Source: Polytrichum commune | Lineage: Eukaryota; Streptophyta; Polytrichopsida; Polytrichales; Polytrichaceae | Direction of reading: 5' to 3' | NCBI GenBank assembly: GCA_950295325.1 | Contig: OX485807.1 | Location: 2,978,501-3,042,500, forward strand | Length of the DNA: 64,000 bases | Shown: positions 1 to 64,000 of the stretch, piece after piece | Position numbering within the stretch: the stretch's first letter is position 1 | How the letters are laid out: every line of letters starts with the position of its first letter | The notes under the pieces: generated by a model | Seen by the model: only the letters and a program-made list of their open reading frames with translations | What the model was told of the DNA's origin: nothing | The model's database searches: none | Made by a program: the position numbers and the translations under genes

Positions 1-176
1 TCATGTAAGAGGACAAGATCCAACTTGGTCAAGCATGATCTTGGGGGATACATTCAGACCAAAACTGGCCGTGAAGGTGAATTTTCAAGGGTGGTTACAG
101 CTATCGGTTTGAGAGTTCTGGTTTGAGTTTGTACCGGCACACAACCTAGTTGTTGGGATTAGACTTCTGTGGTTAA

Positions 177-659
177 GGGTGGGTTTACATCAAGTCCAAG
201 AAATTTGGGTCCAAAACAGTGTCCGGGGAGACTGTTGGGCATACTCGGTCAAGATCATAGCGTTTCCAAGTCCAACCAGTTACGTGTTGACATCTTTCGG
301 TTTTTCTTCATGAATTTGAGGTATACTCCATAGATTCATCTGAATTGATGGGTAATCTTCCTAAAGTCTTGAGCTTCAACCGGTTGTTTCTCAAACTCAA
401 CAGGTTCATCTGTAACTAGCGGTCGGTTCTCCAGGTTCATTGGTCCAAAACACCCCTTATTGGACCGTACTTTGGACTCAAGATTAGACCCAGGATTGAA
501 GATTGGTTTCTCAAATTAGGAGTATTTTTCTCATTGAGGACCACCAAGATCTGGCAGTAAAACAATGCCACATTAGTGCCACTTCACTTTTTTCATACCT
601 TGGGTCTGACATTTTGCCAATAGGCTCACTTGGTCTTGGACCCTAGTGTGAACCTACCC
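177..659. repeat. Tourist-like MITE (family A), full length
   Basis: A 483-bp non-coding element flanked by TAA at 174-176 and TAA at 660-662. Its termini are imperfect inverted repeats: the left end begins GGGTGGGTTTACATCAAG and the complement of the right end begins GGGTAGGTTCACACTAG. The 3-bp TAA duplication and GGG terminus are typical of Tourist (PIF/Harbinger-mobilised) MITEs. Related copies lie inverted near 60.66 kb and twice near 62.2-62.7 kb. It ends 19 bp before the start codon of the kinase gene, so it must supply or interrupt that gene's leader. Confidence 0.75.
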
Positions 660-678
660 TAATCCAACTGCCTCCACT

Positions 679-3600
679 ATGCCGAAGCCTACACGTGTGC
701 ATCTAGCAATGCTTATAGTGTTTTTGGAATCCTCTCTAAGTCCCCTTGATCGCATAGAGAAACTCCTAGCACATCCTGGAGAGCATGCCGACACGATACA
801 ACTACATACATCGCAGTGCAAGTTTCTGGTTCGCAAGCTCTTCAAGATCAAGGAGTTTTTTTTGAACACCCGGTTTTTTGATTTCTGGGAAGTGGACCTG
901 ATCCCCGACAACTTGAATAATGCCATGGATCAGATGCACTCTGTATTGGAGAGAGGCGAGGATCTTGTTGAAGTGTGCTGTATCAAGGATGCTTCGTGGC
1001 TGAGTATAGGAGCTGCATTTATAGATATCAAAGAAGAAATCACCGACATTCTTCTTGAGTTACAGACTTGGGTTGGGATGGTCATTGTTGGCATCGCTCA
1101 AACCAGGGGTATCGTTGGAGATCAAGTAAGTGAGCTTGAACTTTTGCGAGAGGCAGAGGAAGAATATGAGAGTTTGTTGGAAACGTTTCGTGAAAGCAAT
1201 AGCGAGCTTGACGAGGCAGCTCTCGAGGATAAGAAGAATTTTTTGGAGAAGCTGCAAAAAGTGCAAGAACTTTGCTTAGGTAATGGTCTGTTTCATACCG
1301 ATGACTGCCTTCTTGCAGTCTACATGTCATTTCGATTGGAAAGTGGAAACTTCCACCTAGATGATTCTGATGTCATCAAGGCGCTCAAAAAGTACGAGAT
1401 AAACAAGCCAATTGGAAGTGGAAGTTTTGGCACAGTGGTGGAAGTGACATGGTTAGATTCTCTGTGTGCGCTGAAAATCAGTGATGCGGGTACTGCGGAA
1501 GGCACTCGTCTGCAGAGTCTTCATCATCCAAACATTATTCAAATTTTTTATCATTGGGAGGCACCAGGCGAAGATGACCATACACATATGCAATCCTACA
1601 TGCTGATGGAGCTGATGTCTATGGATCTCGCACAATTAATCATCGCAGAGAAGACGAAGAAGCAATCGATGGAAGTTCTAACCACGTCGGAGGAGCAAAC
1701 TTCGACAATGCCGTTTCAGTTGAATGTGGCGGTTGATATTATGCTGCAGGTCGCAAAAGCAATGAGTCATTTACATGACAATAAGGTGATTCACAGGGAC
1801 CTCAAGCCAAGCAACATCCTTGTAAACCCATGCAATTATGGTGTGAAAGAAACTGTGTTTGCTCCTCGGCTATGGAATATAAAAATTGCTGATTTTGGTC
1901 TGTGCAAGAGGCATGACGATAGCAACTCATCACAAACGTTGACAAAAGGTACCCCTACGTATGCGGCACCTGAAATGTTTTGTCGCGATGGACTTAGTAG
2001 TAGTACAGTCAAGATCGATCCCAAAGCAGCTGATGTGTGGAGTTTTGGAATGACCTCGTCAGAGATTCTTTCTGGAAAGGTGCCATTTGAAAATGAGTCT
2101 GGAGATGATTTACATGCAAAAATTATACGGGATCCGACATTAAGACCAGCCCTACCAAGCACTTGTCCTCAATATCTGCGATTTGTGCTTTCCAGTTGCT
2201 GGAAGCAAGAACCCCAGGAGCGGCCCAGTTTCCGTGATATTTTAAGGATGCTCAGATATGCCAGACTGATAAGCTTAGGTATGATACAATTGGAGAATTG
2301 TTGCAGTGTTTTTTCTTATACAACAAGGAGCGGTTGCAATATCCGAATGTCAACTCATGATGAAGTCCCTCCATATCCTTCTGCAAGACCTCCAAAGAAA
2401 AGGTCCCTCTCTCAAAGGCTCATTGCCAAGATATTGACTTCCCAAGGTCGCATGGGTGGAGGTGAGTATTCACCTTCAATTTGTTCTTTTATGTTCACCT
2501 AAGTCAGTGCCAACATGTTTGCATAATGTTAGCAACAAGGACTTTAAGGTAAATATGTCTTAAGTGGACACTTCTATGAGATTGAAGCCTTCTTGTGGGA
2601 GATCTTCAACAGTCAAAATTTCGAGGTACTTGCAAATTTGTGTGGAGGGAAAAGTCTACTACCAATTCAGAGTTTGTGGAAATTTGCTATGAATTTCTAA
2701 ACACAAGATACTTCTGCACCCTAGATTAGCCACAGGTAACCCCTTGGAAAACGCTTTTGTCACTTAAAGTATGCTCCTACCACCCTAGACATCCACACCA
2801 ATTGGAATGAACAGTTTACCGAGATGGAGACAATGAAAACAATGGGCACAAATTATTTCTTAATCCTTGGGTACATTAATTGCAGGTAATTTGAAGAAGT
2901 TCAACAACCAGAAAGTATCCTCCATTCCCCAACTTGTGCAAAACCTCAAGAGTGTTTTGGTCGAGGAATGGAAACCGGCCGTCCAAGAAATACGGTGGCT
3001 GGCAAAAAAGTCTTATAACCATCCTCACCTTGTAGCAGCTGGTGCCATACCACATTTATTGTCATCGCTTTCAACCAACGCCTCAGAAGTCCAGGAAGCT
3101 GTGTTGCAGTCTTTGAACTCCCTCCTAAATATGAAGGAGATTGTTAACATCAATCTCAAAAAAACATTCCATTATTTGGTGAAGGTGCTCAAGTATGGAA
3201 ACAATGGGTCACTAGAACTTGCTTTCAATATTATCTCCAAAATTCTGGACAGTCAAAGCTCTGAGGATCTCGACTTTTATATGGTTCTTGATAAATCTGG
3301 GGTTATTGCCACCTTCAAGGAATTAAGCATCTATGGATCCCCTTTACAACAGCGGTTTGCAAACATCACTCTGCCTTGGTTCCCCTCATTTGAAGTCCTA
3401 GATAATCTATATGCCAGGAAAATGATCTCCAGATGGGGACTTGGTGACTTTACGTCTGACTCGAATGATATGACTGGCGATGACTATTCAAGGCATGCTA
3501 CTATCAATGTAGGTTCTACTTATACATTGGTTCAAGCAATGAGGAACGTACGAGATCGGGGTGGATTTGTCTCCGATGGTCTTGAACAAGTTTTTTCGGA

Positions 3601-3724
3601 ACCCTGCATGTGGGAAGATTTTGGGTGTGATTGGAAACGTCTTCCCCCACCTTCAAATTTGAACTTTAACGGGATGCCGCTCGACGAATGTTTCAAAATT
3701 TTCAAATCCTTGATACATGCCTAG
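679..3724 (+). CDS. Helical-bundle / Ser-Thr protein kinase / ARM-repeat protein, two exons
   Basis: Coding exons 679-2461 and 2886-3724 join in frame (phase 1, GGT across the junction) to give 873 residues. The intron has donor G/GTGAGT and acceptor TTGCAG. Residues 1-235 are a helical domain without catalytic motifs, resembling the HeLo/DUF1221-type N-terminus of some plant kinases by layout. The kinase spans about 240-535: glycine loop GSGSFG (246-251), Lys266, HRDLKPSN (372), DFG (405), APE (430), and DVWSFG. All catalytic residues are present, so an active Ser/Thr kinase is expected. Residues after about 600 form several ARM/HEAT-like helices, probably a partner-binding platform. No signal peptide is seen. 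The start is the first ATG after the upstream MITE and fits the paralogue at 12-16 kb, which has a similar number of residues before the first conserved block. The substrate and pathway are unknown; signalling or defence is inference. Confidence 0.85.
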
Positions 3725-6005
3725 CCCAGATTTCATGAACCAAATGTAACTTGTCATTTTGGGGGACTGGGATATTTTCTTGCTATTGTGTTGAGGTGCT
3801 TGAACAAAACCAGTAAAATCATCTTAAAGATGAAGTGATGTCTACTACTACTGTTATGCATGGACTGCTAATCTCTTGCAGATTTTTGCAAAGGATTGCA
3901 CGGGACCTGGGATATGTCAATGTCTTATTGATGGATATCATTCCAGCATTGGGACATGCACCGGCCAGAGTGCATTTTCACATGTAAGTAACTCCCGTTC
4001 ACTCCTAGATTGTGGTTAAGTTGGCCAACATTTGCTCATTTTCAGAATCTATTCCAGATTAGGTTTTATCACATTTATAGTGTACAACAAGTATTTCAAT
4101 GATCCCAACACGGTGAAGATCACTCGAGCAATATTTAGTAATTTAATTGTTCAGACTTGCCAAGATCAATGGCAAGAAAATTTAAGAAAATTAGGATATA
4201 GGATGCCCTGACAGGCTATGTCACTGAGGCAGTGATAGTGATACTCATAGCTTCCCATGGAATTGACTCGTATGTAATAATCTCGTGTTATTTTTTAACT
4301 AGCATTCAGTGTGATTTGTCAAACAAGATTCAATGGCAACCATAGATCCTTGCCTTGGATTTAACAATGGATTGGACATGTGCTTTTGCTGCATGCTTGT
4401 TTGATCATTTTCTTAAGATGTTATTACTCCTCTGGTGGTTGTTTACTTCAACTTCAGACAATTGGAGTTGAGGACAACAACATAAAGAAATAATGTCAAT
4501 ATACATCTTGAATAGTATGTAAGGTTTTGGACTATACATACTATTTGGGTTCTCTTCCCAAAGATTGGAGTAGAAGTAAGATGTGAGGCTTCCACTGTCT
4601 GAAGATTATGACATATTTGCATGGTTATCAGATTGTGCAGAATCTATTTATATTCTTAAGTTGCTGGAATGTCCTATATACCTTCCCTCATTCTGGTCTG
4701 ATGGGGCTTGTACCAAGATTTTGTAGACATTTTTTTTTGTGTGGTATGTTTGCCATTTTTCAAATGGATTACTGTAGGAGTGAGGCTAGTCCATCACTCA
4801 AGTCACAATACATTTATTTATTTATTTAAATGACAGCATTTCATAAGGCTCAACTGAGAATTCCAAGAATTTCATCACAAGTTCAAAAGTGACTTGAAAC
4901 CAAGCAACATTCTATTTAAATAGGAGACAACATGACATTGCATTTATCTTGTTCTTACATCAAAGGTTTAATTTCCAAAATTTCATCCTCGTGGCTCCAA
5001 GGTTTTGCAAGTTTTCATTATGTTAGTTTGTGATTGATGATTGATGAACAAGGGTCACTGCTACGGTATGCTAAACTCTTTTTGGGCCTTTTTGACAAAT
5101 TTACTAAGTTAAAGTTCTGGACATTCTTTCTTTTGTTTTCAACCATTAAGATTTTGTCAAAATCCAATTTGCCATGTGTATTTTGGCAGAATGTTTGCTG
5201 TATTGAATACACTCTAGATCAAAATCAAAGTAGTCAAGTAGGGTGTGTTACTCAATCATCAGACCTGATATCCAAACAAAGTTTAGAATAAATTTTGATG
5301 GAACATCTCACATGTGGGAGATGGGGTAATCACCTGGATGGATGCAAAGTGCAATTTTTGACAACCTTTCCTTTGAATGTTGGATCCATATTCAACGGAA
5401 ATAGCTCACATGTGATGGGAAGGTGCAGGTGATTTAAGACAATGAATTGTGGGATCCTGACATACTTAAAGAGGTATGTAATCAGATCTTGGGTCTTCCT
5501 TGTCGGACCAATCTGCCATTGCAGCACTGTTATGATATCCAACAAAAACTAATTTTTAACTGAACCACTTGAGCTGAACTCCAGAATTTCAGGTTTGAAT
5601 GAGAATGCTGACATACAGCAAATTAAATGGTCGTTTTCTATCGAATGAGAAACTTTGTAGGTCATGTTTAGTGTGGTACATTGCAATTAGATTGATATTT
5701 TAAGGTCACATAAACAGAACAATCTTGCAAGTTTATTTGCTAATATGAGCATCACAGGAGTAACATCTCCCATTGTGACCCATTATGGTCACTTAAAACT
5801 AAGGGTATATTGGACTCAAAGCATATGTTGCATGGTCCCCAAAAAATGAAAATCAAGTGGAGGCATAAGATCATCCCCATCATGAAGCACACTGTGACGT
5901 AAACAAGTGAGTGAAGGGTCCAACATAGGTAAGGTCTTAGATTTGCCAATCGATGAAAAGATATAAGGAACAGATATGTAAGACACGAGAAGCAAGTGTG
6001 GCATG
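3725..6005 (+). other. Downstream region of the kinase-ARM gene with one spliced-looking exon
   Basis: No open gene is present. A stretch at 3882-3983 is bounded by a good acceptor (TCTTGCAG) and a strong donor (GTAAGT). One frame is fully open and reads like protein (it includes QRIARDLGYVNVLL), followed by another acceptor-like TTTTCAG near 4045. It may be a 3' untranslated exon, an alternative C-terminus, or a remnant. The rest, to 6005, is AT-rich with no recognisable coding or repeat structure. Confidence 0.3.
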
Positions 6006-6234
6006 CTACACCATTTATGATATTTAGTGTCACTTATTATTTGGAGTTACACTGTGCTCTAACATTTTATTTTTAATGTAATTTTTTACCTAGTAAAGAT
6101 GTTGATGCTATATAGTTGTCCAAACAACCGATTTGACATTTGTTGGCAAAAAAAAAATGAGATTCAATAGTCAAAATTTATGGCACAATGTAACTTTAAA
6201 TAGTAAGTGACACTAAATATTGTAAATGGTGTAG
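6006..6234. repeat. Short MITE (family B) with long terminal inverted repeats
   Basis: A 229-bp element whose ends are inverted repeats of about 50 bp. Both ends read CTACACCATTTA followed by ATATTTAGTGTCACTTA with few mismatches. The interior is AT-rich and non-coding. Relatives are at about 28,201-28,412 and 45,919-46,134. I could not define the target duplication with confidence. Confidence 0.7.
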
Positions 6235-7249
6235 TTCTAGTCAAGCAAAGCTAGGATATGAGCATGAGCAACTTTCAACACTATTCATACATAGATTTGA
6301 GAACTACAAACCTTTGAGGTTGGATTTGTTGATGCCTTAGGAAGAAAACATATGTATGAAGGGATGGTAGCACCTAGCATGGGCGAGGGTTTTCATTTTT
6401 GGAAATATATGCATGTGTGTTTGGGGCAGTAGCAAAGTAGGCAAGGTCTAGAATTTTCGAGATTGGTTGAATTCTAAGGTTGGCCTTATAGTCCATAAAT
6501 TGTTTGAAAGTGCAAGGGTATGATCTAGGAAAGAAGCCAAAAACCATCACTTGTCACCAACCAATCGTTTTCGGCTCTCCTTCCAAGTCAGACCTAAGCC
6601 TCTCAAAGTTCATTTCATTGCATCAATTCAATTGGCTCAATGTTCTTGTTATTATAATTTTGGAAATGGTGCATCTTACATGAGCTCATGGTAGAACTTG
6701 AAATATTGATTTTCAGGCACTAAGGTGTATATTGAGGGTAGCAACCACATAGCAATGAGGGGTTCAATTTAGTTTGAAGGGGCTTTATAAAGGGACTAAC
6801 ATGTTCAATACAGGCGAGTGGGAGGGAGAAAACAAACAACATGCCACCACTTGAGTTTGTCCCTTCCATGTGATACTCATGCCCCCTATAGAATAATTTG
6901 ACACCAAAGCCCTTTCTACAACTTGCCACTAAAACTCCATTATTTGCAAGACGGTCTACAAACATTGGATTTGGAAAGGGTGGCCTCCTATTTGAACAAA
7001 GAATGGGTGATAGTATTTTCTTTTTTATTGGAAAAGAAATGTGCATATTTCAAGTCAGCAATTGTGTACCCAAGGCCCAAAACTTTCAAGGTCACTCAAA
7101 TTTCAAGGCCCCTTGATGCTAATGGCAAGGGGTATAGCATGGGTGACAACAAATTAAAGCATTTGCCAACACTAGCCAATTGTCTTATGTTTTCCTTCCC
7201 TGACATGCCTCAACCCCTCAGCCTACTTTCACCCCTTGCCCCAACTTGA
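6235..7249. other. Intergenic AT-rich DNA
   Basis: Open frames of about 70-108 codons exist on both strands between 6720 and 7249, but they overlap one another in antisense, lack domain signatures and run into the repeat array. I see no gene here. Confidence 0.5.
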
Positions 7250-8170
7250 CCATTGTTTTACCAGTATTGTTTTGTAGGTATTTTGGCTTCACCATTTTGG
7301 GGCCAAGGTGGGGTTTGAGGGTGAGATTTGAGGTTGGGCAGGAAGGGCAAATGGTATGGCTGTTGGTGGCCATATCATTGTCTTTCCTCCCAATGTTGGA
7401 AATCTCTTTTGGCATTGCCAACAAGGTTTTGTTGGGATGTGGGCTTTATCTTTATGAACCCCAATGTGAGTGTAAGGGTGAAATTTATTTTGGGAGGGAA
7501 GGCAACATGGCATGGTCGGTACTGGCCATGGCAATCTTCATTTCCATTTAACAACAAAAAATTCCTCCAATGTTGCCAACATTGTTTTGTTGGGATGTGG
7601 GCCTTATTTTTTGAGCCCAAAGGCGAGTGTGAAGGTGAAATCTATAGTTAAGATGGAAGGAAAAGTGTTGAAAAATTTCTCTTGCATTGCCAACTATATT
7701 TTGTTGGGATGCATACCTTTACTTCTTTGAGCCCAAGGGGGGATGTGAGGCTCAAAATTTGGTGTTGGGAGGGAAGACAAAATGGCATGGTTGGTACTGG
7801 CCATGTCATTTTTCCTACCCTCCCAATACTGGAAATTTTCTCCAACATGATTGGAGAAAAAATTTATTGGGATGTGGGCCTTCCATTTTTTTTTAGCCCA
7901 AAGGGGAGTGTGAAGGTGAAACTTGGTTGAGAGGGAAGGAAAAATGGCATGGTTGATACCAGCCATGGCATCTTGTCTTCCCTCCCAACGTTGGAATTTC
8001 CTCCAAGACTACCAACATTGTTTTGTTGGGATATTGGCCTAACCCTTATGGTCCCAAAGGGAAGTTTGGACGGGAGATTTGGCATGGTTGTTGGCAATTG
8101 TAACATTTCTCCTTCCATTCCAACATTGGAAATTTCCCCTAGCACATTTGCCACAGTTTTGTTGAGAAAT
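7250..8170. repeat. Imperfect tandem array, ~160-bp unit with an internal hairpin
   Basis: The phrase TTTGTTGGGATGTGGGC, or a close variant, recurs at about 7424, 7583, 7700, 7863, 8020 and 8157, with a weaker form near 7262. Spacing is mostly 158-163 bp, with one short unit of about 117 bp. Most units contain a foldback: an arm starting GGGAGGGAAG and ending ATGGCATGG, a spacer of about 10 bases, then the complementary arm ending TTCCCTCCC. Open frames on both strands (such as one at 7328-7651) follow the repeat and are not genes. Confidence 0.75.
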
Positions 8171-11100
8171 TTGTATTTGACTATTTATCTCCCTCTTTTT
8201 TATTTAAAAATTCATTAAAAAAATTCATTGTGATAAAATTTGTGAAATTATGTTACAAAGTGCAAAGCTTTTTGTAAACACACAAAATAAACATAAACAT
8301 TTAACCTTGTAGGCACATACACGTACCTTGTTTCTAAAAATACATATATTAAAGTCAATATGTGAAATATGCATGCATAGTATATGGTTTTTGTGACAAG
8401 GGCTATTTGGGCCATTTGCTAGTAATTTGAAATGATTCATTTAATGGTCTAAATTTTAAAAAATAAATTTCAATAAAGGCTAAATCAATGTTAAAATATT
8501 AGTTCCTATAATCAAGCTTCATGAGGGTTCTCAAATAGACATTGATTATAAAAAAATGCTACTATTAAACACAACAAACTACCTGTTGCATGAATAATTT
8601 TGTAAAATCAAGCATTGATTCCAGTCATTGAGAGGTTGCACCCAATCACAACAAGTTGATGAGGTGTCATATATCAACTGTGATAAACCTCAAACGTATT
8701 TATTTGCAAGACCTTCATGTTGTCAACCCCTAAATGCTCCAATTCACGCATAGATATGCAAAAAAAAAAAAAAAAAAAAAAAAAACCATATGCTGAATAT
8801 CACTATCAAAAAAAAATGTAGCATGTTATATTCTTACAACCTACTCATAAAGCTCTCATACATAGTAATATGTAGATTTGTTTTGACATAATATTAGTAA
8901 GGAGCATAAAATTCTATTTATGTTAAAACTTTGAGGAAACTACTGTAGCTCGTTTGAAATTCAATGTAGAAATGCCCTTAGAAGTTGGAAATCAATTTGT
9001 GTGTACCATGAGGAGTCATTTGGTCATTGCCAAATTGTATTTTACCTTTATTTCTGCAACTATCGTGTTAGATTAACTCCCATAATAGTTTGGAGTTTGC
9101 ACGAGAAAAAAACTGACCTATCCATGTATTCTTTGGTTGAAACATGTCATAATATGCTCTCTCAATACTATGAGATTTCAAGGGTGCAATCCATCATCGA
9201 AATAGAAAAAAGTCAACCACCTAAAATTTTTGGATAATGGAAGTATATGGTGTATCATGTTGCGCAGTTATGTTTTTTACATACATTCACATATCCTAGT
9301 ACACCTCATAATTTAGCCAACCCATTAGTGTGTGACCTCATATCTTAGGCAATAGATATGGAAACCCAATTTATACCTTACATGTATGTGAATGCAACTT
9401 CTTCATATAATGCGTTATATGTTTTTCATGTATGGTCCACAATTTATGTTGTATGGGCGCCTCTTGTATTATAGACATCAATGAGGCTTATTTGATTTGC
9501 ATTAGGATTCACTTGACTATTGATACATCCTATAAACATGTACTAATCATTTTGTTGGTGCAATAAATATTGAACCATATTTATATATATATTGTCTATT
9601 TATTTGTACATGATCATGAGCTCTTCCAAAATCTGATAGTTGAATTGGCATGAGTCTAGCTTTGAGTCCTTAGTTTGTAATACAATTTCCTAGTTGCCAT
9701 AAATTATATGTATTACAAAGCTTAAGCATGCGATCCATGGTGGTTTTGACGACAAGGTTTGTCATAGGCATGTTTGAGCATTACAAAATAAGCTCCCTTA
9801 CAAGTTTGGGTTCAACATTTGTGAGGCCTCTAAAGGTATTTCATGCTAGGAAGATGACTTGAAAATCTAAGCATACTCTTATAAGACTAAGACATTGATA
9901 GTGTATGTTGCCATCGTATGACACAAATGTGTCAACCTCCATAATATCATCTATAATAATTGACTTTTACATTGCACGCTGATTATAATAACATATCTTC
10001 CATGTTAGTTCAACCAGTCCCGGGAAAAATTTACTTGCCCTAAAAAGACATTTATATTGATAAATTAAATATTCACCACATAAATAAAAATCCCCCAAAA
10101 CATGAGCAAGCTCATATGACCTTCCTCATGAAATAGCATTCCTCAATTCCAATCCATCATATTCAACGTTCTGAGAGGTTAAGGTGTTTGGCATACAATG
10201 CGGTAGCAATATGAACTGATAAAAATTAAAAACAAAAATTATTCCCAAGTAGAACAAAAAAGACCACGTGTATTGCTAGTTTTTTTTTTTTTTAAAAAAA
10301 ACTTCCTTGAATTTTTGAAATAAATACAAATTTTTGAAGTGAAAATCATGTCATCAACTCAAACCATTAGTTTTTTTTTTTAAGGGGTGGGGATGATGTC
10401 CACATGGCAAACATTCTCATAATCAATATGTACTTATTGTGCAAGATTTCAGGGTGTTGGTTTTAGCACCCTCAACCAGAGGTGTTCAATAAGCACTTGA
10501 CCCCATGCGCATGATGAGTTGCACAAATGGATGCCCCTGTGTGACCACAATGGGTCGTGGAGTATTTCAATTCTGAAATTTTGTACAAACTTGAGATATT
10601 TTGAGGTGCATGGCAATAATTGACATTAAAATTGGACCATACCAAAGTTAAATGACGCTCTCAAAAATGTGAAGTGTGGATATTGGAATAGGATTGGTGC
10701 TCTCAAAAGTTTTGACAAGGAGTTCATTTGCATACATGATGTCAAACACCTGTGCATACTTCACCAAAAGTGGGGGTTCCAGCACCACTTCATGCTCCTT
10801 AACCCTTAAAGGACAATGCTGCCCCACGGGCTTGGTATTATTTTGGGAGAATCTTGTTCAAAACTTCTACTCCATTGCACCAAATGGGGTTTTTAGAATG
10901 CCAAATCGAGCACCTTAGCAAGATCTATACTTCTTTAGAATAGAGCCTATGTCAATTAATTGGTTAATCATGCTTAAAATGAATTTTAAAAGATATTTTG
11001 GGTGTGGTATCGGGAAAGCATATGTCCTTTAAGGGTTAAACATTATGGATTGTGGAAAATGGGGCAAAACTCCCTACCAAACATGAGTTCCCTAGAGATA

Positions 11101-11194
11101 ACTCTAACACTGTGAGAGAAATGTGGAAAATATAAATGTGTTATACTTGCTTCATCCTCGAAAAGGTCAGATACCATACCATCAACATGTTTAC
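8171..11194. other. Intergenic AT-rich DNA
   Basis: No gene or recognised mobile element. It contains a poly-A tract at 8761-8785 and several T or A homopolymers (10,280-10,300; 10,371-10,382). Short open frames at 9001-9237 and 10,676-10,918 have no domain signature. Confidence 0.5.
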
Positions 11195-11703
11195 CTATGT
11201 ATTATAACTCTCCAAGAGCTCAAAATGACAGCTCCAATAACAGCCTCGATCAACACCCAGCCTGCCATCACCATAAACCAGAGTCTGCAAACAGAGAAAT
11301 CACAACAGATTGAAGAGTATGCGCATCCACATCTGATCAAAATAGATTTCAGTAAAGCATAGACACATTCTAACTGGTAAATCCTAGAACAATTTCCATG
11401 ATCCACATACCTACTCCTTTCCCACGCCATATCCTAGCTGAATGCCAGGGACAAAATTCGTGATCCGGCAGCCTTGCATTCACAGACTAAAATGCGCTGC
11501 AGCAGGAACAGATCGATTTCACGCATTCCATAGTCTTGAACCAGAAAACAACATTGCTGTCAGAAGATCTGCATAGTAAAGATCTGGTGACGGACAACAA
11601 TTTCACGAGGCTTGAGATGAAGTCGCCTGCAATTGATGCCAACGAAATGCCAACAAGGTAAGTGGGCCTAAAATGGACACTTTCAGCTCTGCACCCACGT
11701 CTC
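11195..11703 (-). other. Candidate 3' exons encoding membrane segments (possible extension of the minus-strand kinase gene)
   Basis: On the minus strand, an acceptor (GTCCTAG) opens a frame at 11,703 that reads to about 11,530 and encodes a hydrophobic stretch (PTYLVGISLASIAG). A second exon at 11,284-11,195 lies between a strong acceptor (TTTCTCTGTTTGCAG) and a donor (ATAG/GTAAAC). It encodes another hydrophobic stretch (WFMVMAGWVLIEAVIGAV). The kinase gene upstream has a possible donor CA/GTAGGT at 12,328 overlapping its stop codon, and its phase matches the 11,703 acceptor. I could not link the two membrane exons to each other in frame. The opposite strand is also open across part of this region, so the assignment is tentative. 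Confidence 0.3.
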
Positions 11704-12324
11704 CTAGGACACTAAACACCTGATTAGTACAAGATTAGCAAGTGCGATTTGAGGACATAGCCATTCTCCTCAGAGTTCACTTTTATAAGAGTGAAGATTC
11801 CCTTTCTTCTTGAATGATCATATAGGTTCCCCCCAAGTATGTTGACTAGTGAACTTAGAATAGTTACCAAATTTGAGCACATAGTCCAATATCTTTCAAA
11901 CATACGTCTTTTTGGCGTCTGTCCTTAGATCCACACCTCACCACACACCACTCAAAATGTAGGTGTCCAATTAAGATAATTATCCGAAGTAAGCCAACTT
12001 GTCTTGGCACATTTCTGCAAGTGTGCCCATTTATTTCTGCAAGGAGAATTTTGCAGAGCTGCCTTTAAATCCTTAACGAATTTCCAAGCATTTGCATGAT
12101 AGAAGAAAGATCGTGAACCTATTAAACCCTAAACCATGAAGTCTTGTTTGGAATGAACTCGTCCAGGAAGAAATTAGATTGCGCACCAGAGGCTTGATGA
12201 TGTCGAGTTTATTGAGAATGTCTCAAACTTGAGCCAAGGAATGTCTTGACCCGCCCACCTATTGTTGGCCAAGCACTAGTAGCCGCAGGGACATTACAAC
12301 AAGATGCTTCATGCTTCAGTTCAC

Positions 12325-15300
12325 CTACTGAAGATAATCAAGTACTCTAGCACCCATTGCTAAAAACTCTAGAGCTGTTACACACCTTAATTTTTCTTGC
12401 AGTGTCCCTGTTTTGACCTTATCGATAAGTCTAGCAATTATTTGAGGATTGTCTAGAGTATCAGCAACGACTTCTGCTACCTCAAAACAACTAATGTCCC
12501 AGAGTACTTTGACAGCCACGACTCGTTCGTCAAGATCTCCATCCTTGAACATTTCAACAACATTCCGGATATTCTGTTTCTGTATAATTGCATCACCGAA
12601 TCTTTTGATGACCTGAATTGCAGCAGCTGTGATGATATTGTCTGGAGACCCCGGAAGCACTTTGGCAACAACCAAAGAAGCAAGGGTTTCCACTGCAAAT
12701 TGTTCTCCCATTTTTGTGCCAATCTCGAGTACACTTATCAAATGCTCCTCCAACATTTTTGTGTCCTCCAAATGGTTTGCATGCGCGTCTTCCCACACAA
12801 TCACCATGTCATACACTTTTGATAGACATTTTGTTCGTATACCAACACTCCCTTGTGCTCCCAACATTCCATCCTTGACCAATTTGGCTACGGGAGGGAC
12901 AACGTCTACATTTGGAATATGTTCGGATTGTAAAGGATGAGCACCATCACGAGCTTCAATTTTGTGCCTCATTTTATCTTCATCCATGACTATACGAGAA
13001 ATAGTGAACATCGCGTTGACTTTTCCTTCACGTGATCCACTTTGTGCCAGAGTCCAAAGGGTGGGAACAGTAGCCCATTCACAAATGGCTTCTGTATATT
13101 CATTCAATCCTGGTAGTAATGCCAAAATTGCAGCCACCTTCTCTTGCACTCTTGGACTTCCACTATTCAGAGATTGGAACAGGGGCTCAAAACAATCCTT
13201 TGGCAAGGTCAGTAATAGGTCTTTATTGTGAATGACTATATTTTCCAGGCAGCCCACGACAAGCTCTTGGATCTCCATAGAAGTATATTGTCTGAGAAGC
13301 ACTGGTAAAAGGGGTATGACACCTGCTTCTGCAATATGGACATGGTTTCGCACATCTTCAGTCAACGTGTGAAGTTTTTTGACAGCCGCTTGCCATATGT
13401 CTATTTGAATGCTGTTGAGTTGTTCCAAAACTTGGTCAACAACACTTCTAGGACTCTCTGCAATAGATTTTCCTGCAATCCGAATAAATTTTAATATGTC
13501 AAACAACGCAATAAGATTCACAAGGCCGAAATTGAAATTTCAAAGGTCTATACTTCCAAAGTTTTTCTACTACAGATTATTGGATGATGGTCATATTTGT
13601 ATATTGAATAAGGTCAACGAGCTTTTGTACTTCAAATTCCAAGTCGTGTATCAATAGGCTGCATGTATCAAAGTTTGACAAAAGAGACCTGTTTCACACA
13701 AGCATACCTCTCATCCATCCACAATGAAAACATGCCCACTATAGATTTGTCCCAATTTCATCCCCATCTCATCCCGCAGTATACTAATCAAGGTGTTTGA
13801 AGCTAACTTTGCTGTCAAACCGGCTACAAAAGAAAATCTCAGGGTTAAATTCGTTGGATGGATACGAGATACTCTCATGACCAATAATTCCATCTTGCCT
13901 CAATTTTTTAAACCAAAAAAACCCAATTGACATTGACTGCAAAAATTATGAAATAATCAAGGGTTAGAATACGTACTTGGCCTGCTCCACATCTTTGCGA
14001 ACCTTCTATGGATTTTCTTGTAAATTGGTGGTGAATCTCTGGGAATGACTTCACTAGGCAACGCCTTGACTTGATTTTCTCGTGTCGTATAACAAAAGAC
14101 ACTGGAACAAGTTTCCAGCTTCAAGATTCCCAAACTGATCAGTTTGGAATATCGCAACATCCTCAAAAGATCATGAAATGTTGGCCGATCTTTCGGATCT
14201 ACTTCCCAGCAACTGCTTAGGCAAAAGCGGAGATATTCCGGACACTCATTCGGAAGAGTGGGTCTCAATTGTGGGTTGCTTAGAATCCTTTTTTGAAGAC
14301 CAACATTAGGCTCATCTCTGAATGGCACTTCACCAGTAAGGATGACGGATGCCGTAACACCAAAACTCCAAACATCCGCTGCCTTGGGATAAGTCTGAAT
14401 CCGGCCTCCCGTCTGAGAGAAGAGTTCGGGTGCAGTATATTTTGTGGTACCTTTATTCGGAGTCTGTGATGCCCAACTCAAGTCGTGCCACTTGCACGAA
14501 CCAAAATCTGCCAATTTTACGTGCAAGTAGCCGTGACGAAAATCTGGCAGATTGTCACTTACTTTTGCAACAAGAACGTTGCATGGCTTCAGGTCTCGAT
14601 GGGTCATCTTGTTGTCGTGCAACTGGCACATCGCTTTCGTTATTTGAAGCATTGTGTCAATAGCCACGTGCAGAGGAAATGGCATCGTCGAGCGTTGGGC
14701 AGAGCTCGATGACGGAGACGATAAATTTCGGTTCACTTGTGCATCAATTAATTTCTGAAGGTCGTTGGGAATGTATTCCATCAAGATGTGAGACTGCACT
14801 CCGTGATCGGACTCAGAATCATGCGACGCGACCCAATCTCGGTAGAATCGCACAATGTTAGGATGTTGAAAACGACTTAAACCTCTGACCTCCATAGCCC
14901 CCACGCTACCAACTTTCAACGCACATTTATAATTGAGCCATGTCACCTCGAACACCGACGCAAAACTCCCGCGTCCAATGAACCTCGTCGTCTTAAATTC
15001 AATTAGTTTTTTAGAGAAGACCGCATCTAAACTTTCTGCAACTCCGGCAGCAGGACGCAACTGAGATTGCAAATAGGCGACAAGGTAGCACTTGGTATCA
15101 TGCTCATGATCCTGTCGTGCACATTTCTTATGCTCGTTCTCCAACCTGTTGAATAGAACCATTTTATCTCTGGCTGCTGCATCATCCAAGTCACTTCCGC
15201 CCCGTAGAATATTCCTCATCCGCTCCTCGGACGTCCTTAATATTTCCAACTCCGTTATTTTGAATTCGCCGCGGCAGTTTCTACATACTGTAATGTTCAG

Positions 15301-15723
15301 CGCACTACCCCAAGTCTGCAACTCGTACAAGATGTCTATAACCTCTTGCCTAATCTCACCATGAGAGACTGCTGCTTGCAGCCAAGTGGACTCTTCACAA
15401 CAACAGCTCTCCACCAGAATTTCAGCTCTCTTTAACGTAATGTAAAGATGCTCAAACACTTCCCTCAAACTCTCGTCCACAAGAATCTTTTCACTGGGGA
15501 AATCATCACAGTATGTTTTTATGTAAAAAGCTTTTGCTTCATAAAGGAACCTGGCTAAATGCTGGCATTGTAACATATTTAACTGACTCCGATTCTCAGG
15601 TGATGGGACACCATTTAGTTCCTCACCTTCAAGTATTTTCGCAACAATCTCAACAGGTGATAGGGTAACCGCCAGCTGATTAATGAAGGCTGCTCGAGCA
15701 CATTGGTTGAACACATCCACCAT
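12325..15723 (-). CDS. Helical-bundle / Ser-Thr protein kinase / ARM-repeat protein, paralogue of the gene at 0.7-3.7 kb
   Basis: Exon 1 is 15,723-13,977 (donor A/GTACGT) and the ARM exon is 13,472-12,325 (acceptor GATTGCAG). Phases match (1 to 1), giving 964 residues. The helical domain spans residues 1-235 and shares Cys/Glu-rich helix motifs with the paralogue (ILVESCCCEESTWL; VEVCCIKDASWL there). The kinase has GRGSFA (250-255), Lys270, HRDLKPCN (375), DFG (406), APE (431) and DVWSFG, so all catalytic residues are in place. From about 583 on there are roughly 380 residues of ARM repeats, longer than the ~280 in the paralogue. The conserved splice position between kinase and ARM parts shows common descent. 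It is convergent with the first gene. The stop at 12,325 may be bypassed by an alternative donor (see the 11.2-11.7 kb entry). A signalling role is inferred; no partner is evident from neighbours. Confidence 0.85.
13708..13823 (-). other. Possible cassette exon with an in-frame stop inside the kinase-ARM intron
   Basis: Inside the intron of the minus-strand kinase gene, a 116-bp stretch lies between an acceptor (TTCTTTTGTAG) and a donor (GAG/GTATGC). It enters in the same reading phase as the kinase exon but reaches TGA at 13,713-13,711, and its length would also shift the ARM frame. If used, it would make a kinase without ARM repeats or trigger decay of the message. Confidence 0.3.
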
Positions 15724-18287
15724 CTTGATATAAATTCAGATGTCCTAAAAAAGCTTTTAGTACCTCACTGAACACATTGCCCGTAGAATCAGGGTAATCG
15801 TTCCGTATGCCCCCTTGGAAGGGTAAACACTCTGCATCTCAGGGTGCATAGAAGTTGCCACAATGGATCACCATTTTCTTCCTACAACACAGATAAGTGA
15901 TTGCCAATATTCTTTACTCCTGTACGATCTTTGTTGCAAATAAGTAAACCAAGCACCAACAATTGCACTCCGGTAATTGTGATTTCGATATCAATCAAAA
16001 AGGTTGCTCGAGCTATACAAAGACTTTCATAACTGGTTCCCACTCAAACCTTCACCTTAGACCCAAGCAGAAGAAGATGCCCCAAGAAAGTGTAATGCAA
16101 AACCAAAAAAAATTTACACAATCCTAAGCCCTAAACTTTTGAGAACGACTACTCTAAGCAGCTCACTTCTGTGGAAGTCTGAAGATTATACAACCAGCTC
16201 CTGTGATTGCACCTGGAGCAGAAATTGCTGCTTCCAACAACTTAAGACAGATACAAAATCGTTCTTGTACAAGTAAACTATATGGACAGAGGTTCTCTTC
16301 CGATTGTGAGTTGTTTAAGTCAAAACTGCTCTCTAGTCTGGTCGTATCCTCTTGCTCTCAAAGATAATAGTTCTTGAAAGAAAAAAGGTTTAAATTTTAA
16401 ACATTTGTTGTGTTCTCTCTGGCCATGAAACGACCTTATGAAAATTTCCCTAGTGATCTTGGGGTAGATTCAAATTCAGTCAAGACTTACAAACTATCCC
16501 TGTCATGTTTATTAGGCACAGGATGGCCTTCTACAACAATGCTATAATTTTTCGGCGAATTCAATTTACAAATCTTTTTCCATAATCGATCAAGGATGGT
16601 TACATCGTATCCTCTCCTCCTCACAACAACTTTTCTGACATTTCCGGTACATCAATCTTCGCTGAGCTGCCTACTACCGAGCACACTGAAAGTAGAAAAA
16701 TTCATCACATAAAGAAGTGTCAGAGGAGCACTCACCTTTCAACCAAGACAAAACCTCGTCAAGAAACCGGGTCTCTTCTCAAGGCCGTCAAAAATTTAGT
16801 CCCAAATGCGTTTGGGATAAGCATTGCACAGGATTAATTTCCCACGCAGAGCATCACTCCCTCATTTCAGACCCAAGACAGAACAACCTCCAATTGAATG
16901 GAATGGAAACCTGCACAGGATTCTCCTGCACTATCCAGGCAATAAACTCTTGATGAGAGCGACTATTCCAAGCAGTTCCCTCGAGAACCCACAAAGCGAC
17001 AGGCTCAACACACCAATCTCAACGCGAAGATTGCTATGGACAGCAAGCATATTAGGGACACCAACACCTGTAAGAAACCCCAGTTACTCTTTGAATGCGT
17101 AGTAAGGCAGTGGCTGATCGGTATTAAGATTCATCTATCCAAGAGTGGTGCATAACATAGTGAAACACGGACTTATCCTGTGCGATGTATGGTGAGCTGC
17201 TGGTGCGCAGGATGAGAGAACTGATCGTGAAAGTTGCAACTAGAGCTGCCATAGAAGAACGCTTCAATGGCCTGAGGACACGACCACTCTGACACAACGG
17301 AATCTCACAATCGCAGAGGATTACTTAGTGAGAGCCCCGCGCACGTCGCACGACGACGCGTTCGTTCCGTGACGCTGAAACAGACAGATAGTGTAGCTGC
17401 CGAGAAATTTCATACGCCTACCTACTCTAAGTCAAGCGGGAATCTCGGGGGAAATCCCATCATTTCGGTTATCATATTTTTCCTCGCCAGCTGTAATTTT
17501 GAACAGTACTCTGCGACGCAAGAGATGGTCCATCGATGCTTCTAGGAAAGGTCGAGACAGTAATGACAAGAAGATACAAAGAGAATGCAACACTTACTTG
17601 CACAAAAGGTTGCTGTAAATGTTGCGGCACAGCTCCACCATATCAGCTTCACTGGTAAGGCTGTGCAGTTGAAATTACTATGCCAAAATTCAAAACCGCC
17701 GTGCTACACATCTTCGTAAGGTGACACGTTCCAAAACCTTACATATTGCAACCAAAATTGACAAAGTTTGCGACATAACAACATGCTTGTGATGCCCTCG
17801 AAGTATACGATAAAGTTATGAGAAACGAAAACGGAGTTGATGATGTCACCTTTGCGTACATACCACCTTCAAGAAGGTAGAGTGTTTTTAGCTGTATCTG
17901 TCCACGACTTTGAAAAACCTGGATTTCCACTTCCAGGATGGGCGCCGGACGGGGTAGAATTGCAGAGTCCATCCAGGATTGCTATTTATAAAGAAAATCT
18001 TAAGGTGACATCAGGGGTCTATTTCCACTCTAGTTCTCAATCCAACTGCTGCGAGGTCTTTTGCTCTTCTCGAACCCTAGATAGCCACGTCTATCCTAAT
18101 CATGTTGAAACCATATAAGAATTACCAAAAATCAACTGCAAAATTGAAGACCTCATTTTAGTCTAGTAGGATTCAACAAGGATGAGAATACACATGTTCA
18201 CAGTTTTCCTATGCTGGAGAAGATAATTCAGAAATGACAACCCCCTTCTCAGAATTTATAATAGATCCGCAATTCATAAATACCTAC
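15724..18287. other. Upstream region of the minus-strand kinase gene; no gene assigned
   Basis: A GC-richer patch at about 17,330-17,420 could be the promoter or first non-coding exon of the kinase gene. Open frames at 16,717-17,102 (plus) and at 17,739-18,118 (both strands) have no recognisable domain. The latter pair are complementary over 17,837-17,972, so at most one can be real. I see no firm transcription signal. Confidence 0.35.
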
Positions 18288-18821
18288 AAAACTCGTTGAC
18301 AACAAATTGGGATTGCGCGGGCCAGCAAAAGGGGGCCTTACAACTAAGGAAAATCTGGTGCGAAAGATATCACATTTAATTGAGTTGTCATACTTTGAAT
18401 AGGTAGACTGTATTGGTAAACTTGTTGTACCCAAAAAACTGGGTTCAGGATCTAAATGTCGAAAAAACGCCACTAGTCATGATTATGTACCAATAGACTT
18501 GCCCCAAACTCCCAATGATGCACGCATTGTATGCACTAATTTGTGTTCAAAATAAAACTCGTTGACAACAAATTGGGATTGCGCGGGCCAGCAAAAGGGG
18601 GCCTTACAACTAGGGAAAATCTGGTGCGAAAGATATCACATATAATTGAGATGTCATACTTTGAATAGGTAGACTGTGTTAATAAACTTGTTGTACCCAG
18701 AAAATTAGGTACAGGATCTGAATGTCGAAAAAACGCCACTAGTCATGATTATGTACCAATAGACTTGCCCCAAACTCCCAATGATGCACGCATTGTATGC
18801 ACTAATTTGTGTTCAAAATAA
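18288..18821. repeat. Tandem duplication, two copies of 266 bp
   Basis: Copy 1 is 18,288-18,553 and copy 2 is 18,554-18,821. Both begin AAAACTCGTTGACAACAAAT and end with GTGTTCAAAATA. I count roughly a dozen substitutions between them, about 95% identity, so the event is fairly recent. No coding function is seen; short minus-strand frames occur in both copies. Confidence 0.85.
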
Positions 18822-19292
18822 TTGCTGGAGAAAACCATACATGTTCAGTGACTCGTGTCCACATTATGTCTAAACCAAGGTTGGTACAGTACTTACAATG
18901 ATTGTTGTAAGTGTTCGACTGCCAATCGGCTCATTGGAAAGCTGCATGCGTTCAAACTTCTCACCCTGGTGCAGGAGAAAGTTCTCTGATGTCCAGAATT
19001 GAGTGGTTGAAGACATAATCAACTATCTCAACAAAATTCAGATGACAACGCCGTGAGGAGATCAAAACTTAATTTTCCTGACAAAAATGTCTCATGTAAA
19101 CCGCTAATTTATTTGACTACCTTCCAATTTGTAATTCTATACCTGAATTGCAGAGTATCTAACTACTTTCGAATACTTGGAGGTATATAATGAACAGAAT
19201 CCCATGCCTGGAGCTGCTGGTTCTCACCAAATGATGATCTCATGTATATATGTAAGTGGTAAATGCATAATCAGCTTTTACTCATAATGACC
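18822..19292. other. Short intergenic gap
   Basis: This lies between the tandem duplication and the stop codon at 19,293 of the minus-strand protease-like gene, so it should hold that gene's 3' untranslated region. No other feature is visible. Confidence 0.4.
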
Positions 19293-21298
19293 TTAGAGCT
19301 CCTCTAAAATGGAGTAAACATTATATGCAGGAGAAAAATCGATGAGGGTTTGATGACTAGTTAAATTCTGACCGGTGATTACACCAGCCCAAATGCCATC
19401 TGCTCGAGCCACCAAACCGCCCTTAAAGCCTGCTGGAGAATTGATGGAGCCTCCTAATTGACCATTTGTAAAGTCTATCTCCACACTCACCTGGTTCCCG
19501 GCATCTGTGATTCTCCCTGGTCTAACTCTGACATCTGCAATTTTTCCGATTTCGGACTCCCAAGGCTCCTCATACCTATATCACCAATGTATCCCTTCAG
19601 CAACTGCAAAATTTGTGATACAAAACATGCACTGATCTGCGTAACATCATGTGTCAGATTATTTAGTGAGTTTGTTTTCAAAGACTCTAATGATACATAC
19701 TTGATAAGGGAAAAGGGTGTACCCAAAGACATAGACTCGATCTCCTTGATCAACGTCCACATACTGCCTGTGTGGGAGCCTGGCAGGCCCGGTTACCATG
19801 CTCAGGAAGGCTAGCGCAAAAGTTCCTCGCCCCGCGTGAATGCTGAAAAAAGCAAGTCCAAAAGCAGTGCTAGTAAGCATCAGCTTGGATATGTGGATCT
19901 GACCCTTGCAATTTTTGATAAGAACCTCCGTCCGGCCCTCAACAGTGTTCACACTTGTGACCCAGGCGGGCTTACCACGTTTCGGATCTTCAGGTATAAA
20001 TAATACAGCAGTCCCAAGGACTGCCTGCGTTTCTCGGTCGAGCACCATGCCACAGTAGTTCTTCACGCTAGCCCATATTAAATCCTGCATTATTACAGGA
20101 TGAAAGCTTGTGATGAATGTGACAGCACTCCTAAAAGGTGATACACATTGCTATTATATGCCTGTACTTCTGGAGTCCAGATAATTGTTCAAGATGCCAA
20201 TCTGAGGGGTTAACCTGAATCAAAAATAAGGAGCTCATAAGTATGGGAAGCTACCAGGTCAACTATTTCTACCCAAGCTTATCTAAATATGGGAAGTGAA
20301 GAAATGGGAGTCAGAAACATATTTGCTATCATGTAGAACAGCGAGACATCCCTGTACTTCACATTTGACCAAGCTACATTTCAAATGTGAAGCGGAAGCG
20401 GAAACGAAAACGCCCTTGAAAATAATCATTAACTGTCTTCTTTTGTAGAATCCTGCTACATGGAAGTTGACAAGCAATTCAGGACCTACCTCAGTGGTGA
20501 CATTGTTGTAGACTTCAAATCGAACCTACAAAGAGTTCCAATTCATATGATCAGGATCACCTAGTGTTTAGGCCCTTTTTCCTTTCCCCATTGATGTGCC
20601 CTAAAATGTGTTGTAGCCCACCAACGAGTTGCAGGGGAGGTGCACTATTGAAGGACGTTCTCGTATGCAGGAACTTGATTTAAGCGCAGCACTCTACACT
20701 GCGACCATTTTATCAACGAGATTTATGGTTCTATGGTATCCTTTGCATCCAAACACTTCAATCAGGAAACGATAGACCCAAATTGTCTCAAAGCTCTCGC
20801 AACAATATATGAAACCGCAGATCGTACAAATAAACCCTACCTCCAAGATAAAATTTGGCAAGAGATTGTTAAGTGGATGTGTCTCCTCGTATCGTTAAGA
20901 GCGTACCTTATGACCAACATGACCTTACATGTCAAGAGGAGTATATGCATGACTGCAGACTTCGGTGCAACTCCTAAATGTATCGATATTAGGGCAAGAT
21001 TGACATAGTTAGGGCAAGACCACATATATGTTCGTGTCCTCTTCAACGAAGGAGCTTAAGAAAGTGACACGTATCAACTAAATCACCAACGTTCCGTCGA
21101 CAAAAGTACGCAGTGGTGAGATATAGACGGCACGCTGAAATAGGGGCACCACTATCTTAAATCAGTATCCTTCCAAGAAGTGAAACGAAGGCCCTTCATT
21201 TTAGAATATGAGGTATCGCGTACCTCTGGATATATGACATGGCGGCAACGCTCTGCTCCATGTGATTCTGGTAGACTGGGGACATAAGGAGCTGCATC
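19293..21298 (-). CDS. Degenerate DEG15/TYSND1-like trypsin-fold protein (probable pseudo-protease), multi-exon
   Basis: Exons, minus strand, approximate where stated: 21,298-21,224; 20,525-20,490 (GTAG acceptor, GAG/GTAGGT donor); a possible exon from 20,214; 20,130 or 20,084 to 19,701 (donor CAA/GTATGT); 19,636 to 19,576 or 19,491; last exon 19,453-19,293. The long exon resembles the first beta-barrel half of trypsin-like proteases. It has a GTAVLF strand, then TSVNTV where the catalytic-His motif (TAAHVV-like) would be, AFGLAFFSI where the Asp motif would be, and a DRVYVFGYTLFP segment recalling DEG15/TYSND1 peroxisomal processing proteases. The last exon has SPAGFKGGLVARADG in place of the catalytic GNSGGP motif, followed by WAGVITG. 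His, Asp and Ser therefore all appear lost. A binding or scaffold role is inference. The 5' end may join the upstream exons at 21.4-22.9 kb. Confidence 0.5.
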
Positions 21299-21361
21299 CT
21301 ACAATATAGTCAAAGCACTGAAATCAGAACAGCAAGTACAACTGACGCGTTACCTAAACTT

Positions 21362-22898
21362 TTAAATAGCACCCATATCTGCAAGTATGTCAAAAGATTG
21401 GCGCTCTTGTACACGGCAATAAAACCCCAAATAGAAGAAACCAAGGGCAATGAATCCTGCGAGTCGGAGCTGCTGCTGCAGCGTCAGCACGATTATTCTA
21501 ACTTGGACAGGCTTAATATTCCTGTTTGGTAGATACCTACCTGAAGTCTCTGTCGTTCTTCCATGCGTTGGCGTAAGAAAGCTTCTCGACCTGCAGAAGC
21601 AAATCTATAGGTAAACCTTTCAGGCTGTTCATCGTCTGACCCTCGTGAGCCTCTCGAACTCTCCGCTACGAAAGGGGACGTTGGGATCTGATTAAGATCA
21701 AAGGATTCTGCAGGTTTTGGCGCGGAGATGTTGAACGGCAACCGAATATTTTGCAGCTCATGTGGAGGTGATATTCCTGGTCGCAAAATTGTATCATCGA
21801 CATGAAACCGTACAGTCGGGTTTATAAGCCGAGGAGCTATCTGGCTATGATCAATAGAATATTGTCTACTTTTCTGACTTGTTCCGAGCAGCGAGGCACC
21901 AAAATCGTGTGCATGCTCGGAAGCAGCGCAGTGTTGGAAAAAGCTTAGGTCGGCAGGTTCAACTGATTGTTGCCTTGTCGCGGTCTCTGTTGTTTCCGAG
22001 GCTATATTCTGCTCTGGCCAAGAAAGTTCACAATTTAGTCCATGGATGGATCATACTAGCGTCTCAGGCATGAATCGAGACGAAGATTCAAAAGAAAGCT
22101 TGGTACACTCCATCCGCGCACTAGGTCGCCATTGAAGTGCTTGGACTCCCGATCTTCTCCATAGATAGTGTATCTAAGATCAACTACTCCGAATTTGTTT
22201 AACTTAAAGTTAAGAACCCTCATTGATGACCTCGCAATTCTGCTTGAGGACGTCGGACTTTTAAAGCTCGCAACCATCGTGCTAACCTGGGGTTCGTTCG
22301 CTCGCCTAGTAAGTAAGGGCAGTGCATGAACTCTGCGCTTCTGATCGGGTTCCTGCTTTTCTTCAGATTTATAATTAGCTCTGTGGAAGTTATAGATTAC
22401 GGGAGCAGCATCGCTTACATGTTTAGGTGTAGCACAGAAACGCTTGATAGGAGGACCAGCACTACTGGCCACATCGACAGTGCTAGAGCGCGGCGTTGAG
22501 CAATTGGATCTTGGATCTTCAAATATCCTGGCCGTCTCCGCAGTGTAACTCGTTGCCGCGCCAGAAGAATTAATATACTGGCTCCATACGGACTCTTTTG
22601 TAGAGGGAGCAGCAGCATCATCGCATTCTTGGTCCCCACCTTCCTGATTTTCAAAGCAATCCACTTCTACCGGTGTGAAGGATCCCGTTGAATATTCCGT
22701 CTTGTCGATATTACGACGACTCAAGCTAGAACCGAAGCTTGCGCATGGAGAGTCAAAGATTTGAACAGCACCGAACTTATCAGTTGAATAAACCTTAGTA
22801 GTGCCAAACCTATCAACTACGGCTGGACAACTCTGGAGCTTAGTAGGTGCTGGCAGCTGCCGTTCAACTCCGAAGACGCTTCGTTTCCCTTTGTTTTC
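21362..22898 (-). CDS. Partial gene: disordered Ser/FG-containing protein with one C-terminal membrane segment
   Basis: Not recognised. Exons 22,898-22,109, 22,013-21,541 and 21,475-21,362 join in frame for 458 codons plus a TAA stop; the start lies upstream and was not found. The first acceptor is TTTCAAG at 22,899, and the donor CAG/GTAGGT at 21,541 is strong; the 22,109 donor is weak and chosen by phase. The protein is Ser/Pro/charged-rich with six scattered FG dipeptides. A basic, Gln/Arg-rich helix (REAFLRQRMEERQRLQ) leads into LAGFIALGFFYLGFYC near the C-terminus. The stop sits only 8 bases before a good donor (TTTAG/GTAACG) whose phase would continue into the exon at 21,298. So this could be the N-terminal half of the protease-like protein, with the TAA as a disabling mutation, or an independent tail-anchored protein. 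Confidence 0.4.
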
Positions 22899-23081
22899 CT
22901 TGAAACAACAACATCGTCAATACAGCAAGACATTAATTACACAGTTATGATGGAGAGCTGAAAGGACAGTTCCAACTCCCTAACCTCCGACCTAACGGTG
23001 AGGGATGAAAATACTATCAGACACTTTCGCGAACAGACAAAAATGTATACAGATATATAAATATATTTGTGTGTATATATT

Positions 23082-23112
<31 letters not shown>

Positions 23113-23384
23113 GAGAAACGATCGGACGTTCATCAAGACACTGCAAGAACGTCCTAACCATAGACGAACTCCTTATTACAACAAGAAGATCGCAGCAATA
23201 GTCAGACACCTTCGGACGAACCACGGCCTGCAGAAAGCTGTTTGAAATAATTTGGAGCCTCCCGCACTTTCCCGCCGTTCAAGGCACGTCAAACCCTTAG
23301 TACTGCAACATGCAGTGCCGAAGAGATTGCGTTCATTTCTCTTTCATCATACTCGTGGATGAGATTGCAAGTTTCTAACAGCTA

Positions 23385-23968
23385 CTTAAGTTTTTTAGCA
23401 CCACGCTATAACAATCGCTATTGTACTATGCGCGATCTATTACACATCAACACACAAAGAACCATTCCCAATACAGCTTAGGGATTTCCAAGTGCACTGC
23501 GAGGATGTTTACACTAGTTGCAGCAGCTCTCGCCACAAAAATTGTCTACACAACCGATACTCAAACCTCCAGCTGCTTAAGTTTTAACACCACGATATAA
23601 CAATCGCTATACTATGCACGATCTATTAGTACACATCATCAACACGCAAATGATATAGAACCATTTCCAGTTACAGCTTAGGAGTTTCCAAGTGCACTGC
23701 GAGAATGATTTAAAAGCTAGGTGCAGCACTCGTCACAACAATTATCTACCGATACTCCTCAAACCTCCGGCTGTTTAAAGCTTTAAGGTACGATATAACA
23801 ATCGCTATACTGTGCAGCGATCTTTTTGTTACATATCATCAACACACAAATGATGAAGAATCACTACCAGTTACAGCTTAGGGATTATTTCCAAGTGCAC
23901 TGCGAGGATGATGATTTAAACTAGTTGCAGCAGCGCTTGCCACAATTACCTACACAACCGATACTCAA
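23385..23968. repeat. Tandem triplication, ~190-bp unit
   Basis: Three direct copies begin near 23,385, 23,575 and 23,775. Shared phrases are ATATAACAATCGCTAT, CATCAACACACAAATGAT, TTCCAAGTGCACTGCGAG and CAACCGATACTCAAAC. Copies differ by substitutions and small indels, so they are older than the 266-bp duplication at 18.3 kb. They lie in the presumed first intron or leader of the minus-strand gene. Confidence 0.75.
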
Positions 23969-24448
23969 ACTCGAACCTGCCTGGACAAGCAATGATTTCT
24001 CCAGATTGCGCACGAAAGGCACAGGCGTGAGGGATTAGGAACGCATTATTACCACGGGTTGCACCTTGTCCCCTCTATGGCTCATTTGAGACGAGCAGCT
24101 CCTCCCACAACTTCTTCGTCACCACTAGATTGCCGTCCCCACTCTAGGTCTCCATGCTCACATTGCGCCAAAATACGTCACAAATTACGAATGCCGCAAA
24201 TCTCATCTCACAGAAACCCCCGCTGATCTCACTTCCCTCATCCTCGAAGACCGCAACACGCAACAGCGGGCCTCGCAGATTCCCGAACCATCAAGACTCA
24301 TCACACTAAACACCAAAACGACACCGAACTCCGGTAAACCAACGCCACTACTCTCCGTACTAGTTCCGCAATGCGGATCGCGGCGAGTCAAAGGAGCAGT
24401 AGTGGCAGGCCGGCTCATGTCTGGTTCGAACGTCACTAAAGGTAGCAC

Positions 24449-24449
<1 letters not shown>

Positions 24450-24479
<30 letters not shown>

Positions 24480-24493
24480 CCACTTACTTACTT
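24450..24493. repeat. Tetranucleotide microsatellite (CTTA)n
   Basis: About ten units of ACTT/CTTA with one CCCA interruption. It lies within the GC-richer stretch that probably contains the 5' end of the minus-strand gene. Confidence 0.9.
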
Positions 24494-24950
24494 ACGCCGT
24501 AGTCTAGAAGTTCGGCCTGGCAATAAGATGTAAGGGAAGGTCAGTACTGGCAGTGCTAGTATTTATTTGTAGAAAAAATCCCACTATGGCCGCAGGCAGG
24601 AGTTGAGGAGGTTGAAAAATGTGTAGCTCCGCGGCGGTATGCTCTCCTGTCTGGTCGCCGGAGCTGCTCCTGGATTCATTCGCCGTTCGGATCGAAGCAA
24701 ATAGCGAGGGAGGGAGGCTGCTGGCTGGGGTTTGGCGAAGGTGGAGACAGTAGACAGCTACAGACGGCAACAAGACAGAAGGCAGGGTCCGCGAGATGGG
24801 GGTCAGCAGCTTCTCCAACTACACATGCTGCTACGTGGCAATCCCTCCCGCTCCGGCCCCAAGACTTTTCCCCTCGGGCCATCATTCATCATGTCCAGTA
24901 GCTCATTAATAATTCCCATTATACGCTTCGGCCCATGGCCCATTTGATGA

Positions 24951-27847
24951 CGTCAGCGGGCGCTGCTGTAAGAGAATGTTGATGTTACTTTGGTACCACC
25001 TTATTACATGTACTAAGGCGTTCACTTTTCCACTTTGGAAATTAAACGGTCCCGGCATCACATCCCTCCGCGGAGCAAGGGTAGGGTCTTCCTCCATGAT
25101 CGTGTTGACATTGTAGCATGGAGTGTAAAAATTTGCAAGGTGTTGTGGTTATATTCCTACGATTTCATGGCCTACCTAACTGAAGGTAGGGATGTGCTTA
25201 CTCATGTTATGGGTGGAAGCTTCTTCCAAACCCCGCTTTGGATGGGATGCATTGGGATCACTGATCCGAAAACATGGGGGTCCAAAAACACCCCTCAATG
25301 AATCTTGGAGCAATCCCCATGATTGGTCCCAAACCGGCATCACAATTGGGCTAGGGAGGAGGGTCTTGTGGAGCCTGGCTTTCAATTGGTGTCATCCCAC
25401 AACAACGAGCCCTAGCAACATCCATTCCCAGCTCAAAAACCCACCCTTGGACAACACCATTCACATCGCATACAATCGGACGATACTAATGCCAATGCCT
25501 AACATTTGATTATTCGCAAGACAAGCAACCATATTTGAGTTGGCAACTCGTGCACAAAACTTGTTAGAGGTGTCGGAGTTGTAGAGGCTATGTGTATGTG
25601 CCGACAAGCAATACATGCGACCGGATGGTTGGTGGCGTATGCTTGACGGGGCTTTCAATTTCGCGCTTTGTAAAATTCCCATTGCAAAATGAAAAAGGTC
25701 CCAATGGAAATATCTTCCAACACCTCATCCCCCCCCCCCCCCCCCCTCCCTTCTTTCATCTTATAAGGACCATGCATGCCATGCTTCACACTTTATGGGT
25801 ACAAAGGAGGTCATAACATTTCATGGGCCATTTGCAATCCCACATGAAGACAGCGGTAGCTTTGTGTAAGAGAATGTTGATGTCACTCTTGTACTGTCTC
25901 ATACTTGGTGGCTTCCACAAATTCCATTTCTTTAAAACTCCCATCGTAACTTCACATGAAATGTCCGGGTGGAGACCTCTTCAAAACCCTTCCACCCCTC
26001 CTTTCCCATTTGGGCCAATGTCATGTGGCAAGTCAACGGATCTAAGAAGCCATTAGGTTCCATGAATCATTTGTATCCAATATGATGACATCAACATATG
26101 GGTGCAAAGGTGTTGATGCCAACTTTGGTAGAACTTTATTTACCATGGTAGTGTATTTTATTTTACTTTTTGGCCTTTTACTTGTCCCTTTGTGAAACTT
26201 GGATTGCACGTGGAAACCTTTGTAAGAACCTTGCGCCCCTCCTCTCCTAGAAGAGCCACATCATGCACCCTCTAATGATTATGTAATATGGTTATTCGTA
26301 AAGTAAAGCATATGAAACCATGCGTTTATGAGGATTGCGACAAAGTAACCCAACTTTTCTTAATGCTTAAATTATCATATACAAAAAGTGGTGTGGGGCT
26401 ATTAAAATTTGGCTTTTAAGCTTATCCTAGTAGGGCATGTGGGCCAAGCTAGCCTTGCATAGGCCAATCCAGGATTTAGGTCAACATGTCCCCTGCACAT
26501 ACCCTATTTTAGATCTTCAAATTCTCTCAAAGTTTGAAAGGTGGAAAGAGGAGGTTCCAAAAGTTCCACCCAACTTTCAAAATAAATTATGACACACGAC
26601 GAGCTAACCAACCCTTAAGTTAATAGAAAGTTTCTCAAACAAGGACCAAACCCAAGTTTCATACCTTCTTGAGGGACTTTACATATAACTCTAATGTGTC
26701 AGTTTAGGCAACCCCACAATAGGTGTTGTATAACTATAATGGTGTTTCTATATAAACATGGTCATAAAAGGGTTCATGGTGTGTAAATGTGATGTGAAAG
26801 GATTATGTTCTTTCAATAAAATAAACTATGATCACCCAATAAGGTTGAGGCATCTATAGCCGATAAATTAAGAGAGTTTGAATATGTTTATGAGGAGTAA
26901 TAGTGGTGAACTATTTTTTCTTGTAAATTGAAACAAATTTTAAGGAGAATGCCAAGAAATTATTATTTTTATTTCATGAATATGAAAATTGCTACAAATT
27001 TCAAAGCGGTAAAGTTTGGGGTAACACACATTCCATCTACAGGTTAATCCATGACCGCTTATCTAAATGTTGATGCTTCACTATGAGAGTTGTCAAAACT
27101 CTAATGAGGGTAATCAATCACAAGCTGCCACCACATAAACCTTAACTCCATATGCCTAAAATATAGATCTCATCCATGTTGACATTACATGCCCTAGCGA
27201 GCGGTTGAATGAACATGGTCGACTATGAATGCCTCAATCTTAAAGAACAAGGAGCTCCAACAACTACATACATATTAACATGTTCATTTTCTAATTTGTC
27301 CTTCGGAATTGAAACTTCAAGCAATTCATCGGATGACTGAACCACTCGTTTCACGAAACGCCCAATTGTGGATACTCGTAATTAGTGCCACCCAAATTTC
27401 TCACATAGAACTTTCAAGTATTTGCTTTTTTGTCAATGAATGTGGGTCACTCCAATAGCAATCATCGACATAGAACAATCATTGGAGGTTCTTTTGCCTA
27501 AAGGTTATTGTCTTAGTCTTGATCATGCATGCTTTCCAATGGTTGTAACATGGGCAACATGATTGCCCAAGGGTTTTCTCTACGAAGTTGTTGAGCTCCT
27601 CAATGCAATGAGCTTGTTAGGATTGCCTCCATAACCTCATCGTGGTAATGTGCAATGAAAACATTAAGCAATCATACATGCACGGTGGATGGTTGCTATA
27701 TGAACATAAAGTTTCACCTCAATAGTATTGGGTATGGCTAGTGTGCCGAATGAAAATCGAGTCAGTGCTTTTACTTTACACCACTCTCACCACTCTTCCA
27801 CCACTCCATAACAATAGGGGCTCCATGATGGTGCAACTACACTAAAT
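24951..27847. other. Intergenic repeat-derived DNA
   Basis: No gene. A phrase TAAGAGAATGTTGATGT occurs at about 24,970 and again at 25,868, with a weaker echo near 26,110, suggesting old direct repeats of 0.9 kb spacing. A poly-C tract is at 25,730-25,746. On the minus strand, 27,700-27,200 reads in places like decayed protein-coding sequence, but with many stops and no family I can name. Confidence 0.4.
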
Positions 27848-28200
27848 ACATTCTAACCTCCCTAATATCATGCATGTGGTAACCAAAGTGCACTTGATAT
27901 TAAGGAGGTACGTATTGTTAACACGGATGCATGATAATAGAGGATTAGTGCAGCATGTGACATTATGGAATAACACAAAAGTCAACATGGCAATAATGAC
28001 AATGATGATAATGTGATATGTGCATGCGTGTGGTTTGAATTTTTTGATGGATTCTTTTCATGTCAAAACCCATGATATATGAGAGGGAAATGTGACAACA
28101 AGGAAGGAGATATAAACTTTGCACATCCGTTATGTAGGGTTCCGGGATATAAGAGAAGGAGTGACAATACAGAGGATGACATCACAAAGGTTAGGGTGTA
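27848..28200. repeat. MITE (family C)
   Basis: A 353-bp element with ends ACATTCTAACCTCC and, complemented, ACACCCTAACCT. The same family is at 52,772-53,108, where the terminal repeat is a perfect ACACCCTAACCTCC. Internal phrases shared by both copies include GACATTATGGAATAACAC and AATGACAATGATGA. No coding capacity. Confidence 0.7.
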
Positions 28201-28412
28201 TTGTATTTAGCGCCACTTACCATTTGGAATTACTCAATGCTATGTTTATTTACTATATATCTCATAGTTTACCAACAAATAACAGATTGATTGTTTGGAT
28301 ATTGTAGAACATCAACAATTTTACTTGGTAAAACATTACATCAACAATAAAAAGGTGTAACATTGTGTAACCCCAAATAGTAAGTAACATTAAACATCAT
28401 ATTTAGTGTAGT
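28201..28412. repeat. MITE (family B), left end altered
   Basis: A member of the family at 6,006-6,234. The right end reads, complemented, CTACACTAAATATGATG then TTTAATGTTACTTACTATTT. The left end begins inside the repeat at TATTTAGCGCCACTTAC, directly abutting the family C MITE. The outer part of its left repeat was probably lost or overwritten. Confidence 0.6.
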
Positions 28413-29339
28413 GGATACATCACACCAAAGGATCTATAGACCGCAATTGAAGAATCATACTATTTGTATCTCTTTGACATAGAAACAATGTCTACGTGGT
28501 TAATTTGAACTCTCCTCTATTCAAATACATCTTTTCACTTACAAGTGATGTAAAATTGTGTATGACTAATTTTGTTTATATTATAAAAATTCAAGAACAT
28601 TAAGATGCATTGGCTTAAATAAAGCAAGACCAACAAACTGGAACCCTATTTGGCAGTGGTGTGTTGTATCTGCCTACTTAAGCAAGAAATATCTTTGAAA
28701 AAACTCAAGTTAATAATCACAAATAATTCATATAGACTCACAAAATCATCGGAGGGACACATTTCCAAATACCATCTATTTAGTATCCTCTATCAACTCT
28801 TAAATAAAATCTCAAACCTAGAACGAATCTTTGTTCAAAAAGAGAGTATTTGTGAGTTTGGGTCCAATCTTGAGTTTGAATAAATGAACCATCCCATAAA
28901 TTGGAACAAACATCACCCTCCTTCATGTAGGTGGAGGTGACTTCATTATCCTTTATTAAGATAAGTGGATGTCACCCTATTGTTAATCAAAGTTCAAAAG
29001 AAGGTTCACCATAAGTCATGTTGCATAAATCATATAAAGACCCATAAAGTGTCTTTACATTCCAGACAATAACCCCAAACATAACATTATAAAGCAGCTA
29101 CATTAACTCTTAAAACAGAGCCATTGAATGACTACATCAATTTTCACACACAATGCCATGCAAATAAATAAATAAAAACATACAAAATTTCACTTATATA
29201 AGTTAATAGTCATAATCTAGTACATCATTTCCAAAGTCTTGTATCTATTGCAAACCACACATGGAGAACACAATTATTTGAAGAAAACTATATACATTAA
29301 CTCAATTTTGTAACCTACATCTACCTATAAATCAGTAAT
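28413..29339. other. Intergenic AT-rich DNA
   Basis: No gene. A short piece near 28,860-28,880 (GGGTCCAATCTTGAGT) matches the family A MITE. An open frame at 28,650-28,883 shows no domain. Confidence 0.45.
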
Positions 29340-31150
29340 ATGTACACCCTCTTTAGAAGCTAAAACAACTTGGATATGATTGGGCATCCTATGATAGAAC
29401 TTCTAACACCACTCAAGAGTGATGGAATGGAAAGAAGCTTGCACACACTCCCATAATTGAAGCATTCCTTTGGTTGGTGTTGGATACTCATTTAATTTCC
29501 GTTTCACAAGTGCCCACACATGCTCTAGTGGAATTGGGTGATTGAGGAGGCCAAGTAAGTACATCAAAAATTGGTATTGACAACCATTGTTTGACTAATT
29601 TTATAGTATGTTTGGGATCATTATCATGCTGAAATATGACATGAGAAAGGTTGAAACGGTACCATTCAATTGTCTTCATGACCTCATCTTGAAGAATGCT
29701 AAAATGTAAAGCTTGTGTCATCTTCCCCTCTATCTTGCACATGTGACCCATGCCACAAGAAGTCATACAACCCCACACAACAATTGCGGGTCCACCTCCA
29801 TGTTTAACTATATGACTCACATGATGAGCTTGTAATCAAGATTCTTCATGCTTCACCCAATAACAAGTGCAACCATCATACTTCCAGAGGGTGCACCTTT
29901 CATTAAAAACCAAGAATCAGGTGCATTCACAACATACTCTAGAAACCCCCCAGAGACAAGTTTTGGGGGTAAAATCGAACAATACATGTACAATTTCAAT
30001 GATAAAAATACAAGTGATAATATGTATACATAAAGAATACATTCATATATAATCATTAGCATTATATATATAAATATAAATATAAATATAATTTTGAGTA
30101 ATAATGAGCCCTATCACATTATAATGTAAAATTCTAGCATTCATTAATAAACATTGAAGACTTTTTAATCCCCTAAATGTAACTCATAAGCATCTAAGTC
30201 TACAATATATATCATAGAAGTTAATGCAATAATTGTTTATAGCTCTATCATCAAACGATCCATAAAATCATATGTCTTCTTATTGTTGGTTCATTTTTTA
30301 TACCGACTTAATCCAACCCCCGTGCTTGATCCTAGAAATTGTAGCCCCTAAAACTTGCAACAATTGCAATCCCTAAATGCTTGATCCGAATTGTTGCACA
30401 CAACGGAGGTCTACTAATGATACAAACACAATTGAGAGAAAACCCACACGGGGATCAACACCTTTGCAATTTTGATGCCGCCCATGATCTAACAAAGGCG
30501 TCAACCACCCTCAACCACCTGCATCAACCACAAAGAAGCGCCAACCGTTCATCTTGCAACCCTAAGCAAGAAGTGGCCTCGTTCTTCTGCTTACCCACCC
30601 CTTCCAAAAACCCTAATAGTGCCTCTTCCATGTATACATAGATAAATAAGGTAACGACAAAATTATTCATCCTAGTTTAATCCAATATTAAATATGTATC
30701 CCATAAAGTCTAGTGACCTTATCATATAAATACATATGTTATATGTTTTCTAGAGGTCCTCCATATATACATGTACATAACTATGAGTTATGATTTGTGT
30801 AGCATATGTATACGAAGCATGGAACCATTCAAATGAATACCCTTTTTATGTACTCCCATACACTCATACATGTTATGCAAGGCGCCCCCCCCCCCCCACA
30901 CGGGGTCAAACTCAAATTGATTGATCTTAGTCTCCTCACTAAAAATCACCATTTACCGATCATGGATAGTCCAATCTTGACGGCATTAAGCAAATTCGAA
31001 CTTGCAACACACATTTTGGGCCATGACCAACGACTTCTTCAACTTCTCTAATCACATGAGACATGCTTCATGAAGTCTATGCCTTGGTGTGTTGGTGCTC
31101 ACTACCACATTCAAAATGCTTACTCAAAGCATTCCTCGCCTCCACAATAT
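29340..31150 (-). pseudogene. Tc1/mariner transposase relic, split by an insertion
   Basis: Minus strand. Around 31,090-30,900, frames read through segments typical of Tc1 transposases: a VSTNTPRHRLHEA-like HTH stretch, then DWTI and FSEETKINQF (the first catalytic Asp motif, FSDETKI, has Glu here) with stops. From 29,880 to 29,340 it resumes: VKHGGG, VVWGCMTS, CKIEGKM, FQHDNDPKHT (second catalytic Asp) and WPPQSPN, then a frameshift into EHVWALVKRKLNEYPTP (third catalytic position E). The wording of the C-terminal half is close to what I know of fungal-type Tc1 families. Stops, the frameshift and the interruption make it dead. Confidence 0.75.
29889..30888. mobile_element. ~1-kb insertion inside the Tc1 relic
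   Basis: The Tc1 reading is interrupted here, where the family normally has only a few residues. The ends look like short inverted repeats: GGGTGCACCTTTCAT at 29,889 and, complemented from the right, GGGGGCGCCTTGCAT. The interior is AT-rich and non-coding. A poly-C run at the right edge (30,884-30,897) blurs the boundary. It is probably a non-autonomous DNA transposon. Confidence 0.4.
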
Positions 31151-32068
31151 CATCTAGTCCACAAATTGTTATGGCTCTTACACATGCTCGTTGTTGAGCA
31201 AGGGCAGTGTTTCTTGAGCACCCTCCTCTTGAAGGCTACACATGAGGAACACACTCTATACAAATCCTAGAGTATGTAGATTGAGAGACACCTAAACATT
31301 TGGACAGTTCATGGTGCTACCCCCATGGTGCAACAGTGCTATGGCATTCAACCTCTTCTCTTATGGCAATGATCTCATGGGCAAAGAAAACCTTCACAAA
31401 TGTAAGAGAAAAATGTCCTAAGAGATCACACTATTAACCAACAATTAGAAGAAGAACCTTGAGTGACAAGGTAAACTTATTCTTACAATTGAAGGTGAGT
31501 GATGAAAACAATTACAAAACTAATTCAATAAACCTAAGTTCATTTAAAATGCAATTTCTCTCTCGTGGCTACAACATTCAAGCTGACATTTGGAAAGATG
31601 ATAGCCAATTTGGTTGCGCATTTACACCAATTTACAATATGGCAAGAAATCAACTCTTTGCCATAAATGGCTTCCCAAAGTTTGTTGTTTTGAAGATTGA
31701 CTCAATTTTGAGAGTCAATGTAGATGATGATCTCTTTCCAAAGAACAAGATTGCCATTAAAAAGCTCTACTAAATTATAGGTTCTTGTCGAAAACTTTAC
31801 AACATATAGCTTGATTGCTCCCCATAAAGGAGGAAACCCGGATAAAGGATATCTATGCTTGTCGGACACAAGGTCCCATGGAACACAACAAAAAAGCTAA
31901 GTAGTGTTATAAATTCCTGCCTTTAAACTCTTAAGCTAGGTTGCATAATCTTGACTGTTTAGATGGTCAAGATTCCTTGAAACACAAGGTGACTTTTAGG
32001 ATAACATAACATTATTCAGCCTTGGTCCTCAATTCCGTGGGTCCAGGAATATATGTCAGTGATTGTAC
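31151..32068. other. Intergenic DNA
   Basis: The first few hundred bases may still belong to the decayed N-terminus of the Tc1 element. An open frame of 104 codons at 31,459-31,773 is AT-rich, shows no domain and has no supporting context, so I do not call it a gene. Confidence 0.4.
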
Positions 32069-32812
32069 TACTGTTCTCCCTCTTTAGTATGACACGTTTG
32101 GGAAACACAAAAAAAGTTCGTATTATCGAGGGGTCGTCTCCTCATTAATATGACAAATGGCATAAAGTTGTCGTTTTATTGAGGGAACACGAAAACATAA
32201 GTAATATGAGCTTTAAAATATATACAATGAGTTTAAGCAATATAGATGGTACAAAATAATAACTTATAACTCCAAACAAATTCAAATATTCTCAATAAGT
32301 CTTGAAATAGGAGTCCAAAGATCTATGATGTTGCCTACCCAAGTTAGCAACTATCATCTTAGCTAAATTCTCTAATGACTTTTGAAAACCGGTAGATTCA
32401 TTAACACTAAAATATAAAGAAACTAGACAACAATGATGCATGACGTTTAGCATCAAGATATTGGTGATACTATACCACCCGTGTACAAGGCAACATACTC
32501 AGCATGAGGCCACCACTCTAACCCTAACCATGTCCATTCTACACTAGTAACCCTAGTTCTCATTAAGTCCCCAATGACAAATGAAGTTCCCAAGTAGTTC
32601 CCAAGTGAACGTGGATGCATTTTAAATGTACGTAACATAGATGGAAGGAATTTCAACATTAACCACCCCTTTCATATGACAAAATGGAGATTCCAAATGT
32701 CGCATTATTGAGTGCCGTAGTCGTATAAAAGAGGGGGTTTTGGGCTAAAAACGTTGGGTCTTGCAAAAATGTGTCGTAGTATTGAGGGCGTCGTATCAAC
32801 GAGGTGAGAGTG
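32069..32812. mobile_element. CACTA-like non-autonomous element
   Basis: A 744-bp element. The left end reads TACTGTTCTCCCTC and the complement of the right end reads CACTCTCACCTCG, compatible with CACTA termini with one change. Flanking triplets are TAC and TAG. Near both ends a motif like GTCGTATTATTGAGGG or its complement recurs about six times, as expected for the subterminal transposase-binding repeats of CACTA elements. No transposase is encoded. Confidence 0.5.
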
Positions 32813-33528
32813 TAGGATGTACAATGCCGAGGATTTTTGTGGAGGCAACAAGTATCTCAGCTTGGAATTGATTGAAATGGTATAAGTTATATACTGTGGT
32901 AGAGAAGTGCCTGACGAAATGTGTTTATTATGAATTCCCGTAAGCCCACACGGTCACACCCTCCGGTTTTTATGCATGCTGGCTTGCAGGATATTTAGAA
33001 TGCTAAAATTTGGAGCCTGGTAAGCTGGGGTCCAGCCAATCATCCTTGTTTAGAGGTTGCCCTGTAGACCACACGCACATTTATTTTAATCGATCTCCAC
33101 AATGTTGCATGCATGGTTGAGTCGGAGTTCTCTCCATTCTAGTCATTGCCCATGCTCTCACCCCTCCCCAAGCCCAGCTAACTTAGTCTCTCCCATCCAT
33201 CTTTGGACAACATAACACAACACACTTGTATTGCTGATTGAATGTTACGAACTCTCGTAACGTTACAACCTTCCTTGCGTGCGTGCATGTCCCAAAGGCT
33301 GGGGCGAAACAATCCGTACACTGGTTTCTTGGAGGCGAGGGTTTAGGCATCCAACAAGGAGCGAGTGTATGGGTTGGTTTGCCCAAATCGTGTCCCAAAC
33401 GTGTCATTGTGTTATCAAGTTAATTACATCAGATTTTAAACACCCCACATGAAATTGATGGGAGAATTTGAGGAGTGTAGGGGTAGCTTTAGTGGTGGCT
33501 AGTGTAGCTAAGATATGGTTTATAAATA
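32813..33528. other. Intergenic DNA
   Basis: No coding or repeat signal recognised between the CACTA-like element and the next MITE. Short frames at 33,183-33,423 overlap in antisense. Confidence 0.4.
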
Positions 33529-34068
33529 GGGGTTGTTTACATCATGGACCGTGAAGTCGTCCCTTGCTCCTCTACAATTATGTGTGTTGGCTCATGGAAC
33601 TCGTCCTAGGATCGCTTCGGTTTACATCAAGGGAAAAAAATGTAAGAGTGACATGGAACTGGAGGTTAAGGCCTACATTATCCACTCTCATGGTCCAATG
33701 TGTTTTGTGATGAGAGAAGCAAAAGAGGTTCTCTTGCTGCAAATGACAGGGGACCATGATAGAGAAATGTCATTTCCCCCCCCCTCCAAATGTTGTTATA
33801 GGTAAGAGGAAAGAGAGGAGGAGAAGGGAGAAAAGGTCAAACATAAGCAAATCTCAAAACTCCCCTTTTTGGACATATATATTATTAAAAAAATCAACAC
33901 ATGATCCACTGTTTGGTTCATGGTCACTCCATTTTGGTCCACGTCCTGTTTACACCTAGTGAGGGGCCAAAGGCTTTTAAAAATACATTTCCCCAAAAAT
34001 TGGACCATAAAAGTGTGACCGTGAAATGGGAAAAGGTTGTCCGATATGGGACAACTTCATGGTCCCTC
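33529..34068. repeat. MITE (family D), right end truncated
   Basis: It begins GGGGTTGTTTACATCATGG and contains a segment whose inverted copy lies at 58,216-58,640. The right part, read backwards, matches 57,580-57,700 (GGACCATGAAGT, GGTCACACTTT). The outermost right terminus is missing because the family E MITE starts at 34,069. A small open frame inside (33,533-33,805) is not a gene. Confidence 0.55.
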
Positions 34069-34542
34069 GGGGCCACTTCCACACACGAGCCAACAGCCGT
34101 GACCATGAAATTGTGAGAGCCCAAAAGAAAGTGTCCAGAGGCCGTCCCAAGACACCTCCAAAATCATCTAGCGTGGTCACGGACCCTCAAGTGTAGCGTG
34201 AAGTCATATGTGACCGGTCCCTCGACCAAATGATGTTTCAATGAATTTCTATTCATGCAGGTTCTCACACATGATAAAATAGAATAAACCAACGGTTGTG
34301 AACGTTCAGGGTGCCATGGTCTCCCGATGGTTTTGTGTTAGGCCTACCTCCAAGAGATGGTTCTTGCAAATAGTCCAAGTGACCATGAACATGATCGATC
34401 CGGTGCCATCTTGCATCCACGTTCTCCATTGATCCCTCAAGCGTAGTGTGAAGTGAGCTTGGAGCAGCTCCGTCTTTTCCACCAATGAGAGTGCTTGAAG
34501 TGCAATGGTCACGGGCTCTCAGTCTCATGTGTGAAGTGGCCC
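34069..34542. repeat. Tourist-like MITE (family E)
   Basis: Ends GGGCCACTTCCACACACGAG and, complemented, GGGCCACTTCACACATGAG. About 474 bp, no coding capacity. The same family occurs at 45,343, 57,714 and, as a variant interior, at 56,332 and 63,725. The interior phrase TAGGCCTACCTCCAAGAG is shared with the 57.7-kb copy and, inverted, with the 45.3-kb copy. Confidence 0.75.
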
Positions 34543-36676
34543 TTAGTGTTAACATCCTACAAGGAGCACGAGGTTGGGAAGTGGGAAGAGTAGCGTAGGG
34601 GCAGAGAGAGATCCTGTCTTGCATTTAAATGACGGGGCTGCCCATGTGCCTTCCCTTGCCATGTTTGCAATGGGGGACGCATGCCCCCATACTTCTAGCT
34701 TATAACCCATACCTCCCCCTTGCACCATCACCCCCAACTTGGGCCACCCCACCCTAGTTAATAAACCCAACTTATGCATGTCCACATATAAATATAATAG
34801 AAGGTACATGAACCTTACCAAACATCTTGATCACATCCATCCCCCTCGGGAACGACGCAAATCTATTCCCTTCTCTCTCTCTCTATATATATATATTATA
34901 CACACACACAAACACACGTAGTATGTGAATTTGTTTCAAACGGATATACTATGTTGCTCTATTGTAGAAGACTCTCTCGTTGATTATTAGACTACTATGA
35001 AGTTGTAGATCCAATTCGTTTGTAAACACTGCACCGTTTATTGGTGTTTTGTGTCACATGCACAACGATGCTACTCACCCTGTTTTGAGGCGTATGCTAG
35101 GTTACAGTAAGGATCGAAAACTATTTCGTCGTTAGTGTCACCTCATGACACTTGGCGTTCACGTGAGCTTACTAACATCTTAGGTTGTATGCACTGGGGT
35201 TATGGTTTCACATGACCTTCCTTTTATATATACATTGGATTTCCTTGGAGGCCACGTCGCCCAGGGCTCTTAACTTATGGTAACATAAGCACATAAACTT
35301 ATAACATAGTTGTGTGCCCACGTGCATCCCACTTGGCGTGGACGCAACTCCCTCCCCACAAAACAATACATTAATCTCTAAATCCCGGGATTTAGTGTAG
35401 CCATGTCTACTCCACTTACTTATCTCAATCGGGCACATGTATTTGAGTGGCATGCGGCTAGGTCAGATCTAAGAATGGACGCCATAAAGACATGCGTTTA
35501 GAAGAGGTTGGATTGCATACTCAAAATATGATAACCATTCTAAATTTGTTGGTCAACATAGTTTGGGGGACCTATGTGACCGTTTAATGAATCTTCGATC
35601 CAGTGATAAATTAGAGATTCATACGAGCTCCAAAATTTATGAGGAAAGTGGCTATGGCCTCGAATTGCATTCGCTAAGCATCGTGGTGTTTCATATGCTA
35701 GGGAAAGTGGGCAAAGTGGGAAACCTTTAAGACCTACCTACCTTGTTTACTGTAAATATCAAGTAAAATAGTGTATGCACTTGAATGTTTGAAAATGGAC
35801 TCGAGGTCTTGCCACTATCTATATGGGAACTTGTAATAACTACATGAACCTCTACAACTGGGAGAGAGGGAATTGTTATATATGAGCGTATATTGTTCAT
35901 CCATCCAACCTAAAAACTTGATTCCTTATAGGTTTTTGGCCGATTCATCTCAAATGACATCGGGTGGAGTAATTCGGGGTTTTTTAAAGCTAATAATCAA
36001 CTCAAAAAAAATAACATTAAGTTTGCATATTGTTTCAAGGCTTTTATGTTTGATGAATGAGAGGTACGCTCATATACGATTCTCTCTCTCTCCCTACAAT
36101 TAAGTGTCTTGCATGCATGCATGCATCCTGTTTGACAATGGACACATGTTGACTATACATATATTTTGAAGTTATAAAAGTAGAGATTTGGAATCAACGG
36201 CACACCTCCATGTGCCTACAAGGTTGGCGATGATCACTAGATGACAAAGTTTTGGACTTCTTTCCATGTGGAAATGTGCGCTCGCTCTTTTTTTATGGAA
36301 CATGAATCAACAACCAACACAACTGTAAGGGGAGATTGAGATTTGGGAAGGAGGACCTTGCCACCTTTATATTCTAGACCCATAAGTTGACTTTCATTTT
36401 AGCGGAACAACTGTCGACTTGCATAAACATGTTGGTGTGAACCCGTAATTGTAGAATTTTAGATCACTTCCTTTTGTGATGGAAAGTGTTGGTTATTCAA
36501 ACCTTCCCCATTTCTACTTACAAATTTGCCAACAAGGTAAACCCACATGGACGATGGAAATGCTTGGTCAAAATAATGCTTGAAGACAACGGTCAAAAGC
36601 TTTGTCGACATCGATGAAGTCTATTTTTTCTTCACCAAAACAAGCGACGTATGGAAGGGAAGGAAACATGCCTTAC
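34543..36676. other. Intergenic AT-rich DNA
   Basis: No gene. A compound microsatellite (CT, then AT, then CA repeats) is at about 34,869-34,916, and a short GCAT tract is near 36,112-36,126. Several 60-100-codon frames have no domain support. Confidence 0.45.
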
Positions 36677-39160
36677 TAAGGGGGGGCCGCACCAGTGGTT
36701 CCCAGGCCGGAAATGGTTCTGGGACCGGTGCTCAGGGGCTAACTTGTACCGCACCAGGGGGTGACATAACGGGCCGGGTAAGAGGCTGTCAGGCCCTTCT
36801 GGCATGTACTTCCTGCCGGAAAAATACTTCCAAACTGCTATATGCACTGCGTTCTCACCGTAGGCGAGAAGCAACGTTTTGACTGAGTCCTCGCCCGACC
36901 TGGATGACTCTGTGAGGCCGGAAATGAAATTCATCCGGAACCTCGGACCTCTCGCAGGGGAAGCCCGAAATGCCGGACAGGTTTTGGGGTTTGCTGAAGG
37001 TTGGAGAGGGGGCGTGCGCGGGATGTCTACGGTGCTCCGGAGGAGGAATCTGTCTCGGCGACACGATCAGGCCTGCACAAACACGGAGGTGAGCGTTTCC
37101 TTTGGGACTGATCATCGTTGTCCTGGGACTTGCGGCAGACACAGAAAACTCCAGACGCACTCCGAGCAAGGGGGGTGGGTGCCGCGCGTCGATGCTAGCC
37201 CGATTTCTGTTTGGTCTTTGCCGGTGGCTTGCAGGCAGATTGCCACCGCCGCACTGGCCTTCCCTGGTGCAGGCCACCGCGAAATGTACTGGGTCTCCGC
37301 CGTTGCTCTCGCGGCCTTGCCACAGCTATTTCGCGTCGCAGTGTGGAGGGCCCTATTCGTGGTTTCTTCCCGCTGTTTCGTTTCTTCTTGCGGCACATCT
37401 TCCTCGGTCCGCATAAAATGTGGCCGGCCGTTGTGTCTGCATTTCGCCAGTGTGTTTATTTTGTCTTTATTTGGGCTGTCTCTTCCGCACACCTGATGTT
37501 TGCCTCCGTTGCCCATTGGTCCCCCTCGTCGCTACATGTCTGCAATTTAATGCAGAATTCCCCACTCCGTATCGAATCCTGTCCACATGTGTTTGTGGCA
37601 GATAGTTGGGGTGCAAATTCAGGTGCCCAGGCAAACTGCCGCCACTGCAGGATTCCTGCGACCCTCCGGCCAGTTCCATGTGTGCCGTTTGGGTTATGGT
37701 GGCATGCCTTTGCGATTGGACACATCTTTGGCATAGCCCTCTGGGTGCAGTGTGGAGTAAACAACACCAAAATATTGATACCCCGGAGTGTGTGGGCACC
37801 AGCGGGTGGACTTGCCTGCACGAGGAGGCCAGCCATATCTGCCCAACATTCTCCCCGGCCATTCGCTGCCATTGCCTCCAATCCAGCAAACTCATCGCCT
37901 TGCTCGAGGTAAGCTCAATGACAATTATTGTGCACAATGTCCGGTTGCCAATACGAGGATGCAGATTGATGTCCCCGTTGTTTAAATTTGGCAAACATGC
38001 CACTGCGCATGCCAATGTTGCGGCGCAAATTCCCCCCCAGTGGACTGTTGCGCTTTAGGCTCTCCACCCCACTGTTCGGCATTGCGATCCAGTTCATGGC
38101 TGTGGTGCCGATTGGCCTGTCGCTTTCATGCGCATTTCCCCCCTTGTGGATTGCCAGTTGGGAGCTGGGTTCCGCCTGTGGGGCATTGAGTAGGGCAGTT
38201 TGTGGTTCGTCTCGAATTCCAGAGAGTGTTGAATTTTGTTGGAGACTGGTGCTTGTGTCCGCAACAATCTGGGTGGGTCGTCCGTGCACATGGAATTCTC
38301 CCAGCACACAGTCCCTGCCACTACTGCAGATTGGAACTCCTCGCAGTGTCGTCGACCACTCGCAGCGGGAATTAATATGCAGGGCCGTCCATACTGATTC
38401 GCCGTTCCCGGCGTCGACAACCAACATTGTTGACATCGCGAATAATTGCACTGCGAAACCAGGCAGAGCAATTCCGGTTTCGGAGTTTGGCATTGGCATG
38501 GGAGGCCACCATTGTTCGGTCTCACCATACAGCTGGCGCAACACTTTTCATTTGTCTGCATTACGTGACAATGCAGGTTTCAGGCCGTCGACACTCCTGT
38601 CATTCGATGGGGTGCCATTTGAATGCTTATGTGGGATGTGTCCTGTGGTAATTGACATAAGTGTGTTGCGTGTTTTGCAGGGTGCACCTGTGAGGTGTGC
38701 ATGCACTTGCCATATTCAACCAGCTCGCCCTGTTTGACCTGGGGAGCGAACACAGGGGATCGTCGTATCGCAACTGCGGAGAGTTCATCTCCCAGCCTCA
38801 ATTCGCACATGTGCGCCTGCATTCCTCACTGCCCGCTCAGTGCAGTCGGCCTATTTTTGAGGTTCGTTGTTTCGGTGCGGATTGAGCGCCTGTTCACTTC
38901 ATGTCTGCTCCTGCATCCTGCGTCTTGACTCGCCTCTGCTCTCTGCAGCATTTTGAAATATGTTGTCTGCCTGTTTGCGTCTTCATGCAGTCCACGTGAA
39001 TGGTTGCTGGGAAGCGTCTGGACAAAAGTCACCTCCTATTCGTGCCTACTGGGCCAGTTCCAGGATTGCTCCGCTGATACGCACGACTTTGTGCCTCCTT
39101 TTTTGCAGAGATTGGGGCCCTCATTTTTTCCTGTTCTTCGATTACATTCTTTGTTGAGTG

Positions 39161-40309
39161 ATGGAGGATATTGTGCATCTGGGGGAGACCTCTCAGTGTC
39201 CTTCATCCCAACGGCCCTTGGACGTGGACAACGAGTATGGATCGTATTGTGCTGATGTGAGAATTCCGACGTTTTCAACGCCTTCGGACACAAGGGGGAG
39301 TTTGCATGGCGGGCACGGATCGCATTCAGCGAGGTCTTCATCGGGTCCATCGCAGTCGCAGACTACCGCCTCACCCAAGGTCCGGGGACCCAATTGGACA
39401 GAGGCAGAAATGCTTGTCTTGATTGCGCAGAAACGTATTGAGTGGGATGGGAGACACAATTGCAATCAACCATCGCTTGCAAAGTTTGTGTATGGAACCA
39501 CCGCATGGAAATTGGTCCTCGCTGGTTGCATGAGTGTGGTGGGATTCAGGGCTAGGGATACCGACCAGATAACCAATAAGTGGGATGGATTAATAAAGGA
39601 TTACAAGAAACTAAAGGAGTACATAGACGGTACAGGGTCGGCCAATTGGTGGGGATTGAGTAGGGAGGAGAAGAAACAATTGTCAAAGACAAGGAAGATG
39701 TCGTTGGAGTTTAGCGAGTCCATGTACATTGAGATGGAAGGTTTTGTTGGCAAGAGGCAGATTTTTGGGCGAGCGACGGACGTGGTTGATTCCGACCGTG
39801 TCTTGCCACAGGCTGCAAGGAGGGCCTCTCGTTCCACTCCCGCACCTCGCGATCAAAGTTTGAGTGGAGCGGCAAACCCAGTGGGAGGTGGCACGACCAC
39901 ATCCGACTCCCCCTCCGGTGGCACACCTGGGGATGACACACCGGGCTCGACGGGTCACAAAAGGAAAGCCACGGGTACGGACAATTTAGTGGACTTTGTG
40001 AAGGACTTTAATTTCGAGTATCTTTCGCGTGTTGAAGCACAAGACAAGGACAAACAAACATGGAGGAGCGACATGTCGGCATTCGACAAGGCCAGAGAAG
40101 AGAGACTTGCACTCAAAGACACAACACTCACAAACATGGATCAAAAGCTTTATGAGTTGGAGGTCGAACGGACAAAGAATTTGGGTAACATGACTAGCGC
40201 CTTGCTCATGTTGGCAACCTCCATGGATGCTCTCACAAGGTATTGTGTCCTACCCTACTCTCCTCCATTTGGGTGCACCTTCAAGTTACTCCCCTTCTTG
40301 AATGGCTAG
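39161..40309 (+). CDS. Myb/SANT-like DNA-binding protein of the PIF/Harbinger element
   Basis: 382 residues from the ATG at 39,161. Residues about 78-165 form a trihelix/SANT-like domain starting RGPNWTEAEMLVLIAQK, with ITNKWDGLIKDYKKLKEY in its third helix region. A low-complexity Gly/Ser/Thr linker precedes a KRK basic patch and a coiled-coil-like C-terminal helix (LYELEVERTKNL). In PIF/Harbinger elements this protein binds the terminal repeats and helps bring the transposase into the nucleus; I infer the same here. The frame is intact. Its last 29 bases overlap the 3' end of the opposing transposase gene. The final ~20 residues may lie beyond an unused splice donor near 40,240. Confidence 0.75.
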   Translation: MEDIVHLGETSQCPSSQRPLDVDNEYGSYCADVRIPTFSTPSDTRGSLHGGHGSHSARSSSGPSQSQTTASPKVRGPNWTEAEMLVLIAQKRIEWDGRHNCNQPSLAKFVYGTTAWKLVLAGCMSVVGFRARDTDQITNKWDGLIKDYKKLKEYIDGTGSANWWGLSREEKKQLSKTRKMSLEFSESMYIEMEGFVGKRQIFGRATDVVDSDRVLPQAARRASRSTPAPRDQSLSGAANPVGGGTTTSDSPSGGTPGDDTPGSTGHKRKATGTDNLVDFVKDFNFEYLSRVEAQDKDKQTWRSDMSAFDKAREERLALKDTTLTNMDQKLYELEVERTKNLGNMTSALLMLATSMDALTRYCVLPYSPPFGCTFKLLPFLNG

Positions 40310-42159
40310 ATGTGTTGTTCGCATTGTTAATACAAACTAGGTAATCCAATAGGTCCTCCCTCGCCATTTGGCCTTCTAGCAAAGCCCTCTCCTCGCTCAC
40401 AAGCCCCATTGGCCTGGGAGGCTGGAACACATCCTCTTCTTCTCCACGTGTGGAGATGTTGTCATCCATGGGTGGGAGATTGCAATCCACCAGGATTTGA
40501 TCCAGTGTGCGGTCCTTGCTTGCAAGGAGTATGTTGTGCAAGACACAACATACATGCACAATCGTAGGTAGAAAATCAAGTTTCAATGATGATTTCGTTC
40601 CAATTTCTTTGAACCGTGCTTTGAGTATGCCGAAGCCCCTCTCGACACTCATCCGTGTCGAGGAGTGCTTCCGGTTGAACCACGCCTCCTCCCTTGTCAA
40701 TGGCAATCCCATGGGTCCCAATTTGAATGGTGTTATGCACCAACTCAGTAGAGGGTACCCACGGTTTGCCACAATGTATGGAGGGAATGCAAGACCTGCA
40801 GGCCATGTCGAAGGGTCGTCGTGGAAGCCACCCATTATTCCTTCCTCCACCTTGCGGTATAGCTCGGAGCTTTTGAAATGCGCACTGTCGTGTAATGATC
40901 TTGGGGGTCCGGTGTTGATCGATGTAAAGTAGCACTTGCTATCAACAACACCTTGTAGCAAGATAGAGAACGACTTGTTTCGGTTGCGGTGGTCTGCCGC
41001 CACAATAGTGTTGGATGGCGCCGCAACATAGATGTGGGAGCCGTCAATAGCTCCAATACAGTTGGGAAACCTTTGCTTCAACTGAAAGCCTGCTGCGGTC
41101 CGGATCAGCCTCCTGCCAATTGGGCCACGCAATCAAGTGTCCAAAATGTAGGCTTATGGCATTGCACACTTGACGCAATATCTCATGCACGGTGGACTTG
41201 CCGAGAGCGGCCTTGTCGGCCACCAATGGTATGGACACACCATGCATGAGTTTGAACAGTGTCACTACCACTTTCTTCTCTACTCCAATGGGTTGTCTCC
41301 AATGTGTGCTTTGACCCTGTATGTAAGGTCGGAGGTCGTGCACCAACCTGTCGAAAGTCCTCCTCCTCATGCGTAAAATATCATAGAACATGTCGGGCGT
41401 GTAGATGTTGAAGAGGTACTCCTCAAACCAGCACGTCGACCTAGGCTTCACATACCATTTTGCGTCCATGACGCCAATGTGCCAGGCAATGAGATCGGAT
41501 AACTGCTTTACGTGTAGGAACTCATGTGCGTCGTCATCGTCCTCACACAATAACAATGCGACTGTTCGTGCCATAGACACATCGTCCCCGCCACCCCTCC
41601 TCAACTTCTTTCTGTGTGCAATGTGTGCTTCGGTTGCATCCATCGATGCCATGTACATGGTCACCATGACGACGCACATGTCAGTGCATGCAGCCACTAG
41701 GCGAACAGCAGAGGCTAGATCGGTTGGGCACATTGAATTTGGTGTCGATGTAATGTGCAGGGGTATGCTAGCTGGACCGACGCCTCCAGGCTCGGGCACA
41801 ATGGGTGGAGCAGGGGAGGGATTCCGTGGTGCAGACCGCACACACTCCGGCAGCTTCTCCGGCAGAGCACACGTTGCAGGCACATCGGAGGAGGCTGGAA
41901 GGCGACGATCAGGAGCATCGACATTCGGAAGACAGGGAGAGGGAGGTTCAAGCTCGGAGGAGGATTGAGGCGGCACCGCCTCTTGGGCTCTTGCAACCTT
42001 GAAGAGCAGACAAAGGAATTCAGAGTTCATGTCAATGTTTATAGCAGTGTTTAATGTTAGTGCAGGCTTCCATTCCCAAGCACGGCAGTGCTGCTCAATG
42101 TTGGGCATGTGTCGGGAGTGGCCGCATACATGCGCCAACAATTCAATGAGGATGCTCAT
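40281..42159 (-). pseudogene. PIF/Harbinger DDE transposase with a frameshift
   Basis: Two minus-strand frames overlap at 41,132-41,044. The upstream frame (42,159 on) has a long Pro/Ser-rich leader and then the Harbinger N-terminal region (DILRMRRRTFDRLVHDL; an HTH near ALGKSTVHEILRQVCNAI). The downstream frame holds the catalytic DDE_4 domain: IDGSH (first Asp), LHDSAHF (second Asp) and SVERGFGILKARF (Glu). Homology switches from one frame to the other just after HLIAWP near 41,110, a +1 shift with no room for an intron. The simplest reading is a one-base indel that inactivates the gene; an assembly error or frameshift translation are alternatives. The usual GDxGYPL motif reads ANRGYPL here. 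Confidence 0.75.
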
Positions 42160-42342
42160 GGTTTAGGAGTATCAGGACACATTTCATTGAATACCAGATT
42201 ATGCATAAACCTGAACACAATGAAAGGATTTCAGTTCTTTTGGAAGACATGTACAAGAATTGTACAATAATTCAAGGGCAGAATGCAAGATGTTGGCCGA
42301 GTTTTGATATATGTGTATGGCAAGTCAATTTTCGTTGGTAGA

Positions 42343-42664
42343 CTGCATGTGGCAATGTAATCAGAGACTAGATGCACCTGTGGCTGGAGTTCTTGAATCG
42401 CCAAGGTAACTGCTGCCAACCTCTCCCTAACCACCTCAAAAGGGTTGGCCGGCCAATCAATGCGGTGGAGTGAAGGCAAACCATCGAGGTCACCATCCTC
42501 ATCACGAAGCATGAATAAAAGTGATTGCCCCAATTCATGGCTCTCTAAATCCTCCTCCGAATCGAATCGCAGCATTAGTGCTCGCAGATTAGTGCAGTCT
42601 TCCTGCAACTCCCACTTGCAGAACATCTCAACAAGTGGGAGTAGCTGCATGCAAGCGCTACGGA
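42343..42664 (-). other. Candidate upstream exon or accessory gene inside the Harbinger element
   Basis: On the transposase strand, an acceptor (CCATCACACAG) precedes a frame that reads about 100 codons of protein-like, acidic, Leu-rich sequence (LLPLVEMFCKWELQ; HELGQSLLFMLRDEDGD). A donor-like CAG/GTGCAT lies near its end. It lies just upstream of the transposase N-terminal frame and could be an earlier exon of the same transcript. No family recognised. Confidence 0.3.
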
Positions 42665-44940
42665 CTGTGTGATGGGAAGGAAGAGGTAAAACATGAAGGC
42701 GTCGCCACAAAAGTTGCCCTGCGAAACCCAGCCATTGCTTGGTATTCCAATGAACACACACAACATCCACACTGCACAGTAAAATCACAACGGCCATAAC
42801 ACATGAAATGCAGGAAAACAAAGGATGTGTCAAATCCCCGAACCCAATTTGGTGCCACGGAATTCAGACTCATGTTGACGGGAATTTGAGTAGTAGGCGT
42901 AGCAGAATAATTTGTAACCCTCCCAGAAATCGTGCACCCTGCATGCATGTTGGAGGCAATGAGAACACCAACAACACAAAAATTGCAGCACCACGTCGCA
43001 CTACGTGGACGTGGACATAGTGTGAGAGTCGGAGATTCTGCACATGGCAGAGGGTTTGTTGCACACACATAAACGTTCTGGAAGGCAGACGCAAGTTAAC
43101 GACCCCGACCGAAGTCGAGTGTGAAACGCATGGATCGCAGGCGTCTGCAGGCAGACATAGACGGACGGGCAGAGAATCGAAGTGGCGATACAATTCAGAA
43201 TGTCACATACAGCTGCACGGACGGCGTTCAACAGATTGTGTGGAGCACAACGAAAAAAATTCACACAGACCAAACGGCCCGCAGAGAGCAGACGACAACC
43301 ATGAACGCACACTGAGGACGATGCCCAAGAGTGGGGAGGAGAGAATGCAAGGTACGCAAGCAGAAGCTTAATGGAAATTCTTAAATTCAAAAACCCCACA
43401 TTGTGGCGGAACCCAACATTGGCACACACGGATGCGGCCACAGCAGCAAGCGGAAAGCGCAGCTGGAAAAAAACATTTACTGTCTAAACATGCGTTGGAT
43501 TCTTTGTTAGCTGCCTACATTCAAACTCTATTGGCAATAAGCACGGTGTGCAGGAGGATTGCGTTTGCTGCTGTCTGCGACGGGCTGGGGCCGCACGGGT
43601 CCTCTGTATTGCGGGCTTGGAGGACCACCAGCAGACGATGTCCATCTCAAAATGCAGAATCCGGTGTTGTCCGCTGTAGCGCTTGCCGCCGTGTCCCAGG
43701 GGTCCACAGACACGGGGAATGCAGAATGCTCGTGTTGAGACCGCCCGCGAAAATGACACGCTCCACAGGCTTTCATGTCCTGCCTCCAAACATCGAAGCA
43801 CGGCCCCTGCCTCCCCCCCCCTCTTCGCCCGCAATGTGCACCCGCAAGCGTGGCCTCCAGGAATCCACAAACAACCATTCGACAATGCCCCCCTGCAACA
43901 CCTCCGCGCTGGTCTCCCGCAGTGGGCGCCCCTAAATGAAGGCAGGATGGTTGCATGAGGCCGCTTTGTGGACGAGCAACCGAGGGGGATCGGCTCCGCA
44001 AGCCCAGCGACACAGGCGATCCACCACGATGCGATAGCCGTTGGGTGCACGAGTTTATTGGGCATCGCAGGGACGGAACCACAGCACGGGCCACATGCAC
44101 AGAATGTGATATGTGGTTACACCCCCGCGCGCATGGAGCTGGCGATTCGATACCAAAGGCCCAAACCCTAAACCCTCACCGCACAACACTGTTTGAGGCG
44201 CCGCGTGGGCGGGTGTGCACGGGGGCACACGCCTCATCCACCAGTACACATGCCTACCGGAAAACAAGAGCGCACAGAATTGTTGCAAGAGGGCAACAAC
44301 TCCACAGAGGGCAACGCGCAGACGCGAGGATAGCCCGGACAGAACATCAAAGGAACATCCTAACGTGCGAATCGCAGCTCCCACGCGATGAGGAAATAGG
44401 GTACTGGCACCTCTTGAAGTCCTCAAACCTGCGCCATAATATAGTTCAGGAAGCCAGTACACTCTGAAGCCCCGTGAGTTTGGGCAGCGCAAGTCACCAT
44501 TCGGCCTAAACCCACAGCCAGGAAAGAAAATGCAGCAAAATTCACACTAGAAATGCTCCCACCCCAACAAAGAAATGCCCGAACACATGACCATACGAAG
44601 GCGAGGAGCACGCGGCACCCACCCAAACTGTAGCTCCCGGAGCTCTCTGTCCAGCGTGGTCGCCGTCGCTGCCTCCATCGCACTCCGCACGGATCCTGCA
44701 GCATGGGAGTTTGGCTACCATGGGAGCGTGGGAGGTGTGAAAGCACGGGTACGTGGGAGTCGACATAAGCGCGTGGATGAATGTTTGCAGTGTTTCCGGT
44801 ACATCCCCGCCCTGTGCGGGCCCCGTCATGGGCCTGGCTCATCCTCCGTTTAGGCCCCCCCCACCCGGTTCCAGGCTGCCGGGTAGACCCTCCTCTCTCT
44901 CCAGCCCGGCCCAGCACCACTGGGTGCGACCAGGCCCTAA

Positions 44941-45342
44941 GCATAGAAGAGCCTTGGTGGCCCCAAACTCATGCCAAAATACGTGAATCTCAACATTTCT
45001 TGGGCTTACTTTCAAATATCTCTCTACACCCACCATGCATGGGAGAGGGGGGAAGGACATGCATCCGAGTCACCAAGGACACAACAATTTGATAACATAT
45101 ATTTATAACTAAAGGAAGTCATCATACCCTCTAAGAAAACATACATGAGCAATATAATGTGCATCAACTGGTCCTAGCTTGATGTTAGTATTTATGTATC
45201 CCAAAACCACTAATGTGATGGCGATCAATTTCCCTAACTTTTCAGTTCTCACAAGATTGCTTCACAATATCAACATTAAAATTGGCTTTCAAAGTTATGT
45301 CTTCCCAGAAAAGAAGTGAGATGACATGCCAAGAGGTGCTAA
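44941..45342. other. Spacer between the Harbinger element and a MITE
   Basis: AT-rich, no gene or repeat recognised. Confidence 0.4.
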
Positions 45343-45830
45343 GGGCCACTTCACACACGAGATTGAGAGCCCATGACCATTCACTTCAAGCACTCTCATT
45401 GGTGGAAAAGGCGGAGCCGGTCCAAGTTCGCTTCACACTATGCTCGAGGGACCAACGGAGTATGTGAATGCAAGATGGATGTAACGTCTACATGGATTCC
45501 TACATGGCATCAAATGGACGGTCATTGGGAATATTTTCAAAACCACTTCTTGGAGGTAGGCCTAACACAAAACCAGGAGACCGCTAGCACTCCGAATGCT
45601 CACAACTGTTGATTTATTCTATTTTATCATGTGTGAGGACCTGCATGGATAACAATTCATTGAAATAGCATTTGGTTGAGGGTCCGGTCACACATGACTT
45701 CACACTACACTTGAGGATCCATGACCACACTACATGATTTTGGAGGTGTCTTGGGACGGCCTTTGGACACTTTTGTTTGGGCTCTCACAATTTCATGGTC
45801 ACGGCTCTTGGCTCGTGCGTGAAGTGGCCC
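45343..45830. repeat. Tourist-like MITE (family E), inverted orientation
   Basis: 488 bp, preceded by TAA (45,340-45,342) and followed by TCA. The left end is GGGCCACTTCACACACGAG and the right, complemented, GGGCCACTTCACGCACGAG. Its interior is the reverse complement of the copy at 34,069. No coding capacity. Confidence 0.8.
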
Positions 45831-45918
45831 TCATATGAAGACCTTTGAGCATTTTGGCCTTGTTAATCATATCTCATCCACACAATGTACATACAACTTC
45901 ACCAACTCCACCATAACG

Positions 45919-46134
45919 ACACTAATTAGCCCAATTAGTTCGTGTTACTATTCGGAGTTAGGCAATGCTATGATGATTTAATGCTAAATTTCACCAAGCA
46001 AAGTCATTTATGTTCTATAATGTTTGAACAACCTATTGTATTTTTCTTTGTAGAAATCGAACTCTTGAGTAAGATGTCATTCCACTACATAACTCCGAAT
46101 AGTAACACTCAATAACTGAAATTAAACGGTGTAG
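45919..46134. repeat. MITE (family B), diverged
   Basis: Inverted repeats include GTGTTACTATTCGGAGTTA at 45,950 and its complement near 46,105. The right end, complemented, reads CTACACCGTTTAATTTCAG, as in the 6.0-kb copy. About 215 bp, AT-rich. Confidence 0.6.
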
Positions 46135-48677
46135 TATACTTGCTTCCTTGTAGATTTCCAAATTGGTAATGCTTGTCCAACACAATGCTTGAAATCATGG
46201 AAATATTTTGCTTGTGGAGTTAGAGTGTCACGATGAAATGTACATCATCTTATAATAGAAATCTATTTGTTTCAAACAATAATAATACAAGTGTCTATTT
46301 TATAAATTTTCATTCACTCTGTTATAATTGAAGAATAACATGCACCCAAGTCGTTTTCTTTTTGTTCAAATTATCAAGTAGATTAATTTGGGACCATGAT
46401 GATATTATTGAAATAGTAAATTATACATTATAATATAGTTGATTGCATTTTCACCTTAAGTGAGAATGGTGGTAGTGATGATGGACACTATATGGGGCGT
46501 TTACATACAACTACTATTCATGTGGTTGATGGTTATCAAATTATTTTTCTTTGGTGCTATTTATGAGGGATAAGGAGAAAGAAAGTACATTGATAACAAG
46601 CATGACCACTCACACTTGCACAAATATAAATACATGAATTGTATTTGTATGTGTATTCAATGTACATAGTTTAGTTGGGAATGATATCGATGGTTGTAGT
46701 GTACCTTGGTGGTGAATACCATCACATCACCAACACACATGATTGTGTAGAGACATATGTTCATAAAGGAAGAAACAACCTACAACACTTGTTTTTAAAG
46801 AGAGAAACTCATTGCTCATTGGTATTGGGTGTGTAATGAAGATGATAGTCCTATACAACTTCAACCATGAAGATAAAAATTTATTTATGAAAAATGTATG
46901 TCACTTCCAAAAATTGGATAACCTTGAATTTCATGACAAGTTGTCCCTTGCACCTAATGAAATACTCCAAAATTAAAAGATGTTTTGATATTATTGTCAC
47001 TTCAATATCATATCATGCTCGTAACTTCCACCAATCTATGGTATATGTAAGGCCAAACAATCCTACTAGCATTTTTTTGTGAACCACTACAATCAAAATG
47101 TGGTAATAAAATTAAAAAATGATTTAATTTGTTTTTGCGGTCGAAGGTTGAATGGAAAGCCTCTTAGCTCTTTCATTATTTACTGAATGGACTTGAAATC
47201 TTTCAAGAACAAAAATTGGAGAGGACAAGCATTACAAATATCCATCAAACACTTGACAAGAATATCGATACAAAGAGTCCCTCTTACATTGAGGTGTGAT
47301 CGGAAAGAAAAATTGGCATGTAGTTTTTTGTTTTCAAGTCACAAAAGAATCATCTTCCATGAATCACATGATTTACTTGTAGACCTCCTATTACACCCCA
47401 CATGGAATGGACACAATACATATAGTGCACCCCCCCCTCCAAAGAATATGGTAAATGTAAATTTAAAAGAAGTAACAAAAATGAGTATGTTTTGATTTTC
47501 TCCTTGACAAAAGATAACATTATATGAGATGAGGTTAAACACTCACATGTAAAATAAATGTTACCTAAAGACTTGGTGAGAATCGTAGAAATTTTGTAAA
47601 ATGGTCATAAGGTAGATGGTTCTTGGATGGTTACTTTGCATGTACATCAAAGATGTTTATTTTTGTAGAAAATAACTATTTTTTGATGCACATGAAAAAT
47701 GGACCTTTGTGCTCACATTGAATGTACAATTTAACATTTGGAGATTTAAAGAATTAATATGCACATAATTGCAGTTAGAAATACGGCATAGTTTACATAC
47801 TCCAAATGCAAGGTGGCTAGCCTACAGTGGTTTGCACATTTTTGGCATGAGATTTGGTGGATGTGCTCAACTATTGAGTTGTTCCCATCTAGTGAACCAC
47901 ACAAACATTCTACTCATTTTTTCCATGTGGATTTGATTGGTCAAAGGTCTTTCTTGGGGACAAATCAAGGCATTATCTTGTGCATCACTTCCTTCAATTG
48001 CTAAAATACATAAAACCACAAGTTCGTTCCTGACCATTTCCCCCCCTCGAAATAGCTTATCTCCCATGTTTCAAGATCATGTGGATAAATCCCAATTTAG
48101 CCTCAAAACTCGTCCATCAAGATTCCAAAACATGCATCGAGTGAATTGCACTCGAAACAACCCCTTTCATAGGCTTGGGAGGTTGAGGGTCAAACACACG
48201 TCTTTTTGGCGTATGTTTTCTGATCAACACCTAACCACATACCATGGGTACTAAAAGCGGGAACACATTCGAGAATGTTATGGAACAAAACATTGTTTAC
48301 ATTGTTCTGAAAATGTCTTGAAAATGTCAACAAACGTTTATCTTAACTTGTTTTAAGACCCCGACCTGAACCTGTCTTCATGAACCCTAAAACCCACACA
48401 TGAGCATAAACAATGTTCTTAGATGTTCTAGAATAAAAATCATTCTCAAACGATGTTTCCCACTTGGGAAAACACCGCTCTCAGTATCCATGCCACACAC
48501 CGCTTCAACATATGTGTCCATGATACATATGATTACAATGTTGGATTATTTAGCTTGGATTGAGCCCCTCGGTCCTTTAGAAGCAAGCATCGACATGGCA
48601 TGGCAAGTTGAGTGCATCAAACTCTCTCTCTCTCTCTCATGTCGGCCCAAGTGTCCCAAATTGTGACCCATCAATAA
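46135..48677. other. Intergenic AT-rich DNA
   Basis: No gene or intact element. A phrase CGTCTTTTTGGCGT near 48,200 also occurs near 11,908, showing a shared old repeat. A (CT)n tract is near 48,622-48,638. Confidence 0.4.
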
Positions 48678-49071
48678 GGGCCGGTTTACACTACGGTGGA
48701 GAAGGCCTCCGGTCGGTCAAGAATGCTTGGCCAAGACATGATTATATGAGGCAAATGGTGGATGTGCCGGAGAAGAATTAAAGGCAATAAAATATTTTTA
48801 TTGAGTTGGGCTTCTCCAGAGGAGGAGTTTCTTGTCCGGCCTCTTGAGGCCGGACAAGAAACTCCTCCTCCGGAGAAGCCCAACTCCAAAAAGTGCCGCC
48901 ATGTAGGCGGCCATGTCATTTTATCATCCATGAGAAAAGTTCACCACCATTGTTTTCTTCACCTAGTGTAAACACCCACCGGTCAAGAGTTGCATTTTCG
49001 ACCAATCACAATTGAGAAACACCCTTTTTTTCATGACCGGTGGACTTCTCCACCGTAGTGTAAACTGGCCC
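48678..49071. repeat. Tourist-like MITE (family F) with an internal 84-bp palindrome
   Basis: 394 bp, flanked by TAA on both sides (48,675-48,677 and 49,072-49,074). Ends: GGGCCGGTTTACACTACGG and, complemented, GGGCCAGTTTACACTACGG, continuing as near-perfect inverted repeats of about 30 bp. At its centre, 48,803-48,886 is a palindrome with 41-bp arms, a 2-base centre and one mismatch. No coding capacity. Confidence 0.85.
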
Positions 49072-49074
49072 TAA

Positions 49075-49961
49075 GTATCATAGTGACGAAGAAACTTAAT
49101 GCGGGATGGTGTGTGAGTCGTGACACCCCTTGGTCACTCAAGTATGTACCTCAAATTAAACCGCGAGCCCCTTGCCTTGAATACATATATATATATATAT
49201 ATACATATGTCCTTGTCCTCTACTCTACTCTCCGACTTAATAAGAGCTTGGCCTTAGGAGCACCCGAGGAGCGGGGGCGGGCCCCCATCAACTAGTCTCG
49301 TGTAGAAATCTCTGCAAATCTAAAGCGGAGTACTCTTTTAATTCATGTCCCGGCATGAATAAAGAAGAAGGCAGCCTCCCGCTCCTTCCGACTTGAAGAA
49401 GTGCCATTCATCCCCGCCACGTACGCGAGCACTTTGAATGCTCCGGAGTGTTCCCACATTAAGACATCGAAACCCATCTTAACTTCGTGATCGAAGATGA
49501 CGATGTCCTTCCTTCTTTTAGCCCTCGACGACGAAAGCGAAGCTAGACGTGTGCGTGTTATCCGGTCCGAGTACTCTCATCTTCGTGCCCGCTTCTTGTG
49601 GGCTATATAACATATATATGCAAGAGATGATTAGCGAATTCGAATTGTGCCCGTCGCCGTTTGCCAAGCCATAATGTTTGGAGGCATGCCCGCTTTGCTA
49701 GCTCCGCGAAGGCTATGATGAAACACATGATTAGTGGGAGATCATTAGCAAGTTTAAACCGTGTCCCGTCGCCATAATTTTCGGAGGTTAGGGGCTCGTA
49801 TGCATGTCAAATTCATTATGAAAGTGAACGTTTTTGTTTGTGCTTTTTAAGTGGTCATAAACATCTTCCTCTTCCCCTTCTTCCCCCCTCTCGATCATGT
49901 TGATTGTCGGGCCTAGAATGGTTAGCATATGTTGAGCACGATGTCAAGTCTTTTTTAAGCA
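49075..49961. other. GC-richer island of unknown origin
   Basis: From about 49,160 to 49,800 the base composition is richer in G and C and differs from both flanks. It holds an (AT)n tract at 49,186-49,202, then short protein-like frames on both strands, e.g. plus-strand DDESEARRVRVIRSEYSH near 49,540 ending at a TATA-like GGGCTATATAACATA. I cannot name a family. A decayed transposon fragment or LTR is the likeliest source. Confidence 0.3.
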
Positions 49962-50181
49962 CGTCCATTCTTAGATCCACATTGAACCACATACCACTCA
50001 TAATATTATAAGGGGTTGATGTTCTTGTTGTTTTAGAATATTGAAGTATGTCTGCTATATTGGAGTCCTTAAAAGCTTAGAAGCTGAAATACTTTTAAGT
50101 GGACCTAATTTAGTTACTCATCTTAATGGAACACTTATATTTGAGTGATGTGTGGAGAGACTTGAAACTAAGAACATACAC
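49962..50181. repeat. MITE (family G)
   Basis: About 220 bp with inverted ends: CATTCTTAGATCCACATTGA at the left and, complemented, TGTTCTTAGTTTCAAGTC at the right. Inner arms share CCACATACCACTCA and CCACACATCACTCA. A fragment of the same family is at about 11,925-11,980. Non-coding. Confidence 0.55.
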
Positions 50182-51797
50182 CAATAAATTGATAAAATAA
50201 TTATGAACAAATTAATCATATTTATATTGCTATTGATAATTTGTATATGATCAATAAATAAAATATTGATAATAACTCATAATGTATGCTAATTCATGAC
50301 GATATAAGAAATAGTATGGTCTACCTTGTAACAAAGCATAGAAGAGATGGGGAAAAAAAATGAGAGGCATGCATTCAAAACAAGGATGGGCTCATCGTTT
50401 GGTAAAAAAAATTAGCTAGCATTGGGGGTATAGGTGAGTTAATATCTCTTCACAAAAGCAAGCTAATCAACTTCTAGTTGGACAACTTTTATTTTAACTA
50501 GGTGGTGCAGACGTGAGAGTAATTAGCTCTCCTATAGGTCAACTTCCTCATATGTTGTCTAATTTTCACTGGACAATGCATGCACAATATAACAAGTTCG
50601 AATGGTCGCTTACTCCAAACAAAGCCTTAACTGGGAAGTACAAATGAACCCTAACTTAAGTCCCAAGGATACCAAAAAAACACTAAATCACTTACTATTA
50701 TTAAATCATGCAATGCTATAACTATTTACTACATGCCTTGTTTTCTTTTGGGCCCATGAACGCCAAATGGATGATTTGGAAATGATAGAACATGCGCATC
50801 TTTCTTTCCTTGGCAAGTGGCAGTAGCGATGTTTGTTTGGTTTGGTGAAGGAGGTTCCGGTGTTTGAGGGTGTGGACGAGGTACATGAACTTGAGGACAT
50901 GAGGCACTTCAAATCGAGGTGGCAGTGCTAATAAATATATATATTTAAGAACAGGTACATGCGGAGTGAATGTGTACTGATAAGGTTATAATGAGCTAAT
51001 AATACCACATTTATCATTATACTCGTCTGTCATGTACCCCGCCACTTTATACAGCCCCGAGAACATGCCGCTCCTTTAAGTTATTAGCCTAAGTTAGCTC
51101 ACCCAAATTTGCAATTGAAAAAGCGCCGCTCCCGAAACCGAGTTTGGTACCTAGGCAAGCCCAAGGTTGAAAGAACTTCCGGCCTTCGGGGAGCTTGCTT
51201 GATTACCAAGGGGAGTTTTGAAATGACCATTTCATTCATCGTGTGAGTTTGAGGAAGCAATCTTTGGTGAGAGGATATTGTTACATCTCTTCCATCTCAA
51301 CACAATGAAAAAAACACTTCACTCAATTAATATGCAATGTATATGTATGTTACAACTTAAGTTGATCGATGTTGGATTTAGATTCCAAAACCCCTCGTAA
51401 ATCTCAAGAAGTTTTCATGTTCAACTTCCATGTGTCCAGGAGAAAACAAGCATACTTGAGAATAAATGGACACACAGTCCGGAGAACTCACTGGATGACC
51501 CAAAATATATATATATATATATATCCCTTTCCATATGAAAGTGTGCACTGCGATTTTCATGATAGCTAAAATCGGAGGACAACATGCTTGTATCTTGGAA
51601 GGTTGAGGTTTGAGGAGGGTGTCTTGACTGCCCCTATTCCGTAACCCACATTCTGAATTTTGATTTGAGGCGTAAATCTTGATTTCCATAAACACGTTGT
51701 ATTTTGCACTAACCTATTTCATGATGCCATATTCTTGTTGTTCAAACATTACCCAAGTTTTCATAAATCTTGGAATTTAATTAAGTTTTTAATAATC
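50182..51797. other. Intergenic AT-rich DNA
   Basis: No gene. An (AT)n tract at 51,504-51,523. Open frames at 50,706-50,912 and 51,369-51,695 show no domain. Confidence 0.45.
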
Positions 51798-51800
51798 TTA

Positions 51801-52504
51801 GGGCCACTTTATACTCGGGGTTGGATCAAGGGCCGGCTTGAATTCTAAGGATTTAACCAATAGGATTGTTCGGTTTTATTAAATCCGGTCCAAGGGCTTT
51901 ATACTAGGGTTAGGCCCAAACATTAGTCGTCCTATGTGGCAACCTAGGTGGCAAATTTTTGGCACCAAATCTTCATGCCGGCTTGTAATAATCGGGATGA
52001 GGTTCACCTTAGCTCAAACTCTTAACATGAGCCGGATTGGGCTCATCCATTGGACAATAAACATCTCTACCGTCGACTCATGGAAGGTCAATCCTCTTCA
52101 CCAAACTTGCATGTCGAGACCATCGGGACCTGAAATCAAGCTCATCACTTTACATGTGACAAAGGTTGGACCATATTGATAGTAAAGAAATCTGATAAAG
52201 TTGGGCCATATTGAGGGTTTAATGCTTGAGAATTGGGTTAGTGTTTGGGATGGCCCCATGCTGTGTATAACAGTCACCCTTGGGATAAATAACTCTTTCA
52301 TCGACCCAACTTATGATTACAAGCCCCAGGTCTCACCTCCAAAAAGTGTTGCCATGTAGGCGTCCATGTCATACTTGGGGCTTAGGTCTTGGGAGCCGTG
52401 TGAAGTGGTAAGTCCCAACTTGCATGCTCTCAACGGCTGAGATTGCACGGATCGAACTCGAGTGACTTGGAACTTAAGACATGGGACCGCATGTGAACCG
52501 GCAC
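51801..52504. repeat. Tourist-like MITE (family H)
   Basis: 704 bp between TTA (51,798-51,800) and TTA (52,505-52,507). Left end GGGCCACTTTATACTCGG; right, complemented, GTGCCGGTTCACATGCGG. Its right half matches the fragment at 53,955-54,182 (CACCTCCAAAAAGTGTTG, GTGTGAAGTGGTAAG). No coding capacity. Confidence 0.6.
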
Positions 52505-52771
52505 TTAATATGTGACCTTTTAACTTTTTAAGGAGGATAACTCCACCTACTCTACCTATTTGGAGGCCATAAAGTGGGGCTAGGCAGCGTGGTGGGAAGT
52601 TAGGTGGACAAAGATCTCGAGGTTGCCAAAAAGTTTGTGTTTAAACTCTAGCAATACCCAGTGTCAAAAAGTGGGGACAAGTATCCTGCTCTCAGATGCC
52701 ACCATCCACGTCACCATCCACGTGGCACCTGCGCCCTAAGGGCCCAAACCCTCGCCTGGTTCTTCCTATCT

Positions 52772-53108
52772 ACACCCTAACCTCCCTAATATCACGCCTG
52801 TGGCTTCCAAGTGCACCTGATATTAAGGAGTCGGCAGTGTTAACATAGATGAGTGATAATAGAGAACTGGTGTGGTGTGTGTGACATTATGGAATAACAC
52901 AAAGTCAACATTGCAAGAATGACAATGATGACATTGTGATATGTGTGAGCGTGTGCTTTGAATTCTTTGACGGATTATTTGAATGTCCAAAACAAGGAAA
53001 TGTGATCATAATGAGGGTTGTTTCAATTGAGCACATATGGTCCCTATGATTTGGGGATATAAGAGAGGGTTGAGATTACAAAGGGTGACATTATGGAGGT
53101 TAGGGTGT
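52772..53108. repeat. MITE (family C), full length
   Basis: 337 bp bounded by the perfect inverted repeat ACACCCTAACCTCC. The interior matches the copy at 27,848-28,200 throughout, with indels. Non-coding. Confidence 0.75.
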
Positions 53109-53954
53109 GTTTTAAATCTTCGTGAAATTGGTTATTTGAAAGATGCCCGTTTTTCTATCATTAAACATAACCCAACCCCATCTCATGGTTGACATCAAAG
53201 ATATTTGGGAATGGGGAAAATCTAGAGAATTAAGAGCTATGACCATGGAATTGTGAGGGCCCTTGATTCTCATCCAAAGGCCATACCATTGACATGGTCT
53301 GTTGAAATTCCTCTGAGAGGTGGACCTAATGCAAGTTCCAACATATCTTGGATCCTTATTTATAGTATGTCATGTCCCACTAACAAGTTGCAAACTCATA
53401 CTTCAACTAAATACTTTAAACCCAAATTTTGAAGCTAAATATGTGAAAGCAAGACACTTAGAAATGTCATCAAACTTTGTTAATTGGTATTGAAGTATAT
53501 CTAGACATGTTGTCAAAATTTGGACTTTTAGGTTGCCTCAATTCTATACAAATCCGTCAATACACTTATGATATACATAAATTTCATGGGAGTTATGTGA
53601 ATACTTTATGACTACTTGGATGTTATGCTATTGAAATATGCGTAATAAAAAATAAATGTTTGTTTTTAAAACTTCAATCTATATAATTGAATGCTGAATA
53701 GTGAAAATCACAATAAAATTTATTGCTATAATTTCATTATAATAAAATATGCATATTCTATTGTAAGATCTTACCATACAAATCCTATCGGAGGATATGA
53801 CAATAGAATTCAATATGTTATCATTATAGTCTTGGACTTGGTCCATGTTTACTTTAATACCAATTCGGGGCCTCAAGAAAACATTAAAGAGTACGAAGTA
53901 TATTTATTGAAGTTCTATCTTGATTTTTTAATGTACAATAATTATCGAGACTTG
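53109..53954. other. Intergenic AT-rich DNA
   Basis: Very AT-rich from 53,600 on. No gene or element recognised; frames at 53,679-53,960 on both strands overlap and are low complexity. Confidence 0.45.
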
Positions 53955-54182
53955 TGTTGAGAGTTGGGTCCAATTCTTTGCCCAACCCAACTCTTAACAC
54001 AAGTCCCAATTCTCACCTCCAAAAAGTGTTGTCATGTAGGCATCCACTTACTTGAGGCTTAGGACTCAAGCCTTTGTGTGAAGTGGTAAGGCTCAACCTA
54101 CATGCTCTCAATGGTTGAGATTGCATGGATTGACCTCAAGTGACTTGAGACTCAGGACTTGGGAGCCCATGTCAACTGGCCC
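53955..54182. repeat. MITE (family H) fragment, left part missing
   Basis: Matches the right half of the element at 51,801-52,504 and ends in GGCCC followed by TAG; complemented, the end reads GGGCCAGTTGACATGGG. At its left edge a 13-bp inverted repeat (GAGAGTTGGGT / ACCCAACTCTT) flanks about 17 bases. Confidence 0.55.
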
Positions 54183-55168
54183 TAGAAGCAAGCCCATGCA
54201 TTGCCATATACGTACTTACATACATTCATTATGGATGAAAATGGGTCTAATTAAGCTTGGAAGTTTGGCGAAAGGTTTCCCACGCATTGCCACAACCACA
54301 TTTGACTATGGAGAGTCGATCTAATCATCCATTCCCCCCTCCCTCCCCAACAACAAAGCGAGCTCATTTCTTGTCATCACAAACTCTCAACAAACATAAC
54401 GAGACGAACTACCAATGTCCTTATCCATGGGTCCTTGCCTTTCCACATATAGGTGCTTGATTTACCTAAAATAATACAAGACACTTCAATTGATGAGCTC
54501 TTTACCATACAACTTCACGACGTTACAACAAGAATGAACCCCCTTTTTATTTATTTTTCTCTTAATCTAGAGAGCCCTTGGCAGTGGGGCAAGCTCTAAC
54601 AGACATGGGCCAAGCGCTTGACCTAAGCGATTGAATGTGGCCGTGATGAGTATGTTGTGAAGGTGCATGCGCACGTTAAAAATGGAACGAGACCGCAATA
54701 CCCAACTTGAGAGGGCAAAGATTCAGGAACCCCACTCATATTGAATGGGATAATTTGAAATGGATTCTCAACCCCACATTAAGCCGAGTAACGACATTAT
54801 TACGCATTCATTCGTTTGCAAAAACGCAAGCCTGCCCGCCCGCCCCAAGGAACGGAGATATGGATATATATGGCCTTGGGTGGGGAAGGGAAATGCATTG
54901 GCCTGGCCTTCACGAAGCAATAAATGGTGGGACGCGGGACAATTTATGGACACAGATATGGCGAGCGGTGGCCTCGCTCTTTTAGTATCTGCACACATGA
55001 CTTAAGGGATACCATGTCAGCGTGATGGGAAAGCTGGCCTAACTTCTTATCTAAAGAGCATTGATGGACGTGGTACTTGCGAGTACACATAAGGATTGGG
55101 AGTGAATCGCTGACCATCATCGCGCATGTGCCGTGCTGTCATTCACAGATTTGCAATATGTCAGACAT

Positions 55169-55201
<33 letters not shown>

Positions 55202-56328
55202 CCACTTTGATCCTCCACCTCCATCATCACTGGTAACTCGATCGTCACACAGGTGAAGGTGAACTCTGTGCAGGTGGCCGGGGTTTACACGAGTTGGGTC
55301 AAATGTGAGCGCCAAGTCTCAGGATTTAGAGACACATGTACAATCCACCAAAGTTTCGAGACTGAGGAGGAGGAAGCAATGGGGGCTTCTCCATGGGGAT
55401 TGCACTCGACACTGGATTGAAGTCTAATCCCTCTTTCCAATATGCTCAGACTGTGAGTCGAGATTGCACCTACACAATTGCAGGTTCTCGAGACCTTCTT
55501 GACCTCGATTTTATACGAACTGATTGGGTGCGAAGGGCTTAGTAATAAACTGAATGTTGCTAATATTGTCACAGCGTAGGACCTTGCCCTCCAACCTGTA
55601 AGCTCATCAAGTGATCTTCAGAAGTAGATTTTTTTTTAATTTTTTTTTTTAAGCAGCTTTTGGTAGAATGAGATACTCAGCCTGCCTCAGTGGAAGATAA
55701 AAGCTAATGTGGGGGTGAAGCTTGCTAGAACCAAGCCTATTGGGGCAGAACCAAACTTGTACAAAATACATGAGGTAAATTGTTGGGGGTTGACTTCTCC
55801 TGCCCAGTCAGCATCCGTAAATTCACATAATCCACCTGCGTCCTCAGCCGGATACGAGATTCCATCAATGAAGCGTGCCTTTCAGGTTTTTACTGCAAAA
55901 TAGTTTTTTGTTTTTGGTTTGTTGCCGGTACATGCGCCAACTGAGGAATCAGTGTGTAGGTTTGACAAATTTCATTTGACGTTCAACTTTAAATCCAAAG
56001 TGTCACGTGACGTTTTCAAAAGCAAAAACGAATATCGACTGACATTTACGTTTTCTTCTAAAATGTCACCTCAATGTCACATGCCTAGTAGTACGTGTCA
56101 TTTCAATTTTTAAAGCGTCACACTATCGGAACATGACCCAGTAGTACCATAGATGAAGATACCGTAGAGGGTTCATTGTTTTATCTTTACATGTGCCAGA
56201 ATGTAGTTCCCATGTGGGATACAAGTTGGTTGTGACGAATGTGAGCATGACACGTGGTAATTTTTTGAGGGAAAATAATCATTTTGTGTCGGAATAGAGA
56301 ACCCTCTACAATAACCTGGTAGAGAGTC
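54183..56328. other. Intergenic DNA
   Basis: No gene. A (GA)n microsatellite is at 55,169-55,196. 55.2-55.9 kb is less AT-rich and has 64-95-codon frames on both strands (55,285-55,572 minus; 55,709-55,903 plus) without domain or splice support. Confidence 0.4.
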
Positions 56329-56331
56329 TAA

Positions 56332-56891
56332 GGGCCACTTCACACATGAGCCAAGAGCCGTGACCTTGTAATGGTGAGGACCCTTGACTCTCATCCAAAG
56401 GCATGGGTGTTGGGAAAGTCATTTTATGTAGTCTTTGGTCCTCAAGCATAGTGTGAAGTGAGAATGAACCATGTTGCAGGACCATTGCATATTTTGTTGG
56501 CGGAAAAAGAGGGGAGGATTTGGTTTAATATAATATGTCTCCAAGTTTATCAATTTAAGATAACTACTTGGTGGTGTTTGTTTGTCTTGGAATCTGCCAT
56601 GCAGTCTGTCTTGCTGGAAAAAATATTAAAAAAGTCATGGTCTCCCGAAATTTGCGTCAAGTCCACCTCTTGGAGGTGGGTCTGACGCAAATTCCGGTAG
56701 ACCATGCACCCTTATCCACAACTAGCCATGTAGGACTCCATGTAGACTTTTCATCCACGAACTTTTCTTTGGGCCTTTAGGCCTTCACCTCCTAGTGTGA
56801 AGTGAACTTGGACGGTCTCCGCCTTTTCGACCAATGAGAGCTCTTACATTGCCATGGTCAAGGGCCTTCAGCCTTGTGTGTGAAGTGGCCC
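56332..56891. repeat. Tourist-like MITE (family E variant)
   Basis: 560 bp, preceded by TAA and followed by TCA. Ends GGGCCACTTCACACATGAG and, complemented, GGGCCACTTCACACACAAG. The first ~230 bp match the element at the end of the window (63,725 on), including GTTGGCGGAAAAAGAGGGG. Non-coding. Confidence 0.75.
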
Positions 56892-57564
56892 TCAATCGGT
56901 AGTAGACGCAATAAAGGTAGCATCATCCGGGTAATGTCACAAAACCAACAATACGGTAGGATAACATGAAAAGAGAATGGCGTGGTGCCAAGTAAGAATG
57001 CCCGATTCTACCAAGAATTGAATACATTATTTAACACATGGGAATAGAAGTGGCCCAAATGCGGGTTGTCTGGTGGGGAATCTCTTGTTTTAATGAGACT
57101 ATATCCTATATGTGTTTCATCAAACACAATATCTCTACTTCTATGAGTTTTCCTGGTTATTCGGTCGAAGACCCTGCATCCTGTACTCTTAGGGTCATAG
57201 CCGAGGGAAAAAAAAAAAAACACTTTATAGTTTTGCTTTCAAGTTTTGACTGAATCTTTTTCAGAATATGGAGGTAAGCTGTTGGACTAAATACTCATAG
57301 GTGGTCTACACGTGATTTTCGTTTGGAGTTTTTTTTGATATGGTGTCATTCCTGTATTCGCTGGGGTTGGACTAACGTTCACTAAATATTTTACAATATT
57401 TATGGCTTTTGTCCATAGGAATCTAGGAAGTTTGCTGGATGCATCCATAGATCTTGCTCTTTCAACTAGGGCTCTATTTCAACTAGGGCTTAATTACCCC
57501 ATTCTGCTATGGTGTGGAGGCCATCGTCAGTTGATGAGTAATACCATTACCAATGAGACACTTA
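56892..57564. other. Intergenic DNA
   Basis: No gene or repeat recognised; a poly-A tract is at 57,209-57,221. Confidence 0.4.
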
Positions 57565-57713
57565 GGGGCTGTTTACATTGTGGACCATGAAGTCGTCCCA
57601 TGTCAGATGGCATTTTCCCATGGTCACACTTTAGGGTGACATTTCTATGGTCTGATTTCTAGAAGATTCATTTTTAAAGTCTTTAGGTCCGTCCGTGACT
57701 AGGTGTGAACTGA
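57565..57713. repeat. MITE (family D), short form
   Basis: Begins GGGGCTGTTTACATTGTGG and ends, complemented, near CAGTTCACACCTAGTCACGG. Its interior matches the inverted right part of the element at 33,529-34,068. It abuts a family E MITE, the same neighbour arrangement as at 34 kb. Confidence 0.5.
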
Positions 57714-58215
57714 GGGTCACTTCACACATGAGCCAAGAGCCGTGACCATGAAATTGTGGGAGCCCAAAAGAAAGTGTTCAAAGGTTGTCCCAAGGCACCT
57801 CCAAAATCGTGTAGTGTGGTCATGGATCCTCAAGTGTAGTGTGAAGTCATATGTGACTGGGCCCGCAACCAAATGCTATTTCAATGAAATTCTATTCTAT
57901 TCATGCGGGTCCTCAAACATGATAAAATAGAATGAACCAATGGTTGTGAGCGTTCAGAGTGCCATGGTCTCCCGGTTTGGTGTTAGGCCTACCTCCAAGA
58001 GGTGATTTTTGAAATTATCCAAGTGACCATGAAACATGACCCATTTGATGCCATGTAGGAATCCATGTAGACTTTAAATCCATCTTGCATTCACATACTC
58101 CGTTTGTCCCTCAAGCATAGTGTGAAGCGAACTTGGACCGGCTCCGCCTTTTCCACCAATGGGAGTGTTTGAAGTGTAATGATCATGGGCTCTCAGTCTC
58201 GTGTGTGAAGTGGCC
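57714..58215. repeat. Tourist-like MITE (family E)
   Basis: About 502 bp; ends GGGTCACTTCACACATGAG and, complemented, GGCCACTTCACACACGAG. Same orientation as, and similar along its length to, the copy at 34,069-34,542. Non-coding. Confidence 0.75.
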
Positions 58216-58640
58216 TTGAACATGGACCAAGAGAAGTGACCATGCACTAAAAAGTGGATGTGCTGATTTTTTTTAATATATGTCTAAAAATGATAGTTTT
58301 GGGAATTTTCTTCATGTTTAACCTTCTCCCCTTTCTTTCCTTGTAAGTATGGAAAACATCTGGTAAAAATAAAACATACAAATTATAAAATAAATAAAAC
58401 GGCATTTCTTTTGCGATGGTCTCTTGACATTTGCAACGAGAGAACTTCTTTTGCCTCTCCTACTGCAAGACCTGTTGGTTTGTGACAATGGATAATGTAG
58501 GCCTGAAAGTAGGCTTTTTGGAGACCTCAAGTTCCATAGTCACTCTTACATATTTTTTCTTGATGTAAACCGAAGTGATCCCAAGATGAGTTCAACGGCC
58601 AATCACATATTTTAGAACATCAAGGGATGACTTCATGAAC
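58216..58640. repeat. MITE (family D) internal segment, inverted copy
   Basis: Read on the minus strand, this matches 33,570-33,950 along its length (e.g. CGGTTTACATCAAG, AAGAGTGAC, TGGTTC/TGGTCACT). It abuts the integrase end of the Ty1/copia relic, so it was probably inserted into that element. Confidence 0.6.
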
Positions 58641-58907
58641 CATGATGTAAACATCCCATGAAAATTTGTACTCAACAGGATGAATATTTGCCTCCCATAT
58701 CTGTATGCAGTACACTACTAGTATTCTATTTTCTGTTTCTTTTTCTGTGTGAGCTTTAAGTTCTAGTAACTTGTTGAATGATTCATCCTCGCTTTTCATG
58801 CAGTATATGAAGTGCTTCCAAGAATAGTCATATGTAAACACAATGAAATATTTTGATCCACATAAGGATGGAGTTCTAAGAGGTCCTACTAGATCTGAGT
58901 AGACTAA

Positions 58908-59280
58908 GGGTGAGTTTCCATGTAGGCCGCTAACCCATTAGATTCTAGATAATATTGGGTTGGAGGTGTTCGCATGTAGTTAAGCACAACCTGTCAACCA
59001 ACCACATTTTGACGGTCCACTAGAATGTGGAGGGCGATGGACATGGGCCATTGGACTTCCATGCGCCCACTAAAAAATATTCAAATTACAAGTGCGAGTC
59101 ACCGAAGGAATAAGACTAGTTGAGAACTCAAGAGAACCGATGCTAGTCTAGAACTCTAACCCTGATAACTAGGAAGAAGAGGACAAACCCCACCCCACTA
59201 GATTCCTTCTACATTTGTGCGGGTTTGTCCTAATTCACACCAGAATATGGTGGACAAGTGGCCTACATGGAAACTAACCC
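58908..59280. repeat. Tourist-like MITE (family I), copy 1 of a tandem pair
   Basis: 373 bp preceded by TAA (58,905-58,907). Ends GGGTGAGTTTCCATGTAGG and, complemented, GGGTTAGTTTCCATGTAGG. It is followed by TTA and directly by copy 2. Inserted in the copia relic. Confidence 0.8.
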
Positions 59281-59283
59281 TTA

Positions 59284-59666
59284 GGGCTAGTTTTCATGTA
59301 GACTGCTCACCCACTAGATTCTATATAATAATGGGTTGGAGGTGGTCACGTGTAGTTAAGCACAAGCTGCCAATCCACCTACTAATCTCCTCCTCCCGGT
59401 TATCAAAGATGGATTTCTAGACCATCATTGGTTATCTTGAGTCTTCAACCGGTCTTTAACCGGTCTTCAATCATGTGGTGATCATCACTTGTAGCTTAAA
59501 GGTTCTTTAGTGGTCGCATGAAAGTCTAGTGGCCCGTGTCCACCACCCTCCACATTCTAATAGACCGCTAGAATGCGGTTTGGATGGTGGCTTGAACTTA
59601 ACTACATGTGAACACACTATTACCTAGAATCTAGTGGGCAAAAGTGGCCTACATGGAAACTAACCC
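59284..59666. repeat. Tourist-like MITE (family I), copy 2 of a tandem pair
   Basis: 383 bp between TTA (59,281-59,283) and TAA (59,667-59,669). Ends GGGCTAGTTTTCATGTAG and, complemented, GGGTTAGTTTCCATGTAGG. The outer flanks of the pair are both TAA. Confidence 0.8.
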
Positions 59667-60654
59667 TAATTGAAGTGCCTTGTTGGTTGATTATGCAAAG
59701 ATTTCGGAAAACACTCAATGTGTTGTTGGCCTGCCAGACAATCTCCACAAACTTCCCATATGGTGTTGAAGAATGGTGAGCCTCTGACCCGTTCAACATT
59801 CGGAAGATGTTGTAAGCCATAGATACATATTCACTTTTGAGACCATCAATTCATTTGACAAATCACAGTGCCCAACAACTAAAACCTTGTATTATTCACT
59901 ATCCGATATCAAACATTGATGTCCTGTGAACACCACAACGTGGCCCTGATCGGCCAACAAACCCACATACAATAAACTGCTTTTCAAGGCTGGGACATAT
60001 AGAGCTCGATCGCGGCTTATTTCACCAGATCGACACTAAGACTGGTGGATCCAATTGCTCCAACACGGTGGGCACTACCGTCACCAGATTTCACATTGTG
60101 CCGTGATGTAACTCGTGACTACTTCATGCAAGATTATTTAGTTCTCCTGTCACATGATGATGGCTACCTCCAGAGTCCACGTTGGTTTTGGAACTCTTCT
60201 TCGAGGTTTGCTTCAGCATTCCACTCATCTCCTCTGTAACTAACTGTCTCCCTCAACAGAGTTCACATACGATCGGATTTGACAGCCTCTCTTGCAATGT
60301 GTCCGGGACCTCCACGGTTGTAGCAGAAGATCACCTTGGTGCTCTATAATTGCCCTGCTCCAGCTGGGTAGGCGGTGCTTGAATAGGCATGTGGCATGTT
60401 TCCTCGTCCTTGGAGACCTCTTCCCCGTCTACCGTATCCTCTAAACGGAGAAATTGTTACCACATCCCTAAAACAAAGGACGTAGAACCTGTGGATTTTG
60501 AGCTTTCTGGAGCTCTACAGACAAGGCCTCGTCCTAGCCTGATTTCATGTCTCTTACGCTCATACGATGGGTTTCAAAGACTAATAATGGGCCGCCCAAA
60601 CATATTGGTGGTGGGCAACAATGAATGGACGAACTCCGTTCACTGCCGTCAATA

Positions 60655-60960
60655 AGTATGGGCGAGAACCGGGGAGAACCGGCGGTTAGTTACAGATGAA
60701 CTGGTTGAGTTTGAGAAATAACATGGTTGAAGTTCAAGACTTCAGGAGAACTTTGTATCTTAAATTACGAAGATGAACCGGTTGTTTTTGAGAAATAAGA
60801 CCTCACAAAACTTATCAAGTGCTCTAGAGGAATATAGAGAATATACTTCAAATTAATAAAGAAATAACTGAAAGTTCACACAACATGTAACGTTACCAAT
60901 CAGACTTGGAAAGAATAGAATTGTAACCGATCGTGTCAAAAAAATCTCCGTGGACACCTA
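60655..60960. repeat. MITE (family A) fragment, inverted
   Basis: Phrases such as GATGAACTGGTTGAGTTTGA are the reverse complement of 360-440 in the full-length family A element. It lies inside the copia Gag region. Boundaries are approximate. Confidence 0.5.
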
Positions 60961-61560
60961 GTTATAGAGGGATATGAATTCGTGGCCTCTATGTAACTCG
61001 CTCATTGCGAAGGTGAAAACATAGTGAATTATCTTGTAGAACGGAATCATCTTCAGCGAAATTATGTGATAGTATGAAATTACCTCGCGCATCAACGAAC
61101 GAACGAGTGGCAGTACCAATGCGCCCAATCGCTACCACTGCTGTAAAGTGAGTTTAAACTTCGACCTTGCTAGTGGGAGTCGCCGACTGGCCTCACCACC
61201 AACAGGTGTGGGGAGGCTACAACTTACTGTTACTGTCTCAAATGATGGGTTCACCATGTAGGTGACTCTTTGGATCACTGTTTCATAGCTCCTCAATAAT
61301 GTGTTTGAGGATGAGATTGATCAATGTCTTGCATGGTATGGTCTCATCATGTGCCTTGACCATCACTTTTGTGAAGTATGTGTTGATGTCTCCCCCCTCC
61401 TTCATTGCCATGCCATAGAGTTTTGTTGGTTAGCATTCGAATATGTTGTTGATCTCCCTCCAAGAACATGATCTTCAACATTGCTCACGAGTCAACTGGA
61501 TCTTCATATTGATTTACCTGCTCCAAGTAGGTTGTCTCCTATAGACATGGTGAGGCCCGA

Positions 61561-62220
61561 TTGTGCCCCCTGCTTTGCATCTCTATATTTTAATTTTGTG
61601 TATAATGTTCCTATTATGATTGTAGGAAACTAATTTGGGTTGCGCTTTGATTCTACTCAAGGCCACAATTTATTTTTTATTTTTTATTTTTAGAATTGTA
61701 GTCATATTGATTTGCCATAGATTGTAATTAAGTTGTTGAACAAGTTTGTTGGTCTCACCCACTTAAAATTTTTAAGGGGGTGCAAGCATGGTAAAGTGGA
61801 TCAAAAAAGTGCTCCGTTATCGTAAAACCATAGTTTTTCCAATCAAATGCCTTAAAGTAGTAACAAATTGTTGTTTAAATTGAATATTTTTTCATGGTGA
61901 TCTCTATTGTTGTGTTAAGTACTAAATTGTAGAATACAAAGATGAGATCTTCAATACTCATCATAAAAGTAATGCTCAAAAGAATATGGCTAGATCTGGT
62001 TTTGGATGTAAATTTTATGACCTTAACTAATTTGAACTTTCTTCTTCTTCTTCCAAGAAGTGAAGCCTCGATATAAAGACCATACAGATGGAGGTGAAAC
62101 CTTAATCCTAAGGCTACACGACATAATTATATTCACAGTAGTAACAAACAAGGAGTTACAATAAGTGGAGGTGTGGGGTTGTATTTCCTCAACAACATTA
62201 GTCCTCAAGTATGCATAAAT
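61561..62220. other. AT-rich DNA, possibly the copia leader or LTR remnant
   Basis: It lies upstream of the Gag-like reading on the minus strand, so the leader or LTR would be expected here, but I see no clear primer-binding site or LTR ends. Confidence 0.3.
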
Positions 62221-62704
62221 GATGTGGTGCTAATGTGGCACCATTCTCTTACCAAATTTTAACAATCTTCCCTCAAGAAAATAACTCATGAACCTATTTG
62301 AGCAATCAATCCTTGACTTTGGGTCCAATCTTGAGTATGAAAGTAATGTCTAGTAGGGGTGTTTTGGATCCCAAGTTTCTTGGACTTGGACTCTAATGTA
62401 ATCCTATCTTGAGGTGGTAAGACCAAAGAGACTCTAAACATTGTGCGATTCTATTGGTTGAGGTCAAGCATTTCGACCCAAGGAACTTACTAGGGTCCAC
62501 AGTTTGAAGTGGCGCTAATGTAAACCATTATTTTCTTGCCAAATCTCAGCAGACTCCAATCCAAAAAAAAACATTTCTCCAAGTTTGATAGACAAATATG
62601 CAAGCTTGGGTCCAGTCTTGAGTCCAAAAGTAAGGTTCTTTGTGGGTTGTTTGGGACCTAGTGTTTCTTGAACACAAACCCTTATTATGAACTCACCCTC
62701 AACC
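62221..62704. repeat. Two direct copies of MITE (family A) half-elements
   Basis: Units at about 62,228-62,400 and 62,510-62,704 share GCTAATGT, TTGCCAAAT/TTACCAAAT and GGGTCCAATCTTGAGT/GGGTCCAGTCTTGAGT. Both are inverted relative to the element at 177-659. The second ends GAACTCACCCTCA, resembling a family terminus. Confidence 0.55.
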
Positions 62705-63721
62705 CTTAACTTTCAGTTGAATATACTTGGTTTGGGATTCACGGCGGCAATGTGAAGGCCCCAAATAAAAACATGCCTCCTTTTGGATTTGATATCAATT
62801 CATCGATGGCTAGTCTCACTAGGTTAATTTGGGCTCTTTGATGCGAATTATGAGGTGTGATAAACTTAATAGAGAAAACATCAAGCTACAAGGGGTTGTC
62901 AATGTGTTGACCTTCAACGTACATGGCGCCTAAATCTTGGTACCTTACGTGTAGAACTAAGATGATGAGTGTTTTTGTTTTATGTGGTTATGGGGTAGGG
63001 GTGCTAAACCGGTCACATAATGGAAGAGCATGAATACTATTATCATATTGATAAGAGGGGAGTTCCCTTGCATCAAAGTATACCTTCCTTTGGAATCCGT
63101 ATGCAAAAGTATAAAGGTTCAAAATTTCATCGGTAGATTATCCAAAACCCTTAGGACAACGTCAAATGTTCACGGAGTGAATATTCTCAAAACCAATATG
63201 TGTTCATCATGCAAGATTTGAAAGTGTTGGGTTTTAGTAGCATCCTCTATGCTACATACTACTATGGCTCTCTAAAAGTTTGTTTTCCATGTAAACTCCA
63301 AAATAGGTCTTTACATCATAGTTTATTGTAAACCTTGGATTTTGTGTTGTCATGGATGCTACCTTTACTCTTATATGGTTTTTTAAGAGGTTAAATTATG
63401 CGTGGTCGCCCAACACATTACTAGTGTTTAATACCATGCCCACATTAGGGTTAGTTGGCTAGTCACGGGCATAGGGAGTCCCTCTTGATATAAAATTTAT
63501 TGTTGTCGTTGCATATTTTTATCCTACTCACAATAAGCTCACTAGATGTAACGTATTGCAAATTTGTCAATGCATACAAGACAATAACTCCCATCGAGAT
63601 GGAAACTCTCCCACTATTGTGAGGCATGGTCCTAGTGTGGGACATGGTATAAGAATGAGAGGCAACTACGTGACGTGCTTCCGGTTGATGACATTCTTGT
63701 TGGAATATTAAGTTAGCATAC
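62705..63721. other. Intergenic DNA
   Basis: No gene or repeat recognised; frames at 63,030-63,221 and 63,463-63,645 show no domain. Confidence 0.4.
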
Positions 63722-63724
63722 TTA

Positions 63725-64000
63725 GGGCCACTTCACACATGAGCCAAGAGTCGTGACCTTGTAATGTTGAGGACCCTTGACTCTCATCCAAAGGGGGTAC
63801 CATGGGTGTTGGGAAAGCCGTTTTATGTAGTCACGGGCCCTCAAGCATAGTGTGAAGTGAGAATGGACCATGTTGTGGGACCATTGCATATTTCGTTGGC
63901 GGAAAAAGAGGGGAGGATTTGGTTGAATACAATATGTCTCTAACTCTAGCAATTATTATATGTCCAAAAACGGCAGTTTTGAAAAAATAAATTCAAGTTT
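63725..64000. repeat. Tourist-like MITE (family E variant), cut by window end
   Basis: Preceded by TTA (63,722-63,724), it starts GGGCCACTTCACACATGAG and follows 56,332-56,560 closely for about 230 bp. The right end lies outside the window. Confidence 0.7.

Follow-up and report, generated by a model that had tools for sequence, protein, structure and literature searches.

Two convergent paralogous genes of Polytrichum commune, here called gene A and gene B, are each predicted to encode a helical N-terminal domain, a kinase with intact catalytic motifs and a C-terminal ARM part. They represent a sister lineage of plant MLKL rather than MLKL proper, since the Pfam DUF1221 domain is missed and the kinases lack the pseudokinase feature. 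Both genes lie 8.6 kb apart in one window of 64,000 nucleotides, the whole stretch of DNA that was analyzed (C5:2978501-3042500 of the 407.8 Mb assembly). We give an even chance to the reading that these proteins are cytosolic receptors of the kinase-fusion type that use an MLKL-like chassis.

The gene pair and its domains

The initial annotation had described a convergent paralogous pair with helical, kinase and ARM parts in each gene, and this is borne out by the Pfam matches, by an identity of 42% between A and B over the helical part plus kinase, and by the grouping of both genes in one clade (bootstrap 99, SH-aLRT 97). The predicted protein has 873 residues for gene A (ATG at 679, stop at 3722-3724) and 964 for gene B (ATG at 15723, stop at 12327-12325), or 959 if an alternative acceptor with 13457 as the first exon base is used in the latter (Table 1).

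Since the first exons measure 1783 nt in A and 1747 nt in B, each one base over, the intron is of phase 1 in both predicted models, and the common phase-1 splice site between kinase and ARM parts claimed in the initial annotation is recovered. Without splicing, the frames end after 607 codons in A and 588 codons in B, and the earliest methionine of the second exon is residue 82 in A and 65 in B, both within the ARM region. Because the unspliced frames stop early and no methionine lies upstream of the ARM homology, the ARM part probably does not form a gene of its own. The shared phase is claimed for A and B alone. A donor scan of 22 kinase frames of the family detected donors of strong consensus close to the end of 7, of phase 1 in six and of phase 2 in one (L012); the 15 frames with no strong donor, together with L012, argue against a phase-1 junction conserved family-wide. 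A donor site lies inside the kinase in L016, in L017 and in one of two cases in L018, and looser donor rules gave phase-1 sites in L010 and L023 and weak sites of phases 0, 1 and 2 in the C5 cluster.

Table 1. Positions of predicted features of genes A and B in the window
Feature	Position	Strand	Basis
Gene A exon 1: helical N-terminal domain, brace, kinase	679..2461	+	Open frame; Pfam Pkinase; donor GAG|GTGAGT, phase 1
Gene A HeLo-like region	694..1344	+	Profile homology to AtMLKL2/3 and L021; low-confidence AF2 model
Gene A kinase domain, residues 239-523	1393..2247	+	Pfam Pkinase 9.8e-43; catalytic motifs intact
Gene A intron, phase 1, GT-AG (predicted)	2462..2885	+	
Gene A exon 2: ARM-like repeats, then tail with no domain match	2886..3724	+	
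Gene B exon 1: helical N-terminal domain, brace, kinase	13977..15723	-	Open frame; Pfam Pkinase
Gene B HeLo-like region plus brace	15058..15723	-	32% identity to that of gene A
Gene B kinase domain, residues 244-521	14161..14994	-	Pfam Pkinase 8.4e-35; catalytic motifs intact
Gene B intron, phase 1 (predicted)	13473..13976	-	Donor A|GTACGT, acceptor TTGCAG|GAAA
Gene B exon 2: ARM repeat domain	12325..13472	-	Pfam Arm 3.3e-5

The initial annotation had attributed every catalytic motif to both kinases, and these are present in A (GSGSFG246, K266, HRD372-374, DFG405-407, APE430-432 and DVWSFG) and in B (GRGSFA250, K270, HRD375-377, DFG406-408, APE431-433 and DVWSFG), with aligned alpha-C glutamates E274 and E278, respectively. 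The retention of the lysine, alpha-C glutamate, HRD, DFG and APE speaks against a pseudokinase status, and kinase competence is predicted for A and B at the level of motifs. The spacing from the lysine to the alpha-C glutamate is 8 residues in A and B compared with 13 in their relative L018; the alpha-C region is shortened, and the kinase activity of A and B may be impaired. Among all solved structures, AtMLKL3 (PDB code: 6ka4) is the top match for the kinases of A (3.2e-31), B (1.2e-24) and their relative L005 (1.2e-33), whereas AtMLKL2 (PDB code: 6lba) takes the second place with A and with L005 but the sixth with B; ULK-type kinases match the gene A kinase at 1.8e-17 and weaker. This supports a kinship of both kinases to MLKL.

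The helical N-terminal region comprises about 230 residues in each protein and is likely homologous to the plant MLKL bundle. A search with PF06760 (DUF1221) at E up to 0.1 gave no match in A or B, and the other HeLo-type Pfam families matched neither gene; among 14 family N-terminal regions, DUF1221 is detected in three at E up to 1, with 0.0057 as the best value. As to an RPW8 or NLR-type bundle, Pfam RPW8 matched just one of those 14 regions, at 0.1. The profile A2 (14 members) placed a designed protein (0.063) before 6ka4 (0.15) and 6lba (0.33) among the solved structures. The profile A5, with 19 members, gene B as its first row and no annotated DUF1221 protein, reached 6lba with 5.6e-4, in a match that spans bundle and brace, and 6ka4 with 0.057, although the designed helical protein 2jua scored better (1.7e-4). 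When the locus L021 was added to A5 (profile A6, also with gene B as first row), 6lba (3e-4) and 6ka4 (4.6e-3) took ranks 1 and 2. The scores of the designed proteins are a warning about helical composition behind the MLKL profile matches.

L021 is the one gene of this genome over the Pfam DUF1221 cut-off of 25 (27.4 bits in one search and 26.3 in another), carries HRDLC for HRDLK and HFS for DFG, and showed no C-terminal module. Its N-terminal region aligns by hhalign with A5 at 1.9e-13 and with A and B alone at 1e-8, it was retrieved independently with the N-terminus of L001 (2.8e-4), and a QLN..QC..L motif is common to gene B, L021 and AtMLKL3. The AF2 model of the gene A region, obtained with only gene B aligned and of low confidence (pLDDT 53, pTM 0.45), presents four long helices in residues 6-144 and brace helices in 152-222; for the helical plus kinase part of gene B, the model is also poor (pLDDT 34). 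A Foldseek search with the pLDDT-53 model gave an MLKL executioner domain as the top match (PDB code: 6zz1, E 0.54), and such domains stood at ranks 1, 3, 16 and 20 of 201 matches, all at E of 0.54 or higher and none of the 201 at 0.001 or below. With the same model, designed four-helix bundles led the VIA comparison (Z 13.6), with no MLKL in the best 50 rows. Since these structure models are too poor, the HeLo assignment is based on sequence profiles only.

The ARM domain is clear in gene B, with 24.2 bits against the Pfam Arm cut-off of 20.6; designed ARM proteins match it at 1.3e-10, and Pfam ARM_PUB gives 8.7e-7, slightly under its cut-off. In gene A, the Arm match is weak when taken alone (0.025, under the cut-off), and the ARM part (about 2918-3202) matches that of gene B at 4e-9 over 97 residues in BLASTP. 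One further genome match extends to residue 152 of the 278 residues in the second exon of gene A, and past about residue 150 neither Pfam nor the genome search gave a match. In its own genome, the nearest relative of the gene B ARM part is a gene at C3:8434617 (6.7e-11, 31% over 155 residues), which encodes a U-box and ARM repeats and corresponds to the PUB-ARM type. The ARM repeats of PUB-ARM E3 ligases are thus of the same type as those of A and B; membership in these ligases was rejected, there being no U-box Pfam match in A or B.

Modules on a common chassis in the genome

In the Polytrichum commune assembly, the one genome searched for the family, at least 33 distinct related loci were recovered at E up to 1e-3. 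This number is the union, and a lower bound, of the matches obtained with the N-termini of A (15), B (16), L018 (18) and L001 (22) and with DUF1221 (1). A and B plus 27 other loci were examined, leaving out C5:4613401, C4:3455824, C4:58770369 and C6:8201227; tandem clusters of family loci are found on C4 and C5. Beyond the window, and only there, it becomes visible that this chassis carries several kinds of module, ARM among them.

The C-terminal modules vary by clade among the 29 loci, with fusion in the relatives judged by same-strand proximity. ARM is found in two (A and B) and jacalin in nine (L014, L016, L017, L020, L022, L023, L024, L026 and L027; Pfam confirmed it in the three loci tested), whereas six carry an uncharacterized domain (L005-L009 and L019), for which two copies from the C5 cluster gave no Pfam match and no solved structure better than 0.93. 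A PP2 module is present in L003 (4.7e-19), a gene apparently broken, with a stop inside the N-terminal match and the kinase in pieces. Two further loci have weak candidates under the Pfam cut-offs, hydrolase-like in L001 and HSP70-like in L012. No module was found in nine of the 29 (L002, L004, L010, L011, L015, L018, L021, L025 and L028), mostly within about 6 kb, the distance to which most loci were covered, so that absence there is not proof. The kinases of the relatives range from intact through degenerate: ADMG replaces ADFG in L006, L007 and L019, L008 has YKD for HRD, L012 has ADFD and L011 has TNFL.

In a tree of 19 rows, A and B adjoin L001 and L004 (89/95 for the four), the rows with the uncharacterized module form a clade (100/100), and so do the jacalin rows (99/99), including L018, where no jacalin was found; L012 and L021 are long-branched and of unsure placement. 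Based on these module clades, each module was apparently acquired a single time and then retained on the common chassis. Such a change of the last domain from clade to clade would be as expected for a sensor.

Moreover, among recent duplicates, pN/pS exceeds 1 in eight of 10 pairs of the uncharacterized module and in all six jacalin pairs, that is, in 14 of 16 module pairs, compared with three of nine chassis pairs, the duplicate pairs not being independent of one another. Individually, one of the 16 module pairs is significant (0.023). Pooling gave p = 0.012 for module against chassis, but the two pairs used were chosen post hoc and rank highest by ratio in their sets. Counts from untrimmed frames reached ratios of 4, and those from trimmed frames are weaker. 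This hints that the modules may be changing faster than the chassis; A and B themselves are too diverged from each other for the pN/pS test.

Relation to known systems

The initial annotation had likened the pair to plant MLKL and DUF1221 kinases, and the likeness has proved to be one of probable homology, with 6ka4 as the best match of the kinase and 6lba reached by the N-terminal profile A5. AtMLKL2 and AtMLKL3 have the same order of helical bundle, brace and kinase as A and B. However, the AtMLKLs are pseudokinases (in the alignment, AtMLKL3 has HGE for HRD and GFG for DFG), whereas A and B retain the motifs, add ARM repeats and are missed by Pfam DUF1221. The lineage of A and B may function in the manner of MLKL or of a kinase fusion protein (KFP). 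According to the available part of PMC8559963, NLRtracker defines MLKL by PF06760, a definition that would miss A and B, so the family may be little described. On this point the initial suggestion of a little-described family stands in part: no description of the helical-kinase-ARM order was found in the literature searched, but kinase competence in an MLKL-type protein has a precedent. In the accessible text of PMC10951266, wheat Pm13 consists of an MLKL_NTD plus a kinase with all key residues and, like A and B, joins a HeLo-type N-terminus to an active-type kinase; in contrast, that portion of its description contains no third domain, and Pm13 acts in cereal resistance with a genetically proven function. 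Plant MLKLs are presented as a seed-plant family in the portion of PMC9950082 available.

Also, A and B have an intact-looking kinase and other domains in one predicted protein, as is the case for KFPs. In the excerpted text of PMC12830362, KFPs, with a kinase and variable extra domains, are said to be 'specifically found in cereals' and to act as intracellular receptor. The cereal KFPs Sr62, RWT4 and Pm4, as described there, resemble A and B in their kinase fused to variable extra domains, whereas the comparable chassis of A and B belongs to a seed-free plant and has an MLKL-like N-terminus. A further parallel is offered by NLRs with integrated domains and Pkn-NLRs, where an executor, a switch and a variable module are combined, as proposed for A and B. 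From the available portions of the sources, the domains that are integrated into NLRs or targeted by effectors include jacalin and ARM (PMC4759884), and Pkn-NLRs occur in non-flowering plants (PMC11218826). Membership of A and B in the NLRs was rejected, their four exons giving no NB-ARC match at E up to 0.1; nor did Pfam detect LRR in either gene.

A receptor reading and its alternatives

Anatomy, kinship, integrity of the motifs and variety of modules form the observed layer. On it, A and B would likely act as sensors inside the cell, in which the module sets free a HeLo executor gated by the kinase. The C-terminal module would serve as sensor or bait, which in A and B would be an ARM surface akin to the one found in PUB-ARM ligases. 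Binding to the module would alter the kinase, which would phosphorylate itself or a partner; the HeLo bundle could thereby be freed, oligomerize and disturb a membrane, and the outcome would be local cell death or immune signaling. The MLKL kinship, the intact motifs, the clade-wise modules, the tandem clusters, the module rates and the occurrence of ARM and jacalin among NLR-fused or effector-targeted domains count for the receptor reading, and the rank of 2jua over 6lba, the weak A2 result, the poor AF2 models, the limited significance of the module rates, the short alpha-C region, the partial ARM part of gene A and the nine moduleless loci of 29 count against it. More tentatively, and with the odds somewhat against it, seed-free plants could have non-NLR intracellular receptors in which a kinase-competent MLKL-type HeLo-kinase chassis carries exchangeable, fast-evolving sensor modules such as ARM, jacalin, PP2, the unnamed domain and others.

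Fused-type kinases are well known to combine a kinase with ARM repeats, and A and B could be ordinary kinases for signaling or the cytoskeleton that carry an ARM scaffold, like the plant Fused-type TIO/RUNKEL, where the helical part dimerizes or docks and no immune role exists. The matches of ULK-type kinases to gene A are consistent with this, and AtMLKLs have been linked to microtubules, as stated in the accessible part of PMC9950082. However, the MLKL match of gene A is far better than the ULK match (3.2e-31 versus 1.8e-17) and the HeLo-like part of both proteins is MLKL-related; module swaps between sister clades and tandem arrays would also be unlike a conserved housekeeping kinase, which makes this explanation rather unlikely. 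In another scenario, A and B would be decoys or regulators, a kinase-ARM platform titrating the partners of PUB-ARM proteins (receptor kinases), with a HeLo-like part that is no longer lytic. PUB ARM domains bind kinases, and a PUB-ARM gene is the nearest genome relative of the gene B ARM part; nonetheless, a pure decoy would not need the intact kinase motifs of A and B, and we regard the scenario as unlikely.

Finally, the pair, gene A especially, could be decaying or mis-modeled, with the ARM exon as a neighboring remnant. The short ARM part of gene A followed by a tail with no domain match, the existence of broken family loci such as L003, and splice junctions predicted from the sequence alone would fit such a case. 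Against it, both first exons keep an open frame, conserved motifs included, over a length exceeding 580 codons, the two paralogues share an identical phase-1 junction and ARM start, and no methionine precedes the ARM homology, all of which leaves decay or mis-modeling quite improbable.

If the more tentative reading of a non-NLR receptor class in seed-free plants is true, sensing, switching and killing can share one MLKL-type polypeptide, and that class would parallel the NLRs with integrated domains and the cereal KFPs. An expanded family of kinase fusions with MLKL-like features in a seed-free plant would bear on how receptors are built outside the NLR class. In proteins of the A and B type, the module, the kinase and the HeLo executor would lie in a single chain and could be tested separately. 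Moreover, the presence of the active-type A and B and of the pseudokinase DUF1221 gene L021 in the same genome allows the loss of MLKL kinase activity to be compared directly.

The initial annotation had suggested that the family could be one of seed-free plants. To our knowledge, flowering plants lack dynein heavy chains, and cycads and Ginkgo, seed plants with motile sperm that do possess them, have genomes much larger than this one. In this genome, dynein heavy-chain families match eight loci (13 and 18 matches, at the same eight places), and since these loci are present, a seed-free host is supported.

DUF1221 and the C1 and C3 loci

Among the loci found here, only L021 (C1:75395500-75401500 of the searched assembly, G000) exceeds the cut-off for DUF1221, the Pfam family of the plant MLKL N-terminal helical bundle. 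Its kinase is a pseudokinase by motifs (HRDLC, HFS), and a search for a C-terminal module downstream of the HeLo-kinase found none at this locus. Also on C1, the HeLo-kinase loci L002 (16.58 Mb) and L004 (15.18 Mb) are nearly identical. Downstream of each, in the same orientation, lie fragments resembling receptor kinases, which could be either part of a tandem kinase or simply a neighbour. L003 (C3:1.41 Mb) is probably a broken gene: its HeLo-kinase is fragmented over several reading frames and contains a stop, and a frame for a PP2 lectin (4.7e-19) comes after it.

An uncharacterised module on C5

Six HeLo-kinase loci (L005-L009 and L019; C5:4.54-4.70 Mb) carry downstream an uncharacterised domain of ~200 residues, with no Pfam match for the two copies searched and no relative among solved structures (best 0.93). 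Also, C5:4542568 and C5:4613401 score identically in two genome searches, which probably reflects very recent segmental duplication of an L008-type locus.

Repeats and a transposon in the window

Between the convergent paralogous genes A and B, TTTTGTTGGGATGTGGGCC-like phrases recur by eye at intervals, at about 7300-8150 of the window. Elsewhere, the window contains a Harbinger-like transposon.

Harbinger-like transposon and its frames, in window coordinates
Feature	Position	Strand	Match
Transposon region	39158-42162		
Myb/SANT-like frame, adjoining the transposase frame	39158-40309	+	slightly below cut-off
DDE_Tnp_4 transposase frame	40281-41132	-	PF13359, 1.7e-28
Additional long frame	41044-42162	-
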